Assembly: GCF_001942465.1 (NCBI RefSeq) | Contig: NZ_MKJY01000603.1 | Span: 1 to 64,000 of the forward strand | DNA length: 64,000 bases | Reading direction: 5' to 3' | From: Actinomadura sp. CNU-125 | Lineage (GTDB): Bacteria > Actinomycetota > Actinomycetes > Streptosporangiales > Streptosporangiaceae | Shown here: one piece after another, positions 1 to 64,000 of the stretch | How the letters are laid out: every line of letters begins with the position of its first letter | Numbering within the stretch: position 1 is the stretch's first letter | The notes under the pieces: generated by a model | Told to the model about the DNA's origin: nothing | Database searches by the model: none | Seen by the model: only the letters and a program-made list of their open reading frames with translations | Translations under genes and position numbers: made by a program

Positions 1-381
1 CGCAGCGCCCGCAGCCGCCTCGCCGCGCGTCAGGTGCGGGTACCGGGCGAGCGCGGGCAGCAGGTGCAGCGGGCCGGGCAGCCGCGACCGCGTCAGCCGC
101 GCCGCGTCCGCGCCGGGCCGCAGCACCGTCACGTCGAACCGGTCCTGGACGTCCACGAGGTGGTCGGCGCCGAGCCGCTGCAGCAGCCCCTGGTAGGCGG
201 TGCAGCAGCGCAGGAACACGTGCTGCCCGTTGTCGACGCTCAGCTCGCCGCGCTCGAACGAGTGCGTGGCGCCGCCGAGCCACGGCCGCGCCTCCAGCAG
301 CGTCACCGGGACGCCCGATTCTCGCAGGGCTATCGCGGCGCTGATCCCGGCCAGCCCGCCGCCGACGATGACCACGCTCAC
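1..381 (-). CDS. hpnE: Hydroxysqualene dehydroxylase HpnE, N-terminal part (runs off the left edge)
   Basis: FAD-dependent amine-oxidase-fold protein of the squalene-associated desaturase family. With HpnC and HpnD it makes squalene from farnesyl diphosphate for hopanoid synthesis. Only the first 127 codons are in the window. They begin MSVVIVGGGLAGISAA, a dinucleotide-binding GxGxxG fold, followed by an E-rich strand (LLEARPWLGG) and a conserved NGQHVFLRCC stretch. The GTG start at 381 overlaps the hpnD stop by 4 bp (GTGA), which implies translational coupling. The order hpnC-hpnD-hpnE matches the classic three-gene squalene pathway. The C-terminus lies outside the window, so intactness cannot be judged. 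Confidence 0.93.
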   Translation of the reverse strand, partial: MSVVIVGGGLAGISAAIALRESGVPVTLLEARPWLGGATHSFERGELSVDNGQHVFLRCCTAYQGLLQRLGADHLVDVQDRFDVTVLRPGADAARLTRSRLPGPLHLLPALARYPHLTRGEAAAGAA

Positions 382-1295
382 CGCTCCACCCCCGTCAGCG
401 CGCGCGCCGCCACGACCGCCTTCTGCCAGGTCGGCAGGGACGCGCGGGTGTTCAGCGCGGCCGCCGGACGGGCCGCGATGCTCTCCAGCAGCCGCCGGTA
501 GATCCCGGCCATCGCGGCGGTGCAGGCGGCGCTGCGGCGGTCCAGCAGCGGCAGCAGCCGCAGCCCCTCCGCGTACCAGGTCCGCGCGCGTTCCGCCTGG
601 AACGCAACGAGCTGGTTCAGCCGCCACGGCGGATCGACGAACATGCCCGAGTCGTCCAGGTCGAGTGTGCAGTCGAACCGCTTGAGGTCCTCGGTCGGGA
701 CGTAGATGCGGCCCGCGAGCCGGTCCTCGCGCAGGTCCCGCAGAATGTTGGTGAGCTGCAGCGCGATGCCGAGCGAGTCGGCGAGCGCCTCCGCCCGCAG
801 CCGCCCCTGCGACCCGAAGATCTCCAGGCTCAGCCGCCCGACCGTCCCCGCGACCTGGCGGCAGTACCGCAGCAGGTCGTCGAACGTCTCGTAGTCGGCG
901 CCGCGCACGTCGCTCTCGCAGCCGTCGATCAGCTCGTCGAACGCCTCCAGCGGGATCGGGTAGCGGGCCGCCGCGTCCGCGAGCGCCGTCAGCACCGGCT
1001 GCCCCTCCAGCACCGCCGCGTCCGCCCGGCCCTCCAGCACGTCCCGCACCGACGCGAGCCGGCCCCGCGACCGGTCCAGCAGGTCGAGCCGCACGCACGC
1101 CGGCTCCGGCCCGTCCCCGATGTCGTCGACCCCCCGCGCGAACGCGTAGACGGCGCTCATCGCCCGCCGCTTCGGGACGGGCATCAGCCGGATCCCGTAG
1201 CCGAAGTTGCGGGCTTCCGCACGCACCACCCGCTCGCAGTGCCGATACGCCTCCACCACACGCTCGGACCGCTCGCACGCCTCCGAGACCGTCAT
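378..1295 (-). CDS. hpnD: Presqualene diphosphate synthase HpnD
   Basis: Trans-isoprenyl diphosphate synthase, squalene/phytoene synthase family, 305 aa, which is typical. It condenses two farnesyl diphosphates to presqualene diphosphate. The first Asp-rich Mg-diphosphate motif is DDIGD at residues 57-61. The second is NILRDLREDR at 183-192, followed by the family hallmark GRIYVPTEDL. The ATG start at 1295 overlaps the hpnC stop by 4 bp (ATGA), and the end overlaps hpnE. The three genes are therefore one tightly coupled operon. It is distinguished from phytoene synthase by its position between hpnC and hpnE. Confidence 0.93.
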   Translation of the reverse strand: MTVSEACERSERVVEAYRHCERVVRAEARNFGYGIRLMPVPKRRAMSAVYAFARGVDDIGDGPEPACVRLDLLDRSRGRLASVRDVLEGRADAAVLEGQPVLTALADAAARYPIPLEAFDELIDGCESDVRGADYETFDDLLRYCRQVAGTVGRLSLEIFGSQGRLRAEALADSLGIALQLTNILRDLREDRLAGRIYVPTEDLKRFDCTLDLDDSGMFVDPPWRLNQLVAFQAERARTWYAEGLRLLPLLDRRSAACTAAMAGIYRRLLESIAARPAAALNTRASLPTWQKAVVAARALTGVER

Positions 1296-2158
1296 CGCTC
1301 ACCCCTCTCCAGTGCGCGTGCCCAACCGGCCAGCAGCGCCGCACGGCCCGGACGCAGCGTGTGCGCCAGCACGTCGTAACGGCCCCGCTCCAGCCCGGCG
1401 AGCGCCGCGCGCCCCCCGGCCGCGTACCCCGCCACGGCGATCCGCGCCCACCCCGGCAGGCCCGCCATCAGCGGCGGCGTCCCCCGGTCCAGCAGGTCGC
1501 GGGCCCGCGCCGCCTCCAGCGCGACGACGCCGCGCAGCCGCGTCGGCGTCCTCGTCCGCCCCAGGTCGTCGTCCGGGCAGCCGAACCGCCGCAGGTCCTC
1601 GGCGGGCAGATACACCCGTCCCCGCCGGAAGTCCTCCCCGACGTCCTGGCAGTGCTCGATCACCTGCAGCGCCGTGCAGACCCGGTCGGACGCCTCCTCC
1701 AGCCCCCGATCCGCCGCGCCGAACACGTGCAGGACGATCCGTCCCACCGGGTCCGCCGAAAGCCTGCAGTAGCCGACCAGCTCGTCCCACGTCTCGTACC
1801 GGTGGACGGTCTGGTCCTGCCGGTTCGCCTGGACGAGCCGCCGGAACGGCTCCTGCGGCACCGACCGCGCGTGGACGGTCCGCGCCAGCCTGCGCAGCTG
1901 CGGCAGCTCCGGCGTCACGCCCGCGTACACGCGGTCGAGGTCGTCGTCCACCAGTTCCAGCAGCTTGCCCCGCTGCGCCTCCGGCGCCTCGTCGCCGATG
2001 TCGTCGACGAGCCGGGCGAACCCGTACACCGCCAGCAGATCGGCCCGGTGCCGCCGGGGCAGCAGCCGCGCCGCCACCGGGAAGTTCTCCCGCGCCGCGA
2101 GCCGCGCCAGCGAAAGATCGTGCTCCGCGACGTCCCAGGGCGAATCAGTGATCACCAC
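1292..2158 (-). CDS. hpnC: Squalene synthase-like protein HpnC (hydroxysqualene synthase)
   Basis: Squalene/phytoene synthase family, 288 aa. It converts presqualene diphosphate to hydroxysqualene, the substrate of HpnE. The Asp motif DDIGD is at residues 52-56. The second motif, QDVGED, is at 171-176, followed by RGRVYLP. The first GTG at 2158 is the furthest upstream start that keeps the conserved N-terminus SPWDVAEHDLSLARLAARENFPVA. No strong ribosome binding site precedes it. This is the first gene of the operon, transcribed away from the DUF2804 gene; the 126-bp gap to that gene must hold the promoters of both. Confidence 0.92.
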   Translation of the reverse strand: MVITDSPWDVAEHDLSLARLAARENFPVAARLLPRRHRADLLAVYGFARLVDDIGDEAPEAQRGKLLELVDDDLDRVYAGVTPELPQLRRLARTVHARSVPQEPFRRLVQANRQDQTVHRYETWDELVGYCRLSADPVGRIVLHVFGAADRGLEEASDRVCTALQVIEHCQDVGEDFRRGRVYLPAEDLRRFGCPDDDLGRTRTPTRLRGVVALEAARARDLLDRGTPPLMAGLPGWARIAVAGYAAGGRAALAGLERGRYDVLAHTLRPGRAALLAGWARALERGER

Positions 2159-2284
2159 AATGACATGAGCGCGTGCGGCACCCGAAAAACTCTGATCAAG
2201 GTATGGAGTTGTTGAATCGACCGTTCACGGGGCCTTCGCCGGACCGCTCGCGCGGTTCCGCGGGGCCGCCGATAACCTCGGGGG

Positions 2285-3269
2285 ATGCGTGAGCGAGAGA
2301 TCGTCGAGCCGGTCGAGCTGTGCCTGCCCGACGGCACCCTGAACCCCGCGGCCGTCGGCTGGACGCGCCGTCCCCTGCACCGCGCGAACCTGCGCGGATG
2401 GGGCCGCGCCAAGCGGTGGGAGTACTGGGGGATCGTCACGCCGCGGCACATCGTCGGGCTCGTCGCGTCCTCGCTCGACTACGCGGGCGTGCACGGCGTG
2501 TACGTCCTCGACCGCGAGACCGGCGAGGAGCTGGCCCGCGACGCGGTCGTCCCGTTCGCGTTCGGCGCGCGGTTCCCCGACCGCAGCGGCGAGGGCACCG
2601 CGCAGACGAGCGGCGGCGGCGTCGCGGTCGGCACCCGCGCGGAACCGGACGGCACCCGCCTGCGGGCGGTCGCGCCCGCGATCGGCGTCGACCTCGACCT
2701 CAAGGTGCCGGTCCCGGACGGGCACGAATCGCTCGGCGTCGTCTCTCCCGTGGTCCGCGAAACGCTTCCAGTACACGGTGAAGGACGTGGGCCGTCCGGT
2801 CCACGGGACGCTGCGGCTCCCGTCCGGCGCCGTCGAGGTGAGCGCCGCCGACTCGTTCGCCGTCCTCGACCATGGGCGCGGCAAGTGGCCCTACCGGATG
2901 ACGTGGAACTGGGCCGCGGCCGCCGCGCCCGGCCTCGCCCTGCAGCTCGGCGGCCAGTGGACCGACGGCACCGGCATGACGGAGAACGCCCTGTTCGTCA
3001 ACGGCCGCCTGCACAAGATCGGCGACGAGCTCGACTGGAGCTACGACCCCGCCGACTGGCTCCGCCCCTGGACGATCACGGGCGAGCGCGTGCGCGCCGA
3101 GTTCCACCCGTTCCACGAGAAGATCTCGAAGACCGAGCTAGGCGTCGTCGGCAGCGAGACCCACCAGTGCTTCGGCACGTTCACCGGACGGGCCCGCACC
3201 GACGACGGCGCCTGGATCGACCTCGGCGGCCTCACCGGCTGGGCCGAGGAGGCCCGCCAGCGCTGGTGA
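2285..3269 (+). pseudogene. DUF2804 family protein, one frameshift
   Basis: DUF2804 proteins (about 330 aa) are common in actinobacteria and have no assigned biochemical role. Residues 1-152 read in the first frame (REREIVEPVELCLPDG to HESLGVV). The second half reads one base later: PWSAKRFQYTVKD, then GRPVHGTL to the end at 3269, including a conserved Trp-rich stretch (WPYRMTWNWA). The break is one extra base at about 2741-2748, in a run of tc/ct repeats. Both halves carry family-conserved sequence, so the gene was intact recently or is intact and miscalled. It converges on the GH2 gene, and a strong hairpin separates them. Confidence 0.8.
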
Positions 3270-3333
3270 CGTTGACCTGCGGCGTGTTGCCCTTAAGAGC
3301 GGCCGAATAAGGGCAACACGCCGCAGGTCAACG
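3270..3333. terminator. Bidirectional hairpin terminator with a perfect 26-bp stem
   Basis: Arms 3270-3295 and 3308-3333 are exact reverse complements around a 12-nt loop. The hairpin starts at the base after the DUF2804 stop and ends 2 bp before the stop of the convergent GH2 gene, so it can serve both transcripts. There is no U-tract, as is usual for actinobacterial terminators. Confidence 0.88.
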
Positions 3334-3335
3334 GA

Positions 3336-5132
3336 CTAACCGAAGTTGAGGCGGCGGTTCACGCCGCGCACGAGCCGCTCCGGGAGCTTGCACACCTTCC
3401 GGTCGTAGGTGAGCAGGCCGTTCAGCTCGTCTTCGACGTCCGACAGCTGCGTGTACACGGTCGCGCTCAGCCCGAGCGGGATCGCCGGGACGATCTGCAG
3501 CGCGTGCAGCCGCGCGAACGCCCCGCCGAACCGGGCCGCGTCGTGGTACCGGCGGTAGCCGAAGTCCTCGTCGTTCCAGGCGTGCCCGTCCAGCCGCAGG
3601 TTGTAGCCGCCGTACTCGGACAGGACCAGCACCCGCCCGTCCCGCCGGCGCGGCACCCGGAAGCGGCGGAAGTACACGTGCAGGCTCCGCAGGTCGCCCG
3701 CTCCCTGGTCGTGCCAGCCGCTCGCGTGGTCGACCGTCCGCGTCGGGTCGAGTTCGGCGACCTCGCGGGCGACGTCCGCCGCGTCGAACTGCCCCCACCC
3801 CTCGTTGAACGGCACCCACACCGCGATGCTGACGACGCTGCGCAGATGCTCGACGGTCTCCCGCATCTCGCGCCGGAACCGTTCGCGCGCCGCCGCGTCC
3901 GCCCGCCCGAACCGGCGGTGGCCGCGCTCGCCGGAGTCGTCCAGCCGGACCGGCAGGAACGCGGGCGCCGAGACGACCTCCGGACGGTACGGGCCGCCGC
4001 CGCTCACGAAGTCCTGCCACACGAGGATCCCGAGCCGGTCGCAGTGGTGGTACCAGCGCAGCGGCTCCACCTTGATGTGCTTGCGCAGCATCGTGAACCC
4101 GAGGCGCTTCATCGTCGCGATGTCGTGCACCAGCGCCGCGTCCGACGGCGCCGTGTACATCCCGTCGGGCCAGTAGCCCTGGTCGAGGACGCCCGCGTGG
4201 AAGTACGGGCGCCCGTTGAGGAGAAGGCGCGGTATCCCGTTCTCGTCTGGGCCGACCCCGAACGAGCGCATGCCGAAGTAGCTCGTCACGGTGTCGTCAC
4301 CCAGTTCGACGGTGACGTCGTAGAGGAACGGGTCTTCGGGCGTCCACGCGTGGACGTCGTCCAGGGGGATGCGTACCGGCGTCCCTGCGGCCGCTTGGGC
4401 CCGCGCCACGGTTCGTCCGTCCGCCTCCACCGTCACCCTGGCGTCGCCGCCCGCGGCGTGCACGGTGACCTCGACGCACGAGTCGTCCAGGTGCGGGACG
4501 AACGTCAGCCGCTCGACGAACAGGTTCGGCACCCGCTCCGCCCACACCGTCTGCCAGATGCCCGACTGGGCGGTGTACCAGATGCCGCCGCGTTCCAGCT
4601 TCTGCTTGCCCCACCCGAGGTCGCCGGTGTCGGACGGGTCGCGCACCTCGACGACGAGCGTGTTCGGCCCGCCGTCGCGCAGCAGGCCGGTGACGTCGAA
4701 CGCGAACGGCAGGTAGCCGCCGTCGTGCGTCCCGGCCTCGGCGCCGTTCACCGTCACCCGGCACCACTGGTCGACGGCGCCGAAGTGCAGCAGCACCCGG
4801 CCGTCCCGCCCGTCCGAGGCGTCCGACCGGTCCGACCGGTCCGACCCGTCCGGGTCGTTCGGCAGGTCGGGGGCGTCGAACTCCCGCCGGTACCAGAGCG
4901 TCTCGCCGGGGAGCAGCCGCCGGTTCACGCCCGACAGCGGCGACTCCGGCGAGAACGGCACGATGATCTCGCCGTCGTACGCCTCCGGCCCGTCGGGCTC
5001 GGCCGGCGCGAACGCGTACCGCCAGCGTCCGTTCAGGTTCAGGTGCCCGCCCCGGACCAGCTGCGGCCGCGGATACTCCGGCAGCACCTCGTCGGGGTCG
5101 AGTTCCTCGCCCCATGGCGTCATCAGCGTCAC
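3336..5132 (-). CDS. Glycoside hydrolase family 2 protein (beta-galactosidase/glucuronidase-like)
   Basis: Retaining GH2 exo-beta-glycosidase, 598 aa, without a signal peptide. The order is N-terminal sugar-binding jelly roll, immunoglobulin-like domain, then a TIM barrel. The acid/base is Glu444 in PFNEGWGQF and the nucleophile is Glu506 in SEYGGYN. The exact substrate cannot be told. The GTG start at 5132 is chosen because GGAGG lies 7 nt upstream and GTGA overlaps the transporter stop; the ATG at 5123 is less well placed. A loop near residues 93-107 is built from five 9-bp DNA repeats (4812-4856) encoding GSDRSDRSD-like residues. The gene is coupled to the upstream MFS gene, which probably imports the oligosaccharide. 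Confidence 0.86.
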   Translation of the reverse strand: MTLMTPWGEELDPDEVLPEYPRPQLVRGGHLNLNGRWRYAFAPAEPDGPEAYDGEIIVPFSPESPLSGVNRRLLPGETLWYRREFDAPDLPNDPDGSDRSDRSDASDGRDGRVLLHFGAVDQWCRVTVNGAEAGTHDGGYLPFAFDVTGLLRDGGPNTLVVEVRDPSDTGDLGWGKQKLERGGIWYTAQSGIWQTVWAERVPNLFVERLTFVPHLDDSCVEVTVHAAGGDARVTVEADGRTVARAQAAAGTPVRIPLDDVHAWTPEDPFLYDVTVELGDDTVTSYFGMRSFGVGPDENGIPRLLLNGRPYFHAGVLDQGYWPDGMYTAPSDAALVHDIATMKRLGFTMLRKHIKVEPLRWYHHCDRLGILVWQDFVSGGGPYRPEVVSAPAFLPVRLDDSGERGHRRFGRADAAARERFRREMRETVEHLRSVVSIAVWVPFNEGWGQFDAADVAREVAELDPTRTVDHASGWHDQGAGDLRSLHVYFRRFRVPRRRDGRVLVLSEYGGYNLRLDGHAWNDEDFGYRRYHDAARFGGAFARLHALQIVPAIPLGLSATVYTQLSDVEDELNGLLTYDRKVCKLPERLVRGVNRRLNFG

Positions 5133-6430
5133 CGCACGGCCTCCATCGTTCGCGCGCCCCGCCGCAGCGCCAGCACCGGCGGGACGATCAGCACCAGCAC
5201 CGCGGCCGCCGCCAGGAAGATCCCCGGCGTCGGGACGTGCTTCGTCACGCCCAGCTCCACGTACCGCTCGTCCGCCCCCTTGATCACCGCCGCGCCGAGG
5301 AACGGCCCGACGATCATCGGGATCAGGATGGCGAACACCATCCGCAACCCTTGCACGTGCCCGGCCCGCCCGGGCGGCGTGCAGTCGCGCACCAGCGCGC
5401 CCAGCGGCGCCAGCACCAGCATGAACCCCGACATCATGACCAGCCCGGTGCCCGTCACCGCCGCCATGCCCGTCGCGAGCGGCATCAGCAGCAGGCCCGC
5501 CGCGTAGACGAGCACCGCCGGGATCAGGAACCGCGCCTTGCCGACCCGGTCGATCAGCCGCCCGCACGCCACGCTCACCGCCGACGCGCCCGTCAGCACC
5601 ACGCCCAGCACCAGGGCGTACCCCTCGATGCGCAGGTACTTCTCCAGGTAGATGATCAGGTACGGCAGGAAGATCTGAGTCGACACGCCCCACACGCACC
5701 ACGCGGACAGCGCCAGGTACAGCCGCGGGTTCTCGCGCACCGCGCGCGGCCGCAGCCCGTGCACGAGCGCCGCCAGGTACGCCCCGTCCTGCCGCCGCGC
5801 CGGACGGTCCCGGACGAACGCCCACGCCGCGGCCCCGGCCGCCGCCGTCAGCAGCCCGATGACGACGAAGAACAGCGACCACCGCCCGTCCCGCGTCATC
5901 CAGTCGAGGCCGCCGAACACCAGCAGCATCGACATCAGCGGCATGATCGCCAGCACCGACTCGACGCGGCCGCGGTTCTCCGCCCGCGTCACGTCCGTCA
6001 CCCACGCCTGGAACGCGGCGTCGTTCGCGCCCGAGCCGAGGAACGACATCACGCAGTCGAGCAGGATCACCACGACGACGGTGGCGACCACCGCGTCCGC
6101 GAACGGCGCCACCGCCGCGACCGCGTCCACGCTGACCAGCCCGAACGCCGCCGTCGACAGCCCCCACGCCAGGTAACCGGCGACGATGAACGCGCGGCGG
6201 CGGCCCAGCCGGTCCGACAGCGCACCGATCGTCAGCGTCGCGAGCGTGGCCGCCGCCGCGCTCGCCGCGACCATTCCCGCGATCACGTCCGGATCGCCGC
6301 TGACCGTCTCGTACACGAACACGTTCAGGTACATGTTCTCGACGGTCCAGGCGACCTGCCCGACGAGGCCGAGCACCGCCAGCATCGTCCAGACCCGCCC
6401 GCCGAGCCGAACGTCGTTCTCCCGCGTCAC
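5129..6430 (-). CDS. MFS transporter, probably for the GH2 substrate
   Basis: Major facilitator, 433 aa, with about 12 hydrophobic segments. The cytoplasmic loop 2-3 motif GALSDRLGRRRAF is at about residues 64-76. The central loop (RDRPARRQDGAYLAAL) separates the two six-helix halves. The GTG start at 6430 (VTREND) comes just before the first helix; the long upstream open frame is the antisense of other coding sequence. The gene overlaps the GH2 gene by 4 bp, so the pair probably imports and cleaves one glycoside. The substrate is inferred from context only. Confidence 0.82.
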   Translation of the reverse strand: MTRENDVRLGGRVWTMLAVLGLVGQVAWTVENMYLNVFVYETVSGDPDVIAGMVAASAAAATLATLTIGALSDRLGRRRAFIVAGYLAWGLSTAAFGLVSVDAVAAVAPFADAVVATVVVVILLDCVMSFLGSGANDAAFQAWVTDVTRAENRGRVESVLAIMPLMSMLLVFGGLDWMTRDGRWSLFFVVIGLLTAAAGAAAWAFVRDRPARRQDGAYLAALVHGLRPRAVRENPRLYLALSAWCVWGVSTQIFLPYLIIYLEKYLRIEGYALVLGVVLTGASAVSVACGRLIDRVGKARFLIPAVLVYAAGLLLMPLATGMAAVTGTGLVMMSGFMLVLAPLGALVRDCTPPGRAGHVQGLRMVFAILIPMIVGPFLGAAVIKGADERYVELGVTKHVPTPGIFLAAAAVLVLIVPPVLALRRGARTMEAVR

Positions 6431-6464
6431 GGGCGGAACAGTACAGCGTTCGCTTACCGGATGT

Positions 6465-7373
6465 TCAGGACAGTCCCGGCAGCAGCAGGCGTGCGACGTC
6501 CAGCGCCCGGCCGCCCGGCTCCCCGCCCTGCGCCTCCCACACCTCCGACAGGACGCACGACGCGAACCCCCACGCGACGGCCCGGTCCACCGGCATCCCG
6601 AGCCCGTCCGCGAGCCGCTCGATCCGCGCGGGCACGAGGTCGCGCAGCCGCTCGTCCCGCACACCGGGATCCGGGTTGTAGAGCACGGGCCCGATCTCGT
6701 AGCCGCGGTCGCCCACGACGCCGTGCGGGTCGATCGCCAGCCACGGCTCCCGGCCGCCCCGCAGGACGTTGTCGTGGTGCAGGTCCCCGTGCAGGACGAA
6801 CCGTTCGGCCGAGTCCGCGCACAGTTCGCCGAACAGCCGCGCGGCCCGTTCGACGAGGTGCCGCGGCAGCGGACCGTCCCCCGGGAACCGGTCCAGATGC
6901 TCGGCGAACGCCGCCCCCTCCGCCTCGACCGCCGGGAGCCCGCAGTCCGGCGGCGCGGGCCGGTGCAGGCGCCCCATGACCTCGACCAGCGCGCCCGTGG
7001 CATCGCCGTCGCGGTCCGGCACGAGGCCGCGCAGCATCGTTCCCGGTTCCGCCCGCTCCAGCAGCAGCGCGCCGCGCTCGGCGTCGCAGGCGAGCAGCCG
7101 CACCGCGCCGCGTCCGTCGAAGACGTCGAGCGCGGCGGCCTCGTGCGCGAGATGCCCCGGTTCGGTCGGCCCGAGCTTCAGCACCGCCGCCGTCCCGTCC
7201 TCCCGCCGGACGGCCGCGACCCAGTGGAAGCTCAGGTCGAACGTCTCCCCGACGTCCAGGCTCCAGTCGCGTGCGACCTCCTTCACCAGCCGGGGCAGGT
7301 CGTCCAGCCACCGCCGTCCGACAGCGCCCCACGTGTTCGCGGCGTTGCGCGCGAGTTCGTCCACGATCTCCAC
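6465..7373 (-). CDS. Aminoglycoside/hydroxyurea resistance kinase family protein (APH(6)-like)
   Basis: Small-molecule kinase of the streptomycin-6-phosphotransferase/hydroxyurea kinase family, about 302 aa. The kinase-like fold shows the ATP-binding Lys (AAVLKLGPTE, about residue 66), GALLLERAEPG in the hinge, the catalytic HGDLHHDNVL and the metal-binding WLAIDPHGVVGD. Enzymes of this family can phosphorylate streptomycin or hydroxyurea, but many chromosomal members have no known resistance role and no antibiotic cluster is nearby. The start is ambiguous: GTG 7373 or GTG 7364, neither with ideal spacing. It is a single gene 34 bp downstream of the MFS start region. Confidence 0.82.
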   Translation of the reverse strand: MEIVDELARNAANTWGAVGRRWLDDLPRLVKEVARDWSLDVGETFDLSFHWVAAVRREDGTAAVLKLGPTEPGHLAHEAAALDVFDGRGAVRLLACDAERGALLLERAEPGTMLRGLVPDRDGDATGALVEVMGRLHRPAPPDCGLPAVEAEGAAFAEHLDRFPGDGPLPRHLVERAARLFGELCADSAERFVLHGDLHHDNVLRGGREPWLAIDPHGVVGDRGYEIGPVLYNPDPGVRDERLRDLVPARIERLADGLGMPVDRAVAWGFASCVLSEVWEAQGGEPGGRALDVARLLLPGLS

Positions 7374-7383
7374 CCTGCCAGTA

Positions 7384-9620
7384 CTACGAGCGGAGGTACT
7401 CGCGGATGTCGAAGAAGCCGTCGTGCGTGATGCGGGGCGCCTGCCAGCGGAACCCGACGGTGCAGCCGGCGTCGTCCACGCGCTTGAGAAGGACCGTGAC
7501 GTCCCCGGCGCCGGCCGGGAAGTCTTCGCGGGGCAGGGTTTCCTTACGGGGGGAGGAGCCGCGGGCGCGGAGCACGATGTGCGACACCGTCCGTCCTCCC
7601 GCGATCGCGGTGAACTCGACGACGGTTCCGGGGCAGGCGCGCTCCAGGGCGACGTTCGTCGCCAGCCCGCTGACCGGGAACCGGTCGTCCGGGTCCTCCT
7701 GCGCGAACACCGTCCTGCGCGCGGCCCCCGGCGGCAGCGTCCAGTGCGGGACGGACGTCGTGATCGACGTTCCCGGCGCCGCCAGGTTCTCCTCGGCGGG
7801 GCGGTCCCCGGACCGGTAGACGAGCGCCCCGCGCGTGAGCGGCGCGGTCAGCAGCATGGCCGCGATCAGCACGCCGAGCACCTGCACCCCGACCCTCACC
7901 AAGGTGACGGAACGGAGCGAGGACCGGGCCCGGCCGGGCGGGTCCTCGGGCCACGGGCTCGCGTCGCCGGTCAGCCGGTCGTGGACGAGCGCGTGCCGGA
8001 ACTGGTAGACCGCCCCCACCTGCCGCAGCGCGCCCCGCTCGTGGGCGTCCCGCAGGAACGCGACCAGCCGGAAGGGCAGCCGTCCGATCAGCGCGAACCA
8101 CGACCGGGCCAGCAGGAACGACCCCCAGGGGGTGCTGCCCAGCGCGCCGACGGCGAACATCGACCCGAGCAGCAGCGCGTACCCGATCGTCTTGCCCGTG
8201 GTCGCGTCCAGGCCCAGGCCGAACAGCGTGCCGATGAGCAGCCCCGACGCCACCGCCACCAGCAGCGCCCACACCGCCGAGCCGCCGCGCAGCCGCCGCA
8301 GCAGCGCCATCGGGTCCGTCAGGTCCGAATCGTGGACGTGCCTCGGAGCGGCGCCCGGAATGTGCGACATGACCGCCGCCAGGGCGAACAGGGCCGCCGC
8401 GGCGAGGCCGCGGCCCGCACCGAAGAACGAGCCGAACACCAGGCCGCCCGTCAGCGCGAACGGCAGCGTCAGCAGCAGCGCCGACGGGAGCGTCCAGATC
8501 TGCCCCCACGAGAGGTTCCGGGTGCCGTGCCGCCGCATCCGCCGCGCGAGATGGGCGAGCCACCGCTCGGCCTGCTCCGCCCGGTACGCGGGCCGCTGCG
8601 CGGGGGCGTAGAGGGCCGGCAGGAAGCGGTCGATCAGGTGTCCCTCGATCGCCTCCCGGGACGGGAACCGCTCCGCGTCCAGCAGCTCGGCCGGGTCGGT
8701 CGCCGGGGCCCGGTAGCCGATGCGGAGCAGCTCCACCATCAGCGGGGTGGCCAGCGCGGTCGCGAGCGGCCCGTCCGGATCGCCGGCCAGCCGCCCGAGC
8801 AGCGGGTCCCACCGGGTGTCGCCGTCGAGGGCGGCGGCCCGCAGGTAACGGGCGGCGTCCACGGCGTCGACGGCGCCGATCTCCACGACCGGCGCGCGGC
8901 TCAGCGGGTGCCCGCTCTCCCGGACGGCATCCTCGTACTCGTCGCCGCGGCAGGTGAGGACGACCGGACGGCCGTCCCGCGCCCAGCCGTCGACGGCCGC
9001 GACGGCCGTGGCCCGTGCGCCCGGGGCGAGTTCGTCCAGCCCGTCCAGGACGGGCATCACCTTCTCGGCCTTCAGCAGGTCCCCGGCGGCCGCCGCGTCG
9101 AGGAACCGGTGGTCCTCCGCGAGCCGCCGCGCCATCCAGTCGTGCAGCGAGACGTGCGCGGAGACCACGTCGACAGCGACAGCAGCACGGGGACCGGCTC
9201 GTCCGGATCGTCCGGATCGTCCGGATCCACCAGGTCGAGGAGCAGCCGGATCGCCAGCACCGTCTTGCCCGAGCCCGGCGCGCCCAGCACGACCAGGTGC
9301 CGCACCGGCAGCTCGCGGAACCGCGCGGCCAGTTCCGAGACGTCGCCGCGCAGGTCGTCGCGGGCCGCCCCCGCCGTCTGGACGGGACGGCCCGTGCTCG
9401 CCCAGGCCAGCCGCAGCCGTTCGGGCGCGCGCGGGGTGAGGATCTTGGCCTCGGCCGTCCACCGGTGCCGCACCGCCGCGGCGAGCGCCCGCACCGCCGC
9501 GTCCGTCCGGGCCTGCGGCGCCACGCCCACGTTGACGTCGCCGCCCACGGAACCGACCAGCACCGCGTCCCCGAGGACGGTCGATCCGTCGATGGACTGG
9601 CGCGCCCCGCGCTTCCTCAC
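7384..9620 (-). pseudogene. NACHT-domain STAND NTPase with N-terminal repeat motif and C-terminal membrane helices, one frameshift
   Basis: NLR-like STAND ATPase, 745 aa once one missing base is restored. Residues 10-29 (IDGSTVLGDAVLVGSVGGDV) form a Gly/Val motif shared with the adjacent membrane protein. The NACHT domain follows: Walker A GAPGSGKT with Lys119, a DPDDPDDPDE loop made of 9-bp DNA repeats, and Walker B VLDGLDE near residue 192. The C-terminal half has about six hydrophobic segments around a conserved FLRDAHERGALRQVGAVYQFRHALVHD region, then a soluble tail. The frame breaks near 9159-9163 between STWSP and AHVSLHDWMARRL, which fits one lost base. The GTG start overlaps the upstream stop (GTGA). 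Such NTPases are signalling or defence switches; this role is inferred. Confidence 0.85.
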
Positions 9621-10060
9621 TCGGAGTGCGTTTCCACGTCGCCGTCGACGGACTTCGCCTGGAAGACGTCCCCGTCGACGGTCGACCCGCGCACCGAGAG
9701 CCCGCCCGCCGCCGTGCCGTCCGCCGGCTCCGGGACGTCCCGCGGCGCGCGGCCGTCGGCCGGGCGCGAACCGCCCAGCCGGACGCTCCCGCCGACCCGG
9801 TCGACCTGGGCGACCGACCCGCCGACGGCCGAACCGTGCACCGTGACGCCGTCCGCGTTCGTCCCGTCCGGGTTCGTCCCGCCGCCGCGGAGCGCACCCG
9901 TCACGGTCAGCCCGAGACCGGCGAGCGCGGCCAGCGCCGCGAGGACGCTGCCCAGTTTGTCGGCGTCGTCGAGGCCAAGCGCGAAAAAGAGCCCCCCGAC
10001 CCCCAGCACGATCACGCCCGTCACCACGAGAACGGCCCGCGACCCGACGACTCGACGCAT
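9617..10060 (-). CDS. Small two-helix membrane protein with two copies of the NACHT-partner motif
   Basis: 147 aa, no known family recognised. Residues 9-30 and about 36-58 are hydrophobic helices separated by a short DDADK loop. The rest is a hydrophilic tail carrying two aligned copies of one motif: residues 74-93 (VHGSAVGGSVAQVDRVGGSV) and 123-142 (VRGSTVDGDVFQAKSVDGDV). Valines, glycines and the central Gln fall at identical offsets, and the same pattern occurs at residues 10-29 of the NACHT protein. The stop overlaps the NACHT start by 4 bp. Homotypic, possibly RHIM/amyloid-type pairing of effector and sensor is a hypothesis. The ATG at 10060 is chosen because the first helix begins right after it. 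Confidence 0.72.
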   Translation of the reverse strand: MRRVVGSRAVLVVTGVIVLGVGGLFFALGLDDADKLGSVLAALAALAGLGLTVTGALRGGGTNPDGTNADGVTVHGSAVGGSVAQVDRVGGSVRLGGSRPADGRAPRDVPEPADGTAAGGLSVRGSTVDGDVFQAKSVDGDVETHSE

Positions 10061-10244
10061 CCGAGGTCCCCAATCTGCAAGGCCCTCAAGATACAACCCC
10101 GTGCCGCGGTGAACGATCGAGACCGTAATGGCCGAAAACCCCGCAACGTGACGCCGAAAAGGAACACCGGTAAAGCCGCGATCGGCCGCCCGCGAGACCC
10201 GCACCGCCGGAATTACCGCTCCTCGGGTGCGGCAGAATGGAGAG

Positions 10245-10847
10245 GTGCCGAGGACGGTGGACAAGCAGGCCCGCCGCCGCGACGTCGCGGACGCCCTGTT
10301 CCGCATCGCCGCGCGGGAAGGGCTGGACGGCGTCAGCATGCGGACGGTCGCGACCGAGGCGGGTTTCTCGCTCGGCGCGGTGCAGCGCTACTTCCAGACC
10401 AAGGACGAGATGCTGCGGTTCGCGTTCGAGCAGGCGGCGGACGCCGCGCGGGCGCGGCTCGCCGCGATCCGGGCCGCGCCCGAGGGCGGGGCGTTCCCCG
10501 ACGAACTGCGCCGCGCGATGCTCGGATATCTCCCGGCCGACGAGAGCCGGCTCGCCGAGGCCCGCATCTGGGCGGCGTTCCACGCCGAGGCGGCCGTCCG
10601 GCCCGCGTTCGCCGACGCCCTCAACGAACTCGACGCCGAGGCCCGCGCGAACCTGCGGGCCGCGATCGCCGCCGCGCAGGAGACCGACGAGCTGCCGTCC
10701 GGCCGCCGCCCCGACGAACTGGCCGAGCTGATCCTCGTCCTGCTCGACGGCCTGTGGTGGAGCGCGGTCCGCCGCCCGCCCGGCACCCCGCTGACCGCCC
10801 AGCGCGGCGTCATCGACACGGCGATCGCGATGCTCACCGCGTCCTGA
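10245..10847 (+). CDS. TetR/AcrR family regulator
   Basis: About 200 aa. The N-terminal TetR HTH includes FRIAAREGLDGVSMRTVATEAGFSLGAVQRYFQTKDEML, with a C-terminal ligand-binding helix bundle. The start is uncertain: GTG 10245 (VPRTVDKQ) directly follows GGAGAG, while GTG 10257 has better spacing and GTG 10227 has none. It is divergent from the NACHT/membrane pair, so it may control that pair, itself, or hpnB. Its last 14 bp overlap the convergent hpnB gene. Confidence 0.85.
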   Translation: MPRTVDKQARRRDVADALFRIAAREGLDGVSMRTVATEAGFSLGAVQRYFQTKDEMLRFAFEQAADAARARLAAIRAAPEGGAFPDELRRAMLGYLPADESRLAEARIWAAFHAEAAVRPAFADALNELDAEARANLRAAIAAAQETDELPSGRRPDELAELILVLLDGLWWSAVRRPPGTPLTAQRGVIDTAIAMLTAS

Positions 10848-11994
10848 CGGCGACGCGCCCCTTCCAGACGCCGCCGCGCCCGCCGTGGTGCCTGCGCGCC
10901 GAGTCGACCGTCATTGCCGTGTACGCCAGCGCGATCAGCGGCAGGGCCGGGGCGCGCAGCGGCGACAGCCGGTAGTGGCGCAGCATCGGCGCGAACGTGC
11001 CCGCCATGATCGTCCAGGCGGCCAGTCCGGGGACGGCCGCCGCGGGATCGCCCGCGACGGCCCCGGCCACCGCCGCGGCGGGCGGCACCGCGAACAGCAG
11101 CACCAGCCCGAGCACCGTGCCCGCCAGCAGCACGGGGGAGTAGCGGAGCTGGTCGTAGGCGCTGCGCGCGACCATGGCCCACAGGTCGCCCGGACGCGGA
11201 TACGGGCGGCGGCTGACGACGTCGCGGTCCAGGTCCAGGCGGCACCGGCCGCCCGCCCGCTTGATCAGCCGCCCCAGCGCCACGTCGTCGATCAGCGCGC
11301 CCCGGATCGCCGCGAGCCCGCCCGCCCGGGCCAGCACGCCGCGGCGCCCCAGCATGCAGCCGCCCGCCGCGGCCGCCGTGCGCGCCCCCGGACGGCCCAC
11401 GCGCCGGAACGGGTACAGCAGCGCGAAGAAATACACGAACGCCGGGACGAGCGCCCGCTCCCACACCGTGCCGGTGCCGAGCGTCGCCATCCGCGACACC
11501 AGGTCGAGCTCGCCGCCCGCGGTCCGCACGAGCCGCGCGACGGTCCCCGGCGCGTACGCGATGTCGGCGTCGGTGAACAGGACGAACTCCGGTCCGCCCG
11601 CCGCGCGGACGCCCTCCCGCATCGCCCACACCTTGCCCGCCCAGCCGTCCGGACGCTCCGCCGCCCGCACCACGCGCAGCCGCACCGCCCGCGGCCGCAC
11701 CGCCGTGCCGTCCGCGAGCCGCCGCGCCGTGTCCGCCGTCCCGTCGGTGCTCCCGTCGTCGACCAGCACGACCTCGAACCGTCCCGGATACTCCTGCGCG
11801 AGCAGGCTCGGCAGCGTCTCCGGCAGCACCGCCGCCTCGTCGCGCGCGGGCACGACCGCCACCACATCCGGCCACACGCGCGGTTCCGCGCCCGCCGGGG
11901 GCGCGCCCCCGGTCCGCCAGAACCCGCCGTGACCCGCGGCGAGATACACCCACCCCGCGAGCGCCGCCGACGCGAGAACGTCCAGGACCACCAC
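10834..11994 (-). CDS. hpnB: Hopanoid-associated glycosyltransferase HpnB
   Basis: Family 2 glycosyltransferase, 386 aa, of the hopene-associated HpnB type. An N-terminal helix ends in YLAAGHGGFWR. The GT-A core has DVVAVVPARDEA, VVLVDDGSTDGT, the metal-binding FTDADIAY and a late GALIDDVALG acid. Three or four C-terminal membrane helices follow. The start is GTG 11994 (or 11991). The longer frame to 12051 is rejected because a terminator hairpin (12033-12059) lies inside it and HpnB proteins begin at the first helix. It sits about 8.7 kb from hpnCDE, on the same strand. The acceptor is inferred from the family name, not shown. Confidence 0.82.
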   Translation of the reverse strand: MVVLDVLASAALAGWVYLAAGHGGFWRTGGAPPAGAEPRVWPDVVAVVPARDEAAVLPETLPSLLAQEYPGRFEVVLVDDGSTDGTADTARRLADGTAVRPRAVRLRVVRAAERPDGWAGKVWAMREGVRAAGGPEFVLFTDADIAYAPGTVARLVRTAGGELDLVSRMATLGTGTVWERALVPAFVYFFALLYPFRRVGRPGARTAAAAGGCMLGRRGVLARAGGLAAIRGALIDDVALGRLIKRAGGRCRLDLDRDVVSRRPYPRPGDLWAMVARSAYDQLRYSPVLLAGTVLGLVLLFAVPPAAAVAGAVAGDPAAAVPGLAAWTIMAGTFAPMLRHYRLSPLRAPALPLIALAYTAMTVDSARRHHGGRGGVWKGRVAVRTR

Positions 11995-12032
11995 CTTCGC
12001 AGCCTCGCACGCCGAACCCGCCCGACCAAGAA

Positions 12033-12059
12033 CCCCGAGCGCGGCCGACACGCTCGGGG
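12033..12059 (-). terminator. Hairpin terminator of the cupin gene
   Basis: Inverted repeat CCCCGAGCG / CGCTCGGGG with a 9-nt loop, just past the cupin stop at 12062. It falls in the longest possible hpnB frame and therefore argues for the shorter hpnB start. Confidence 0.75.
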
Positions 12060-12061
12060 GG

Positions 12062-12460
12062 TCAGGCCGGGGGGAGGGGACGGCCGGTGGTCGCGTCCAC
12101 GTGGGCGGGCAGGTCGTCGTGGCGGTCGCCGACGCTGAGGGTGCCGGACGGCTCGAACATCAGGATCGAGGCCCCGCCGGGCGCGGACGGGCGGTGCTCG
12201 ATCCCGCGCGGGACGACGAACACCGCGCCCTCCGGCAGGACGACCGTCCGTTCGGTCCCCGCCTCGCGCAGGGCGATCGAGAGTTCGCCGTCGAGGACGA
12301 GGAAGAACTCGTCGGTGTCGTCGTGGGCGTGCCAGACGTGGTCGCCGTGCACCTTCGCGATGCGGACGTCGTGGTCGTTCACCCGCGCGACGACGCGGGG
12401 GCTCCACAGGTCGTCGAAGGTGCGCAGGGCGGCGTGCAGGTCGATCGGGCGTTCGGTCAT
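12062..12460 (-). CDS. Cupin domain protein
   Basis: 132 aa single-domain cupin. The metal-binding motif 1 is visible as HVWHAHDDTDEFFLVLDGEL (His, His, Glu) at about residues 41-60, and motif 2 as VVPRGIEHRPSA, giving the usual 3-His/1-Glu site. The reaction cannot be predicted: cupins include isomerases, dioxygenases and sugar- or metabolite-binding proteins. The ATG start at 12460 is conserved in form (MTERPIDLHAALRTFDDLWSP). It is divergent from the AraC gene at 12513 with a 52-bp gap, so the AraC protein may regulate it. Confidence 0.85.
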   Translation of the reverse strand: MTERPIDLHAALRTFDDLWSPRVVARVNDHDVRIAKVHGDHVWHAHDDTDEFFLVLDGELSIALREAGTERTVVLPEGAVFVVPRGIEHRPSAPGGASILMFEPSGTLSVGDRHDDLPAHVDATTGRPLPPA

Positions 12461-12512
12461 GCGACCACCCTGCCGTCCGGACGGGCTCGCGCGTGAGTGC
12501 TAGAAATGGCGT

Positions 12513-13503
12513 ATGCCGCAAGGATCCTCGCATCGCGTGGCGATGATCGTCGACGCCGGGTCGAACCCGTTCGAGCTGGGCGTGGTCACCGAACTGTTCG
12601 GCCTGCGCCGGCCGGAGCTGGACCGGCCGTGGTACGACTTCACGCTCTGCGCCCCCGGCGGACGGGCGGTGATGCACGAGCGCTTCTTCGTGATGTCCGG
12701 CATCCCGGACCTGGACGCGTCGAACGCGCGGACACCGTGATCGTCCCCAACCGGCCGGACCCCGAGGCCGATCCCGCACCGGCGGTGCTGGCGGCCGTCC
12801 GCGGCGCCGCCGCCCGCGGCGCGCGCCTCGTCGGCCTGCGCACCTCGCGTTCGCGCTCGCCGCCGCCGGCGTCCTGGACGGCCGCCGCGCCACCACCCAC
12901 TGGCGCTGGGCCGGGCCGTTCCGCGAACGGTTCCCGGACGTGCGCCTCGAACCGGACGTCCTGTTCGTCGACGACGGCGACGTGCTGACGTCCGCGGGCA
13001 GCGCCGCCGCCCTCGACCTGTGCCTGCACCTGGTCCGCCGCGATCACGGCGCCGGGATCGCGAACGCGGTGAGCCGCCGGCTGGTGTTCGCCGGGCACCG
13101 CGACGGCGGCCAGCGGCAGTTCGTCGAACGGGCCTTGCCCGACGTCCCGGACGCCTCGCTCGCGCCCGTCCTGGCCTGGGCGCGCGAACGCCTCGACGGC
13201 CCGCTGACGGTCGCCGACCTGGCGGCCCGCGCGGGCACCAGCCCGGCGACCCTGCACCGCCGGTTCCGGGCCGAGCTCGGCACCACCCCGCTCGCCTGGC
13301 TCACCGCCGAACGGGTCGCCTTCGCCTGCCGCCTCATCGAACGCGGCGGGGCCGGCCTGGACGCGGTCGCGCGGGCGAGCGGCCTCGGCACGCCCGCGAA
13401 CCTGCGCGCCCTGATGCGGCGCCACACCGGACTCGCCCCGTCCGCGTACCGGGCGAGGTTCGCGCGGCCCGGCCCGGGTCAGCCCGCGCGGTCGCCGAGG
13501 TAG
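12513..13503 (+). pseudogene. GlxA-type AraC family regulator (DJ-1/PfpI plus AraC HTH), two frameshifts
   Basis: The three reading frames join into one protein of about 330 aa. A DJ-1/PfpI amidase-like domain comes first (VAMIVDAGSNPFELGVVTELFG), then VERADTVIVPN, then AFALAAAGVLDGRRATTHW. A C-terminal double HTH follows (LTVADLAARAGTSPATLHRRF and ASGLGTPANLRALMRRHTG). One base is missing near 12722 (between DLDA and VERAD) and one near 12848 (before AFALAAAG). Both sites are GC-rich doublets. The 3' end overlaps the convergent TetR gene by 25 bp. GlxA-type regulators normally activate neighbouring metabolic genes; the divergent cupin is the obvious candidate. Confidence 0.8.
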
Positions 13504-14252
13504 GACGCGAAGCCGTCGTGCAGGCGGCCCAGGCCGAACTCGAAGAGCTGCTCGTAGGACCAGTCGAAGGTGTTCTCGTCGAGCGCCGCCATGGTCGGGA
13601 ACCGGCCGCTGAGCACCGCCTTCTCCAGGGTGGGCGCCTGCGCGGCCCAGAAGTCCTCGCCGCTGAGGCCGGTCCGTTCCACGGCGCGCCGCTCGTTGAG
13701 GTGGCTGCGCGCCGTGCCCTCCACGTAGTCGCTCTGCACGCCGACCATCATCATCAGCGACCGGCCGCCGACGCCGAGGGGCCGGAGCCTGCCGAGGACG
13801 CGGTCGAGGCCGCGCAGCGAGTTGGGCCCGAGGATCGTGCGGCTCTGGTCGACGAACGGGTACCAGGGGTGGTCCATGCACATCCGCCATTTGCGGTGGG
13901 CTTCGGCCTCCAGCACCGCCCGCCAGCCCCGCTCGTCCTCCTCGTTCTCTTCGTCTTCGGGTTCGTACTCGCCGATGACGTGATCGATCATGAGGTCCAG
14001 CAGCTCGCCCTTGCCGGGGACGTAGCGGTAGAGCGACATCGTGCCGACGCCGAGGCGCTTCGCGATGGCTCGCATGGTGAGCGCCTCGATCCCTTCCGTG
14101 CGCGCGAGTTCGTCGGCGGTCGCCACGGCCGCGGTGACGATCGCGTCGAGGGTGAGGGCGGGCGGACGTCCGCGGGCGGGCCGGGCGAGGTCGCCCCACA
14201 GCAGCTTGAGGCTCCGCTGGGGGTCGCGCCGGTCGCCGTGCTCGGTCGTCAT
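13479..14252 (-). CDS. TetR family regulator with TetR_C domain, divergent from the ABC exporter
   Basis: 257 aa. The HTH (TMRAIAKRLGVGTMSLYRYVPGKGELLDLMIDH) is followed by a TetR_C-type ligand domain, the group seen in regulators of drug exporters. The ATG at 14252 is chosen because GGAGAGCAGGAC precedes it and the frame upstream is operator DNA. It is transcribed divergently from the DrrAB-type exporter, with a 42-bp inverted repeat over the shared promoter. The expected role is a ligand-released repressor of the exporter. An unusual acidic loop EPEDEENEEDERG lies after the HTH. Confidence 0.9.
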   Translation of the reverse strand: MTTEHGDRRDPQRSLKLLWGDLARPARGRPPALTLDAIVTAAVATADELARTEGIEALTMRAIAKRLGVGTMSLYRYVPGKGELLDLMIDHVIGEYEPEDEENEEDERGWRAVLEAEAHRKWRMCMDHPWYPFVDQSRTILGPNSLRGLDRVLGRLRPLGVGGRSLMMMVGVQSDYVEGTARSHLNERRAVERTGLSGEDFWAAQAPTLEKAVLSGRFPTMAALDENTFDWSYEQLFEFGLGRLHDGFASYLGDRAG

Positions 14253-14341
14253 CGCCTGTCCTGCTCTCCCGTGTGCCGGTGGTGCGGAATCCGACGCTAT
14301 ACCTGCCGGTCGCACGGCGATCGCGTTGCGTCCCGGACGAG

Positions 14342-14383
14342 TTTGCGTATGCTGTACGTTAATGAGCGTACGTCATACGCAAA
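14342..14383. promoter_or_regulatory. Operator for the TetR/ABC exporter pair
   Basis: Arms 14342-14360 and 14365-14383 (TTTGCGTATG and GTACG cores) match at 16 of 19 positions around a 4-nt spacer. The element ends 3 bp before the AGGAGG of the ABC gene. A possible promoter, TTGCGT (14326-14331), 16 bp, TATGCT (14348-14353), would be occluded by a bound repressor. Confidence 0.8.
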
Positions 14384-14395
14384 GTAGGAGGCGAC

Positions 14396-15385
14396 ATGCC
14401 GGAGCACGCGATCCGCTGCGAGGGGATCCGCAAGCGCTACGGGGACCATCACGCGCTCGGCGGCTTCGACCTCACGGTCCCGGCGGGCACCGTCTACGGG
14501 CTGCTGGGCCCGAACGGCGCGGGCAAGACCACGGCCGTGCGCGTCCTGACCACGCTCGTCCGGCCGGACGGCGGACGGGCGGAGGTCGCGGGCGTCGACG
14601 TCGCCGCGCGCCCCCGGCAGGTGCGCCGCCGGATCGGGCTGGCGGGCCAGCACGCCGCGCTCGACGAGGTGCTGACCGGACGGCAGAACCTGCGCATGTT
14701 CGGACGCCTGTTCCACCTGGGGCGCAGACGGGCGGCGGAACGGGCCGACGAGCTGCTGGAACGCTTCGACCTGGTCGAGGCCGCCGACAAGGGGATCAAG
14801 GAGTACAGCGGCGGGATGCGCCGCCGCCTCGACCTCGCCGCCGCGATGATCCTCGCGCCGGACGTCCTGTTCCTCGACGAGCCGACCACCGGGCTCGACC
14901 CGCGCGGCCGCAACGAGGTCTGGAACTCCGTGCGGTCGCTGGTCGAACAGGGCACGACCGTCCTGCTGACCACGCAGTACCTCGATGAGGCCGACCGGCT
15001 CGCCGGGCGCATCGCCGTCCTCGACCGCGGCCGCGTCATCGCCGACGACACACCGGACGAGCTGAAGCGGCTGGCGGGCGCCGACCGGATCGAGGTCGTC
15101 GTGCGCGACCCCGCGACCCTGCCCGCCACGGCGGCCGTCATCGCCCGCGTCACGTCCACCGAGCCGCGCACCGACGCGGCGGCGGCGCGGGTGCACGCGC
15201 CGGTCACCGACGGGGTGGCCGCGCTGACCGAGATCGCCCGCACCCTGCGGGACGACGGCGTCGCCGTGGCCGACATCGGGCTGCGGCGCCCGACGCTGGA
15301 CGAGGTGTTCCTGCGGCTCACCGGCCACCGGGCCGACGACGACACGGCCGGCGAGGCCGCCGAGAAGGAAGGGGCGGGGGCATGA
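14396..15385 (+). CDS. DrrA-type ABC exporter ATPase
   Basis: ATP-binding subunit of a daunorubicin-resistance-like exporter, 329 aa. Walker A GPNGAGKT is at 38-45, the Q-loop at [15 protein letters not shown], the signature YSGGMRRR around 137-144 and Walker B LFLDEP at 158-163. The C-terminal DrrA extension (to [15 protein letters not shown]) is present. AGGAGG lies 4 nt before the ATG. The stop overlaps the permease start by 4 bp (ATGA). The substrate is unknown; a hydrophobic drug or lipid is usual for the family. Probably repressed by the divergent TetR. Confidence 0.93.
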
Positions 15386-16209
15386 GCGTTCCGAACCGGA
15401 CGGCCGAGGAGACCCTCGGCGACCGGCTCTACTGGGCCTTCGCGGACTGCTGGACGATCGTCCTGCGGGGCCTGACCCACTACGTGCGGCAGCCGAGCAA
15501 CATCGCCTGGCAGCTCGGCTTCCCGATCGTGTCCGTGCTGCTGTTCGGGTACGTGTTCGGCAGCGCGATGTCGGTCCCCGGCGGCGGCGACTACCGCGAG
15601 TTCCTCATGCCCGGCATGTTCGGGATGACGATGGCGATGGGGTTCATGAACACCGCGTACGCCGTCGTCTACGAGAGCGCGCGCGGCGTCACCGACCGGT
15701 TCCGGTCGATGCCGATGGCGCCGTCCGCCGTCGTCACCGGGCGGGGCGTCGGCGACCTGATCGGCGCGGGCCTCGACCTGCTCGTCCTGCTCCTGACGGC
15801 GCTGGCGATCGGCTGGCGCGCCGACGGCGGCCTGTTCGCGACGCTCGGCGCCTTCGGCCTGTTCCTGCTGCTGCGCTTCGGGCTGATCTGGGTCGGCGTC
15901 CTGCTGGGGCTGCTGACACCGAACGAGGAGGCCGCCGGGAGCCTGTTCGCGGTCGCGTTCCCGTTCGCGATGATCTCCAGCGCGTTCGTCGCGCCGTCCC
16001 TGATGCCGGACTGGCTGGGCACGATCGCGCTGTGGAACCCGGTCTCCTCGACGGTGACCGCGTCCCGCGAGCTGTTCGGCAACCCGGCCGCGATCGGCGA
16101 CACCTGGATCGAGCAGAACGCGCTGCTGATGGCGATCGTCTGGCCGATCGTCATCACGGCGGTCTTCCTGCCGCTGGCCGTCCGCCGTTACCGGAACCTG
16201 AGCCGCTAA
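15382..16209 (+). CDS. DrrB-type ABC-2 exporter permease
   Basis: ABC-2 family membrane subunit, 275 aa, with about six hydrophobic segments. It opens with the usual cytoplasmic helix ([18 protein letters not shown]) and ends with the family-typical [24 protein letters not shown] region and a last helix before RRYRNLSR. Coupled to the ATPase by the ATGA overlap. Together they form one exporter, probably a dimer of each subunit, in the plasma membrane. Confidence 0.92.
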
Positions 16210-16371
16210 GGCTTACTCGGCCGGACGCTTCGCACGGCCCTCGGGGCGTCCGGCGTACCGCGGCGGGCCCCGGCTGCGCCGCCCGGGGTACGGACGGTTG
16301 CGCCGAGCGTGGGACGACCGTCGCGGTGCCGGGTCCGCACGATGACTCCAACCCACCGGAAGGAGTCGACC

Positions 16372-17853
16372 ATGCGACCCTCACCGCTCGTCCTCACCGC
16401 CCTCCTCGTCCCGGCGCTGGCCCTGTCCGGCGACGCCGCGGCCGCGGCCGCCGTCCCCGGCGCCGGTCACGGCCACGGCCACGGCCCGGAGCGGCTGTCC
16501 GGCCCGAGCCCGTTCGCGGGCTGCGAGCCGGGCGCGATCGACGGCAAGATGGCCGCCGGGGCCATCGAACCGGCACTGGCCGCCGACCCGGCCGACCCCC
16601 GCCGCCTGGCCGCCGTGTGGCCCCAGGACCACAACCGCGGCGCGGTCATCGCGCTCACCCGCGACGGCGGCCGGAGCTGGCGGCGGTCCGTCGTGCCCGG
16701 CCTCACCCGCTGCTCCGGCGGGCGCTTCGACCATGTGGACGACCCCACGGTGACGTTCACCGGCGACGGCGCGCTGGTCGTGACGGGCGGGGTGTTCATG
16801 GACGACTACTCGGAGTCCGCGGCGCTGTCCGTCCGGTCCGGCGACGGCGGCCGGACGTGGGCGGCCCCGGTGGTCGTCGCGCAGGAGTCCGACTTCGACC
16901 AGGGCGGCGGCGTCTACGGCAGCGGCGCCGTCGCCGACCCCCGCGACCCGGACGTCCTGTACCTGGCGGGCGCGCGCTTCCCGGCGGAGGCCCGCACCCG
17001 CAACGAGGGGTGGGTCGCCCGCAGCGCCGACGGCGGACGGACCTGGTCGAAGCCCCGCGTGTCCGTGGCGTCCGCCGAGGGGAGCATGGTGACGGGGCAT
17101 CGGCCGGTCGTCCTGGACGACGGCACGCTGCTGGACTTCCACACGCACGTCCGGTTCGGCGGCGGGCCGGGGCTGAGCGACTACTCCGTGCAGGTCGTGC
17201 GGTCCACCGACGGCGGCGCGACCTGGTCGGAGCCGCGGCGGGTCGGCGACATGGAGACGACGGTCGTGATCCGCGACCCCGAATCGGGCGAGGACGTCTC
17301 GCACACCACCAGCATCCTGTCCGACGTCGCCGTCGACCGCCGCACCGGACGCCTGTACGCCGCCTGGCAGGACGCGCGGTTCGGCGGCGGCGCGTCCGAC
17401 GGCGTCGCCCTCGTCTCCTCCGCCGACGGCGGCCGGACCTGGTCGGAGCCGGTCAAGGTGAACCGGACGCCCGAGACCGTGCCGGTGCCGAACCGGCAGA
17501 CGTTCACCGTCTCGCTCGCGGTGGGGCACCGGGGGACCGTCGCGGTGTCGTACTCCGACTTCCGCCACAACGACGCGGCGGCCCCGCTGCGCACCGATCG
17601 CTGGCTGGCGACGTGCCGTCCCGCCCGGACGGTCCCGTGCACGGACGCGTCGGCGACGTGGCGGGAGACGCGGCTGACCGGGGAGTCCTTCGACATGCGC
17701 GAGGCGCCGCGCATCCCCGACGAGGCGAGCCCGCGCGGGTACTTCCTCGGCGAGCGGATGGGCCTGGTCGCGGCGGGCCGCACGTTCGCCGTCGCGTGGG
17801 CCGTGCCGGACGCGCCGGGCCGCGCCGCCGCGTTCGTCCGGACGGTGCGGTAG
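16372..17853 (+). CDS. Secreted sialidase-fold (BNR repeat) protein
   Basis: 493 aa. The ATG at 16372 follows GGAAGGAG and begins a Sec signal peptide (MRPSPLVLTALLVPALALSG, cleavage after the Ala run), then a His/Gly-rich stretch GAGHGHGHGHG. The body is a six-bladed beta propeller with five Asp boxes: TRDGGRSW, SGDGGRTW, SADGGRTW, STDGGATW and SADGGRTW. The family includes exo-sialidases and other glycan or non-enzymatic propellers. I could not assign the arginine triad with certainty, so substrate and activity are open. Codon use is like the neighbours. Confidence 0.82.
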   Translation: MRPSPLVLTALLVPALALSGDAAAAAAVPGAGHGHGHGPERLSGPSPFAGCEPGAIDGKMAAGAIEPALAADPADPRRLAAVWPQDHNRGAVIALTRDGGRSWRRSVVPGLTRCSGGRFDHVDDPTVTFTGDGALVVTGGVFMDDYSESAALSVRSGDGGRTWAAPVVVAQESDFDQGGGVYGSGAVADPRDPDVLYLAGARFPAEARTRNEGWVARSADGGRTWSKPRVSVASAEGSMVTGHRPVVLDDGTLLDFHTHVRFGGGPGLSDYSVQVVRSTDGGATWSEPRRVGDMETTVVIRDPESGEDVSHTTSILSDVAVDRRTGRLYAAWQDARFGGGASDGVALVSSADGGRTWSEPVKVNRTPETVPVPNRQTFTVSLAVGHRGTVAVSYSDFRHNDAAAPLRTDRWLATCRPARTVPCTDASATWRETRLTGESFDMREAPRIPDEASPRGYFLGERMGLVAAGRTFAVAWAVPDAPGRAAAFVRTVR

Positions 17854-18043
17854 CCGCCGAGGGCCGCCGGAGGCGAAGTGACCACCGGGTCATATGGGGC
17901 GGCGAGAATAATCCAATTCTAGTCTATTGCCGAACGACATTCTATGCAAAATTCGCTAAAGTCATAAGCGTCTAGTTACCGGGGGCGCCGTGGCCTCGCG
18001 CCCGGCGCGTCCGGTTGAAGGGCCCGGATCGGAGGAGGCGCCA
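17854..18043 (+). promoter_or_regulatory. AT-rich leader of the alcohol dehydrogenase gene
   Basis: The stretch 17890-17975 is far richer in A/T than its surroundings, as expected for a promoter in a 74% GC genome. A strong GGAGGAGG lies at 18031-18038, before the GTG at 18044. No clear operator or hairpin was seen. Confidence 0.5.
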
Positions 18044-19191
18044 GTGCAGACGCGAGCGGCAATCCTGAGGGAACCCCGCACCGACTGGAGTGTGGAGGAC
18101 ATCGAACTCGATGATCCGAAGGCCGGAGAGGTCAAGGTCAAGCTGACGGCCGCGGGGCTGTGCCACTCCGACGAGCATCTGCGCACCGGCGACATGGTGC
18201 TCGACCCGGAGATCGCGGACCTGATGGGCTGGAGCCAGTTCCCGTGCGTCGGCGGGCACGAGGCGCCGGCGAGGTCGTCGAGGTCGGCGCGGGCGTCACG
18301 TCGCTGCAGGAGGGCGACCACGTCGTCCTGTCGTTCATCCCGTCCTGCGGGCGCTGCCCGTCGTGCGCGATGGGACGCCAGCACCTGTGCGACTACGGTT
18401 CGATCCTGCTCGGCGGCCGGCAGATCAGCGACAACACGTCCCGGCACCACTCCGCCAAGGGCGAGGACCTCGGGACCATGTGCCTGACCGGCACGTTCGC
18501 CCCGTTCACGGTGGTGAACGAGGCGTCCTGCGTCAAGATCGACGACTGGATCCCGCTCGACAAGGCGGCGCTGCTCGGCTGCGGCGTCACCACCGGCTGG
18601 GGTTCGGCCGTGAACGCGGCGAACGTCCAGGCGGGCGAGACGGTCGTCGTGATCGGCCTCGGCGGCATCGGGATGAACGCCGTGCAGGGCGCCGCGCTGG
18701 CGGGCGCCCGGCACCTCATCGCCGTCGACCCGATCGAGTGGAAGCGCGAGGCGGCGGTCTCGACCTTCGGCGCCACGCACGCGGCGGCGTCGGTGGAGGA
18801 GGCCCAGGCCCTGCTCGCGGAGATGACCTGGGGCGCCAACGCCGAGAAGGTCATCCTCACGACGGGCGTCGCCACCGGCGAGCTGATCCAGCCGATGATG
18901 GGGATGGTCTCCAAGGGCGGCCGCGGTGTCGTCACGGCGGTCGCGCCGATCGCCCAGGAGGACGTCAAGCTCAGCCTGTTCGACCTGTCGATGCAGCGCA
19001 AGGAGCTGGTCGGCTGCATCTTCGGCAACGCCAACCCGCGCCGCGACATCACCCGCCTGCTGCGCCTCTACGAGGACGGCAAGCTCAAGCTCGACGAGCT
19101 GATGACCCGCACCTACACCCTGGACGAGATCAACCAGGGCTACCAGGACATGCTCGACGGCAAGAACCTGCGCGGCGTGATCAAGTACTGA
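18044..19191 (+). pseudogene. NDMA-dependent alcohol dehydrogenase, one frameshift
   Basis: Zinc-dependent medium-chain alcohol dehydrogenase of the mycothiol-era NDMA-dependent type, about 382 aa after repair. It has tightly bound NAD and oxidises primary alcohols with an external electron carrier. The catalytic zinc region is GLCHSDEHL. The structural zinc cysteines are CGRCPSCAMGRQHLC. The Rossmann motif is VIGLGGIGMNAVQG. The frame breaks near 18261 in GGHEGAGEVVEVG: one G is missing from a G run. Everything downstream is intact to KNLRGVIKY, so a base-call error is the simplest view. GGAGGAGG precedes GTG 18044. Confidence 0.87.
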
Positions 19192-19220
19192 TCCGGCCGC
19201 GCGCCGGATGGGCGCCCGGC

Positions 19221-19257
19221 GATCCCCCGGCCACCGGCTTCCGGCGGCCGGGGGATC
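19221..19257 (+). terminator. Hairpin terminator after the alcohol dehydrogenase
   Basis: GATCCCCCGGCC (19221-19232) pairs perfectly with 19246-19257, and the 13-nt loop can form a further small CCGG stem. It lies 30 bp after the stop codon. Confidence 0.75.
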
Positions 19258-19375
19258 GTTCGTCTCGGCCCCGCGTTCCCGTCACCTGTTGTTGATCTTC
19301 GCGACGGCCGGCCGTCCGGCGCCCATCGCCCGCGGGCGCCAGGCTGGCGCGGTCGTCCACGGGAAGGGAACGATC

Positions 19376-22293
19376 ATGCGCTTGTGGAGAAGTGCGCGCG
19401 GCCGCCGCCGAGCCGCGCTCGCGGGCGGGGCGCTGGCGGGGGCGGTGTCGCTGACGCTCCTGGCCGCACCGCCTCCGGCCGCCGCCGCCGAACTGCCGCC
19501 GTTCGAGGCGGTCGACCAGTTCATCGGCACCGAGATGGACACCGCCCAGAACAAGAGCAACGACGCCTACGGGAACACGTTCCCGGGCGCGGCGGTGCCG
19601 TTCGGGATGGTCCAGTCGAGCCCGACCACCTACAAACCGGGGCCCGCGCTGGTCGGCGAGAAGGGCGGGTACGAGTACACCGCCGACCTCATCCGCGGCT
19701 TCGGCATGACGCGCTACTCGGGCTCCGGCTGCACGGGACGGTACGGCGGCTACGAGTTCCCGACGATCCCCTACGCGGGCGAACTCGTGAACGGGGTCCT
19801 CCCGTCGAACCCGTCCGACGACATCAAGAAGTACTACCTGAAGTTCGACCACGCGAACGAGAAGGCCGAACCCGGCTACTACCGGGTCGCGCTCGACAAC
19901 GGGGTGACCGCCGAGCTCACGGCGAGCAGCCGGACGGCCGTGAGCACGTTCGACTTCGCGCGCGGCGGCGGCTCGACGCTGATCCTGGACGTGTCGGGGC
20001 CGAACAACCGCACCTACGGCAGCGAGGTGACGATCGACCCGGCGACCCGCACCGTGAGCGGGTGGATGCACGGGGCCGACCTCTGCGACAACGGCAACCG
20101 CTACCGCGCGTACTTCTCCACGACCTACGACCGGCCCTTCGAGTCGTACGGAGTGTGGAAGGACGGCGCGATGACCGCCGGGGCGACGCACGTCCGCAAG
20201 GCCACCGACGACACGGGCGCCGACTACCGGCACGACAACGGCGCGTGGGTCACGTTCGCCGACGGCGCGAAGGTGACGGCCAGAACCGGCCTCAGCTACG
20301 TCGGCGTGGAGAACGCCGCCGCGAACCGCGACGCCGAGGTCGGCACGGGGAGCTTCGGCAAGGTGCGCAACGAGGCGGCGCGCCGGTGGAAGGACGCGCT
20401 CGGCACGATCGACGTGCGGGGCGGCTCCGCCGAGGCGCGCACCAAGTTCTACACGGCCCTGTACCACTCGCTGCTGCACCCGAACGTCCGGGACGACGTG
20501 AACGGCGAGTACCTCGGCTACGACGGCGAGGTGCACACCGTTCCGAAGGGCCGGCACTTCTACGTGAACTTCGCCGGATCCGGATGGGACATGTATCGGA
20601 GCCAGGCGCAGCTCATCGCGCTCACGCACCCGGGCGTCGCGAGCGACATCAACCGGTCGATCGTCCTGCTCGCCGAGCAGACCGGCGGCTGGGCGCCCGG
20701 CGCCGCCCGGATGCAGGGCGACAACCTCCAGGTGATCGTCGCGACCCTCGACGACATGGGCGCGACCGACTACGACCGCGCGGCCGCACTGGAGTCGATG
20801 ACGTCCACGCAGGTGCTCCCGGCGACGAAGACCGACCGCACGGACGGCTACCAGTACTTCGCGACGGGCCTGATCGAGAACCGCAAGGGCGACTTCGCGA
20901 CGTCCCGCGTGCTGGAGTACGCCATCGACGACTTCGCCATCGCGCAGTTGGCCGGGCGCCTCGGCGACGAGAAGTCCCACGCGGCCTTCATGGCGCGCGC
21001 GCAGAACTGGATGAACGTCTTCGACCCCGAGACCCGGCACATCCGCCCGAGGGAACGGACCGGGTTCGACCGGGCCTTCGACCTGCGCGTCCGCGAGGAC
21101 GGCGCCGGGCGCGGCCAGTTCAACCAGTCGACCGGGTACCAGTACGGCTGGCTCGTCCCGCACAACCTCGCGACCCTCATCGGCAAGCGCGGCGGCATCG
21201 AGGCGTCGACGCGCGCGCTCGACGTCCTCATGCAAGACCTCGACGCGGGCGCGTACACGAAGACCGGCAACTACCTGTCGAACCAGCCCGCGTTCGGCAC
21301 GCCGTGGGTCTACAACTGGCTGCGCGCCCCCACGAGACGACCGACGTGCTGTACCGCGCGGTCACGGAGATGTACGACACGACGCCGTCCGGCCTGCCGG
21401 GCAACGACGACCAGGGCTCCCTCAGCGCGTGGTACGTGTTCGCGAACCTCGGGATCTACCCGGCGATCTACGGGACGGGCGACCTCGTCGTGAGCGCGCC
21501 GATGTTCGAGCGGATCGTCATCGACCCGGTCGGCGGCGAACGCATCCGGATCAAGGCGCGCGGCGTCGAGGACGGTGCGCGCTACACGACCGGGCTGCGC
21601 GTCGACGGGCGCCCGCGGAACGCGTCGTGGATCGACGCCGAGGTCGTCCGGTCGGGCGGCGACCTGATCTTCGAGATGTCGCACCGGCCGGGGGAGTGGG
21701 GGACGGGCGCGGACGACGTGCCGCCCTCGTACACCGCCGGGGCCGACGCGCGCAACAACGCGGGCACCACGCCCGAGGGGCGCGGCGACCTCGGCTCGCT
21801 CGACCTGAGCGACTGGTCGCTGTCCCGCGAGGCCCTCGCCGACGCGGGAGCCCGCCCGGGCGCCCGCATCCCCCTCGACGGCACGGGCATCACGTTCACC
21901 TGGCCCGACGCGGGCCCGGGCGAGCCGGACAACTGGATCCCGCACGGGCAGCGGATCGACCTGCCGGACGAGCCGTCCGCGAGCATCTCGTTCCTCGGCC
22001 TGGCGACGAACGGTCCCGCGGCCGGGAGCGCGACCGTCCGGTACACCGACGGCTCGACCCGGCGGGTCGAGGTCGAGTTCGCCGACTGGGCGGCGTCCGC
22101 GTCCGCGGGCGACACCGAGCTGATCACCGTACGGGGCCGCAACAAGGCCGACGGCTCGGCCGACGACGGCACGTTCCGCGTGTTCGCCACCCGCCCCGCG
22201 CCCCTCGACCCCGGCAAGGTCGTCGACGAGGTCGTCCTGCCCGAGGGCACCGACCGCGGCATCATGCACGTCTTCGACGTCGCGACGGGCTGA
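19376..22293 (+). pseudogene. Secreted glycoside hydrolase family 92 alpha-mannosidase, one frameshift
   Basis: About 972 aa after repair. A signal peptide covers residues 1 to about 37 (RRRAALAGGALAGAVSLTLL, then AAPPPAAAA). The GH92 N-terminal beta domain starts at VDQFIGTEMDT and AYGNTFPGAAVPFGM. The (alpha/alpha)6 domain contains the calcium/catalytic hallmark GLPGNDDQGSLSAWYVF. The C-terminal part (SLDLSDWSLSREALADAG onward) is an additional carbohydrate-binding-like domain. GH92 enzymes are calcium-dependent inverting exo-mannosidases, commonly alpha-1,2. One C is missing from a C5 run near 21328 (RAPHETTD), upstream of the catalytic motif. Start ATG 19376 follows GAAGGGAA. It fits with the beta-mannosidase locus downstream as mannose-glycan scavenging. 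Confidence 0.87.
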
Positions 22294-22310
22294 CCGTCCC
22301 GCCCGTCCGG

Positions 22311-22906
22311 TCAGGGGGACGGGGCCAGCGCCGCGAAGGTCGCGGTCGACCAGCTCGCGCCGGTCGGCCGCGCCGTCGCGGCGGAGCCACTCGCGGCCCG
22401 CGGCGTCCAGCGCCTGCCGCCGCGCACCCGGTGAGCAGGTCGGCGGTGAACGCGTCGACGTCCGCGCCCGGCCGCTCCCGCAGCGCGGCGCCGACCCGCG
22501 CGCGCATCTCGTCGCGCCGTTGGTGCAGCCGCGCGCGCAACGCGGGGGTCGCCTCGATCAGCCGCAGCACCGCCGGATCCCGCTGCGCGTCGTGGATCCG
22601 TTCCTCCCACTCGCCCAGCACCGTGCGCAGCACCGTCCACGGCGGCTCGTCCGCCGGACGGGCCCGGACGGCGCCCGCGATCTCGTCGGCGAGGTCTTCG
22701 ACGTCGCCGAACACGACGTCCTCCTTGGACGGGAAGTAGCGGAAGAAGCTGCGCTTCGACAGCCCCGCCGCCGCCGCGACGTCCTCGACCTTCGTCTCCT
22801 CGTAGCCGCGTTCGACGAACAGGCCGAGCGCCAGCTCGGCCAGTTCGGCCCGCACCGCCCGTCTCGTCCGCTCCCGCAGTCCCGCGCTTCTCGTCGCCCC
22901 GGTCAC
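22311..22906 (-). pseudogene. TetR family regulator, two frameshifts
   Basis: The N-terminus is a clear TetR HTH (VEDVAAAAGLSKRSFFRYFPSKEDVV). After FTADLLTG the frame must shift: ARRQALDAAGREWLRRDGAADRREL reads in a second frame and ATFAALAPSP plus stop in a third. Each shift is explained by one extra base (near 22427-22429 in a CCC run, and near 22343-22346). Corrected length is 197 aa, normal for the family. The gene is divergent from the SDR gene, with palindromic sites between them, and would be its regulator. Confidence 0.78.
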
Positions 22907-22943
22907 GCACCCGAGGATACTTCATGTCATCCTGAAGCAAACA

Positions 22944-22958
22944 TGTCACCCGGTGACA
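22944..22958. promoter_or_regulatory. Palindromic operator between TetR and SDR genes
   Basis: TGTCACC-C-GGTGACA is a perfect 15-bp palindrome ending at the SDR ribosome binding site (AAGGAG, 22958-22963). A second TGTCA half-site lies at 22926-22930, 18 bp upstream. It probably binds the divergent TetR protein. Confidence 0.65.
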
Positions 22959-22969
22959 AGGAGATGGCG

Positions 22970-23824
22970 ATGATGAACGGCAAGACCGTCCTGGTGACCG
23001 GCAGCACCGGCGGGATCGGCAAGGAGACCGCGCGGGGCCTCGCGGGCATGGGCGCCCGCGTGATCCTGGTCGGCCGCGACCGGACCCGCGCGGACGCGGC
23101 CGCCCGCGAACTCGGGCCCGCCGCGACCGCGGTCACCGCGGACCTGGCCACGCTCGCCGGCCTGCGCGCCCTCGCCGCCGCGGTGAGCGCCCGGCACGAC
23201 CGTCTCGACGTGCTGGTCAACAACCTCGGCGGCATGGCCGCCCCGCGCACCCGCACCGCCGACGGCGTCGAGACCACGTTCGCCGCGAACGTCCTGGCGC
23301 CCTACGCCCTGACCTGCCTCCTGCTGCCCCTGCTGCGCGCCGCCCCCGCCGCGCGCGTCGTCAACCTCACCGGCGGCATCCCCGGCGGCCCGATCGACCC
23401 GGCCAACCTCCAGGGCGAGAAGCGCTACCTGGGCTGGACGTTCTCCCAGTACAACCACGCGAAGACCGCGGTGATGGCGATGAGCCGCCGCTTCGCCGCC
23501 GTGGACGGCGTCGCCGTCAACGTCGCCTACCCGGGGCACGCCTACACGCCCGGCAACCGGGCCACGACCGCCGCCGCGTTCCCCTACGCCTACCGGCCGC
23601 TCGTCCCGGTCATCCGGTTCCTGGGGCCCCGGTTCCTCGACGACCTGGCGAAACCCGCGCGGTCCAGCATTCACCTGGCGTCCAGTCCGGAGATGGAGGG
23701 CGTGACCGGCGTCTACGTCAACGCCAAGGCGGAGCGCACCCCGTGGCCCGCGAGCGTCCTGGACGAACGCAACTGCGACGCCGTCTGGGACCTGTGCGGC
23801 CGCCTCGCCGGAATCGCCCCCTGA
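22970..23824 (+). CDS. Short-chain dehydrogenase/reductase (retinol dehydrogenase-like SDR)
   Basis: Classical SDR, 284 aa. The NAD(P) motif is TGSTGGIG at residues 11-18. NNLGG replaces the usual NNAG. Tyr and Lys of the active site are in QYNHAKTAVMAM (YxxxK). The fold runs to a C-terminal EMEGVTGVYVNAKAE region as in the retinol-dehydrogenase-like group. The ATG at 22970 is chosen because AAGGAG lies 6 nt upstream; ATG 22964 is too close. The substrate is unknown. Probably repressed by the divergent TetR through the palindrome at 22944. Confidence 0.87.
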   Translation: MMNGKTVLVTGSTGGIGKETARGLAGMGARVILVGRDRTRADAAARELGPAATAVTADLATLAGLRALAAAVSARHDRLDVLVNNLGGMAAPRTRTADGVETTFAANVLAPYALTCLLLPLLRAAPAARVVNLTGGIPGGPIDPANLQGEKRYLGWTFSQYNHAKTAVMAMSRRFAAVDGVAVNVAYPGHAYTPGNRATTAAAFPYAYRPLVPVIRFLGPRFLDDLAKPARSSIHLASSPEMEGVTGVYVNAKAERTPWPASVLDERNCDAVWDLCGRLAGIAP

Positions 23825-23842
23825 CCCCCGCGACCGCCGCCG

Positions 23843-24406
23843 CTAAACCGTCCGCCGGAATTCCGCGACGAACCGGCGGAGGTCGCCGACCAGGTCCGTC
23901 GATGGGTCGCGCAGCAGGCGGGCCTGGAGTCCCTCGGCGAGGGCGATGACGATCCGCTCGGCCCACGGGTCCTCGGTGCCGAGGGCCCCGCGCAGCAGCC
24001 GCCGGACGGCGAGGTCGTGCCGTTCCATGAAGGCGTGCGCGGGATGCGCCGGGTCGGACGCCGCCGCGCTCATGTCGAGGAACAGCTTGGTCAGCCCGGG
24101 GGTGCGCATCGTCTCTTCGAGGTAATCCCAGATGCCGTCCTCGGAGTTCAGGTCGTGGCGCTCGGCGGCGGACCGGTCGCGGGCCTCCAGGATCGCGACG
24201 AACAGGTGGTCCTTGGAGTCGAAGTAGTGCAGCACGCCCGCCTCGGTGAGCCCGACGGCGGCGGCGATGTCGCGCAGGCGCGGGCCCTGGCGGTCGGACG
24301 CGGCGTAGGCGTCGAGCGCGGCGGCGAGGATCTCGGCGCGGCGGGCGGCGCCCTTGGGGTAGCGGCGGGGCGGGTCGGTGGTCGGCACGGCACGAAGCAT
24401 AGACAT
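23843..24406 (-). CDS. TetR family regulator of the beta-mannosidase/MFS unit
   Basis: 187 aa. The HTH (LRDIAAAVGLTEAGVLHYFDSKDHLF) is of the type that ends in LHYF. It is divergent from the MFS-beta-mannosidase operon, and an inverted repeat lies at 24411-24439 between the two starts. The inferred role is a repressor released by a sugar ligand from mannan or glycan breakdown. ATG 24406 is used; ATG 24400 is equally possible. Confidence 0.88.
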   Translation of the reverse strand: MSMLRAVPTTDPPRRYPKGAARRAEILAAALDAYAASDRQGPRLRDIAAAVGLTEAGVLHYFDSKDHLFVAILEARDRSAAERHDLNSEDGIWDYLEETMRTPGLTKLFLDMSAAASDPAHPAHAFMERHDLAVRRLLRGALGTEDPWAERIVIALAEGLQARLLRDPSTDLVGDLRRFVAEFRRTV

Positions 24407-24410
24407 CGGC

Positions 24411-24439
24411 CAAGAAACCTAGTGTCGTTCAGTTTCTTG
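24411..24439. promoter_or_regulatory. Operator between TetR and the MFS/mannosidase operon
   Basis: CAAGAAAC (24411-24418) and GTTTCTTG (24432-24439) are perfect inverted arms separated by 13 nt. The site is 4 bp from the TetR start and about 47 bp before the MFS start, so it can control both directions. Confidence 0.7.
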
Positions 24440-24485
24440 TGGCAGCATGAGCCGCCGAGTGAGCCGAGACTCCAGGAGCACGAGC

Positions 24486-25745
24486 ATGACCGCGCCCGCC
24501 ACGCCGCCGCCCGAGGGGCCCGCGGCCGTCCCCGCCCGTCCCGGCGGGGCCGCGCGGGGCGCCCGGCAGGGGCGGCTCTTCGCGATGTTCGCGGTCACCG
24601 CCGCGGGCTGGTCGCTGCCCAACACCGCGTCGGCCACCCTGGCGCAGGCGCTCGTCGCCCAGGAGTCGCCGGATCGCAAGGTCGCGCTGTTCGCCGTGGT
24701 GAGCACGGTCGGCGCGGTCGCGGCGATGGTGTGCACGGTCGTCGGCGGCGCCTGGTCGGACCGGACGCGCTCGCGGTTCGGCCGCCGGACGCCGTGGATC
24801 GTCGGCGGCGCGCTCGTCGCCGTCCCCGGCCTGGTCGCCGCGGCGGTCGCGCCGAACTTCGCGGTGCTGGTCGCGGGTTACGCCCTGTTCCAGGGCGGGA
24901 TGAACGCCTCCATCGCCGGGCTGCACGCGGTCACCCCCGACCGGGTCCCGCGCGACCGGCTCGGGCTGGCGTCGGCCGTCACGGGCCTCGGCTACCTGAT
25001 CGGCCTCGTCGCCGGAACCGCCATCGCGGCCGCCTTCATCGAGGCGCCCGCCGCGGGCCTGCTCGCCGTGCCGTGGGTGCTGCTCGCGACCGCCGCGGCG
25101 TTCGCCGTCGTCGCGCCGGACGCCTCCAGCCGGGACGCCGCGTCCCCGCCGACCCGATGGCGGGCGCTGCTGCCGCCGCGCGACCGCGACTTCCTGCTCG
25201 CCTTCGCGGGCCGGTTCCTGACCCTGCTCGCGCTGCTGCTGTTCAACACCTACGGCCTCTACATCGCCACCGACCATCTCGGCCTCGCCACCGCCGAGGC
25301 CGCCGCCGTCATCGCGCTCGGGACGCTGTTCCTCGGCGTCGCCGCGCTGGTCTCCACGATGGTCGCGGGGATCGCGTCGGACCGGATCGGCCGCCGCAAG
25401 CCGCTCGTCGCGGGCGCGTCCCTGGTGCTGGGGCTCGGCGTGACGCCGCTGCTCGCCGCGCCGGGCGTCGCGACGATGCTGCTGTTCAGCGCCCTGGCCG
25501 GGATCGGGTACGGCACCTACCTGTCGGTCGACGCCGCCCTCATGGTCGAGGTGCTGCCGTCCGGCGGCGACGCGGGCAAGGACCTCGGCTTCCTCGCCCT
25601 CGCCAACACCGCGCCGGTCGTGCTGGCCCCCGGACTCGCCGCCGCCATCGTCACACTGCTCGGCTACCGCGCCCTGTTCGCCGCCCTCATGGCGTGCGCG
25701 ACCGGCGGCGCGCTGTGCATCCTCTCGATCAGGAAGGTCCGCTGA
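24486..25745 (+). CDS. MFS sugar transporter (SLC45/GPH-like)
   Basis: 419 aa with 12 predicted hydrophobic segments. Motif-A-like loops are GAWSDRTRSRFGRRTPWIVGG and GIASDRIGRRKPLVAG in the two halves. The RxGRRTPWI form is typical of glycoside-cation or SLC45-like symporters. Start ATG 24486 has AGGAG 7 nt upstream; the in-frame ATG at 24447 lacks one. It lies 1 bp before the beta-mannosidase gene, so it probably imports manno-oligosaccharides. The substrate is inferred. Confidence 0.83.
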   Translation: MTAPATPPPEGPAAVPARPGGAARGARQGRLFAMFAVTAAGWSLPNTASATLAQALVAQESPDRKVALFAVVSTVGAVAAMVCTVVGGAWSDRTRSRFGRRTPWIVGGALVAVPGLVAAAVAPNFAVLVAGYALFQGGMNASIAGLHAVTPDRVPRDRLGLASAVTGLGYLIGLVAGTAIAAAFIEAPAAGLLAVPWVLLATAAAFAVVAPDASSRDAASPPTRWRALLPPRDRDFLLAFAGRFLTLLALLLFNTYGLYIATDHLGLATAEAAAVIALGTLFLGVAALVSTMVAGIASDRIGRRKPLVAGASLVLGLGVTPLLAAPGVATMLLFSALAGIGYGTYLSVDAALMVEVLPSGGDAGKDLGFLALANTAPVVLAPGLAAAIVTLLGYRALFAALMACATGGALCILSIRKVR

Positions 25746-25746
25746 C

Positions 25747-28344
25747 ATGCGCACCGGCACCGACGCCACCGGCACCGACGCCACCGGCCGCGCGCCCACC
25801 GCGTGGCCGGTCACCGGGTTCGCCCTCGCCGACACCGGACCGGGCGCCGACCGGCCGCCCTCCGGCGCCGCATGGGTCCCGGCCGTGGTGCCCGGCGGCG
25901 TCCACGAGTCGCTCATCGCGGCGGGCCGCCTCCCGCACCCGTACCGCGACCGGCACGAGCGCGACGCCGCCTGGATCGAGGACCGCACCTGGTGGTACCG
26001 GGCGGAACTGCACCGTCCGGACGTCCCCGCCGGGCACCGCCTGACGCTCGAACTCGCCGGGCTCGACACCGTCGCGACCGTCCTGCTCGACGGCGTCGAG
26101 ATCGCCCGGCACGCCAGCCAGTTCCGGCCGCTCGCGATCGACGTGCACGACCTCCTGCACGGCACCGCCGAACTGCTCGTCCGGATCGACCCGCCGTTCA
26201 CCGGCCTCACCGAACCGGACGGTCCGCGCGCCACCCGCGACCGGCTGCGCTCGTTCTTCGCCGGGCAGGGCGCCCCGACCGGGGACGACGAGCCGTCCGG
26301 CGTCATGTCGGCGGACCTGTCGATGACGCTGCGCCGCAAGGCCCTGTTCTCCTGGGGCTGGGACTTCGCGCCCCGGCTGCCCTCGCTCGGCCTCATCCGC
26401 CCCGTCACCCTGCGCGCCGCGCCCCCCGTCCGCGTGACGGGCGCGCACTGGCGCACCCTCGCCCTGCCGGACGGCCCCGGCGGTGCGGCCCGCGCCGCGC
26501 TGACCGTCGAGACCACCGGCGGCGGCACCGTCCACTGGACCCTGCGCGACCCGGACCGGCGCGCCGTCGCCGCCGGGCACGCGCCCGCCGCGCCGCGCGT
26601 CGACACCGAGGTGACCGTCCCGGACGCGCGCCTCTGGTGGACCCACGACCTGGGCGAACCCGCCCGTGACGACCTCGCCGTCGAGGTCCGCGACGGCGAC
26701 CGCGTGCTCGACCGGCGCACCGAACGGGTCGGCCTGCGCACCGTCACGGTCGACCGTTCCCCCGACACCGAGGGCGGACGGCACTTCCGGTTCGTCCTCA
26801 ACGGCGTCCCGGTCTTCGCGCGCGGCGCGAACTGGGTGCCCGCGTCGATGCTCGTCGGCTCGGTCGGCGACGACCACGTCCACCGCCTGGTGACCCTCGC
26901 CCGCGACGCCCAGATGACGATGCTGCGCGTCTGGGGCGGCGGCCTCTACGAGTCCGACGCGTTCTACGACGCCTGCGACGAACTCGGCCTGCTCGTCTGG
27001 CAGGACTTCATGTTCGCCTGCGTCGACTACCCCGACACCGACCCCGACCTGCGCGCCGAGGTCGCCGCCGAGGCCGAGCACCAGGTGCGGCGGCTGCGGT
27101 CCCGGCCCTGCCTCGCGCTGTGGTGCGGCAACAACGAGGCGTCCGCCCTGCACGCCGCGATCTGGGGCGGCGACGAACCGTCCGGCTGGGGCGACCACTT
27201 CTACGACGACCTGCTGCCCGGCACCGTCGAACGGCTCTCACCGGGAACGCCCTACTGGCGCGGCAGCCCGCACGGCGAACTGGAGGCGCACGGCAACGGC
27301 GTCCTGGACGGCGACCGGCACGCCTGGGAGGTCTGGCACGGCGCCGACCTCGGCGCGGGCGGCCCGCAGGACTTCGACGGCCCCGGCGACCGCGTCCACT
27401 TCCTGCGGTACCGCCACGACCGGGGCCGCTTCATCAGCGAGTTCGGGCTGCACGCCGCCCCCGAACTCTCCACGCTGCGGCGCTGGACGGACGAACCCCT
27501 CGAACTCGGCTCGCCCGCGCTGCTGCACCGCATCAAGGACACCCCGAAAGACAAGGGCGCCGCGCTGCTGGCCACCGAGACCGGCGTCCCGCACACGGCC
27601 CGCGCCTACATCGCCGCGTCGATGGCGGTGCAGGCGGAAGGGCTCGGCTACGGCGTCGCGCACTACCGGCGCCGCCAGCCGGTGTGCTCGGGCACGCTGG
27701 TGTGGCAGCTCAACGAGCCGTGGCCCGGCCTGAGCTGGTCCGTCCTCGACCACGACGGCGTCCCCAAAGCCGCCTGGTACGCGCTGCGCCGGGCGTTCGC
27801 CCCGGTCGTGGCGACCCTCCGCCGCGACGACGGCACCGGCCGGATCGAGGTGTGGGTCACCAACAGCACCCCGGCCCCCTGGACCGGACGGCTCACCGCA
27901 CGGCTCGCCCGCTTCGACGGCTCCGCCGCCCAAGCCGTCCGGCAGATCACCGCCACCGTCGACGGCGGCGCCTCCCGGCCCGTCGCCGCGCTCCCCGCCC
28001 CGGCCGCCCCCCGCGCGGTGTTCGCTGAGGTCGTGGACGTCACCGGCCGGATCCCCCGGCACCGGCTGTTCCTCGACCGCCTCCGCCACCTGCCGCTGGA
28101 CGGCACCGTCGACGCCGCGATCCACGCCGAGGCCCCCGGCCGCACCCGCGTCGAGATCACCGCCCGCGGCCACGCCTACGCCGTCCGCGTCGAACCGACC
28201 GGCCCCGCCTTCCGCGCGAGCGACGCCTACTTCGACCTGCCCCACGGCGCACACGCCACCATCGACGTCACCGGACTGCCGTCCGGCTTCGACCCCGCCG
28301 CCCTCCGCGTGCGCACCTGGCGCGACGACCGGCGGGACGAGTGA
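25747..28344 (+). CDS. Glycoside hydrolase family 2 beta-mannosidase
   Basis: 865 aa, no signal peptide, cytoplasmic. GH2 order: sugar-binding domain (DRTWWYRAELHRPDVPAGHR), immunoglobulin-like domain, TIM barrel and two C-terminal beta domains. The acid/base is Glu464 in WCGNNEAS and the nucleophile is Glu565 in RFISEFGLH. MLRVWGGGLYESDAFYDACDE is characteristic of beta-mannosidases. It releases mannose from the non-reducing ends of imported beta-mannosides. The N-terminus carries a 15-bp tandem DNA repeat coding TGTDATGTDATG, probably non-essential. It follows the MFS stop by 1 bp and shares its promoter. Confidence 0.93.
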   Translation: MRTGTDATGTDATGRAPTAWPVTGFALADTGPGADRPPSGAAWVPAVVPGGVHESLIAAGRLPHPYRDRHERDAAWIEDRTWWYRAELHRPDVPAGHRLTLELAGLDTVATVLLDGVEIARHASQFRPLAIDVHDLLHGTAELLVRIDPPFTGLTEPDGPRATRDRLRSFFAGQGAPTGDDEPSGVMSADLSMTLRRKALFSWGWDFAPRLPSLGLIRPVTLRAAPPVRVTGAHWRTLALPDGPGGAARAALTVETTGGGTVHWTLRDPDRRAVAAGHAPAAPRVDTEVTVPDARLWWTHDLGEPARDDLAVEVRDGDRVLDRRTERVGLRTVTVDRSPDTEGGRHFRFVLNGVPVFARGANWVPASMLVGSVGDDHVHRLVTLARDAQMTMLRVWGGGLYESDAFYDACDELGLLVWQDFMFACVDYPDTDPDLRAEVAAEAEHQVRRLRSRPCLALWCGNNEASALHAAIWGGDEPSGWGDHFYDDLLPGTVERLSPGTPYWRGSPHGELEAHGNGVLDGDRHAWEVWHGADLGAGGPQDFDGPGDRVHFLRYRHDRGRFISEFGLHAAPELSTLRRWTDEPLELGSPALLHRIKDTPKDKGAALLATETGVPHTARAYIAASMAVQAEGLGYGVAHYRRRQPVCSGTLVWQLNEPWPGLSWSVLDHDGVPKAAWYALRRAFAPVVATLRRDDGTGRIEVWVTNSTPAPWTGRLTARLARFDGSAAQAVRQITATVDGGASRPVAALPAPAAPRAVFAEVVDVTGRIPRHRLFLDRLRHLPLDGTVDAAIHAEAPGRTRVEITARGHAYAVRVEPTGPAFRASDAYFDLPHGAHATIDVTGLPSGFDPAALRVRTWRDDRRDE

Positions 28345-28356
28345 CGGCCCGGGCCG

Positions 28357-29145
28357 TCAGACCCGGTCCAGGAAGTCGCGGATCAGCGCGGACCACTCCC
28401 CGGGACGTTCGGCGAACGGCAGGTGCCCGGTGGCGATCTCGGCGTACTCCGCGCCGGAGATCCCGTCCGCGACCCGCCGGTGATGGAACGGCGTGACGAG
28501 CTGGTCGAGCGTCGTGGAGACGACGAGCGAGGGCACCGCGATCGAACCGAGGTCGGCGCGGACGTCGACGCCGTCGAGGAGCAGCCCGACGTGGTCGAGC
28601 GTGCCCTCGGGGACGGTCGCCGCGACCGTTGTGACGGCGCGGTCGAGGTCGTCCTGCCCGGCCTCGTCGAGAACGGGGGCGCTGGAACCGATGAGGGCGA
28701 TGAAGGCGGCCAGGCGCTCCCGGTCGCCGCCGCGGAGCAGGTCGCGCCACAGCCTCGCCGCCAGCAGCAGCCGCGGGTTCGGGCACGCGAAACCGGCCGT
28801 GAGGACGAGCGCGGTGACCCGCTCGGGATGCCGGACGGCGGCCCGGACCGCCACCGGGACGCCCAGCGAGTACCCGGCGACGGCGAACGACTCCACGCCC
28901 TCCTCCACGGCGGTGGCGACGAGCTCGTCGGCGAGGCCGTCGAGGGTGAGCGGGGCCGTCGCGCGCGGCGTCCGCCCGGTGCCCGGATAGTCCGGCCCGA
29001 CCACCGTCCGCCGCTCGCTCAGGACGTCCATGACCGGGCCGAAGTTCGCGTCGATGCCGCCACCGGCACCATGGGCGAGCAGCAGCCCCGGCCCGGTGCC
29101 GCGCACGATCCGGCCGAGCGTGGAGGGGGGAAGCACGTTGGACAT
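28357..29145 (-). CDS. Alpha/beta hydrolase
   Basis: 262 aa hydrolase. The oxyanion region is LLAHGAGGG, the nucleophile elbow is GYSLG (AVAGYSLGVPVAV), the acid is near VVSTTLDQLVTP and the catalytic His is in ATGHLPFAERP. The substrate is unknown. Start ATG 29145 has AAGGAAAGG about 8 nt upstream; the longer upstream frame is non-coding. It lies 88 bp downstream of the MFS exporter in the same direction, so the MerR-controlled promoter at 30373-30403 may drive both. Confidence 0.85.
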   Translation of the reverse strand: MSNVLPPSTLGRIVRGTGPGLLLAHGAGGGIDANFGPVMDVLSERRTVVGPDYPGTGRTPRATAPLTLDGLADELVATAVEEGVESFAVAGYSLGVPVAVRAAVRHPERVTALVLTAGFACPNPRLLLAARLWRDLLRGGDRERLAAFIALIGSSAPVLDEAGQDDLDRAVTTVAATVPEGTLDHVGLLLDGVDVRADLGSIAVPSLVVSTTLDQLVTPFHHRRVADGISGAEYAEIATGHLPFAERPGEWSALIRDFLDRV

Positions 29146-29233
29146 CGGTATGCCTTTCCTTCGGATCATTCGGGGTCGCGGGCCGGTCGGCCGCGCCGCC
29201 GGACGGCGGCGGCCAGCAGCAGGGCCGCGGAGG

Positions 29234-30364
29234 TCACCAGGCGCCGACCCAGCCGAGGCCGTCCAGCGGGACGCCTGCGGCGAGGGCCCGGCCGCCGATC
29301 TCGGCACCGCCCGCGATGCCGAGGTTGACCGCGGACGCGCCGATCGCGGTCACCAGAGTGGGGGCGTGCGGCGCCGCGATCAGCGCACGCGCCTGCAGCA
29401 GCGGGATCAGGGCGCCCGACACCGCGCCGAGGGCCGCCACGACGGCGACGCCCGCCCACTGGGCGCGTCCGGTGAACGCGACGGCGGCCAGCACGATGGC
29501 GAGGGCGGCCGGTGTCCCGCACAGCGCGGCGTCCGAGGCGCGGTCGGCCAGTCGGCCGCCGAGGACGTTGCCGACCAGGGCACCGAGGCCGAAGAGCGCG
29601 AGCAGCGCGGTGACCGCCGCGGCGGTGAATCCGCCGACTTCCCGCAGCAGCGGGGCGATGTAGGTGTAGGCGGTGAACGTTCCCGCCTGCGCGACCACGG
29701 TGATCGCCAGGATCGTGCCCACCCCGCGGCCGCGCAGGCCCCGGATCTCACCGCGCGCCCGCCCGTCCGTCCCCGGCGCGGGCGGACGGACGAGCACCGC
29801 GGCGGCGACGACCAGCAGCGCGCCGAACGCGGCGATGCAGGCGAACGTCGTCCGCCAGCCGTGCTGGCCGCCGATCCAGGTGCCCAGCGGAGCGCCCAGG
29901 AAGGTGGCCAGGTTCCAGCCCGCCGAGACCACCGCGACGGCCCGGCCGCGGCCGGTCTCCGGCGCCATCGATACCGCGATCACGACCGCCACCGCGAACG
30001 TCGTGCCGTGCGTCAGCGCGGTCAGCGTCCGTGCCGCCAGCAGGACGCCGAGACCGTCCGCCAGCGCCGCGGCCGTGTTGCCCGCCACGAACACGCCCAG
30101 CAGGGTCGGCAGGGCGTGCCGGCGGGGCATCCGCAGCACGAGCACGGTCACCGGCGGACCGGCGAGGGTGACCACGAGGGTGACCACGAGGGCGTACCAG
30201 GTCACCAGGGAGCCGACCGCCGGAAGGGGGCGGTCCAGATCGGCGGCCAGTTCCGGCAGCAGGCCCACCACGGACCACTCCGCGGTGCCCACCACGAAAA
30301 CGCAGGCGGTGAGCACCGCCGGGGCCACCGTCCGGGAAGAGGGTTCGGCCGTCCTCGTCGTCAT
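29234..30364 (-). CDS. MFS exporter of the chloramphenicol-resistance/arabinose-efflux type
   Basis: 376 aa, about 12 helices. Motif C-like AVSAGWNLATFLGAPLGTWIGGQHGWR identifies a drug:H+ antiporter of the Cml/AraJ group. It opens with a short hydrophilic lead and FVVGTAEWSVVGLLPELAADL, a signature of this group. It is divergent from a MerR regulator across an optimal MerR operator, so inducible export of a toxic compound or dye is the expected role. Confidence 0.86.
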   Translation of the reverse strand: MTTRTAEPSSRTVAPAVLTACVFVVGTAEWSVVGLLPELAADLDRPLPAVGSLVTWYALVVTLVVTLAGPPVTVLVLRMPRRHALPTLLGVFVAGNTAAALADGLGVLLAARTLTALTHGTTFAVAVVIAVSMAPETGRGRAVAVVSAGWNLATFLGAPLGTWIGGQHGWRTTFACIAAFGALLVVAAAVLVRPPAPGTDGRARGEIRGLRGRGVGTILAITVVAQAGTFTAYTYIAPLLREVGGFTAAAVTALLALFGLGALVGNVLGGRLADRASDAALCGTPAALAIVLAAVAFTGRAQWAGVAVVAALGAVSGALIPLLQARALIAAPHAPTLVTAIGASAVNLGIAGGAEIGGRALAAGVPLDGLGWVGAW

Positions 30365-30372
30365 GCCGAGGA

Positions 30373-30403
30373 CGCTAAAGTCTCACACCTGTGTGAGAGT
30401 CAA
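30373..30403 (-). promoter_or_regulatory. MerR-type promoter/operator with a 19-bp spacer
   Basis: On the minus strand TTGACT (30403-30398) and TTAGCG (30378-30373) are 19 bp apart, the over-long spacing that MerR activators correct. The spacer holds the perfect palindrome CTCACACCTGTGTGAG (30382-30397). It points at the MFS exporter. Confidence 0.85.
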
Positions 30404-30423
30404 CGCGGTGAGGTGTGGATCAC

Positions 30424-30776
30424 ATGCGCATCGGGGAGATGGTGCGGCGGACCGGGGTCAGCGAGCGGCTCCTGCGCTACTACGAGGAACAGGGGCTGCT
30501 CGCGCCCGCGCGGCTGCCGAGCGGCTACCGCGTCTACGAGGAGGCGGACGTGGCCACCGTCCGCAACATCCGGACGCTGCTCGCGGCCGGACTGTCGACG
30601 TCGACGATCGCCCGCGTCCTGCCGTGCGTCCGGGACGACGGTCCCCGGCTCGTGCCCACCTGTACGGAGCTGATGGCCGAACTGCGGCGGGAGCGCGAGC
30701 GCATCGCCCGCACGATCGACGACCTCCGGACGCCGGGGAGATGCTCGACACGGTCATCGCCGCCGGCCCCGCCTGA
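30424..30776 (+). pseudogene. MerR family regulator, one frameshift near the end
   Basis: A short MerR, about 117 aa after repair. The winged HTH is MRIGEMVRRTGVSERLLRYY to GYRVYEEADVATVRNI. The dimerisation helix (ELRRERERIARTIDDL) follows. At about 30731 the frame must shift (one missing base) to read DAGEMLDTVIAAGPA and stop. A conserved Cys pair is absent apart from PCVRDDG and PTCTELM, whose cysteines could bind a soft ligand. Divergent from the MFS exporter, which it should activate through the 30373-30403 site. Confidence 0.83.
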
Positions 30777-30854
30777 CGGCGGACCCGGGAAGGACACGTT
30801 CGTCGGCCCGAACTACGAGTACCGCAACGTCGACGTCCCTGGGCCGAGCCGCCG

Positions 30855-31427
30855 TCACACGACCTCGAAGACGTTCTTCTGGATGCCGTTGGAGTAAGCC
30901 TCGTGCTCGACCAGGCGGAGCTTCTGCGCGTCCTTGTCGGTGTCGCTGAACAGGCGCTTCCCGGCGCCGAGCAGCAGCGGGAACACCAGCAGGTGGTAGC
31001 GGTCGATCAGACCGGCGTCGGCGAGCCCCCGGTTGAGCTGCGCGCTGCCGTGGACGATGATCGGCCCGCCCTCGGTCTTCTTCAGCGCCGCCACGTCGTC
31101 CAGCGAGCGGAGGATCGTGATGTCGCCCCAGTTGTCCACCAGGGCGTCCTCGCCGAGCGTGGTCGAGACGACGTACTTGGGCATGGCGTTGTAGCGGGGG
31201 AACTCCGCGGTCATCGACGGCCACACGGGGGAGAACGCCTCGTAGCTGACCCGTCCGAGCATCAGCGCGGCCGCCTCCTCCTGTTCACGCCCCTTGATCT
31301 CGTAGGCGTCCTCGACGAAGTCGACGTCCTTCATCGTCCAGCCGGAGTTCCGGTAGCCGGGCTCCCCGCCGGGCGCCTCCATGACGCCGTCGAGCGAGAC
31401 GAACGCGGTACTGATCAGGGTGCGCAT
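30855..31427 (-). CDS. Dihydrofolate-reductase-fold protein (RibD C-terminal family)
   Basis: 190 aa. FVSLDGVMEAPGG, LMLGRVSYEAF, MPKYVVSTTL, GGPIIVHGSAQLNRGLADAGLIDRYHLLVFP and LLLGAGKRLF are the regular landmarks of the RibD/DHFR-like family that binds NADPH. These stand-alone proteins are common in actinobacteria; the substrate is unknown and a true folate role is unlikely. Start ATG 31427 has AGGAG just upstream. Confidence 0.9.
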   Translation of the reverse strand: MRTLISTAFVSLDGVMEAPGGEPGYRNSGWTMKDVDFVEDAYEIKGREQEEAAALMLGRVSYEAFSPVWPSMTAEFPRYNAMPKYVVSTTLGEDALVDNWGDITILRSLDDVAALKKTEGGPIIVHGSAQLNRGLADAGLIDRYHLLVFPLLLGAGKRLFSDTDKDAQKLRLVEHEAYSNGIQKNVFEVV

Positions 31428-31506
31428 GGGAACTCCTGTCGATGCGGCGTCGGCCACCCCGTCGGTGCCCGTGCCGATGTTGTACCAACCTGCACCGACA
31501 AAATCC

Positions 31507-32466
31507 TTAGGAGTCGCAGAAGCCGCAGTCGCAGGGCGGCTCGTACATCTCCCGTCTGCGGCGCTCGTCGCCGCGGCGGGCGAGCAGATGCTTCGGCAGA
31601 TGGTCCTGCATCTGCCACCACTCCAGCGTGAACCAGAGCTCGTCCTCCCCGCGGACCCGGAACGGGCCGTTCTCGTGCAGCGGCTCGTACCCGTACCACC
31701 GGCCCTCGCGGGCGACCACCCTGCCGGGCTCGGCGGAGCCGCGTCGCAACAGGTCGAAGACATAGTGGACGTCCGCCGCGGTGATGTCGCGGACGGGCGT
31801 GAGCACGAGCGGCCAGCACGCGGGGTCGTCGGACCCGTCGACGTCCTCGGGCACCTCGGGGGCCGCTCCGGTGAGCGCGTGCAGCCTCCACTCGCCGACC
31901 CCGGTCGCGGGGACGACCTCGCCCGCCGGCACACCGGCGCGGACCGCCTGCACGGCCAGTGCCTCCGGCTCGGTGAGCCCGTCGCGCCCGCGTTCGGCCG
32001 CCCCGGCGGCCTCGCCGGCCTCGCGCAGCCAGTGGTCCGGGCCGCAGCCGTCCGGTACCGGATCGCCGACGTGGTCGCCGCAGCGGCTCCCCGCCCCGGC
32101 GGGCGCCCTGTTGGTGCAGAACGAATGCCCGCACAGCTCGACGACCCGCTGTGTGCCCAACCCGGGGTCGAACAGGGTGCATGCCCGAAACACTCGCGCG
32201 GGCTCGCCGCCCTCCGCGGTGAAGAACCGCATGCGCTCGTCCCGTCCGGCCCGCTCGACCTGGAACGTCCTCACCTCCCAGGCGGACAGGACGTGCCCGG
32301 CCATCGCGATCGCCAGCGCCGGAAACGGCCGGAAAAGCGAGGGACCGGAGTCGTCGAGGGTCGGGATCGCCGTGATCGGATAACGGGTGTCGGCGTCATC
32401 GAGGTGACGGAGCGCGAGCGCCAGAAGTTCCGCGGCGTCGACGTGCGTACCTTCGGCTTCGCTCAT
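31507..32466 (-). CDS. Cysteine-rich hypothetical protein
   Basis: 319 aa; I do not recognise the family. It is soluble, with many Cys/His in the middle (LCGHSFCTN, SRCGDHVGD, DGCGPDHW) and a striking C-terminus ending CDCGFCDS. These could bind a metal such as zinc. Many Trp and Tyr residues occur after residue 230 (WYGYEPLHENGPF, LWFTLEWWQMQDH). ATG 32466 is chosen over the in-frame ATG at 32487 because GGAGAG lies just upstream. It stands alone, and no partner gene is evident. Confidence 0.7.
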   Translation of the reverse strand: MSEAEGTHVDAAELLALALRHLDDADTRYPITAIPTLDDSGPSLFRPFPALAIAMAGHVLSAWEVRTFQVERAGRDERMRFFTAEGGEPARVFRACTLFDPGLGTQRVVELCGHSFCTNRAPAGAGSRCGDHVGDPVPDGCGPDHWLREAGEAAGAAERGRDGLTEPEALAVQAVRAGVPAGEVVPATGVGEWRLHALTGAAPEVPEDVDGSDDPACWPLVLTPVRDITAADVHYVFDLLRRGSAEPGRVVAREGRWYGYEPLHENGPFRVRGEDELWFTLEWWQMQDHLPKHLLARRGDERRRREMYEPPCDCGFCDS

Positions 32467-32515
32467 GCACTCTCCACTCGGGGGCACGGCGGCTTGCCGA
32501 CGCCGCCTCGATCGG

Positions 32516-32926
32516 TCATCTCGGGGCGTCGGTCTGCCAGACGTAGCGGAACCGGCCGGGATACAGGTCCCACTCGCGGAGCTCGCCGATCAGCTCCGCC
32601 TCACCGGTGACCTCCGCCTCCCGGATCAGGATGGCCCCATGGTCGTGATCCAAGCCGAGGTCGAAGTCGAACTCTTGCCCCGCGATCCGGGCGATGTCGT
32701 AGTCCCAGTGATCCAGGCGGAAGACACGAGCCTGGTCGGACCGCTTCCAGCCTTCACGAGCGGCTCGGCGGTCGGCGGCGGTGCCGACCGGGCGGATGAC
32801 GACGAACGCGCGGCGCTCGGCGCCCGCCCCGGGCACCTCGGTGGCCAGGGGAGTACCGAGCCGCAACGCGTTCCGCTTGTCGACGGCCCACTCCCACCCG
32901 CCGCCCGGACGCTCTGGCGCGCTCAC
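32516..32926 (-). CDS. Hypothetical protein
   Basis: About 136 aa from GTG 32926, where GGGAGG lies 11 nt upstream; GTG 32938 overlaps that site. The sequence is soluble and acidic in its second half (LDHWDYDIARIAGQEFDFDLGLDHDHGAILIREAEVTGEAELIGE). No family recognised. It is separated by 49 bp from the Cys-rich gene downstream and may be co-transcribed with it. Confidence 0.6.
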   Translation of the reverse strand: MSAPERPGGGWEWAVDKRNALRLGTPLATEVPGAGAERRAFVVIRPVGTAADRRAAREGWKRSDQARVFRLDHWDYDIARIAGQEFDFDLGLDHDHGAILIREAEVTGEAELIGELREWDLYPGRFRYVWQTDAPR

Positions 32927-33048
32927 GTGATCCCGCACCTCCCACACTCGTCCGGCATTCTGCAAACAGGCGAGAGGCGGACGCAACGCGATTTCCGGTC
33001 GCCGATCGCACGGTCTCGGGCCAACGACGACAGTGAGCCGAGGAGACG

Positions 33049-33228
33049 TCAGCGCTGCTTGAGCTCGCGGACGAGCGCCCGAAAGCCACCCCGGTCGAGG
33101 ACGAGCCGAGCCCCGTCCGGATCCTTGGAGTCCCGCACCGCGATGCCGTCCGCCAGCCCAGCCAACTCCACGCAGGCGCCGCCGTGATCGTTGCTCCGGC
33201 TGGCCTTGCGCCACGCGATGGCATCCAT
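33049..33228 (-). CDS. DUF397 family protein (first copy)
   Basis: 59 aa single-domain DUF397: AWRKASRSNDHGGACVELA, then AVRDSKDPDGARLVLDRGGF, then LVRELKQR. DUF397 proteins accompany XRE-DUF5753 regulators throughout actinobacteria and are thought to act as small antagonists or partners of them, as in conservon-type or WhiJ-like systems. This copy is 97 bp downstream of a terminator that ends the main unit, so it has its own transcript or is read through. ATG 33228 chosen. Confidence 0.88.
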   Translation of the reverse strand: MDAIAWRKASRSNDHGGACVELAGLADGIAVRDSKDPDGARLVLDRGGFRALVRELKQR

Positions 33229-33291
33229 GCTGCCGTCCAAGGTGGGAGTGAGCAGGATCCTCAGCGTAGGCGGGACGTGCCGGACGGGCCA

Positions 33292-33319
33292 GAGCCCCGG
33301 CCGGGAGCGGCCGGGGCTC
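33292..33319 (-). terminator. Hairpin terminator of the XRE/DUF397 unit
   Basis: GAGCCCCGGCCG and CGGCCGGGGCTC pair perfectly around a 4-nt loop, starting 7 bp after the stop of the second DUF397 gene at 33326. Confidence 0.82.
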
Positions 33320-33325
33320 AGGGGG

Positions 33326-33505
33326 TCAGCGCTGCTTGAGGTCGTCCACGAGCGCGCGGAAGTCGCTCCGGTTGAGGATGAGCTTGGGCCCGTCCGGGTC
33401 CTTGGAGTCCCGCACACCCACTCCGTTTTGGAGTGTCGCCAACTCCACACACTCGTGACCTTGATCATTGCTTCGCTTGGACTTGCGCCAGGTCAGATCG
33501 TCCAC
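33326..33505 (-). CDS. DUF397 family protein (second copy, coupled to the XRE gene)
   Basis: 59 aa: TWRKSKRSNDQGHECVELA, VGVRDSKDPDGPKLILN, LVDDLKQR. About 60% identical to the copy at 33049, which suggests local duplication. The GTG start at 33505 lies inside the XRE gene's end (13-nt overlap), so translation is coupled, as in other XRE/DUF397 pairs. Base composition is lower in GC than the surroundings. Confidence 0.88.
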   Translation of the reverse strand: MDDLTWRKSKRSNDQGHECVELATLQNGVGVRDSKDPDGPKLILNRSDFRALVDDLKQR

Positions 33506-34275
33506 CGGTCCATCGCCTTTCGTATGAAGTCGCGGGAGTCGCTGACGCTCAGCGAGCGTGCCTGGAGATCCGCGAATGCGCCGACGCAGTGCAAGATATC
33601 TCCAGGCTCGCTCGAGGTGATCCCCCCGGTTGACATTTCCTGGTGAAGTAGTTCCTCGCCAGTCGGTTGGGTGGCGATGCTGAACGCGCCTGAGATTCCC
33701 CGGTAGTAGGCAGTGGGAGCGACCTGGATGGCGACGTTCTCCCACTCGGAAGCCTCAAGCAAGCGTTCACACTGGCCGCGCATCACCTCAGGGGTGCCGA
33801 CTTCTCGCGCCAGAACGACCTCGGCGAGAACCACGATGAGCTTTGGTGGTGGGACGCGTTTGAGGATCTGCTGCCGCTTGAGCCTGCCCTCTAGTGCCAA
33901 CTGTGACTGCAGAAGCACACGAGCGTACTCCTCTGTTTGGAGCAGGCCGACGACGAAGGTCTCCCCGTACATTCGGAGGAGTGAGGCGGACGCTTCGGCG
34001 CGGGGATAGTCCGCGAACGTCTTCGGATACGTGGCTGATTGAAGGAACTCGTCCCACAGGTCTGTGACGGTGTGGCCGGTGTTAAGGGCTTGGTCTAGAC
34101 GCTGGGCGAAGTCCCGTCGGCAGCGTGTGTTGCCGCTCTCGACCTGGGAGATGTACGACCGGCTGACCGCCATGCGCTTGGCCAGTTCGGTGCGGATGAT
34201 GGCTGCGTCCTCACGCAAGCGCGTGACCTCGGCGCCGAATGCCTTCAGAGCGGGGGACGTCTTCCGAGCGGCCAT
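33493..34275 (-). CDS. XRE family regulator with DUF5753 domain
   Basis: 260 aa. The N-terminal helix-turn-helix spans about residues 14-70 (LREDAAIIRTELAKRMAVSRSYISQVESG). The C-terminal DUF5753 domain holds the family marks VVGLLQTEEYARVLL and ILHCVGAFADLQARSLS. Members pair with DUF397 proteins and control development or antibiotic genes in Streptomyces (WhiJ/BldB-like logic). GC content is visibly lower (about 57% in sampled lines) than the ~74% of neighbours, which suggests recent acquisition. It is divergent from the ATPase gene at 34410. Confidence 0.92.
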   Translation of the reverse strand: MAARKTSPALKAFGAEVTRLREDAAIIRTELAKRMAVSRSYISQVESGNTRCRRDFAQRLDQALNTGHTVTDLWDEFLQSATYPKTFADYPRAEASASLLRMYGETFVVGLLQTEEYARVLLQSQLALEGRLKRQQILKRVPPPKLIVVLAEVVLAREVGTPEVMRGQCERLLEASEWENVAIQVAPTAYYRGISGAFSIATQPTGEELLHQEMSTGGITSSEPGDILHCVGAFADLQARSLSVSDSRDFIRKAMDRWTI

Positions 34276-34409
34276 GCGACCCTCCAGCGAGTTTCAGCAA
34301 ACGGAACCGCCTGTTAAGCGGGACGTCTGCGTGTCCGGGGTTCCCTGGTGACACTACGCGCCGAAGTGGACTCTGTGCGGTGAGTCACGGAAATTCGGAG
34401 GTGGTCACC

Positions 34410-34790
34410 GTGGGAGATCCGGCGTCGATCGTCGTGCCGGCGGACGTGGGAGCCGTGAAGGCCGCTCGCGACTGGGTGGGGGAGACGCTCGAAGCGTGGG
34501 GGCGGGAGGCGTACGTCGCGAAGGTCGTGGTGTCGGAACTCGTCACCAACGTCGTGCGGCACACCCTCAGCGAGACCGCGACCGTCCGGGTTCTGCTCGC
34601 CGACAGGGGAACCGTCGTGGAAGTGCTCGACGGGTGCGACGTGCTGCCGGTGGTGCGGGACGTCGACGTCCTCAGCGAGGACGGACGGGGCCTGGCGATG
34701 CTCGGAGCGCTCGTCAAGGACTGGGGCGCGCAGCCGGTCGCGGGCGGCGGCAAGGCGGTCTGGGCGCTGCTGCCCGAGGGAGACGCGTGA
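34410..34790 (+). CDS. RsbW/SpoIIAB-like ATP-binding protein
   Basis: GHKL ATPase of the anti-sigma-factor kinase type, 126 aa. The N-box is VSELVTNVVRH, the G1-like DGCD (VEVLDGCDVLP) follows, and the G2 box is EDGRGLAMLG. Such proteins sit beside XRE-DUF397 pairs in actinobacteria, where they may act as anti-sigma or signalling partners. GTG 34410 is chosen because GGAGG lies 8 nt upstream. The stop overlaps the next small gene (GTGA). Confidence 0.88.
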   Translation: MGDPASIVVPADVGAVKAARDWVGETLEAWGREAYVAKVVVSELVTNVVRHTLSETATVRVLLADRGTVVEVLDGCDVLPVVRDVDVLSEDGRGLAMLGALVKDWGAQPVAGGGKAVWALLPEGDA

Positions 34791-34948
34791 GCGACGACAT
34801 CGTCCCCGTCCTGCACCGCGCGGTACCCGGCTGGGACTTCTCCGTGCGGGACGGGGAGTGGCGTGCAAGCGGACGAGCCGTCATCGCCGCCTCGTCCCTC
34901 GAACTCCTCCTCGCGTGGATCACGATGATCGAGGAGTCGGAGGGCTGA
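34787..34948 (+). CDS. Small hypothetical protein coupled to the ATPase
   Basis: 53 aa, from GTG 34787 overlapping the ATPase stop by 4 bp, with GAGGGAG 6 nt upstream. It is soluble: SDDIVPVLHRAVPGWDF, then a short helix region LELLLAWITMIEESEG. No family recognised; the coupling suggests an accessory to the ATPase. The 3' end overlaps the convergent TetR gene by 29 bp. Confidence 0.7.
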   Translation: MSDDIVPVLHRAVPGWDFSVRDGEWRASGRAVIAASSLELLLAWITMIEESEG

Positions 34949-35495
34949 GTCCCGCCACGGCCAGGCGGAACAGCCGGTCCGCTCGGGCGGCGGGGTCGGG
35001 ATGGCGCTCGGTGGCCAGGACGATGCCGACGATCAGCGTGATCAGGTCCGCGACGGTGACGTCCGCCGCCATCGCGCCGTCCCGGGCGGCGTGGTGCAGC
35101 AGCGGGGCGGCCGCCTCCTGCAGTGCCGCCGAGCAACCGTTCTCGTACGGATCGGTCTCCACGTCGTCGTAGGCCAGCGCGGCGGCCAGGCCCCGGGCAG
35201 AAACGCAGTACGCGACGACGTCGTCCAGCCATTCGAGGAGCGCGGCGCGGCTGTCGTCCCGGCCGGTCAGGTCGCGGGCGCGGACGCACAGGGCTTCGAT
35301 CCGCTCCCGGGAGACCGCTTCGAGCAGCGCGCGGCGGGACGGGAAGTGGCGGCGGACGGTCGCGGAGCCGACACCGGCGGTGCGGGCGATCTGCTCCAGG
35401 GAGGCCGCGGCGCCGTGGGCGGCGACCTCCTCCTCCGCCACGGCGAGGATCCGCGCGTAGTTGCGGCGGGCGTCGGCGCGCCGGCGTTCGGGCAT
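34920..35495 (-). CDS. TetR family regulator of the NmrA-like gene
   Basis: 191 aa. The HTH SLEQIARTAGVGSATVRRHFPSRRALL is followed by a long helical ligand domain. The ATG at 35495 is preceded by GGAGGGAG on the minus strand. It is divergent from the NAD(P)-binding gene, and two identical 18-bp elements lie between. It is probably a repressor of both. The SATVRRHFPSR form is typical of TetR regulators next to NmrA-like oxidoreductases. Confidence 0.88.
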   Translation of the reverse strand: MPERRRADARRNYARILAVAEEEVAAHGAAASLEQIARTAGVGSATVRRHFPSRRALLEAVSRERIEALCVRARDLTGRDDSRAALLEWLDDVVAYCVSARGLAAALAYDDVETDPYENGCSAALQEAAAPLLHHAARDGAMAADVTVADLITLIVGIVLATERHPDPAARADRLFRLAVAGLSPPTPRSS

Positions 35496-35516
35496 GGCGT
35501 CTCCCTCCGGATTGGC

Positions 35517-35568
35517 TAAGTGGCGGGCCCCGCCGTATCGTACCGGAGTGTAAGTGGCGGGCCCCGCC
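35517..35568. promoter_or_regulatory. Twin operator for TetR/NmrA
   Basis: TAAGTGGCGGGCCCCGCC occurs twice, exactly, at 35517-35534 and 35551-35568, 34 bp apart (about three helical turns). Each copy holds the 13-bp palindrome GGCGGGCCCCGCC. The second copy ends 27 bp before the NmrA start. Confidence 0.85.
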
Positions 35569-35594
35569 ATTTTTGGCCTACCTGGAGGAGCAGC

Positions 35595-36518
35595 ATGTCC
35601 ATGGATTCCGCGCCCGTTCTGGTCACCGGCGCGACCGGGAGGCAGGGGGGTGCCACCGCGCGTGCCTTGCTGGCGGCGGGCGTGCCCGTCCGGGCGCTCG
35701 TCCGGGATCCGGACGGGGGACGGGCCCGGGCCGTCGAAGCGCTCGGGGCCGAACTCGTCCGGGGCGATCTCCACGACCGTGATTCCGTCGTCCGGGCCGC
35801 CGAGGGGGCGCGTGCCGTCTTCTCCGTGCAAATGCCGGGCGTGAAGGGGGACGGGTTCGACTTCGAGGGGGAGGTTGCCCAGGGCGTCAACCTCATCGAG
35901 GGGGCGAAGGCCGCCGGGGTGCCGCAGTTCGTGCACACGTCCGTCACCGGCGCCGGTCAGCACACGCGGACGCCCGGGTGGGCCGAAGGGCGCTGGGCTT
36001 CGATGGAGCCGACCCTGAGCGCCAAGAGCGCGATCCAGGACCGGGTCCGCGCGGCCGGGTTCCCGCACTGGACGCTTCTGAAGCCGGGCTTCTTCATGGA
36101 GAACTTCCTGCCGTCCATGGCGTTCCTGTTCCCGCGCGGTCTCGACGGGGGCCTCGTGAGCGTCCTGAACCCCGAGACCCGGCTGTCCCTTGCCGCGGTG
36201 GACGACATCGGCGGTGCGGCCGCCGCGGCCGTCGCCGAGCCCGAGCGGTTCGACGGGGTCGAGCTGGAGCTGGCGAGCGAGTACCTGTCGATGACGGAGA
36301 TCGCCGAGGTCCTCTCCCGGGTCCTGGGCAGGCGGCTGACCGCGCCGGACATGACCGAGGAGGAGGCCTTCGCCGCCGGGATGCCGGCGATGGGCGCCGG
36401 GCACGAGTGGCTGAACGCCGCCGGTCAGCCGGGACGCCCGGAGTATGCGAGGGCACTCGGTGTCCCGCTCACGTCCTTCGAGGAGTGGGCGCGGGAGCAC
36501 ATGCGGGCCGACGCCTGA
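35595..36518 (+). CDS. NmrA-like NAD(P)-binding oxidoreductase
   Basis: 307 aa, atypical SDR of the NmrA/HSCARG group. The dinucleotide motif GATGRQGG is at about residues 11-18, followed by ALVRDPDGG and GDLHDRDS. A conserved WTLLKPGFFMENF is in the substrate half. Members act as NADPH sensors or quinone/isoflavone-type reductases. ATG 35595 has GGAGGAG upstream. Control by the divergent TetR through the twin operator is strongly indicated. Confidence 0.88.
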   Translation: MSMDSAPVLVTGATGRQGGATARALLAAGVPVRALVRDPDGGRARAVEALGAELVRGDLHDRDSVVRAAEGARAVFSVQMPGVKGDGFDFEGEVAQGVNLIEGAKAAGVPQFVHTSVTGAGQHTRTPGWAEGRWASMEPTLSAKSAIQDRVRAAGFPHWTLLKPGFFMENFLPSMAFLFPRGLDGGLVSVLNPETRLSLAAVDDIGGAAAAAVAEPERFDGVELELASEYLSMTEIAEVLSRVLGRRLTAPDMTEEEAFAAGMPAMGAGHEWLNAAGQPGRPEYARALGVPLTSFEEWAREHMRADA

Positions 36519-36526
36519 GCGACGGC

Positions 36527-36557
36527 GCTCCCCGTCCCGCAAGGCGGGACGGGGAGC
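36527..36557. terminator. Bidirectional hairpin terminator
   Basis: GCTCCCCGTCCCGC (36527-36540) pairs perfectly with 36544-36557 around an AAG loop. It sits between the convergent NmrA (stop 36518) and chitinase (stop 36565) genes. Confidence 0.85.
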
Positions 36558-36564
36558 GGGCGGG

Positions 36565-37326
36565 TCAGCAGGTCAGGTTGCCGCCCGTCGGGACGCCGAG
36601 GAGCCCGGCGAACCTCGTGTAGGCGTCCACCCGGCTCTGCACCTGGCCCGGGTTGCCGCCGTCGCATTCGAGGCCGCCGTTGATGCTGCGGATGGTCTCG
36701 CCGAATCCGTGGCCGCCGACCATCGCGTCGTGCCCGGTCATGGTGCCCGGGCCGTGCTGCGTCATCCAGTACCAGAGCGCGGTCTTCCAGGCGACCGCCG
36801 CGTTCTGCTCGACCAGCCACGGGTTATGCAGCAGGTCGATGCCGAGGGTGTCGCCCGCCGCCTTGTAGTTGAAGTTCCAGCTCAGCTGGATCGGACCGCG
36901 GCCGTAGTACGCGGCCTGCCCGGCCGGGCAACCGTAAGGCTGGCTCGCGTCGCAGTAATGCGGGTAGTTCCCGGTGTTCTGCTCGACGATGTGCACCAGC
37001 CCGCCGGTCTCATGACCGACGTTCGCGAGGAATGCGGCGGCCTCCTGCTTCCGGACGGTGTCGCTGCCGGTGCCCGCGAACGCGGGGAACGCCGACATGG
37101 CCGAGGTCAGGCCGTTGTAGGTGTAGAAGGAGTTGCGGTTCGGGAACATCTGCTCGAATTGCGCTTCGCTCACGACGAAGGCGCTCGCCTTACTGCAGGC
37201 GGACGCATTCCACGGTGCCGCGCATTCGGCGGCGGCCGGGGCCATGGGCAGGACGACCGGTGCGACACCGGCCGTGAGCAGTGCGGCTCCGAGCAGTGTG
37301 CCGGTACGCCGCGCGCCTTTCCGCAT
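36565..37326 (-). CDS. Secreted family 19 chitinase (catalytic domain only)
   Basis: 253 aa. A signal peptide (MRKGARRTGTLLGAALLTAG, cleaved after APAAA) leads a GH19 domain. The catalytic Glu is in AFLANVGHETGG, with the second acid near VHIVEQNTG. Six or more Cys residues form the usual disulfides (ECAAPWNASACSK, HYCDASQPYGC, LECDG). YYGRGPIQLSWNFNY is the GH19 signature. It hydrolyses beta-1,4 GlcNAc links with inversion. No chitin-binding module is attached; the partner LPMO next door could make up for this. ATG overlaps the LPMO stop by one base. Confidence 0.94.
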   Translation of the reverse strand: MRKGARRTGTLLGAALLTAGVAPVVLPMAPAAAECAAPWNASACSKASAFVVSEAQFEQMFPNRNSFYTYNGLTSAMSAFPAFAGTGSDTVRKQEAAAFLANVGHETGGLVHIVEQNTGNYPHYCDASQPYGCPAGQAAYYGRGPIQLSWNFNYKAAGDTLGIDLLHNPWLVEQNAAVAWKTALWYWMTQHGPGTMTGHDAMVGGHGFGETIRSINGGLECDGGNPGQVQSRVDAYTRFAGLLGVPTGGNLTC

Positions 37327-37844
37327 CACCGCACGTCCACGTCGATGCATGCGTAGAAGGCGTTGGCGGTGTCGGCGATGTTCCACACCGCGAGCACCTT
37401 CTGCCGTCCGCTCACGCCGCCGAGGTCGACCGTGTGGGTCACGGTGGCGGGCGGCTGCTCGCCGCCGCCGTCGATCACCGCGACGCGCCTGCCGCCGACG
37501 TAGTACTCGTAGTTCTGGGTGCGGTGCTTGACGGTGAACGTCCAGGTGAAGGCCGTCGTGCGGCCGACGGCGGCGGCCTGCCAGGGCTTGCCGTCGTCGT
37601 CGAGTTCGGCGAACCGGGCGTTTCCGCCGCTGCAGCTCCGCAGCCCCTTCGGTCCTTCGACGCTCTGCGGCTCCCACTTGATTGGGCCGCAGTCGACGGT
37701 TCCCGCCGCGCACTGCGCCTGGCGGCTCATCGGGGCGGAGACGTAACCGTGGGCGAATGCCGAGGCGGCCGGAATGATCGCGACGAGCGGCGCGATCGCG
37801 ATGCCGGACGCGATGGTCGTGAACCTGCGTGTCGCTTTCTTCAT
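37326..37844 (-). CDS. Lytic polysaccharide monooxygenase, AA10 (chitin-active type)
   Basis: 172 aa copper enzyme. The signal peptide ends ASAFA, exposing His32 (HGYVSAPMSR), the first ligand of the histidine brace. The second His is in FTVKHRTQN, and the axial aromatic region is AFYACIDVDV. Single AA10 domain without a binding module. It breaks crystalline chitin oxidatively, opening it to the chitinase encoded next (TGATG overlap). First gene of the operon, so the palindromes at 37915-37944 control both. Confidence 0.94.
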   Translation of the reverse strand: MKKATRRFTTIASGIAIAPLVAIIPAASAFAHGYVSAPMSRQAQCAAGTVDCGPIKWEPQSVEGPKGLRSCSGGNARFAELDDDGKPWQAAAVGRTTAFTWTFTVKHRTQNYEYYVGGRRVAVIDGGGEQPPATVTHTVDLGGVSGRQKVLAVWNIADTANAFYACIDVDVR

Positions 37845-37914
37845 GCGGGGGGTCCTTGCGTTGCGGGGATGGATTTCGTCGTGCCGCGGGAGTTGGGAGC
37901 CGCCGTGGCGATGA

Positions 37915-37944
37915 CCTATCCAGTTGATAGGAAACTTTCCTATC
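37915..37944 (-). promoter_or_regulatory. Three-half-site operator upstream of the LPMO-chitinase operon
   Basis: GATAGGAAACTTTCCTATC (37926-37944) is a perfect 19-bp palindrome. A further CCTATC at 37915-37920 forms a second inverted pair with its left arm. The element is about 80 bp upstream of the LPMO start and differs from the DasR box. Confidence 0.72.
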
Positions 37945-38264
37945 GGTTGCCCGGGACGCTAATCCCGCTGTCCCGAAGGGTCAAGACCCCGTCGCGATCG
38001 GCGCCGGACGCACGGCTCGACCAGTGCAGGTCGAATGCCGAACCGGTGAAGTGGCGTCCGCGAATATGTGAATTGCTGATAATCGGTCGAATGATCGATT
38101 GGCGATATGTGCCTGATTTCGCCGCGCCGCTTGCCGGTGCCGTCCGGCCGAGCGGGGCGCGGCGGGACGACCGGTCGGCGCGCTTCATCCCGGCTGCCTG
38201 CGGAGACCGAGGCTCGGGTGCTCTTGCACTCTGTCGGAACCGTGCGTATCTGGAGCCTTCGCCC
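37945..38264. other. Non-coding stretch upstream of the chitin operon
   Basis: No convincing gene. The part 38050-38110 is AT-rich (with several GAT/ATC words) and may hold a distal promoter. Open frames here have no ribosome binding site or recognisable sequence. Confidence 0.4.
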
Positions 38265-38345
38265 TCAGGTCGCCCGCACCGATTCGGCGGGCAGTACGGG
38301 ATGTCGTTCGGCCGGTCTCGCGGCGAGTTCCGGCCATTCGGTCAT
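38265..38345 (-). CDS. Micro-ORF 3 of an overlapping chain (26 aa)
   Basis: ATG 38345 overlaps the stop of micro-ORF 2 by 4 bp (ATGA). The predicted peptide starts MTEWPELAARPAERHPVLPA and is rich in Pro and charged residues. The support is the overlap geometry alone; no homology can be claimed. Confidence 0.35.
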   Translation of the reverse strand: MTEWPELAARPAERHPVLPAESVRAT

Positions 38346-38500
38346 AGCAGTCCCTGATCGTCCAGCTCTTCGATCCTGTCTTCGAGCGCGACATTCTCGT
38401 TGGTCCGCCGCATCACGTGAATCGCCCCCCGAAGTCGCGGACGACCGTTGTCGTCGCCGGAGATGCCGCCACTACCGGAACCGAATCCGGTAGTGCTCAC
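38342..38500 (-). CDS. Micro-ORF 2 of an overlapping chain (52 aa)
   Basis: GTG 38500 overlaps the stop of micro-ORF 1 (GTGA), and its own stop overlaps micro-ORF 3 (ATGA). The peptide has a Gly/Ser-rich N-terminus (STTGFGSGSGGISGDDNG) and an acidic, probably helical C-terminus (NENVALEDRIEELDDQGLL). The two exact stop/start overlaps argue for real translation. Function unknown; it could be a peptide precursor, antitoxin-like helix or remnant. Confidence 0.42.
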   Translation of the reverse strand: MSTTGFGSGSGGISGDDNGRPRLRGAIHVMRRTNENVALEDRIEELDDQGLL

Positions 38501-38688
38501 GCCGACCATTCGATCTCGTCGGCGGCCAGGTCGAGGTGCGCGGAGCCGCCGCCTCCCAGGTTGGGGTCGCCGAACTCCTCGTCGAAGCCGATGAAGAACG
38601 GGCCGAAGTCGCCGCCGTTCAGCGACCCTGCTGCGGGGCCACTGCTCGGGGCGCAGGCCGGGTGGACGGCCGACCGCGTGCCCGTCAC
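38497..38688 (-). CDS. Micro-ORF 1 of an overlapping chain (about 63 aa, start uncertain)
   Basis: The distinctive part is the second half: LNGGDFGPFFIGFDEEFGD, then PNLGGGGSAHLDLAADEIEW. It is acidic and Gly/Phe-rich. The GTG start at 38688 lacks a ribosome binding site. An ATG at 38717 with AAGGAG 5 nt upstream would enter this frame only after a frame correction, which is plausible given the error rate in this window. It lies 82 bp downstream of the LLM oxidoreductase on the same strand. Confidence 0.42.
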   Translation of the reverse strand: MTGTRSAVHPACAPSSGPAAGSLNGGDFGPFFIGFDEEFGDPNLGGGGSAHLDLAADEIEWSA

Positions 38689-38770
38689 GGCCCGCGTCGT
38701 CGAAGGGGAAGGTCCATCGGCGCTCCTTGCTCGAAAGTGGAGGAAGCGTGGCGGGGCGCCGTGACAGGGC

Positions 38771-39598
38771 TCAGACGGACGCGCGGAACGCGGCGAGCAG
38801 GCGCTGGTCCTCCTCGGGAGTGCGGGCCCGGTCGGGCGTGCCCGGGTAGGTGTCGAGCAGCAGGTGGGTCGCCCCCAGTTCGGCGAACCCCTCGGCCTGC
38901 CGCAGGGCTTCGTCCACGTCGTCCAGCCGGATGCGGGGGGCCAGTGCGGGGACGGGACGTCCGGCCTCGTCGGCCGCCCGGCGCAGTGCGGGCAACCCCT
39001 CCGCGCGGAGCCGGTCGGGAGTGACGTTGATCGGGTGCCAGGCGTCGCCGAACCGGGCGGTGCGGCGCAGCGCGCCGGGCGACGTCCCGCCGACCCAGAC
39101 GGGCGGGTGCGGTTTCTGCAGCGGGTGCGGGCGCGGGTCGATCGTCTCGCCGCCGTAGGAGATCGAGTCCCGCGTCCAGGACCGCAGGATCACGTCGAGC
39201 TGCTCGTCGGCCAGGGCTCCGCGCCGCTCGAAGGGGACGTCCAGCGCCGCGTACTCCCGCTTCGACCAGCCGACGCCCACGCCGAAGATCAGCCGCCCGC
39301 CGCTGAGCCGGTCCAGGTTCGCGGTGACCCGGGCGAGCTGCAGCGGGTGCCGGTACGGCAGGACGGCGACGGTCGTGCCGAGCGCGAGCCGCTCGGTCGT
39401 CCCGGCCAGCCAGGCGAGGGTGGTGAACGGATCGTAGAACGGTGCCGGGTACTGCTCCGCGACGTCGGGCGTGACCGCGACATGGTCGGAGATCATCGCG
39501 AAGTCGAACCCGGAGTCCTCGGCGAACCTGGCCCAGCCCGCGAGAGACTCCGGGGTCGCGTGGGCACCGAAGTTGAGAATGTTGACGCCGAACTTCAT
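38771..39598 (-). CDS. LLM class F420-dependent oxidoreductase
   Basis: Luciferase-like monooxygenase fold, 275 aa, close to the F420-dependent group. MKFGVNILNFGAHATPESL starts the barrel. AEDSGFDFAMISDHV, ALGTTVAVLPYRHPLQLAR and GRLIFGVGVGWSKREYAALDVPF are the family landmarks for the flavin/F420 site. It uses reduced F420 (or FMNH2) on an unknown substrate. ATG 39598 chosen; a TTG two codons upstream is possible. No ribosome binding site is visible, so a leaderless transcript is possible. Confidence 0.9.
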   Translation of the reverse strand: MKFGVNILNFGAHATPESLAGWARFAEDSGFDFAMISDHVAVTPDVAEQYPAPFYDPFTTLAWLAGTTERLALGTTVAVLPYRHPLQLARVTANLDRLSGGRLIFGVGVGWSKREYAALDVPFERRGALADEQLDVILRSWTRDSISYGGETIDPRPHPLQKPHPPVWVGGTSPGALRRTARFGDAWHPINVTPDRLRAEGLPALRRAADEAGRPVPALAPRIRLDDVDEALRQAEGFAELGATHLLLDTYPGTPDRARTPEEDQRLLAAFRASV

Positions 39599-39732
39599 GA
39601 TCAAGATAAACGTCCGAGGCAGGCGCGGTGTTCCGGACGGCTTCGGCGGTGCTACCGGCTTTCGTCGGCAGCGCTCCGCCCTTCATGGCGGGGGTGAAGC
39701 CGACCCTCCCGCCGGAGCGGGACAAAGACAGC

Positions 39733-39790
39733 CGGATCGCCCCCGAGGCGATCCGGTGCCGCTGGACGGAAACCCCCGGGCGCCCGGGGG
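39733..39790. repeat. Two adjacent perfect hairpins
   Basis: CGGATCGCC (39733-39741) pairs with 39747-39755 around 5 nt, and 39773-39790 is an 18-bp perfect palindrome of C5G3C/GC3G5. They lie in the 256-bp gap between the SHOCT-like gene and the LLM gene, where I see no other gene. Confidence 0.6.
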
Positions 39791-39829
39791 AGGCGGAGAC
39801 CTTAAACGCCTGATGGAGGGCAGGTAAGA

Positions 39830-39847
39830 CCCCGGCTCATCCCGGGG
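39830..39847 (-). terminator. Hairpin terminator of the DUF2089 operon
   Basis: On the minus strand CCCCGG-GATGAG-CCGGGG is followed by TCTTACCT, 7 bp after the stop of the SHOCT-like gene. Confidence 0.7.
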
Positions 39848-39854
39848 CAGCGCG

Positions 39855-40286
39855 TCAATCGCAGAAGACCTGCACCTTCGCGTCTGTGTCGTCGACGTCG
39901 ACGGTGAGGTCGTCCAGGTGCTCGATGAGGTCCTCGATGTGCTGCGGCTTGAGTTCGGTGAGGTCGATCGGCACACCCGACTTCTGCAGCCCGGCGTTGA
40001 CCTTGGCGAGCGCCTGCGGGGGGATCAGGGCCGTGAGCCGGACTCCGGCGCGCAGCAGCTGGAGCGGGATCCGGACGTTGACGCGGGTGGGACCGTCGCC
40101 GTCGAACGCCTCCGCCGCGTGGACCCTCACCCGCAGGTACTTGGGACGCGCTTTCGGACGCGGCGCGTCCTCGGGCGGCGTCTCGGGCCGCTCCCGGCCG
40201 AGGGCGTCGAGCAGCCGCTCGGCCTCGTCCGCGCTGATCTTGCCCTCGGCCAGCATCTCCAGGATCTGGCGGCGCTGTTCGTTCAT
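39855..40286 (-). CDS. SHOCT-like/YvlB-N-type protein
   Basis: 143 aa. The N-terminal helical hairpin (NEQRRQILEMLAEGKISADE, then AERLLDAL) is the SHOCT-like motif of YvlB relatives. A central domain (KYLRVRVHAAEAFDGDGPTR, then VNVRIPLQLL) and a C-terminal helix (HIEDLIEHLDDLTVDVDD) follow. Proteins of this type act with DUF2089 regulators in envelope or membrane stress responses. Third gene of the operon, 21 bp after the membrane gene. Confidence 0.8.
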   Translation of the reverse strand: MNEQRRQILEMLAEGKISADEAERLLDALGRERPETPPEDAPRPKARPKYLRVRVHAAEAFDGDGPTRVNVRIPLQLLRAGVRLTALIPPQALAKVNAGLQKSGVPIDLTELKPQHIEDLIEHLDDLTVDVDDTDAKVQVFCD

Positions 40287-40307
40287 GTCGCTCCTTCTTC
40301 CACCGGC

Positions 40308-40568
40308 TCAGCGGACGCTGACCAGCACGGACGTTCGGCCCTGTTCGATCTCGATCCGGGTGCCGGGCAGCGCGCACAGCAGCCGTCCGGCGCAGCGCAG
40401 CGCGCCGACCGGGCTGATCCGGACGACCGCGCACGCGATCAGGCCCGCGAGCACGGCGACGGCCAGCAGCGGCGACAGCACCACCAGAACCGGCGCGACG
40501 GGGACGTACAACCGCCGCGACCGGCCGTCGCGATGGCGGTGGCGCACCGTCACCAGTCGGGGGATCAC
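40308..40568 (-). CDS. Small membrane protein of the DUF2089 operon
   Basis: 86 aa with a strongly basic N-terminus (RLVTVRHRHRDGRSRRLYV) and one long or two short hydrophobic segments (APVLVVLSPLLAVAVLAGLI and GALRCAGRLLCAL). The ATG overlaps the DUF2089 stop by 4 bp (ATGA). No family name is recognised, but such a membrane partner is usual between DUF2089 and SHOCT-like genes. Confidence 0.78.
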   Translation of the reverse strand: MIPRLVTVRHRHRDGRSRRLYVPVAPVLVVLSPLLAVAVLAGLIACAVVRISPVGALRCAGRLLCALPGTRIEIEQGRTSVLVSVR

Positions 40569-40927
40569 TGGTCTCGTTCCAGTTCGGCGAGCGCCTCCGC
40601 GGCGCTGATCTCCCCCCGCCGCAGGCGGTCGACGACGTCGGCGCCGGTGGGCGGCGGGTCGGTGTCGACGAACTCCAGGTGCTCGGCGATCCGGTTCAGC
40701 CGGGCCTTGACCGTCGGGTAGCTGACCCCGAAGGTCCGCTCCATCTCCTTGATCGAGCCGTGCGCCCGCACGAACGCGGCGACGAACACCTGGTCGTCCG
40801 CGCTGAGCCGGGCCAGTTGCGGCGGCTCGAACCGGCCCTCGATCGCCACGTCGCCGCTGCTCAGGCGGACCCGCTCCACCACGAACGGTCGTCCCCGCGT
40901 CAGCTCCGTCAGTTCCTGCCAGTCCAC
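40565..40927 (-). CDS. DUF2089 family regulator
   Basis: 120 aa. DQVFVAAFVRAHGSIKEMER, then TFGVSYPTVKARLNRI, is a helix-turn-helix typical of DUF2089 proteins. The C-terminus (RLRRGEISAAEALAELERD) is a SHOCT-like helical hairpin, echoing the third gene of the operon. Probably an autoregulated sensor of the membrane partner. GTG 40927 has AGGAAGAG about 8 nt upstream. Confidence 0.87.
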   Translation of the reverse strand: MDWQELTELTRGRPFVVERVRLSSGDVAIEGRFEPPQLARLSADDQVFVAAFVRAHGSIKEMERTFGVSYPTVKARLNRIAEHLEFVDTDPPPTGADVVDRLRRGEISAAEALAELERDQ

Positions 40928-41084
40928 CCTCGCTGCTCTTCCTCTCGATGACGCGTCTGATGTTCAGTTGTATCTTAACTATGTTGAAGTTCCAACGTCT
41001 GTGACTTAATTTTCTTAATCGACTGGAGGGGGGTGGGGCCCGCCAAGGAGTCGGAGGGCGGTCTGTGATGCGACAATCGCGAGC
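40928..41084. promoter_or_regulatory. Divergent AT-rich promoter region
   Basis: Between DUF2089 (minus) and the hypothetical at 41085 (plus). The part 40958-41020 is AT-rich and contains TTCAGTT and AACTATGTTGAA arms in inverted orientation, a possible autoregulatory site for DUF2089. Confidence 0.5.
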
Positions 41085-41522
41085 GTGGCACTTGCTCGCA
41101 TAACGCTTGATTCAGGCCGGGATGTCCTGCTGACCCAGGTGCGGATCCACTCCACCTACGACGGGCTCCTTGAGGGCTACCCGACCGCCCAGATGAACGA
41201 GAGCCTGCTCGGGTCGCTGGGGAAGCGCAGGGAGTTCCGTTACCGGACGGCACCGCCCGTCCACGTCGTCCGGCCGCCGCGCACGAACCCCGAGCGCGGC
41301 CGACGGGGGGCGTTCGGCCCGATGGAGGTGCTCCCCCCGGTGTACTGCGTCGGCTTCTTCGACTCGGCGCGCATCGACGAGGACCACGACGACGTCCTCT
41401 ACCGGTCATGGCTCGACGTGGTCTGGTTCCAGGACGACATCGCCGGTCCGCCCGTCGAGTTCGTGACGGCCGCGGTGGCGGATCTCCCGTGGGACGGCCT
41501 CGCGGAGGACTACGAACTCTGA
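41085..41522 (+). CDS. Hypothetical protein
   Basis: 145 aa, soluble. Landmarks: ARITLDSGRDVLLTQVRIHS, GLLEGYPTAQMNESLLGSL, PPVYCVGFFDSARIDEDHDD and the Trp-rich SWLDVVWFQDD. I recognise the pattern as a recurrent actinobacterial protein without a known role. GTG 41085 (VALARITL). Spaced 46 bp from the DUF4132 gene and possibly co-transcribed. Confidence 0.75.
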   Translation: MALARITLDSGRDVLLTQVRIHSTYDGLLEGYPTAQMNESLLGSLGKRREFRYRTAPPVHVVRPPRTNPERGRRGAFGPMEVLPPVYCVGFFDSARIDEDHDDVLYRSWLDVVWFQDDIAGPPVEFVTAAVADLPWDGLAEDYEL

Positions 41523-41568
41523 CGCGCGTCCGCCCCGCGTGTCGGTGGACGGCCCTACGGTGTGCGGC

Positions 41569-43769
41569 ATGAACGATCTCCCCTCCGCCGTTCCGGACGT
41601 GCTCGTCGATCCGCCCTGGGCGAGAAAGGCCGAGGCCGAGGCCGCGCCCGTCGTCGTCCCGGGGCTGGCACCGCCCGCGCCCGGCCCGCTCGCCTGGGAG
41701 AGCGGCGAACAGGAGCGATGGATCGAGCTCGCGTCGTTCATGGTGTTCGTCAAGCATCCGGACGACCACCCGTTCTGGGACGCGGCGCGGGAGCGGTTCC
41801 TGACCGGCGAGACGGACTACGCCCACCAGGCGAAGGAACTCGTGTTCGGCCCGGAGCGGGCGTTCGGCGACCTGCTCCCGCTGCTGCTGGAACGTGCCGA
41901 TGAGCCCTCGTGGCGGGGCGTCAACCTGTACGCGCTCGACGAGTACGAGCTGAAGCCGCTCGTGGGCCGCTACGGTCCGCGGGTGCGCGAGCTGGCGGTG
42001 CGGGCCGCCAAGCGGCGGCCCGCGGACATCGGCGAGGTGCTGCTGCCCTACCTCGACGCCGAGGTCGGGCGGCTCATGACGGACTGGTTCGTCCGGCTCA
42101 AGTCGGCCGGCGAGACCGGGCGCCGCTGGTTGCTGCGGCACGGGCCGAACGCCGTCCCCCACCTGGTGCCCGACGCGGTCGGCGGGCGGCGGGCGGCGCG
42201 GGACCGGGCCGCGGCGGGGCTGCGGCTCATCGCGCGGGAGTCCGGCCGGACGAGGTCGTCGAGGCGGCCCGCGTGCACGGCGACCCGGCGGCCGACGCGG
42301 TGGCGGCGCTGCTGGACGCCGGGCTGCCGGTCGTACCGGTGAAGGAGCCGAAGATCCCGGCCTGGCTGGACCCGGCGGCGCTCCCGCGCCCGGCGACCTC
42401 GGCGGGCGGCCTGGACGACGCCGCGGTCCGCACCCTCGTCAAGCTGCTGATGCTGCCGGAGGAGCGGCCGGTGCCGGCGGAGGTCCGGACGGCGTGCGCG
42501 GGACTCCCGGAGTTCACCCGGGCGATCTTCGAGGCGTGGCGGGCGGCGGGCGAGCCGAACGGGCACGCCTGGGTGCTGGTGCGGCTGGGCGAACTCGGTG
42601 ACGACGGGACGGTACGGTTCGCGGCGCCGCTCGTCCGGGAGTGGATCGGGGCGCGCAAACACGCCAAGGCGGGGCAGATGATCGAGAAGGTCCTGGCCCG
42701 GATCGGCACCGACGCGGCCCTGCGGGAGCTGAGCCGCATGACGCGCCGGTCGTTCCCCGGCGGCGCGCGCGAGGACGCGCGGCTCGCGCTGGTGGACGCG
42801 GCGGGGCGGCGCGGGCTCACCGACGAGAGCCTCGCCGACCGGCTCGTGCCCGACTTCGGCCTCGCCGCGGACGGCACGCTGACGCTGGACTACGGCCCGC
42901 GGCGGTTCGTGGTCGGATTCGACGGGCAGCTCAAGCCGTACGTGACGGACGAGGAGGGGAGGCGCCGCAAGACGCTTCCCAAGCCCGGCGTGAAGGACGA
43001 CCCCGAACTGGCGCCCGCCGCCCACCGGCGCTTCGCGGCCCTGAAGAAGGACGCCCGCGCCGCCGCCGACGACCGGATCGTCGCGCTGGAGACCGCGATG
43101 GTGACCGGCCGCCGCTGGACGGCCGGGGAGTTCCGCGAGTTCCTGGTGACGCACCCGCTGGTGGGCCGGCTGGCGCGGCGCCTGGTCTTCACGGACGGCG
43201 CGGGCGCGTTCCGCGTCGACGAGGACGGCTCGTTCGCCACCGTCGGGTACGAGACGCACACGCTTCCCGCCGGCGCGTCGATCGGCGTCGCGCACCCTTT
43301 GCACCTCGACGTCCCGGCGTGGACGCACGTGTTCGCCGACTGCGAGATCCTGCAACCGTTCCCGCAGCTCGCACGCCCGGTGGCGGCACCGCGCGAGGAC
43401 GAGCGGGACGCGCGGCGGCTGGCCCGCCTGGAGGGCGGGACGACCTCGTTCGGCGCGGTGCTGGGGCTGGCCCGGCGGAACTGGGAGCGGGCCGCGCCGC
43501 TGCACAGCGGGGGCGAGCCCGGCGTGTTCCGGCGGATCGGCGAGAAGCTCCACATCGCCGTGGAACTCGATCCGGGCATCGCGGCGGGCGCGCCCGGCGG
43601 CTCCCCGGAGCAGCGGATCCGGCGCGTCCAGGTCGTCACCGACCTCGACGCCTGGTGGTGGGACGACGCCGATGCCGAGGACCCGGACGCCCCCCGCCTC
43701 GGCGACCTCGACCCGGTGCTCGTCTCGGAGGTGCTGATCGACTTGGCGACGCTTACGCCGGACCGGTGA
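41569..43769 (+). pseudogene. DUF4132 family protein, one frameshift
   Basis: 733 aa after repair. The C-terminal DUF4132 domain is clear: RRKTLPKPGVKDDPELAPAA, FAALKKDARAAADDRIVALE, AMVTGRRWTAGEFREFL, HPLVGRLARRLVFTDGAG and VAHPLHLD. The N-terminal half is helical-repeat-like. One base is missing near 42245, between RESG and PDEVVEAARVHG, in a GGCCGG stretch. DUF4132 proteins resemble MolR and WGR-domain partners; their role is unknown, with links to conflict or poly-ADP-ribose-like systems proposed for relatives. ATG 41569. Confidence 0.82.
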
Positions 43770-43842
43770 CGCGCGCGTCCGGCCCGCCCGGGGGAGGGGC
43801 AGGCCGGACATGCGGGCCGTGCCTGCCGGTCGGGCGGTCCGG

Positions 43843-44172
43843 TCAGCCGGACGCGGCGGCGTCGCGTTCGACGACGAGTTCCATGAGGAGCATCCGCGCG
43901 GGCGGGTCCGTCCGGGCGGTGTCCGACAGGTGCATGGTGCCGTCGCTCGCGGCGTCCCGGAGCCGTTTCATGGCGGCCTTCGGGTCGCCCTCGATCTCGT
44001 AGTGGGCGATGTAGGTGTCGCCGTCGACGGGCGCGTAGCGGCGGGCGGAGACGATGCCCTCGATCGCCAGCATCTCGGGGATGTGCACCTCGTCGTACCA
44101 GCGGTTGTACTCGGCCGCGACGTCCGGGCCCGCGGGCCCGGACTCCACGTGCAGGATCGTCTTCTTCGGCAT
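43843..44172 (-). CDS. EthD-like dimeric alpha/beta-barrel protein, paralogue 1
   Basis: 109 aa: [60 protein letters not shown]. The [14 protein letters not shown] pattern is that of ferredoxin-like, EthD/stress-responsive dimeric barrels. Closely similar to the next two genes; the three arose by tandem duplication. Role unknown (decarboxylation, cyclisation or ligand binding occur in the fold). Confidence 0.83.
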   Translation of the reverse strand: MPKKTILHVESGPAGPDVAAEYNRWYDEVHIPEMLAIEGIVSARRYAPVDGDTYIAHYEIEGDPKAAMKRLRDAASDGTMHLSDTARTDPPARMLLMELVVERDAAASG

Positions 44173-44213
44173 GCGCGTTCTCCCATCGGTCGTCCCGACC
44201 GGATGGTATACGT

Positions 44214-44241
44214 GCTCTCGAAGATTGAGAACGATGTTCTC
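44214..44241 (-). promoter_or_regulatory. Operator-like element upstream of paralogue 1
   Basis: GCTCTC-N7-GAGAAC (44214-44232) is followed by a perfect palindrome GAGAAC-GAT-GTTCTC (44227-44241). The same GTTCTC-N7-GAGAA pattern recurs upstream of paralogue 3 at the same distance from a GGTATAC box. Confidence 0.65.
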
Positions 44242-44246
44242 GGAGG

Positions 44247-44567
44247 CTAGTCCGCGATCTCCTTGATGAGCTCGAAGACGTGCATCTGCGGCGGCGGGTC
44301 CATCTGGATGGTGTCCGAAAGGGCCACCGTGCCGTCGCCCATGGCCGTGTTCAGCCGCTTCACGGCCGCCTTGGCGTCGCCTTCGATCTCGTACACCGCG
44401 ACGTAGGGGTCGCCGTCCTTGGTGGGGCCGTAGCGGCGGGCGGAGACGAAACCGTCGAGCGCCAGGACCTCCGGCATGTGGACGTCCTCGTACCAGCGGT
44501 TGTACTCGGCCGCGGTCTCCGGGCTCGACGGACGGGTCATGACGTGCAGGATGGACTTCGCAGACAT
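44247..44567 (-). CDS. EthD-like dimeric alpha/beta-barrel protein, paralogue 2
   Basis: 106 aa: AKSILHVMTRPSSPETAAEY, NRWYEDVHMPEVLALDGFVS, ARRYGPTKDGDPYVAVYEIE. About 60% identical to paralogues 1 and 3 by eye. ATG 44567. Its upstream region has a GATGCTATAGGTACGG box but lacks the GTTCTC operator of the other two, so it may be read from the promoter of paralogue 3 or regulated differently. Confidence 0.83.
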   Translation of the reverse strand: MSAKSILHVMTRPSSPETAAEYNRWYEDVHMPEVLALDGFVSARRYGPTKDGDPYVAVYEIEGDAKAAVKRLNTAMGDGTVALSDTIQMDPPPQMHVFELIKEIAD

Positions 44568-44646
44568 GCGTGTTCTCCAATCGCGATGGCTCCGACCGGA
44601 TGCTATAGGTACGGAAAATCCCGGTTCCGGCCGGTGGCGGGGCGGG

Positions 44647-44973
44647 TCAGTCCGAGGCGCCGATCTCCTTGACCTGCTGCATGAGCAGCATCCGCGGCGG
44701 CGGGTCCAGCCGGAGCGTGTCCGACATGTGCAGGGTGCCGTCGCCCGCGGCCCTGCTCAGCCGCGGGACGGCCTCGTCCGGATCGCCCTCGAACTCGTAC
44801 TGCGCGATGTAGGGCCCTTCCCCGTCGACGGGCGCGAAACGGCGGGCCGCGACGAATCCTTCGACGGTGAGCACCTCGCGGAGATGGACCTCGTCGTACC
44901 AGCGGTTGAACTCCTCGACCGCGTCCGGACGGGACGGGTACGACTCGACCTGCAGGACCGTTCTCTTCGGCAT
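44647..44973 (-). CDS. EthD-like dimeric alpha/beta-barrel protein, paralogue 3
   Basis: 108 aa: [60 protein letters not shown]. Divergent ([18 protein letters not shown]) from the other two mainly at the C-terminus. ATG 44973. Preceded by GTTCTC-N7-GAGAAT at 45014-45032 and a GGTATAC box. Confidence 0.83.
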
Positions 44974-45013
44974 GCGGCGGCTCCGATCGGTGGCTCCGAC
45001 GGATGGTATACGC

Positions 45014-45032
45014 GTTCTCGATCTTTGAGAAT
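45014..45032 (-). promoter_or_regulatory. Operator-like element upstream of paralogue 3
   Basis: GTTCTC-GATCTTT-GAGAAT, 4 bp from the GGTATAC box, matches the element upstream of paralogue 1 in sequence and position. Confidence 0.62.
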
Positions 45033-45051
45033 GGCGTTTCGAGTCCGTTCG

Positions 45052-45090
45052 CCCCGTGCGCGCGGGACGCACCGAACCGCGCGCACGGGG
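45052..45090 (-). terminator. Hairpin terminator after the truncated aldo/keto reductase
   Basis: CCCCGTGCGCGCGG and CCGCGCGCACGGGG (14 bp each) pair perfectly around an 11-nt loop, ending 8 bp from the stop at 45098. Confidence 0.85.
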
Positions 45091-45097
45091 GACCGCC

Positions 45098-45958
45098 TCA
45101 GGCGTCGATGTTCGCCATGTACGGCTCGTTGCCCTGCGCCCCCGCCGCCGCGCCGGGCGGTACGAGCTCCTCCAGCCGCTCGAACACCGCCGCGGCGAGG
45201 TCGAGGTCGGCGGCGGCCGCGTTGGCGCGGGCGCGGTGGCGGCGCGGCGCGTCCCGGGGATCGGGACGGTGCCGCGGTGCATCAGCCACGCCAGTGCGAG
45301 CTGGGCGGAGGTGGCGCCGTGCTCGGCGGCCAAGGAGGCGACCCGGTCGGCGAGCGAGACGTTGCGGGCGAGGTTGCCGTCCTGGAAGCGCGGGTTGTCG
45401 CGCCGCCAGTCGCCGTCCTCCAGGTCGGCGGCGGCGCGGACGCCGCCGCCGAGGATGCCGCGGCCCAGCGGGCTGTAGGCGACGAACCCGATGCCGAGCT
45501 CCGCGCACGCGGGCAGGATCTCGTTCTCGGGGTTCCGGTTGAACGGGGAGTACTCGGTCTGCACGGCCGTGACCGGGTGGACGGCGTGGGCCCGGCGGAT
45601 GGTCCGGGCCGACATCTCCGACAGGCCGTACCCGCCGATCTTCCCCTCCGCGACCAGCTCGCCGAGGGTTCCGGCGGTCTCCTCGATGGGCGTGGACGGG
45701 GCCAGCCGGTGCACGTAGTACAGGTCGACGCGATCGGTGCCCAGCCGGTCCAGGCTGGCGTCCAACGCCTTCCGGACGTACTCGGGGCGGCCCATGCCCG
45801 GGATCAGGATCCCGTCCCCGTCCTGGTTCCCGCCGAACTTGGTGGCCAGGACGATCTCGTCCAGCCGGCCGCGGAGTGTGCGGCCGATGAGCCGCTCGCT
45901 GTGCCCGGCGCCGTAGATGTCGGCGGTGTCGACGAACGTGACACCCGCATCGAGCGCC
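45098..45958 (-). pseudogene. Aldo/keto reductase, 5' truncated and frameshifted
   Basis: The sequence starts in mid-domain at [20 protein letters not shown] (Asp and Tyr of the AKR tetrad). It continues with [54 protein letters not shown] and [10 protein letters not shown]. About 45 N-terminal residues including the first strand and start codon are missing. Beyond 45958 the DNA encodes another gene on the other strand. A second lesion, one lost base near 45240, separates PIPGTRR from [20 protein letters not shown]. It cannot be translated as a normal enzyme. Its natural partner, a divergent MmyB-like regulator, is beheaded at the same point. Confidence 0.82.
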
Positions 45959-46533
45959 CCCACCTCTACCGGCTGGCGGGCGATGAACCGGCCCCGCTCG
46001 TCCCGTCCGGCGGCCCGGTGGACGCGGGCGTGCTGCGCCTGCTGGACGTGATCGGCCCGGTCCCCGCCTACGTGACCAACGGCCGGCTGGACGTGCTGGC
46101 CTGGAACCCGATGGCGGCGGCGCTCCTTCCCGGGATCGCCGAGCTGCCGGAGGGCCGGCGCAACATGCTGCGGTTCACCCTGTGCGACCCGCGCGCCCGC
46201 GACTTCTACCTCGACTGGGAGGGCGTGACCCGGCACGGAATCGCGCAGCTCCGGACGGCGACCGGCCGCGATCCCGGCGATCCGGCGAACGAGGCGCTGA
46301 TCCGGGAGCTGGCCGGGGCGAGCCCGCGGTTCGGCGAGTGGTGGGAGCGGCAGGACGTGAAGGGGCCGGGCATCGGCCGCAAGGAGTACCGGCATCCGGT
46401 CGCCGGGCGGCTCTCGCTCGACTACGTGGGGATGGTGCTGCCGGGGACGGTGGACCACCGGTTCGTGACGCTGACGGCCGCGGAGGGCAGCCCGTCCCAG
46501 GCGGCCCTGGACAAGCTGGCGGCCGGTCTCTGA
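45952..46533 (+). pseudogene. MmyB-like XRE regulator, N-terminal HTH deleted
   Basis: About 193 residues of the MmyB-like ligand-binding domain: [68 protein letters not shown] and [20 protein letters not shown]. The usual ~85-residue N-terminus with the XRE helix-turn-helix and the start codon are absent. Upstream of 45952 the DNA is the truncated aldo/keto reductase. The 7-bp word GAGCGCC at 45952-45958 fits both genes and marks the junction. Such regulators normally sit divergent from an aldo/keto reductase. Confidence 0.82.
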
Positions 46534-46573
46534 CCCTCGGCCGCCCAGCCGGCGGTCCGCGGCACCACACAAA

Positions 46574-46588
46574 GATACGTTCCTTATC
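46574..46588. promoter_or_regulatory. Inverted-repeat operator, left end of the D-amino-acid locus
   Basis: GATACGTTCCTTATC: 4-bp GATA/TATC arms with 7 bp between. A near-identical 15-mer (13 of 15) lies at 53198, at the other end of the locus. A related palindrome GATACGTATC occurs at 46667-46676, right before the SIS gene start. Confidence 0.72.
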
Positions 46589-46600
46589 TAGTACGCCAGG

Positions 46601-46629
46601 TCGCACGTGAGATGCCTATTGACGTGCGA
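46601..46629. promoter_or_regulatory. Second inverted repeat before the SIS gene
   Basis: TCGCACGT (46601-46608) and ACGTGCGA (46622-46629) are perfect arms 13 nt apart. Binding partner unknown. Confidence 0.5.
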
Positions 46630-46677
46630 TCAATCGCGCTGCTAGAAACTTGCATCGTCAACATAAGATACGTATCC

Positions 46678-47364
46678 ATGGACGGAAGTGATCGCTTGCC
46701 CGACGCTGGACCGGACCGGGAAGCGACGGAGAACCGCCGGCTGAGCAGCCCGGACGCCCGTTACGGCGCGCGGCTGCGCCGCAAGTCGACGGCACTGCTG
46801 CTGCTGGACGCGATCATCGAGGCCGAGACCGCCAACCTGGAGCGCACCCTGACCGCGCTGCGGGCCGACGGTTCGCTGGAGCGGGCGGCCGGCCAGATCG
46901 TCGCGGCGCGGCGCCGCTTCATCATCGGCAGCGCGAAGAGCCGCGCGCACGCCACGCTGCTGCACCTGGAGCTGTCGGCGAGCCTCTCCGGGGTCGCCCT
47001 GATCGATGAGGCCGCGGTGCGGGCCATCGACGTGCTCAGCGACGTCCGCCCGACGGACGTGCTGGTCGCGTTCTCCTTCCGCCGCTACGCCCGGCAGACC
47101 GGCACGGTCGCGCGGGAGTTCGCCGCCGCGGGCGGCCACGTCGTGGCCGTCACCGACGACGCCGACAGCCCGCTCGCCGCCGCCGCGGGCACCACGGTCG
47201 TGGTCAGCACGGGGAGCGCGTCCTACAGCGACTCGCCGACGGCGATCTCCGCCGTCGTGCACGCGCTGGCGACGCTGACCGCCGCGAGCGCGAAGGGGGC
47301 GCGGCGGCGGCTGGCCCGGCGCGAGGACCTCGCGCACGCCCTGGACATCTACTCCGACGAATGA
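46678..47364 (+). CDS. SIS-domain protein (RpiR/MurR-like sensor without the N-terminal HTH)
   Basis: 228 aa. The SIS fold is clear: RFIIGSAKSRAHATLLHLEL, then DVLVAFSFRRYARQTGTVAR, then GGHVVAVTDDADSPLAAAAG. RpiR regulators carry an ~80-residue HTH before it; here only a short helical linker (KSTALLLLDAIIEAETANLE) is present. It may therefore sense a sugar phosphate or related ligand without binding DNA itself, or be a truncated regulator. ATG 46678 lacks a Shine-Dalgarno site. Eight base pairs separate it from the deacylase gene; first gene of the operon. Confidence 0.78.
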   Translation: MDGSDRLPDAGPDREATENRRLSSPDARYGARLRRKSTALLLLDAIIEAETANLERTLTALRADGSLERAAGQIVAARRRFIIGSAKSRAHATLLHLELSASLSGVALIDEAAVRAIDVLSDVRPTDVLVAFSFRRYARQTGTVAREFAAAGGHVVAVTDDADSPLAAAAGTTVVVSTGSASYSDSPTAISAVVHALATLTAASAKGARRRLARREDLAHALDIYSDE

Positions 47365-47371
47365 GTGGCGC

Positions 47372-48964
47372 ATGAACGATGTGATCATCCGCGGCGGCGA
47401 CGTGCTGGACGGTACGGGCGCCCCCGCGCGTCCCGCCGACGTCGTCGTGCGCGACGGAGAGATCGCCGAGATCGCCCCGCGCGCCGCCCGCGACCGCGAC
47501 GCCCGCCCCCGCGACGGCGAGGTGCTGGACGCCACGGGCCTGGTCGTCGCGCCCGGCTTCATCGACCTGCACTCGCACGCGGACTTCAGCGTCCAGGACC
47601 ATCCCGCCGCCGACACCGCCGTCCACCAGGGCGTGACCACGCTGCTCGGCGGCAACTGCGGGTTCTCCCCGTTCCCGGTCGCCGACGCGGCGGCGCTCGG
47701 CCGGGCCGCCGGGTTCCTCGCGTCCGGCCTGGACATCACCTGGACGGACCTGGACGGCTACGCCGCCGCCGTCGAACAGGACCCGCCCGCGATCAACATG
47801 GCCGTCCAGGTCGGCCACCAGGCGCTGCGGATGGCGGCCGTCGGCGCGGACGAGCGCCCCGCCACCGCCGCCGAACTGGACCGGATGCGCGGGCTGCTGT
47901 CCGAGGCCGCCGCGCAGGGCGCCTTCGGCTTCTCCACCGGCCTGATCTACGCGCCCGGCAGCTTCGCGCCGTCCGACGAGGTCGCCGCGCTGGCGACGGA
48001 GGCGGCCGCGCACGGGCTCCTGTACTCCACGCACATGCGGGACGAGACGGGCGGGCTGCTCGCGGCCGTCGCCGAGGCCCTCGACACGGCGCGGCGGTCC
48101 GGCGTCCGCCTGGAGATCTCGCACCTCAAGGCGATGGGCCCGGCCAACCACGGATCGGTGCGCGCGGCGCTCGCCGCGATCGAGGACGCCCGCGCCGGGG
48201 GCGTGGACGTGACCGCCGACGTCTACCCGTACACGGCGTCGTCGACGACCCTGACGTCCCGGCTGCCCGGCTGGGCCATGGACGGCGGCCCCTCCCGGCT
48301 GCTCGAACGCCTGATGGAACGTTCCACCCGGACCCGGATCGCGAGCCGGCTGCGCGCGCGTTTCGGCGACGACATCGACCCCGCGGGCGTCGTCGTGGCG
48401 TCGCTGCCGGACGGCCCCTACTCCCGGTTCGTCGGCCGCGACCTGATCGCGATCGGCGCCGAACTCGGCATGGACCCGGCGGAGGCGGCGCTGGAACTGC
48501 TCGCCGCCCACCGCGCCACCGTGTCGATCGTCAACCACGCGATGGCGCCGCAGGACGTCGCGACCGTTCTGGCCCACCCGCTGGTGAGCGTCGCCAGCGA
48601 CGGCTGGACGCTGCGTCCGTCCGGGGCGGGCCGCCCCCACCCGCGCAGCTTCGGCACGTTCGCCCGCGTCCTCGGCCGGTACGCGCGCGAGGACGGGCTG
48701 CTCGCGCTGCCCGAGGCGGTGCGGAAGATGACCTCGCTGCCCGCGTCCCGGCTGGGCCTGGCGGACCGCGGCGCGATCCGCTCCGGCCTGGTCGCCGACC
48801 TCGCCGTGTTCGACCCGGACACGGTGCTCGACCGGTCCGATTTCGCGGACCCGTGGCGGCTCGCCACGGGCGTGCGGCACGTGCTCGTGCGCGGCGTTCC
48901 CGTGCTGCGCGACGGCACGGCCACCGGCGCGCGCCCCGGGCGCGTCCTTCGCCGGAGCTCATGA
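47372..48964 (+). CDS. N-acyl-D-amino-acid deacylase (D-aminoacylase)
   Basis: 530 aa amidohydrolase-superfamily enzyme. The metal site begins at GFIDLHSHADFS (HxH), then the conserved GNCGFSPFPV with Cys, EISHLKAMGP (His), VYPYTASSTTL and VASDGWTLRPSG (Asp). It hydrolyses N-acyl-D-amino acids to free D-amino acids and a carboxylate. The operon position after an SIS sensor and before a transporter, and the racemase/deacylase genes nearby, fit D-amino acid salvage. No signal peptide: cytoplasmic. Confidence 0.92.
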   Translation: MNDVIIRGGDVLDGTGAPARPADVVVRDGEIAEIAPRAARDRDARPRDGEVLDATGLVVAPGFIDLHSHADFSVQDHPAADTAVHQGVTTLLGGNCGFSPFPVADAAALGRAAGFLASGLDITWTDLDGYAAAVEQDPPAINMAVQVGHQALRMAAVGADERPATAAELDRMRGLLSEAAAQGAFGFSTGLIYAPGSFAPSDEVAALATEAAAHGLLYSTHMRDETGGLLAAVAEALDTARRSGVRLEISHLKAMGPANHGSVRAALAAIEDARAGGVDVTADVYPYTASSTTLTSRLPGWAMDGGPSRLLERLMERSTRTRIASRLRARFGDDIDPAGVVVASLPDGPYSRFVGRDLIAIGAELGMDPAEAALELLAAHRATVSIVNHAMAPQDVATVLAHPLVSVASDGWTLRPSGAGRPHPRSFGTFARVLGRYAREDGLLALPEAVRKMTSLPASRLGLADRGAIRSGLVADLAVFDPDTVLDRSDFADPWRLATGVRHVLVRGVPVLRDGTATGARPGRVLRRSS

Positions 48965-49009
48965 CCGGGGTTCCCCCCCCGATCGAACCCTCGTTGAACA
49001 GGAGCGTCC

Positions 49010-50436
49010 TTGAGCAGCACCGAAACGCTCACCAGGCGGCGGCCGAGCCGCCGGCAGATCATCGCGACGGCGTGTTTCGCGATCAGCGTCGTGGCCGGCA
49101 TCGTGCTCGCGATCGCCGACGACAAGGCCGGGTTGTGGGGCCTCGTCCCGATCGTCCTGTACGCGGTGCTCGCCCTGCTCGGCGTCGACGTCGTGCTGGC
49201 CACCGTCGGCGCCGTGCTGGTCGTGGCGATCATGACGCGGACCGGGCCGGTACCGCTCGGCGAGCAGCTCGCGACGTCCATGGGCTCGCTGGTCGCGGTG
49301 ATCGGCCTGATCATCATGCTGGGCGCGGGCCTCGGCCGGGTCGCCCAGGAGACCGGCGCCGCCCCGATGCTCATCCGGATGGTGATGAGCCGGATCGGAC
49401 TGAACACCCCCACCCGCGTCCAGTTCGGCGTCATGGCGTCGTCGCTGGTCATCGTCGGCGCGCTCGGCACGCTCGCCGGCGGCAACGCGATCATCGCGCC
49501 GATCGTCATCCCGATCGCGGCACGGCTGGGCTGGCGCCCGCCCGCGGTCGCGGCGATGTTCCACGCGGCGGGCGCGGCCGGGCTGCTGATGGGCCCGTTC
49601 ACGCCGCCCGTCGTGACGATCACGGCCGCCGCCGACATCGGCTACGGCGACTACCTCCTGCACGCCGGGCTGCCGGTCGGCGCCGTCACGATCGGCACCG
49701 GATTCTTCATGGCCCGCTGGATCCAGCGGCACACCGACCAGGAGTACACGGAGGCCGACAAGGCCGGGGGCGACGACTTCGAGGACGGCTCCGAGCGGAA
49801 CGCCGGACGCGTCGCGGCCGGACGCCGCGCCGCGTTCGCGTTCGTCGGCGTCATGGCGGCGCTCGCCGCGTTCGGGGTGTGGCAGGAGGCCGGCTACTCC
49901 TACGCGCTGGTCGTCATGGTGGTCGCCGCGGCGGCGACGGGCCTGGCGGGCGCCTCGGCCCCAAGGGCACCGCCGAGGCCGTCTACGCGGGCGCGGCCCG
50001 GCTGATCTGGCTGTTCATGCTGTTCTGGCTGCTGGACCCGCTGCTGACGCTGGTGGAGAAGACCGGCGCGTTCGAGTCGATCTTCGAGACGATGAAGCCG
50101 ATCATGTCGGACGCCGGTCCGTACACGCTGCTGGTGCTGGTCGTGCTGATCGGCTACGTGCACGCGGTGCCGGGCGCGGCCGTCGCGCAGGTCGTGCTGA
50201 TCGACAAGCTGTTCGGCCCGCTGGTCGCCTCGCTCGGCATCCCGCCCGCCGCGTGGTCGGTCTCGCTGCTCGGCACCGCGCAGATCGACCAGCTCGGCCC
50301 CTACCCGACCGCCGACATGATGGGGCAGATGGGCCTGGCACGCTCCAGCGACCTGAGGATGATGCTGTTCAACGGCTGGGCCATCATGGCGGTCAACTCG
50401 GTCGGGTTCCTCGTCCTGTTCGCCGTCCTGCTCTAG
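49010..50436 (+). pseudogene. Ion-transporter-superfamily permease (importer candidate), one frameshift
   Basis: 475 aa after repair, about 11-12 hydrophobic segments with the pseudo-symmetric loops GNAIIAPIVIPIAARLGWRP and HAVPGAAVAQVVLIDKLFGP. It resembles NhaC/GntP/CitM-like carriers of organic acids; I cannot choose among them. The TTG start at 49010 has GGAG 5 nt upstream. One base is missing near 49955 (GLAG to RLGPKGTAEAVYAGA). Lying between the deacylase and the hydrolase, it probably imports the N-acylated or free amino acid substrate. Confidence 0.78.
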
Positions 50437-50448
50437 GGGGAGGGCTCC

Positions 50449-51225
50449 ATGCACGACGAACTGGACGAGCTCGCCCGCCGGGCGTCCGCGTCCGGCGGGC
50501 GCCTCGGCCTGGCCGTCCACGACCTCGGCACCGGGGAGCGTGCCGAGGTCGACGCCGGGCGGGTCTTCACCGCCGCGTCGGTGATCAAGCTGCCGATCAT
50601 GATGACGCTGCTGTCCGGCACGGAGGCCGGAACGTGGTCGCTGGACGACCGGCTGCCGCTCGCCCCGTCCCGCCGGGTCGGCGGGGCGGGCGTCGCCGCC
50701 GAACTGGCGGACGTGCCCGACCTCAGCGTCCGCGACCTGCTGACGCTGATGATCATCGTCAGCGACAACATGGCCACGAACCTGCTGATCGACCTGCTGG
50801 GCATGGACGCCGTGACGTCCTGGTGCGCCCGCCACGGCATGCCGCGGACCGTGCTGGCACGGTCCATGATGGACGCCGACGCGCGCGCCCGCGGGCACGA
50901 GAACCGCACCACCCCGGCGGACACGGCCGCCCTGCTCACCGGCCTCGCCCGCGGCGACCTGCTGGGCGAGCGGGCGACCGCGCACGCCCTGGAAGTGCTG
51001 ACCCGCCAGCAGACCGCCGACCGGCTGCCCCGCCACCTGCCCGGCGGCGTCCGGCTGGCCCACAAGACGGGTGAACTGGACGGCGTCCGCCACGACGCGG
51101 GGATCGTCCTCGCCGACGGCCGCGCGCCGATCGTCATCGTCGTGCTGACCGAGGGCTTCGCCGACGAAGACCACGCGGCCGACCTCGTCGCCGAGGCCGG
51201 CCGCGTGGTCTACACCGTTCTCTGA
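50449..51225 (+). CDS. Class A beta-lactamase-fold serine hydrolase, cytoplasmic
   Basis: 258 aa. The SxxK is S44-V-I-K47, the SDN is 105-107 and KTG is 206-208. The usual ExxLN loop with Glu166 is not visible, and there is no signal peptide. Relatives of this type act as D-amino-acid-specific amidases, esterases or DD-peptidase-like enzymes rather than secreted lactamases. The operon context (D-amino acids) supports a D-specific peptide or amide role. ATG 50449, 12 bp after the transporter, with AGGGGGAGG upstream. Confidence 0.85.
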   Translation: MHDELDELARRASASGGRLGLAVHDLGTGERAEVDAGRVFTAASVIKLPIMMTLLSGTEAGTWSLDDRLPLAPSRRVGGAGVAAELADVPDLSVRDLLTLMIIVSDNMATNLLIDLLGMDAVTSWCARHGMPRTVLARSMMDADARARGHENRTTPADTAALLTGLARGDLLGERATAHALEVLTRQQTADRLPRHLPGGVRLAHKTGELDGVRHDAGIVLADGRAPIVIVVLTEGFADEDHAADLVAEAGRVVYTVL

Positions 51226-52338
51226 TCAGACGCGGTACGTCTCGTCCGCCTCGGCGCGGACGAACTCCTCGTCCACCTCGTGGCCCAGCGCGGCGGCGGC
51301 GGGCACGTCGACCATGCCGTCCACCGCGCGGACGGGCGGGTCCACGACGTCGCGCGCGTAGTACTTGTCGGAGCCGGACACGTCGCTCGGCAGCTCGAAC
51401 CCCGGCAGCGACGCGATCGCGACGTTCGCGGCGCGGCCCACGCCGAACTCGTGCATGCCGCCGCACCACACCGTCCACCCGGCGGCCACCGCCCGGTCGT
51501 GCGCCGCGCGCGCGGCCGTCAGCCCGCCCATCCGCGACACCTTGATGTTCAGCACGCTCCCGGCGCCCAGCGTGACGGCGGTGTCGAGCTGGTCGAGGTC
51601 GTCGACCGACTCGTCCAGGCAGACGGGCGTCCCGACGGACTCCCGCAGCCGGGCGTGCGCCGCCAGCGCGCCGGGGCCGAACGGCTGCTCGATCAGCAGC
51701 AGCCCGAGGCCGTCCAGCTCCCGCATGACGGCCAGCGCGGCCGCGTCCTCCGGGTACACGCCGTTGGCGTCGACCTGCACCATCAGGTCCGGGTGCGCCT
51801 CCCGGACGGCGCGCACCGGCGCGACGTCCCAGCCCGGCGCGATCTTCAGCTTGATCCGCCGGTAGCCGTCCGCTACGTGCCGGTCGACCTGGGCCTTCAG
51901 CTCCTCGATCGTCGGCTCGATGCCGAGGCTCACCCCGGCGGCGATGCGGTCGCGGGTGCCGCCCAGCGCGTCCGCGAGCCGGGTGCCGGACGCGCGCGTC
52001 CACAGGTCCCAGCAGGCGATGTCGAGGCCCGCCTTCGCGAAGTTGTGGCCGCGGATCCGCGCCCACACCCGGCCCGCCTCGGACGGGTGCTCCCAGCGGG
52101 CGCCGACCAGGGCGGGCGCGAGGTAGCGGCGCAGCATCGCCCAGCAGGTGTCGACGGTCTCGGGGCAGTAGTACGGGTCGCTCGGCGAGGCGATCTCGCC
52201 CCATCCGGCCGTCCCGTCCTCGCCGGTCACCCGCACCAGGATGTGCTCCAGGTGCGACTTGCGGTGCGAGCTGGTCTGGAAGGCGTGGACGAGCGGCAGG
52301 CTGAGCCGGAACGCCTCGACGGAGGCCACGGTGGGCAT
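51226..52338 (-). CDS. N-acylamino-acid/N-succinylamino-acid racemase (OSBS-related enolase superfamily)
   Basis: 370 aa. Mechanistic residues of the family are in place: K163-L-K165, the Mg ligands D190, E217 and D242, and K266 on the opposite face (LNIKVSRMGG). It interconverts D- and L-N-acylamino acids; related proteins are bifunctional with o-succinylbenzoate synthase. In the absence of menaquinone genes here, and next to a GNAT and an M20 deacylase, racemase is the better call. ATG overlaps the GNAT stop (TGATG). It is convergent with the operon on the plus strand. Confidence 0.9.
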   Translation of the reverse strand: MPTVASVEAFRLSLPLVHAFQTSSHRKSHLEHILVRVTGEDGTAGWGEIASPSDPYYCPETVDTCWAMLRRYLAPALVGARWEHPSEAGRVWARIRGHNFAKAGLDIACWDLWTRASGTRLADALGGTRDRIAAGVSLGIEPTIEELKAQVDRHVADGYRRIKLKIAPGWDVAPVRAVREAHPDLMVQVDANGVYPEDAAALAVMRELDGLGLLLIEQPFGPGALAAHARLRESVGTPVCLDESVDDLDQLDTAVTLGAGSVLNIKVSRMGGLTAARAAHDRAVAAGWTVWCGGMHEFGVGRAANVAIASLPGFELPSDVSGSDKYYARDVVDPPVRAVDGMVDVPAAAALGHEVDEEFVRAEADETYRV

Positions 52339-53174
52339 CAGTTCTCCTCGCGGGGGACGGAGCCGGGGACGGGACCGGCGGCGGGATCGGCGGCGGGCGC
52401 GGGACCGGCGGCGGGGGCGGGGGCGAGCCGGTAGACGCCGGTGCGCCGTCCGCGAGCCGCACGACGTCGTCGCGCACCCGCGGCCGACGAGCGCGCCGAG
52501 CGTCGAGGCGACCCGCTCGCGCAGCGCGACGGAGGCGTCCCGGTCCTCGGCGACCAGCGCGTCCCAGTTCCCGGGCAGGCCGAACAGCAGGTCGTCGCCG
52601 TCGGGCGCGACCTCGCCCCACGCGACGGGCGGGGGCGTCTCGTGCCGGGCCGGAGCGCCCGCGGTCAGGTCCCATTCGACGATGAGGCGGTCGGTGCGCA
52701 TGCCCCGGTCGCGGCCGAGGTCCTCCACGCCCATCAGGTTGGGCACGAACCAGCGGGCCACCGCGCCGAGGACGTCGAGGTTGAAGTGCGCGTTGTGGGT
52801 CCGCACCGGGTCGAACGCCCAGCGCATGGCCGTCATCCCGGAGGCCAGGGCGTGGTCGCGCTGGCCGAGCTTGAGCGCCCGGCCGACGCCGCGGCCCTGC
52901 TGGTCGTCGCGGACGGCGGCCATCTGCGAGTAGAGGTAGCCGGCGCCGGACGCGTCGGCGCCGCGGAACCCGTAGGTGAATCCGACCAGGTCGTCCCCGT
53001 CGAAGGCGCCGACGCCGAGCCGCCGTTGCGGGTGAGCGAGACGAGCAGCCGGGGGCTGACCGCGGGGTCGGTCTCGTCGAGGCGGAAGACCTCGCGGTAC
53101 AGGCGTACGGCGGCCCGCATCTCGGCGGGGTCCGTCAGTGGCCGCACCTGGACGGCCGGGGCTTTGGAGGGCAT
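52338..53174 (-). pseudogene. GNAT family N-acetyltransferase (N-succinyltransferase candidate), three frameshifts
   Basis: 279 aa after repair. The acetyl-CoA signature is in YLYSQMAAVRDDQQGRGVGR, and the later WAFDPVRTHNAHFNLDVLGA region is typical of the long GNATs paired with N-acylamino-acid racemases. Single-base losses are needed near 53017 (SLTRNG to RLGVGAFDGDD), 52485 (VGRG to VRDDVVRLAD) and 52455 (ADG to TGVYRLAPAP). The N-terminal part starts at ATG 53174. In Geobacillus the equivalent enzyme succinylates D-amino acids for the racemase. The C-terminus has a Pro/Ala-rich tail. Confidence 0.8.
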
Positions 53175-53197
53175 CGCACCGCTTACTGTCTGACCTT

Positions 53198-53212
53198 GAT
53201 ATGTTCCGTATC
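53198..53212. promoter_or_regulatory. Inverted-repeat operator, right end of the D-amino-acid locus
   Basis: GATATGTTCCGTATC, matching 46574-46588 at 13 of 15 positions. It lies between the divergent GNAT (start 53174) and M20 (start 53306) genes and can control both arms. Confidence 0.72.
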
Positions 53213-53305
53213 TACGCCCCTGTTTCTAGCATTTTGCCTAGTTAGCGTCAACTAAAGCGGGTACGGGGGCAGTTATACGATTCGTAAGTTTGTTCACGGA
53301 GGATC

Positions 53306-54455
53306 ATGGCCACGCTCACGCCCGAGACCGCCGCCCGCATCGCCGAGGCCGCCGCCGCGCAACTGGACGAGGGCCGGGCGCGCCTGCGCGCCTACGCGCT
53401 GGCCGAGTCCCCGAGCGGCGACGCCGCCGCGCTGGCCCGCTGCGCCGATCTCGTCGCGGCCGGGCAGGAGGCCGCCGGGGGCCGGGTGCGGCGCGTCCCG
53501 TCCCCGGCCGTGACCACCTGGTCGCGTCCTTCGGGCCGGACGGCGGCGGGCACCTGCTGTTCGTCGGCCACTACGACACCGTGTGGCCGGTCGGCCGCCT
53601 CGCCGAGATGCCCTACACCGACGACGGGACGACCATCACCGGGCCGGGCGTCCTCGACATGAAGGGCGGCCTGGTCGCCCTGGAGATGGCGCTGCGCGCG
53701 CTGGACGCCGCGGGCGTCGCGGTGCCGGTCCCGGTGCGCGCGGTCGTGGTGGCCGACGAGGAGGTCGGCAGCCCCACCGGACGCGCGGTCGTCGAGGACG
53801 AGGCGGCCGGCGCGGCCGCCGTGCTCGGGCTGGAGTCGCCGCACCCCGACGGCGACCGTCAAGTCCGCGCGGCGCGGCAGCACCCGCGTCGCGCTGCGGG
53901 TCCGCGGCCGGGAGGCGCACGCCGCGCTCGACCCGGAGAACGGCGTCTCCGCGATCGACGAGCTGCTCGACCAGCTCGCCGCCGTCCGCGCGGCCGTCCC
54001 CGGGGACGGGACGACGCTGTGCAACGTCGGTCCGCGTCGAGGGCGGGACGCGGGCGAACGTCGTCGCGGGGGAGGCGTGCGCGGAGATCGGCCTGCGGTT
54101 CACCGACGCGGCCGCCGAACGCCGGATGCTCGGCGTGCTGCGCGACCTGCGCCCCGTCCGGGACGGCGCGACGGTCGAGGCCGAGGTGCTGACGTCCCGT
54201 CCGACCTGGCAGGAGGACCCGGATTCCCCGCTCCTGGCGCGCCTCGCCGAGCTGGGCGCCGCTCTGGGGCAGGACGTGCGCGGACGTCACCGCGGCGGCG
54301 CGGGCGACGCGAACCTGCCCGGTTCGCGCGGCCTGCCGACCCTCGACGGGCTCGGCCCCCGCGGCCGCGGGGCGCACGCTCCCGACGAGCACGTCCTCGT
54401 CGCGTCCCTGCCCGAACGCGCCGCCCTCCTCGCCGCGTTCATCGCCTCCTCCTGA
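53306..54455 (+). pseudogene. M20 family metallopeptidase (glutamate carboxypeptidase/desuccinylase-like), three frameshifts
   Basis: About 382 aa after repair. Zinc ligands are in FVGHYDTVWP (HxD), GPGVLDMKGG (Asp) and VVADEEVGS (Glu-Glu, catalytic Glu first), with a dimerisation domain beginning REAHAALDPENG. The C-terminus (GLPTLDGLGPRGRGAHAPDE) completes the metal site with the last His. One base is missing near 53512; extra bases lie near 53857 and 54031. With the racemase and GNAT next door, an L-specific N-acyl (succinyl) amino acid deacylase is likely. ATG 53306 follows GGAGG. Confidence 0.8.
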
Positions 54456-54762
54456 GCATTCCGGTGGCCGAGCGTGACGCCGCCGCCGCTCAGGGGTAAG
54501 GGCGCGAGGGAAAGGACGCCGGATGCAAGTAGCTCGACATCGAGATAAATTGGAGATAGCTTGACGTCGAGAGAAATCTTGGCGAAGTTGGGCCGCCCCG
54601 ATTCTCGGCCGGGGGCCGGGCTAAGGCAGGATCAGGGGAGATGAGCTTTCCGTCCCGCCCGGGCGACGCCGGTCACGGGGGCGGGATTTCGACGAACTGA
54701 GAACACTGCGCCGCGCGCTCATGTCCCGGACCGGACGCGCGGTGACGACGGAGGAGGAGTCC
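54456..54762 (+). promoter_or_regulatory. Upstream region of acnA with duplicated element
   Basis: No gene seen in these 307 bp. TAGCTCGACATCGAGATAAA (from 54530) and TAGCTTGACGTCGAGAGAAA (from 54557) are 27 bp apart. The first holds a perfect CTCGA-CA-TCGAG palindrome and the second a near-copy. Probable binding sites for a regulator of aconitase. GGAGGAGG precedes the GTG at 54763. Confidence 0.62.
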
Positions 54763-57528
<2,766 letters not shown>

Positions 57529-57540
57529 CGCACGACCCCG

Positions 57541-57578
57541 CGGAACGGGCCGTCTCCTCCGGGAGGCGGCCCGTTCCG
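57541..57578 (+). terminator. Hairpin terminator of acnA
   Basis: CGGAACGGGCCG (57541-57552) pairs with CGGCCCGTTCCG (57567-57578); the loop adds a small CTCC/GGAG stem. It also lies within the overlong kinase frame, so that start (57525) is wrong. Confidence 0.85.
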
Positions 57579-57695
57579 TCTCATACCCCAGAGGTAGGCG
57601 GCAGGCCCGTTCCGTGGGGGGAGGCGCCGGGGCGGAGCGGCGGTTACCGTCGTGGGCGGGGCGGCGCCGGGACGCCCGGCGGGCGGGGGAGGGCG

Positions 57696-58997
57696 ATGAC
57701 GGTCGGATCGGTCGGATCGGTCGTGCGGAACGCGTTGCGGGACCTGTCCCCGGCCGCCGGTCCCGCACTGCTGCCGCTGGACGTGCCGTCCCGCCCGCGG
57801 CTCGCCGCGTGGCTGCCGCACGGGCTCGTGGCCGCGGGCGCGGTCGTCCTCGCCGGGTCGTCGTGGCACATCCTGCTCACCGACTACGCGCTGCCGAACG
57901 GGTCGGCGGCGACGCTGAGCCTCGTCCACGCGTCCGCCCTGGTGGTGTGCGTGTTCCGGCCGATGGCCGGCTGGTGGCTGTCGCTGGCGCTGGCGACGGT
58001 GACCGGGCTCGCCGTCGCGTCGCCCGGTCCGCAGGACGGGCCGCTGTGGGCGGGGCCGAGCCTGTCGGCGCATCTGGCGGTGCTCGCCCTGGTCGCGCTG
58101 CGCGTGCCCGCCCGGGTGGCGGCGCAGATGTGGGCGCTCACCGGGGTCGCCGCGGTCGGCCTGGCCATCGCGCTGTCCGGCGGCGACGGGCTCGCCCTGC
58201 CCTCGCCCCGTCCGGGGCCGGAGGTCGAGCCGCCGGGACGGGACGCGTTCCCGAGCCTCGCCGAGGTGCTGCTCGTGTCCGGCACGGTGGTGCTGGCGGC
58301 GGCGGCCCTGCGCGGGCGGGGCGACGCGCTGCGCGGGCTCGCCCGGGAGCGGCAGCGGCGCGCGCTGCTGGAGGAGCGCGCCCGGATCGCGCGGGAACTG
58401 CACGACGTCGTCGCGCACCACATGTCCGTGGTCGCCGTCCAGGCCGAGGCGGCCCCCTACCGCGTCGCGGAGGTACCGGACGAGCTGGCGCGCAGCTTCG
58501 CCGTCATCCGGGCGAACGCGCTGGAGGCGATCGACGAACTGCACCGCGTCCTCGGCCTGCTGCGGGCCGGGGACGGCCCGGCCGACTCCGCCCCGCAGCC
58601 CACGCTGGACGGGCTGGACGGCCTCGTCGACGGCCTGCGCGCGACCGGCCTGGCCGTCGGCCTGCGGGTGTCGGGGGACCGGCCCGCGACCACGCCCGCC
58701 CTCGAAGTGTCGGCGTACCGGATCGTGCAGGAGGCGCTGAGCAACGTCCTGCGCCACGCGCCCGGCGCCGACGTGGACGTCGTGCTGGCCTACCGCCCGG
58801 ACCGGATCGAGCTGACGGTCGGCAACGGCCCGTCGCCGGGGGCGCCGGGGCCTCCGCCGGGCGGGCCCGGCCACGGGATACTGGGGATGCGGGAACGGGC
58901 CGCGATGCTGGGCGGCGAACTGGCCGCGCGCCCGGGCCCGGACGGCGGCTTCACGGTGACGGCCGTGCTCCCGGCCGGGAAGGAGGCGCCGCGGTGA
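57696..58997 (+). CDS. Two-component sensor histidine kinase (NarL-type, HisKA_3)
   Basis: 433 aa. The phospho-acceptor is His236 in ARELHDVVAHHMSVV, and the catalytic domain has the N-box region EALSNVLRHAPG and G-box GHGILGMRERAAMLGG. The N-terminal half holds about five or six membrane helices (VAAGAVVLAGSSWHILLTDY, ASALVVCVFRPMAGWWLSLA), so it senses at the membrane. Start ATG 57696 with GGGGGAGGG upstream; the GTG at 57525 is rejected because the acnA terminator lies between. The stop overlaps the response regulator start (GTGA). Confidence 0.93.
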   Translation: MTVGSVGSVVRNALRDLSPAAGPALLPLDVPSRPRLAAWLPHGLVAAGAVVLAGSSWHILLTDYALPNGSAATLSLVHASALVVCVFRPMAGWWLSLALATVTGLAVASPGPQDGPLWAGPSLSAHLAVLALVALRVPARVAAQMWALTGVAAVGLAIALSGGDGLALPSPRPGPEVEPPGRDAFPSLAEVLLVSGTVVLAAAALRGRGDALRGLARERQRRALLEERARIARELHDVVAHHMSVVAVQAEAAPYRVAEVPDELARSFAVIRANALEAIDELHRVLGLLRAGDGPADSAPQPTLDGLDGLVDGLRATGLAVGLRVSGDRPATTPALEVSAYRIVQEALSNVLRHAPGADVDVVLAYRPDRIELTVGNGPSPGAPGPPPGGPGHGILGMRERAAMLGGELAARPGPDGGFTVTAVLPAGKEAPR

Positions 58998-59653
58998 CCG
59001 TCAGGGTGCTCCTGGCCGACGACCAGGCGATGGTCCGCGAGGGGTTCTCGGTGCTGCTCGGCGCGCAGCCCGGCATCGAGGTGGCCGGGGAGGCCGCCGA
59101 CGGGCACGAGGCCGTCGCGAAGACCGCGGAGCTGGCGCCCGACGTCGTCCTGATGGACGTGCGGATGCCCGGCATGGACGGGCTGGAGGCCACCCGGCGG
59201 ATCTCCGCGACCACGAAGGTCATCGTGCTGACGACGTTCGACCTGGACGAGTACGTCTACGGGGCGCTGCGCGCGGGCGCCTCCGGGTTCCTGCTGAAGA
59301 AGGCGTCCGCCGGGGCGCTGGCGGAGGCGGTGCGGGTCGTGGCGGCCGGGGAGGCGCTGCTGGCCCCGTCGGTCACCCGCCGGCTGATCGCCGAGTTCGC
59401 CCGGCTCGGCGGCCCGCGTGCGCCCCGCCGCGAGCGGCTCGACCGGCTGACCGCGCGCGAGACCGAGGTGCTCACGCTCGTCGCGCACGGGCTGTCGAAC
59501 GGCGAGATCGCCGGCCGGCTCGTCGTGGCCGAGCAGACCGTGAAGACGCACATCGGCAACATCCTCGCCAAGCTCGACCTGCGCGACCGCACGCAGGCCG
59601 TCGTGCACGCCTACGAGACGGGACTCGTCCGGCCCGGCCCCGGCGCGCGCTGA
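58994..59653 (+). CDS. NarL/FixJ family response regulator
   Basis: 219 aa. Receiver domain with the phosphorylation site Asp55 (VVLMDVRMPGMDGLEA) and the acidic pair LADDQ at the N-terminus; the conserved Lys is in SGFLLKKAS. A LuxR-type HTH closes the protein (LTARETEVLTLVAHGLSNGE, IAGRLVVAEQTVKTHIGNIL). Partner of the kinase upstream through a GTGA overlap, with AGGAGG upstream. Targets unknown; no obvious site is seen near its own genes. Confidence 0.95.
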   Translation: MTVRVLLADDQAMVREGFSVLLGAQPGIEVAGEAADGHEAVAKTAELAPDVVLMDVRMPGMDGLEATRRISATTKVIVLTTFDLDEYVYGALRAGASGFLLKKASAGALAEAVRVVAAGEALLAPSVTRRLIAEFARLGGPRAPRRERLDRLTARETEVLTLVAHGLSNGEIAGRLVVAEQTVKTHIGNILAKLDLRDRTQAVVHAYETGLVRPGPGAR

Positions 59654-59661
59654 CCCGTCGC

Positions 59662-60279
59662 TCAGTGGTCGGCGGCGAGGCGCAGGCCGAAGCCGATGAA
59701 CGCGACGCCGGTGACCTGCCGCAGGCGGCGTTTCACGGACGGACGCGCGAGCGTCCGGCGCGCGGCGCCCGCGGCGCCGACGAGCAGTGCGCACCACGCG
59801 AGGCCCTCGGCGACGTGGATGACGGCGAACAGCATGCTCGTCCCGAACACGGGCGCGTCCGCCGGGAGGAACTGCGGCAGCAGGCTCATGTAGAACACGC
59901 CGATCTTCGGGTTGAGCAGGTTCGTGACGAGCCCGGTGCGGTACGCGGCGGCACCGGACATGTCCGGTTCGGGGAGGTCTTCGGCGGCGGCCGCGCGCCG
60001 CGCCCCCCAGAGCGCCCGCCCGCCCAGCCACAGCAGGTAGCAGGCGCCCGCGACGCGCAGCACGTCGAACGCGAACCGGGACGCCGCCAGCAGCGCCGTC
60101 AGTCCCGCCGCGCTCGCCGCGCCCCAGCACAGCAGCCCGGTCGCGATGCCCGTCGCGGCGAGGAACCCGGTCCGGCGCCCGTCCGCAACGGTGGTGCGGA
60201 GCACCAGCATCGTGTCCAGACCGGGCGTGATCGTGACCAGTGCGGCGACGGCGGCGAAGGCCAGACATGCGCTGAGCAT
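59662..60279 (-). CDS. LysE/RhtB family amino acid exporter
   Basis: 205 aa with about six helices. Family marks: ITPGLDTMLVLRTTVADGRR near the N-terminus and LVTNLLNPKIGVFYMSLLPQ in the middle. Exports amino acids or analogues such as threonine or homoserine lactone; substrate unknown. ATG 60279. Convergent with the response regulator across 8 bp. Confidence 0.92.
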   Translation of the reverse strand: MLSACLAFAAVAALVTITPGLDTMLVLRTTVADGRRTGFLAATGIATGLLCWGAASAAGLTALLAASRFAFDVLRVAGACYLLWLGGRALWGARRAAAAEDLPEPDMSGAAAYRTGLVTNLLNPKIGVFYMSLLPQFLPADAPVFGTSMLFAVIHVAEGLAWCALLVGAAGAARRTLARPSVKRRLRQVTGVAFIGFGLRLAADH

Positions 60280-60346
60280 TCCGACATTCTGCCCAATCGG
60301 GCGGCCGGGTGGGCTTCGAACCCGCGCGCTTGGTTACATCGCCTGT

Positions 60347-61288
60347 ATGGCCAACACCACTAAGAAGATCGGCGACCTCGACGTGTCCGGGCTGTGCCTC
60401 GGCGGCAACGTGTTCGGCTGGACGGCCGACCGCGACACCTCGTTCCAGATCCTGGACGCGTACGCGGCGTCCGGCGGCGACTTCATCGACACCGCCGACT
60501 CGTACATGGCGCACGCGCCCGGCAACAAGGGCGGCGAGTCCGAGGAGATCATCGGGGAGTGGACGAAGGCGCGCGGCAACCGCGACGACATCGTCATCGC
60601 GACGAAGGTCGGTCAGCACCCGCAACGCAAGGGACTGGCGGCCGCCAACATCAAGGCGGCGGCGGACGACTCGCTGCGGCGCCTGCGCACCGACCGCATC
60701 GACCTCTACTACACGCACTTCGACGACGAGTCCGTCCCCGTCGAGGAGATCATGACCGCGCTGGACGAGCTGGTGAAGGCGGGCAAGGTCCGGCAGATCG
60801 CGGTGTCGAACATCGAACTCGGACGGCTGGAGGCGTCCCTGGCGTTCAGCGAGCGGGAGGGCACCGCCCGGTACGTCGCGATCCAGCCGCACTACAACCT
60901 CGTGTCCCGCGACACCTACGAGGGGCCGCGGCGCGACATCGCCGAACGGCACGGGCTCGCGTGCGTCCCGTACTACGGCCTCGCCTCGGGGTTCCTGACG
61001 GGCAAGTACCGCCCCGACACCGAGGTCGACAGCGCGCGCGCCGGGCGGGCGGCGAAGTACTTGGACACCGAGCGCGGACGTAAAGTCCTGGAGGCCCTCG
61101 ACGAGGTCGCCCGGGAGTCGGGCCTGTCCCACGCGACGGTGGCGCTCGCGTGGCTGGGCGCCCAGCCGACCGTCGTCGCGCCCATCGCCAGCGCCCGCAC
61201 GATGGAGCAGCTCCCGCCGCTGCTGGAGGTCTCGGGCACCGTGCTCAAGGACGACCAGGTGAGCCGCCTGACCGAGGCTTCCGCCTGA
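60347..61288 (+). CDS. Aldo/keto reductase
   Basis: 313 aa (beta/alpha)8 NADPH enzyme. Tetrad: Asp and Tyr in GGDFIDTADSYMAHAPG, Lys in IVIATKVGQHP, His in DLYYTHFDDE. The NADPH region is APIASARTMEQ. The ATG at 60347 is the first after a likely promoter (GGTTACATCGCCTGT), and no ribosome binding site precedes it, so the transcript could be leaderless. The start lies 67 bp from the divergent LysE gene. Substrate unknown. This intact copy is distinct from the broken one at 45098. Confidence 0.92.
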   Translation: MANTTKKIGDLDVSGLCLGGNVFGWTADRDTSFQILDAYAASGGDFIDTADSYMAHAPGNKGGESEEIIGEWTKARGNRDDIVIATKVGQHPQRKGLAAANIKAAADDSLRRLRTDRIDLYYTHFDDESVPVEEIMTALDELVKAGKVRQIAVSNIELGRLEASLAFSEREGTARYVAIQPHYNLVSRDTYEGPRRDIAERHGLACVPYYGLASGFLTGKYRPDTEVDSARAGRAAKYLDTERGRKVLEALDEVARESGLSHATVALAWLGAQPTVVAPIASARTMEQLPPLLEVSGTVLKDDQVSRLTEASA

Positions 61289-61306
61289 CTTGTATCGTTC
61301 CACGGC

Positions 61307-62023
61307 GTGGATCCCGATTTCTTGATCGTCGGGGGAGTGGCGGCGCTGCTCGGCGCCATCGTGCAGAGCAGCGTCGGCCTCGGCGTCGGCCTGGTCGCCA
61401 CCCCGATCGTGACGATGCTCTTCCCGTCGCTGATGCCCGGCACGATTCTCGTCGTGGCGACCGTCCTGCCCCTGGCCACGCTCGCCCAGGAGGCGCGGCA
61501 CGCCGAGCTGCGCGGCCTCGGCTGGGCGTTCGGCGGACGCGTCGCCGGGACGCCGCTCGGCGTGTGGCTCGTGGCCGCCGTGCCCGCCCGGGCCCTCGGC
61601 ATCGTGATCGGCTTCTTCGTGCTCGCCGCCCTCGCCGTCACCGCGTGGTCGCGCGAGGTGCCGCGCACCCCCCGCACGCTCGCCGCCGCCGGGGCCATCG
61701 CGGGGACCACCGGCACCGCGTCCGGCATCGGCGGCCCGCCGATCGCGCTGCTCTACCAGCGCGAGAGCGGCCCCCGCGTGCGCGCCACCCTCGCGCTGTT
61801 CTTCGTCGCCGGCTGCCTGCTCTCGCTGGTCTCCCTCGCCGCGGTCGGCCGCCTCCCGATCGAGCAGGTCACCGCCGGGCTGTCGCTCGTCCCGTTCGTC
61901 CTGGCCGGGTTCTTCGCCGCCGGTCCGCTGCGCCGCTACCTGGACGCCGGACGGCTGCGCACCGCGCTGCTGATCGTCGTCGGCGCGTCCGCGATCGCCC
62001 TGATCGTCCGTAGTCTGGTGTAG
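61307..62023 (+). CDS. TauE/SafE family sulfite/anion exporter
   Basis: 238 aa, about eight helices in two repeats. LGAIVQSSVGLGVGLVATPI, then VTMLFPSLMPGTILV, is the first repeat signature; GTTGTASGIGGPPIALLYQ is the second. The family moves sulfite, sulfoacetate or other organosulfonates. GTG 61307. Its stop overlaps the mug start by one base (TAGTG), giving coupled translation. Confidence 0.88.
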   Translation: MDPDFLIVGGVAALLGAIVQSSVGLGVGLVATPIVTMLFPSLMPGTILVVATVLPLATLAQEARHAELRGLGWAFGGRVAGTPLGVWLVAAVPARALGIVIGFFVLAALAVTAWSREVPRTPRTLAAAGAIAGTTGTASGIGGPPIALLYQRESGPRVRATLALFFVAGCLLSLVSLAAVGRLPIEQVTAGLSLVPFVLAGFFAAGPLRRYLDAGRLRTALLIVVGASAIALIVRSLV

Positions 62024-62606
62024 TGCGCCCCACGAAGGCCGACCTCGAGGCCGCCCGCGACCGTGTCGTCCCCGACGTCCTGCCCGCCCCCGGCGGGACG
62101 CTCCGCGTCCTGTTCAGCGGCATCAACCCGGGCCTGTACTCGGGCGCGACCGGGCACCACTTCGCCCGTCCGGGCAACCGCTTCTGGCCCGCGCTGCACC
62201 GCTCCGGGTTCACCGACCGGCTCCTCGACCCGTCCGAGCAGCATCTCCTGCCCGCGTTCGGCCTCGGCATCACCAACCTGGCGCAGCGCACCACCGCCCG
62301 CGCGACGAGCTGGCCCCGGACGAGCTGCGCGACGGCGGGCGCCGCCTGCGGGCGCTCGTCGACCGGTACCGTCCCGCCTACCTGGCGGTCGCGGGCGTCA
62401 CCGCGTACCGCACCGCGTTCGGCCGTCCGCGCACGCAGATCGGCCCCCAGGACGACACGTTCGGCTCCGCCCGCGTGTGGGTGCTGCCGAACCCGAGCGG
62501 CCTCAACGCGAGCTGGTCCCTCGACCGCATGGCCGCCGAGTTCGCCCGCCTCCGCGAAGCCGCCGCCGAAGCCCCGGACGAGGCCGCGGACGAGGCGGCC
62601 GGTTAG
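62023..62606 (+). pseudogene. mug: G/U mismatch-specific DNA glycosylase Mug, one frameshift
   Basis: 194 aa after repair. Uracil-DNA-glycosylase fold: the active-site loop LFSGINPGLYSGATGHHFAR (GINPG motif), FARPGNRFWPALHRSGF, then AVAGVTAYRTAFGRP and VWVLPNPSGLNASW. It excises U or ethenocytosine from mismatches with G. One base is missing near 62306 (TTARA to DELAPDELRDGGRRL). The C-terminal LPNPSGLN loop that wedges the helix is in the second frame, so a miscall is likely. GTG 62023. Confidence 0.88.
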
Positions 62607-63058
62607 CCCGCCGGGTTCGCGGCGGGCGCGGCGAGCATCGTCTCGACCTCGGTGAGGAGGTTCGCGGACGGCTCCCACAGGTCGGTGCGGCCGAGGGAGA
62701 TGATCGGACGCCGCAGGGCGCGCACGTCCGCGAGGTGCCAGTGGTGCCTGCCCGGCTCCGCCCACGGGCCGCACGCGCACTCGTCCGTCCCGCCGCGGCC
62801 GGACGCGCCGACGGTCGCGGAGCAGACCGCGGCGAGGTCGGCCACGGCGATGGCGGCGCCGATCGCGGCGAGCGGGTCGGACGGGTCCCAGCCGGCGGCC
62901 TGGACGAGCGGCGAGTCGCACGCCGACAGGTCGACCCGCATGGACGCGTGGATCAGCAGCGGCCCGCGGTAGGCCGTCGGCACGGCCTGGTTCGAGACGC
63001 TCTTGCCCCCGCACGCGATCGCGAACGCCCAGGGCTGCTGAACACTTATCGCCTGCAC
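62603..63058 (-). CDS. ASCH domain protein
   Basis: 151 aa. ISVQQPWAFAIACGGKSVSN, then GPLLIHASMRVD, is the ASCH core (RNA- or nucleotide-binding PUA-like fold). A Cys/His cluster DECACGPWAEPGRHHWHL, unusual for the family, may bind metal. GTG 63058 has GGAGGTGA about 7 nt upstream, one of the strongest ribosome binding sites in the window. The stop overlaps the convergent mug end by a few bases. Confidence 0.87.
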   Translation of the reverse strand: MQAISVQQPWAFAIACGGKSVSNQAVPTAYRGPLLIHASMRVDLSACDSPLVQAAGWDPSDPLAAIGAAIAVADLAAVCSATVGASGRGGTDECACGPWAEPGRHHWHLADVRALRRPIISLGRTDLWEPSANLLTEVETMLAAPAANPAG

Positions 63059-63281
63059 GCGGTCACCTCCAGTGCTCGACCGTCCCCACCCCCGGCATGG
63101 TTCACGGCGGGGACGCCGCGCGGCAATGCCCGAGAGGCTAGGCGCATCGGAGCGGTTGCGCCAATGGGGGAGGTGAGCGGTCCGCTCATGTCCGATCCTG
63201 CCCGATCATCTCTGTGACGCGTGGGAACGGAAAGTGGTTGACGTGACAACTGTGCAGAAGTGACAACCGCGGGGCCGCACG

Positions 63282-64000
63282 TCATCCCTTGAGGGCCCCG
63301 GCCATGAGGCCGCGCATGAAGAACCTCCCGAGCAGCAGGTAGACGAGGATGGTCGGCAGCGACGCCAGCAGCGCCGACGCCATCTGCACGTTGTACTGGA
63401 CGGCGACCGCGCCGGAGCCCGCGGTGTTGTTCAGCATGACGGTGACGGGCCACGAGTCGGGTGCGCCGAGGAAGACCGCGAACAGGAAGTCGTTCCAGAT
63501 CGACGTGAACTGCCAGATGATCGTCACGGCGAACGCCGGGGCCGACAGCGGCAGCACGACCGACGCGTACGCGCGGAGCATCCCGGCGCCGTCCACGCGC
63601 GCCGACTCGATCAGCTCGTCCGGGATCGTGACGTAGTAGTTGCGGAAGATCAGCGTGCAGATCGGGATGCCGTAGACGACGTGCACGAGGATCAGGCCCC
63701 GGATCGTCCCGACGATCTGCATGTCGGTGAGCACGCCCGCCAGGGGGATCATGACGGCCTGGTACGGGATGAACATCCCGAACAGGAACAGCGTGAAGAC
63801 GGCGTCGGACCCCGGGAACCGCCACTTCGACAGCACGTAGCCGTTCAGCGAGCCGAGCACCGCCGAGATGATCGCCCCCGGGACCGCGATCTGGAAGCTG
63901 TTGACGATGCCCGGGCGCAGCTCGTCCCACGCGGCCGTCCAGCCGGACACGCTCCACTGCTCGGGCAGGTTCCACGCGGTGGCGGGCCCGGCCTCCTGCA
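63282..64000 (-). CDS. Carbohydrate ABC transporter permease (MalG-like), N-terminus beyond the right edge
   Basis: The last ~239 codons of a sugar ABC inner-membrane subunit. The binding-protein-dependent transport motif is DELIESARVDGAGMLRAYAS (EAAxxDGA type) at the cytoplasmic loop, with about six helices. It ends LGRFFMRGLMAGALKG, the usual tail. The frame is open to position 64000 (AGPATAWNLPEQWSVSGWT), so the start is outside. Partner MalF-like and binding-protein genes should lie further right. Confidence 0.92.
   Translation of the reverse strand, partial: QEAGPATAWNLPEQWSVSGWTAAWDELRPGIVNSFQIAVPGAIISAVLGSLNGYVLSKWRFPGSDAVFTLFLFGMFIPYQAVMIPLAGVLTDMQIVGTIRGLILVHVVYGIPICTLIFRNYYVTIPDELIESARVDGAGMLRAYASVVLPLSAPAFAVTIIWQFTSIWNDFLFAVFLGAPDSWPVTVMLNNTAGSGAVAVQYNVQMASALLASLPTILVYLLLGRFFMRGLMAGALKG

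Follow-up and report, generated by a model that had tools for sequence, protein, structure and literature searches.

Genes at the locus

The window analysed here, a stretch of 64,000 bases from Actinomadura sp. CNU-125, carries between positions 46574 and 54455 a cluster of seven genes (Table 1). A SIS-domain protein, an amidohydrolase, a transporter and a serine hydrolase form one unit (unit A), a GNAT-type acyltransferase and a racemase form a second unit facing it (unit B), and an M20 deacylase gene is divergent from the latter. All seven gene families named in the first-pass annotation of this DNA were found again, and all seven stand in the same order in three relatives (L054, L056 and L060).

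Table 1 Genes, putative promoters and predicted operators of the locus
Feature	Position	Strand	Basis or remark
Predicted operator O1, GATACGTTCCTTATC	46574..46588		Upstream of SIS promoter; exact 15-mer match
Putative promoter, SIS-deacylase-transporter-hydrolase operon	46619..46648	+	TTGACG 46619-46624, 18 bases, TAGAAA 46643-46648; read from sequence
Predicted operator O2, CATAAGATACGTATC	46662..46676		Between -10 box and SIS start codon
SIS-domain protein, 222 aa, RpiR effector domain without HTH	46696..47364	+	PF01380
N-acyl-D-amino-acid deacylase family amidohydrolase (D-aminoacylase-like)	47372..48964	+	PF07969
Carboxylate-type transporter (CitMHS/DctM/DcuC superfamily)	49010..50436	+	Profile matches
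Beta-lactamase2-fold serine hydrolase	50449..51225	+	PF13354, 232.1 bits
N-acylamino-acid / N-succinylamino-acid racemase (NSAR/OSBS-type, enolase superfamily)	51226..52338	-	
GNAT-type acyltransferase	52339..53174	-	3' end uncertain; 262 aa in A. violacea
Predicted operator O3, GATATGTTCCGTATC	53198..53212		Between GNAT -10 box and start codon; exact match
Putative GNAT-racemase promoter	53223..53251	-	TTGACG 53251-53246, 17 bases, TAGAAA 53228-53223; read from sequence
Predicted operator O4, TATACGATTCGTAAG	53274..53288		17 bases before M20 start codon; 1 core mismatch
M20 peptidase-family deacylase	53306..54455	+	385 aa, intact in A. violacea

The racemase has the N and C domains of the MR_MLE family, and its nearest matches of known structure are N-acylamino-acid / N-succinylamino-acid racemases (PDB 2ggg, 279.9 bits, E 2.8e-82; 1sja, E 3e-78). 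It also passes the o-succinylbenzoate synthase model TIGR01928 (286 bits, cut-off 200.65). The blocks IKLKIAPGWD, VDANG, IEQPF, LDES, NIKVSRMGGL and WCGGMHEFGVGRA align with the Deinococcus racemase and include the features of the NSAR/OSBS group, i.e. the KxK and NxK lysines, which we take to be the paired catalytic lysines, the DAN, IEQP and DES motifs, presumably the metal ligands, and GGMxExGxGRA. An orthologue with 85 % identity is present in genome G030, and genome G000 has a second racemase copy (46 % identical).

Among 81 racemase loci, the window included, a GNAT gene is present in 79 and an M20 gene in 74; the GNAT search used four queries, one of which was in a wrong frame and was taken as adding nothing. 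The GNAT protein of A. violacea scores 19.8 bits against Pfam Acetyltransf_1, under the cut-off of 20.7, and has no NCBIfam match. The M20 protein of a relative contains the Peptidase_M20 and M20_dimer domains, and that of A. violacea reaches none of the NCBIfam cut-offs in the 25 best matches listed.

The amidohydrolase is closest to the N-acyl-D-glutamate deacylase 3gip (297 bits) and the D-aminoacylase 1m7j (285 bits), with which it shares the family and the aligned metal-site blocks. Its HxH, GNCG, THMRDE, SHxK and SDG blocks align with those of 1m7j, presumably marking the metal-site residues, whereas 3gip differs at THMRDE. At 530 aa the amidohydrolase of the window is longer than both enzymes, and it does not align with them between residues 296 and 348. 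The serine hydrolase has SVIK, SDN and KTG motifs and no signal peptide apparent by eye, and falls under the cut-off for class A beta-lactamases (NCBIfam bla_class_A, 142.4 bits versus 200).

Frameshifts in the window copy

In this assembly the transporter has one frameshift near 49940-49951, seen by tblastn with the protein of a relative, the GNAT gene has one near 53014, and the M20 gene changes frame near 53510, 53865 and 54030. The long GNAT and the M20 deacylase of the first-pass annotation are both there, but neither has an intact frame in this assembly. Such frame changes in three genes would be expected of a decaying pseudogene cluster, which we nevertheless regard as very improbable. 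In the SIS, deacylase, hydrolase and racemase genes the reading frame is open, the operators stand, and the copies in A. violacea are open. The completeness of the assembly is 88.45 %, compared to 90-100 % in the other genomes of the genus examined. Assembly error is the likeliest explanation, because two aminoacyl-tRNA synthetase genes of the same assembly (C315 and C124) also look split over two frames.

Predicted promoters and operators

The putative promoters of the SIS gene and of the GNAT-racemase unit have the same core. TTGACG and TGCTA of the SIS promoter are invariant in eight Actinomadura sequences, and the blocks TTGACGCT and ATGCTA of the GNAT-racemase promoter in seven. The 15-mer GATAYGTTCCKTATC, proposed earlier to occur at 46574 and 53198, matches exactly at both places, and these are the only two exact matches in the genome of the strain (9,956,240 bases in 603 contigs). 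With up to two mismatches it is found at eight places, two with none, none with one and six with two, compared to four places for the reversed pattern; no related genes were recognised by eye at the six 2-mismatch places (L003-L008). The earlier observation of the two matching elements is confirmed.

Within the window, four matches are obtained at up to three mismatches, compared to a mean of 0.91 in shuffled sequence, and none of 100 shuffles reached four. One of the four, at 38104, is far outside the D-amino-acid locus, and another, 46662-46676, is a second site of the promoter at 46574. The 15-mer is one form of the palindrome GATACG-N3-CGTATC, which at up to one core mismatch occurs in the window at 46574, 46662, 53198 and 53274, two sites per promoter region. 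The first-pass annotation had described two of these four sites and had missed the other two, as well as the frameshifts.

The four sites differ in conservation. At O1 the block GATACGTTnCnTATC is invariant across eight aligned Actinomadura promoters, and the site has one core mismatch in all seven relatives. O2, with three mismatches to the 15-mer and one to the core, has one core mismatch in six of seven relatives and two in L054. O4 lies in a conserved block and is the conserved site of its intergenic region, with at most one mismatch in 7/7 relatives. O3 is the least conserved, with 3-4 core mismatches in the seven named Actinomadura relatives, in which mainly the AACATAT half is kept. O1, O2 and O4 are thus kept in Actinomadura, as are the common TTGACG and TGCTA promoter blocks. 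The proposal that both promoter regions belong to one regulon is well supported by this conservation, more through O1, O2 and O4 than through O3, the weaker of the two elements on which it had been founded.

The palindrome is kept in several actinobacterial families. Of 78 named racemase loci, 58 have it upstream of the GNAT gene with at most one core mismatch, 31 of them perfectly, compared to a mean of 0.52 and a maximum of 3/78 in shuffled controls; the reversed palindrome was found in none of the 78 at this threshold and in five at two mismatches. Elsewhere in the loci the site is 135-fold less dense. The 78 loci are the 80 named ones minus L093 and L116, both with a SIS gene, in which no GNAT gene was located; L093 carries two sites. 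Of 29 perfect palindromes in 20 genomes, 19 belong to the racemase locus by a comparison of coordinates made by hand; these genomes were mostly picked for already having a site, so the count tells where the site lies and not how many genomes have it.

The SIS protein

A SIS gene is found inside the examined locus piece in 68 of the 80 named loci. In the window it probably starts at TTG 46696, based on comparison with relatives, rather than at 46612 where the reading frame opens. The predicted structure (AlphaFold mean pLDDT 88.6) is nearest to the RpiR SIS domain 3sho (Foldseek, E 1.7e-12), and the best matches also include RccR, NanR and MurR. The HTH_6 domain is absent from the protein and from the relatives scanned with Pfam (seven HTH-less copies). 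Residues 1-30 are modelled with low confidence (block means 52-70) and show no DNA-binding fold. The SIS sensor of the first-pass annotation is thus an RpiR effector domain, and lacking a DNA-binding domain the protein cannot simply be a classical repressor.

An HTH profile search found an N-terminal HTH domain in only four of 68 SIS loci (L071, L072, L073 and L132). This domain is a divergent HTH_6 (hhalign probability 85 %, reversed control 0.1 %; the RpiR profile included one wrong-frame row, L181). For L072 structure comparison also indicates a divergent HTH, although residues outside 88-270 were barely tested and few matches reach the HTH (8txl_B, Z 20.7, 263 residues aligned, rmsd 11.1; 8ju9, Z 20.6, 256 aligned, rmsd 14.1), with high rmsd as a hinge would give. 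In a SIS tree rooted with RpiR proteins the basal order was not resolved and long branches meet; without them the four HTH-carrying copies group with the HTH-less L066 (94/89, not starred).

The palindrome and the SIS gene occur together: the site is present in 58 of 68 loci with SIS in the genome or locus and in none of nine without it (Fisher p 5.7e-7), although the SIS-less loci belong mostly to one clade and the association represents few independent events. The 68 loci include L097 and L111, with SIS about 12 kb away. Absence of SIS was judged on the locus piece for L062, L068 and L069 and by searching whole genomes for L063, L064, L065, L067, L070 and L101. L126, which has a SIS copy elsewhere (one TGA reported in it) and no palindrome, was excluded from the table. 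In ten SIS loci no site is seen at up to one mismatch, but seven of these loci have one at up to two; L073 and L132, with HTH-carrying SIS proteins, have none within two mismatches.

Which protein reads the palindrome

According to PMC5489143, RccR of the RpiR family binds a 15-bp palindrome of 6-3-6 structure, TGTAGT-N3-ACTACA, two copies of which lie 68 bp apart at aceE. The sites described here resemble it in geometry only, as a 15-bp palindrome with 6-bp half-sites, a 3-bp spacer and two copies, while the half-site is GATACG instead of TGTAGT. The SIS protein shares its fold with RccR and NanR as these are described in PMC5489143 and PMC12713135, but unlike them it has no HTH, and the neighbouring genes encode amino-acid and not sugar enzymes. 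The palindrome has the geometry of an RpiR operator, although it stands next to a protein without an HTH, and since so few SIS loci encode one, the operator has no visible reader.

We infer that a bound protein would repress, because O2 and O3 follow the -10 box and precede the start codon, and O4 stands shortly before the M20 start. The SIS protein would most likely sense an acyl-amino acid of the pathway, or another anion, and thereby control occupancy of the sites.

A partner of the RpiR family acting in trans was rejected as a universal reader: PF01418 is present in 10 of 13 genomes searched, but gave nothing at E<=0.001 in G102, G114 and G115, whose sites are imperfect (up to one core mismatch). 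In a search of 15 genomes for a stand-alone divergent HTH, 14 gave no match at E<0.01, theirs being 0.012 or weaker; the only strong match (E 1.4e-34) was in G089, which has the full-length protein. In genomes of at least 6.5 Mb, only 150 first-look candidates were scored in this search.

It is possible, with a probability we put a little under even, that an unlinked transcription factor outside the RpiR family reads the operator, with the SIS protein acting as a co-sensor, be it as anti-repressor or co-repressor, or being an enzyme-like passenger. The rarity of the HTH and both of these searches point to this, as does the finding that, racemase, M20, GNAT and SIS aside, no clustered gene family is present in more than 24 loci. 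The geometry of the site and its co-occurrence with SIS speak against such a factor, as does an inspection by eye of nine of the ten off-locus perfect palindromes (all but G091:C21), at which no regulator or other gene was common between genomes; two of the palindromes lie near TetR-type genes.

Direct binding of the operator by the SIS protein through its basic N-terminal stretch, the HTH having been lost and the site kept, is improbable. In this stretch, SPxxR[YF]xAR...RxSSA, R22 does not vary among 56 SIS proteins and P19 hardly does, the site accompanies SIS across loci, and in Actinomadura the SIS gene itself is under O1 and O2. In the full-length copies, however, this stretch links the HTH to the SIS domain, which gives another possible reason for its conservation, and the low-confidence N-terminus, the siteless L126 and the lack of a precedent in the open-licence papers searched also argue against direct binding. 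A broader proposal, which appears unlikely, is that in actinobacteria the HTH of an RpiR regulator was lost in one or a few events, and that selection has kept the operator in several families because it is still acted on by the remaining SIS protein, either through the short basic N-terminal arm or as the obligate partner of an unrelated DNA-binding protein. If true, a sugar-isomerase-type sensor would govern DNA in a new way, in this case for D-amino-acid salvage.

Proposed pathway and relation to known systems

From the gene families, their conserved order and the operators, we consider it likely that the locus is one regulon of facing units that salvages D-amino acids, both free and N-acylated. 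Unit A would probably import N-acyl-D-amino acids or related carboxylates and free D-amino acids from the former. In unit B, the GNAT would probably acylate the D-amino acid and the racemase would racemise the N-acyl derivative, after which the divergent M20 enzyme would hydrolyse the L form to the L-amino acid. The earlier suggestion of D-amino-acid salvage agrees with the racemase and amidohydrolase families and with lineage-specific front ends of other loci: the D-aminoacylase cluster in 20 of 80 loci, and an M19 dipeptidase beside peptide ABC genes in 11 Microbacteriaceae loci, seven with a class-C-type hydrolase.

A route of NSAR, succinyltransferase and N-succinyl-L-amino-acid hydrolase was reportedly described for Geobacillus kaustophilus by Sakai et al. 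in 2006. In gene families the locus is alike, with an NSAR/OSBS-type racemase clustered with GNAT and M20 genes; succinyl intermediates and irreversible D-to-L conversion, as first suggested, may apply here too. It differs in being actinobacterial, in its D-aminoacylase-transporter-serine hydrolase unit, and in its HTH-less RpiR-type SIS protein and conserved operators. A tandem of NSAR and L-succinylase is described in PMC7431475, which together with PMC8142540 also describes NSAR enzymes as promiscuous over N-acyl groups.

Such promiscuity would also suit a locus that obtains nitrogen by degrading N-acyl amino acids, or peptides with D-residues, in both configurations, with the racemase acting on N-acetyl rather than N-succinyl compounds and the GNAT in another role. 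A D-aminoacylase paired with an M20 deacylase would take care of both enantiomers, and the Microbacteriaceae loci also fit. The near-constant presence of the GNAT is, however, hard to explain without N-acylation, and we find this reading somewhat unlikely compared to the salvage proposed above.

The same enzyme trio stands beside MocR/PdxR-type GntR-aminotransferase regulators in the SIS-less loci L062, L064, L065 and L069, where, unlike in the window, no GATACG operator or SIS gene was found; both the GntR and the aminotransferase domain were shown for L064. Among open-licence papers, the searches listed none that deals with the cluster in actinobacteria, with its operator or with an RpiR protein lacking the HTH.

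The new element of the locus is regulatory. The racemase family is used in amino-acid production, according to PMC7431475, and the locus provides for it a compact regulon with a predicted operator, by which the natural role of the racemase in these bacteria becomes testable. An RpiR-type operator kept in several actinobacterial families, next to an RpiR relative without a DNA-binding domain, poses a clear question, and if the SIS protein still acts on operator DNA, this would be a new mode of regulation.

Results and discussion

In the window the plus strand carries, from left to right, genes for a SIS protein, a D-aminoacylase-type amidohydrolase, a carboxylate-type transporter and a Beta-lactamase2-fold hydrolase; an NSAR-type racemase and a GNAT follow on the minus strand, and then an M20 deacylase on the plus strand. 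All seven genes occur in unchanged order in three relatives (L054, L056 and L060), and the SIS protein was encoded in 9 of the 65 genus genomes searched, the window's own counted. The copies of A. violacea (L056) are intact, and alignment of its proteins to the window located frame changes in the transporter, GNAT and M20 genes. Two aminoacyl-tRNA synthetase genes of the same assembly (contigs C315 and C124) appear split over two frames, and assembly completeness is 88.45 %, below the 90-100 % of the other genomes of the genus that were examined. The frame changes most likely stem from indels in the assembly.

To the left of the locus, an aldo/keto reductase (minus strand) meets an MmyB-type regulator with an MLTR_LBD domain (plus strand). 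Judged by eye, both seem to be without their N-terminal parts, as though a few hundred bases had dropped out, through real deletion or assembly collapse. Three similar tandem open frames of about 100 aa each, also seen by eye, share the motif NRWYxxVHxxEVLxxxGFVxARRxxP... and are apparently paralogues of one family.

Coordinates of predicted operator sites and other features (L numbers, compared loci)
Feature	Position	Remarks
O1, SIS promoter	46574	precedes TTGACG-18-TAGAAA
O2, SIS promoter	46662	follows TTGACG-18-TAGAAA; 19 bases before start codon
O3, GNAT promoter	53198	follows TTGACG-17-TAGAAA; 23 bases before start codon
O4, GNAT-M20 region	53274	17 bases before M20 start
Transporter frame change	about 49,945	one
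GNAT frame change	about 53,014	at least one
M20 frame changes	about 53,510, 53,865 and 54,030	three
Reductase-regulator junction	45960-45985	
Tandem small frames	43843-44570 and 44650-44960	minus strand
MocR-type gene, L062	281-1699	beside M20
MocR-type gene, L064	6588-8024	beside M20
MocR-type gene, L065	6593-8011	beside M20
MocR-type gene, L069	1493-2923	beside M20
M19 fusion, L079	12039-13862	Microbacterium; one 607-aa frame
Palindrome, L157	around 3033	Cellulomonas (G103)
Palindrome, L158	around 2994	Actinomadura-genus genome (G027)
SIS gene region, L164	9046-12618	Leifsonia sp. Root227
SIS copy, L166	7049-7720	Nesterenkonia ebinurensis; one TGA inside match

The first-pass annotation had described two matching 15-mers (GATAyGTTCCkTATC), and both are present as exact matches. 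When the whole genome (9,956,240 bases, 603 contigs) was scanned allowing two mismatches, eight matches were found: the locus pair with none, no match with one and six with two. The reversed control pattern gave four. Chance is not a sensible source of the pair. The observation was extended by O2 and O4, so that each of the two promoter regions has two sites, and their position relative to the promoters suggests repression.

Conservation was scored as core mismatches in seven named Actinomadura relatives. O1 has one mismatch in all seven, O2 one in six and two in the seventh, and O4 none or one in all seven. O3, exact in the window, shows the weakest conservation among the four sites, with 3-4 mismatches in all seven relatives and mainly the AACATAT half kept. 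The argument for the GNAT-M20 region is therefore carried by O4, and since O4 stands in that same region the weak O3 left our estimate unchanged. In the window O1 and O2 are 88 bases apart, compared to 122-124 bases in those relatives where the distance was measured; O3 and O4 are separated by 75-76 bases.

For a wider comparison, 80 named loci, the top-ranking of 248, were chosen by racemase similarity only. In 78 of them a GNAT start was assignable, and the search covered 350 bases upstream of it plus 40 bases into the gene. ATACG-N3-CGTAT with at most one mismatch was found in 58 of the 78 (perfect in 31), compared to a mean of 0.52 and a maximum of 3 loci in 100 rounds of shuffling; the reversed pattern came no closer than two mismatches in the 78 loci (5/78 at two). 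Palindrome density upstream of GNAT was 135 times that in the rest of the loci. The symmetrised profile of 67 sites, the window's included, reads A(A/T)(G/C/T)ATACG-N3-CGTAT and its mirror. Across 20 genomes, mostly picked for having a site already seen, 19 of 29 perfect palindromes lie at racemase loci (coordinates compared by hand). Perfect palindromes in L157 and L158, unrelated to the racemase locus, each separate a TetR-type regulator, identified by eye, from a divergent gene.

Among solved folds, RpiR effector domains come closest to the SIS protein (3sho at E 1.7e-12, then RccR, with NanR and MurR further down). Pfam recognised a SIS domain, and no helix-turn-helix (HTH), in the window copy and the HTH-less relatives scanned. 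The gene is present in 68 of the 80 loci, mostly between GNAT and racemase. A further N-terminal domain, roughly 76 residues long, was found in only four, Actinorhabdospora (L071), Phytomonospora (L072), Nakamurella (L073) and Streptomyces adustus (L132), with a profile built from those same four; Pfam did not recognise it there. In L072 it is modelled by AlphaFold as five helices with high confidence, and the model matches full-length NanR and RccR over most of its length, with high rmsd (VIA-align). Set against a profile of RpiR HTH domains, the domain was collinear across 71 columns (probability 85 %; E 6e-6, calculated for one comparison; reversed control 0.1 %). Given the RpiR folds and this HTH-like domain, the SIS gene is an RpiR relative, in most loci without a DNA-binding domain.

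The site bound by RccR, TGTAGT-N3-ACTACA, occurs twice at aceE at a distance of 68 bp (PMC5489143); compared by geometry only, it shares a 6-3-6 layout with the locus palindrome. The palindrome was found in 58 of the 68 SIS-bearing loci and in 0 of the 9 SIS-less ones; L126, which has no site and whose SIS gene lies elsewhere, was excluded. The SIS-less loci are mainly Actinoallomurus and close kin, so few independent events lie behind the Fisher p of 5.7e-7. Two Leifsonia genomes have the operator and no SIS gene in the locus piece; it lies about 12 kb off. In strain Root227 it adjoins PLP-dependent decarboxylase-family and Beta-lactamase2 genes. In Nesterenkonia ebinurensis a SIS copy lies away from the racemase locus, where no site was seen, beside dihydroorotase-like and hydantoin-racemase-like genes (by eye). 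Two results do not fit a simple account: the HTH-bearing loci L073 and L132 lack a site even at two mismatches, and no PF01418 protein is encoded in three genomes whose sites are imperfect. In four loci with neither SIS gene nor operator (L062, L064, L065 and L069), a MocR-type gene adjoins M20 and looks like a replacement of the regulator.

The window racemase aligns with Deinococcus NAAAR, catalytic and metal blocks included, and matches that of Amycolatopsis (E 3e-78); both D-aminoacylase and N-acyl-D-glutamate deacylase align with the window's amidohydrolase. Counted as clusters of called genes (hence lower bounds; one representative per cluster Pfam-checked), D-aminoacylase lies within 8 kb of the racemase in at least 20 of the 80 loci and the transporter in at least 22. 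An M19 dipeptidase takes their place in at least 11 Microbacteriaceae loci, at least seven of which have a class-C-type hydrolase too; at least 12 loci have a peptide-binding protein and at least 10 an ABC permease, Streptomyces L132 among both. In L079 a frame adjoining the racemase cluster joins an M19 membrane dipeptidase and a class-I glutamine amidotransferase domain, an unusual pairing. Judged from sequence, the predicted D-amino-acid salvage fits better than the alternatives considered, because varied front ends that might release D-amino acids share one racemase-GNAT-M20 core.

The observation itself thus stands, with two further sites, and the earlier interpretation is supported in part: enzyme families and front ends fit salvage, and the conserved sites fit one regulon; succinyl intermediates and the D-to-L direction are putative. 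The enzyme core is of a known kind, of which the gene set and its regulatory layout form a new variation. The part worth following is an HTH-less RpiR relative together with a persistent RpiR-type operator.
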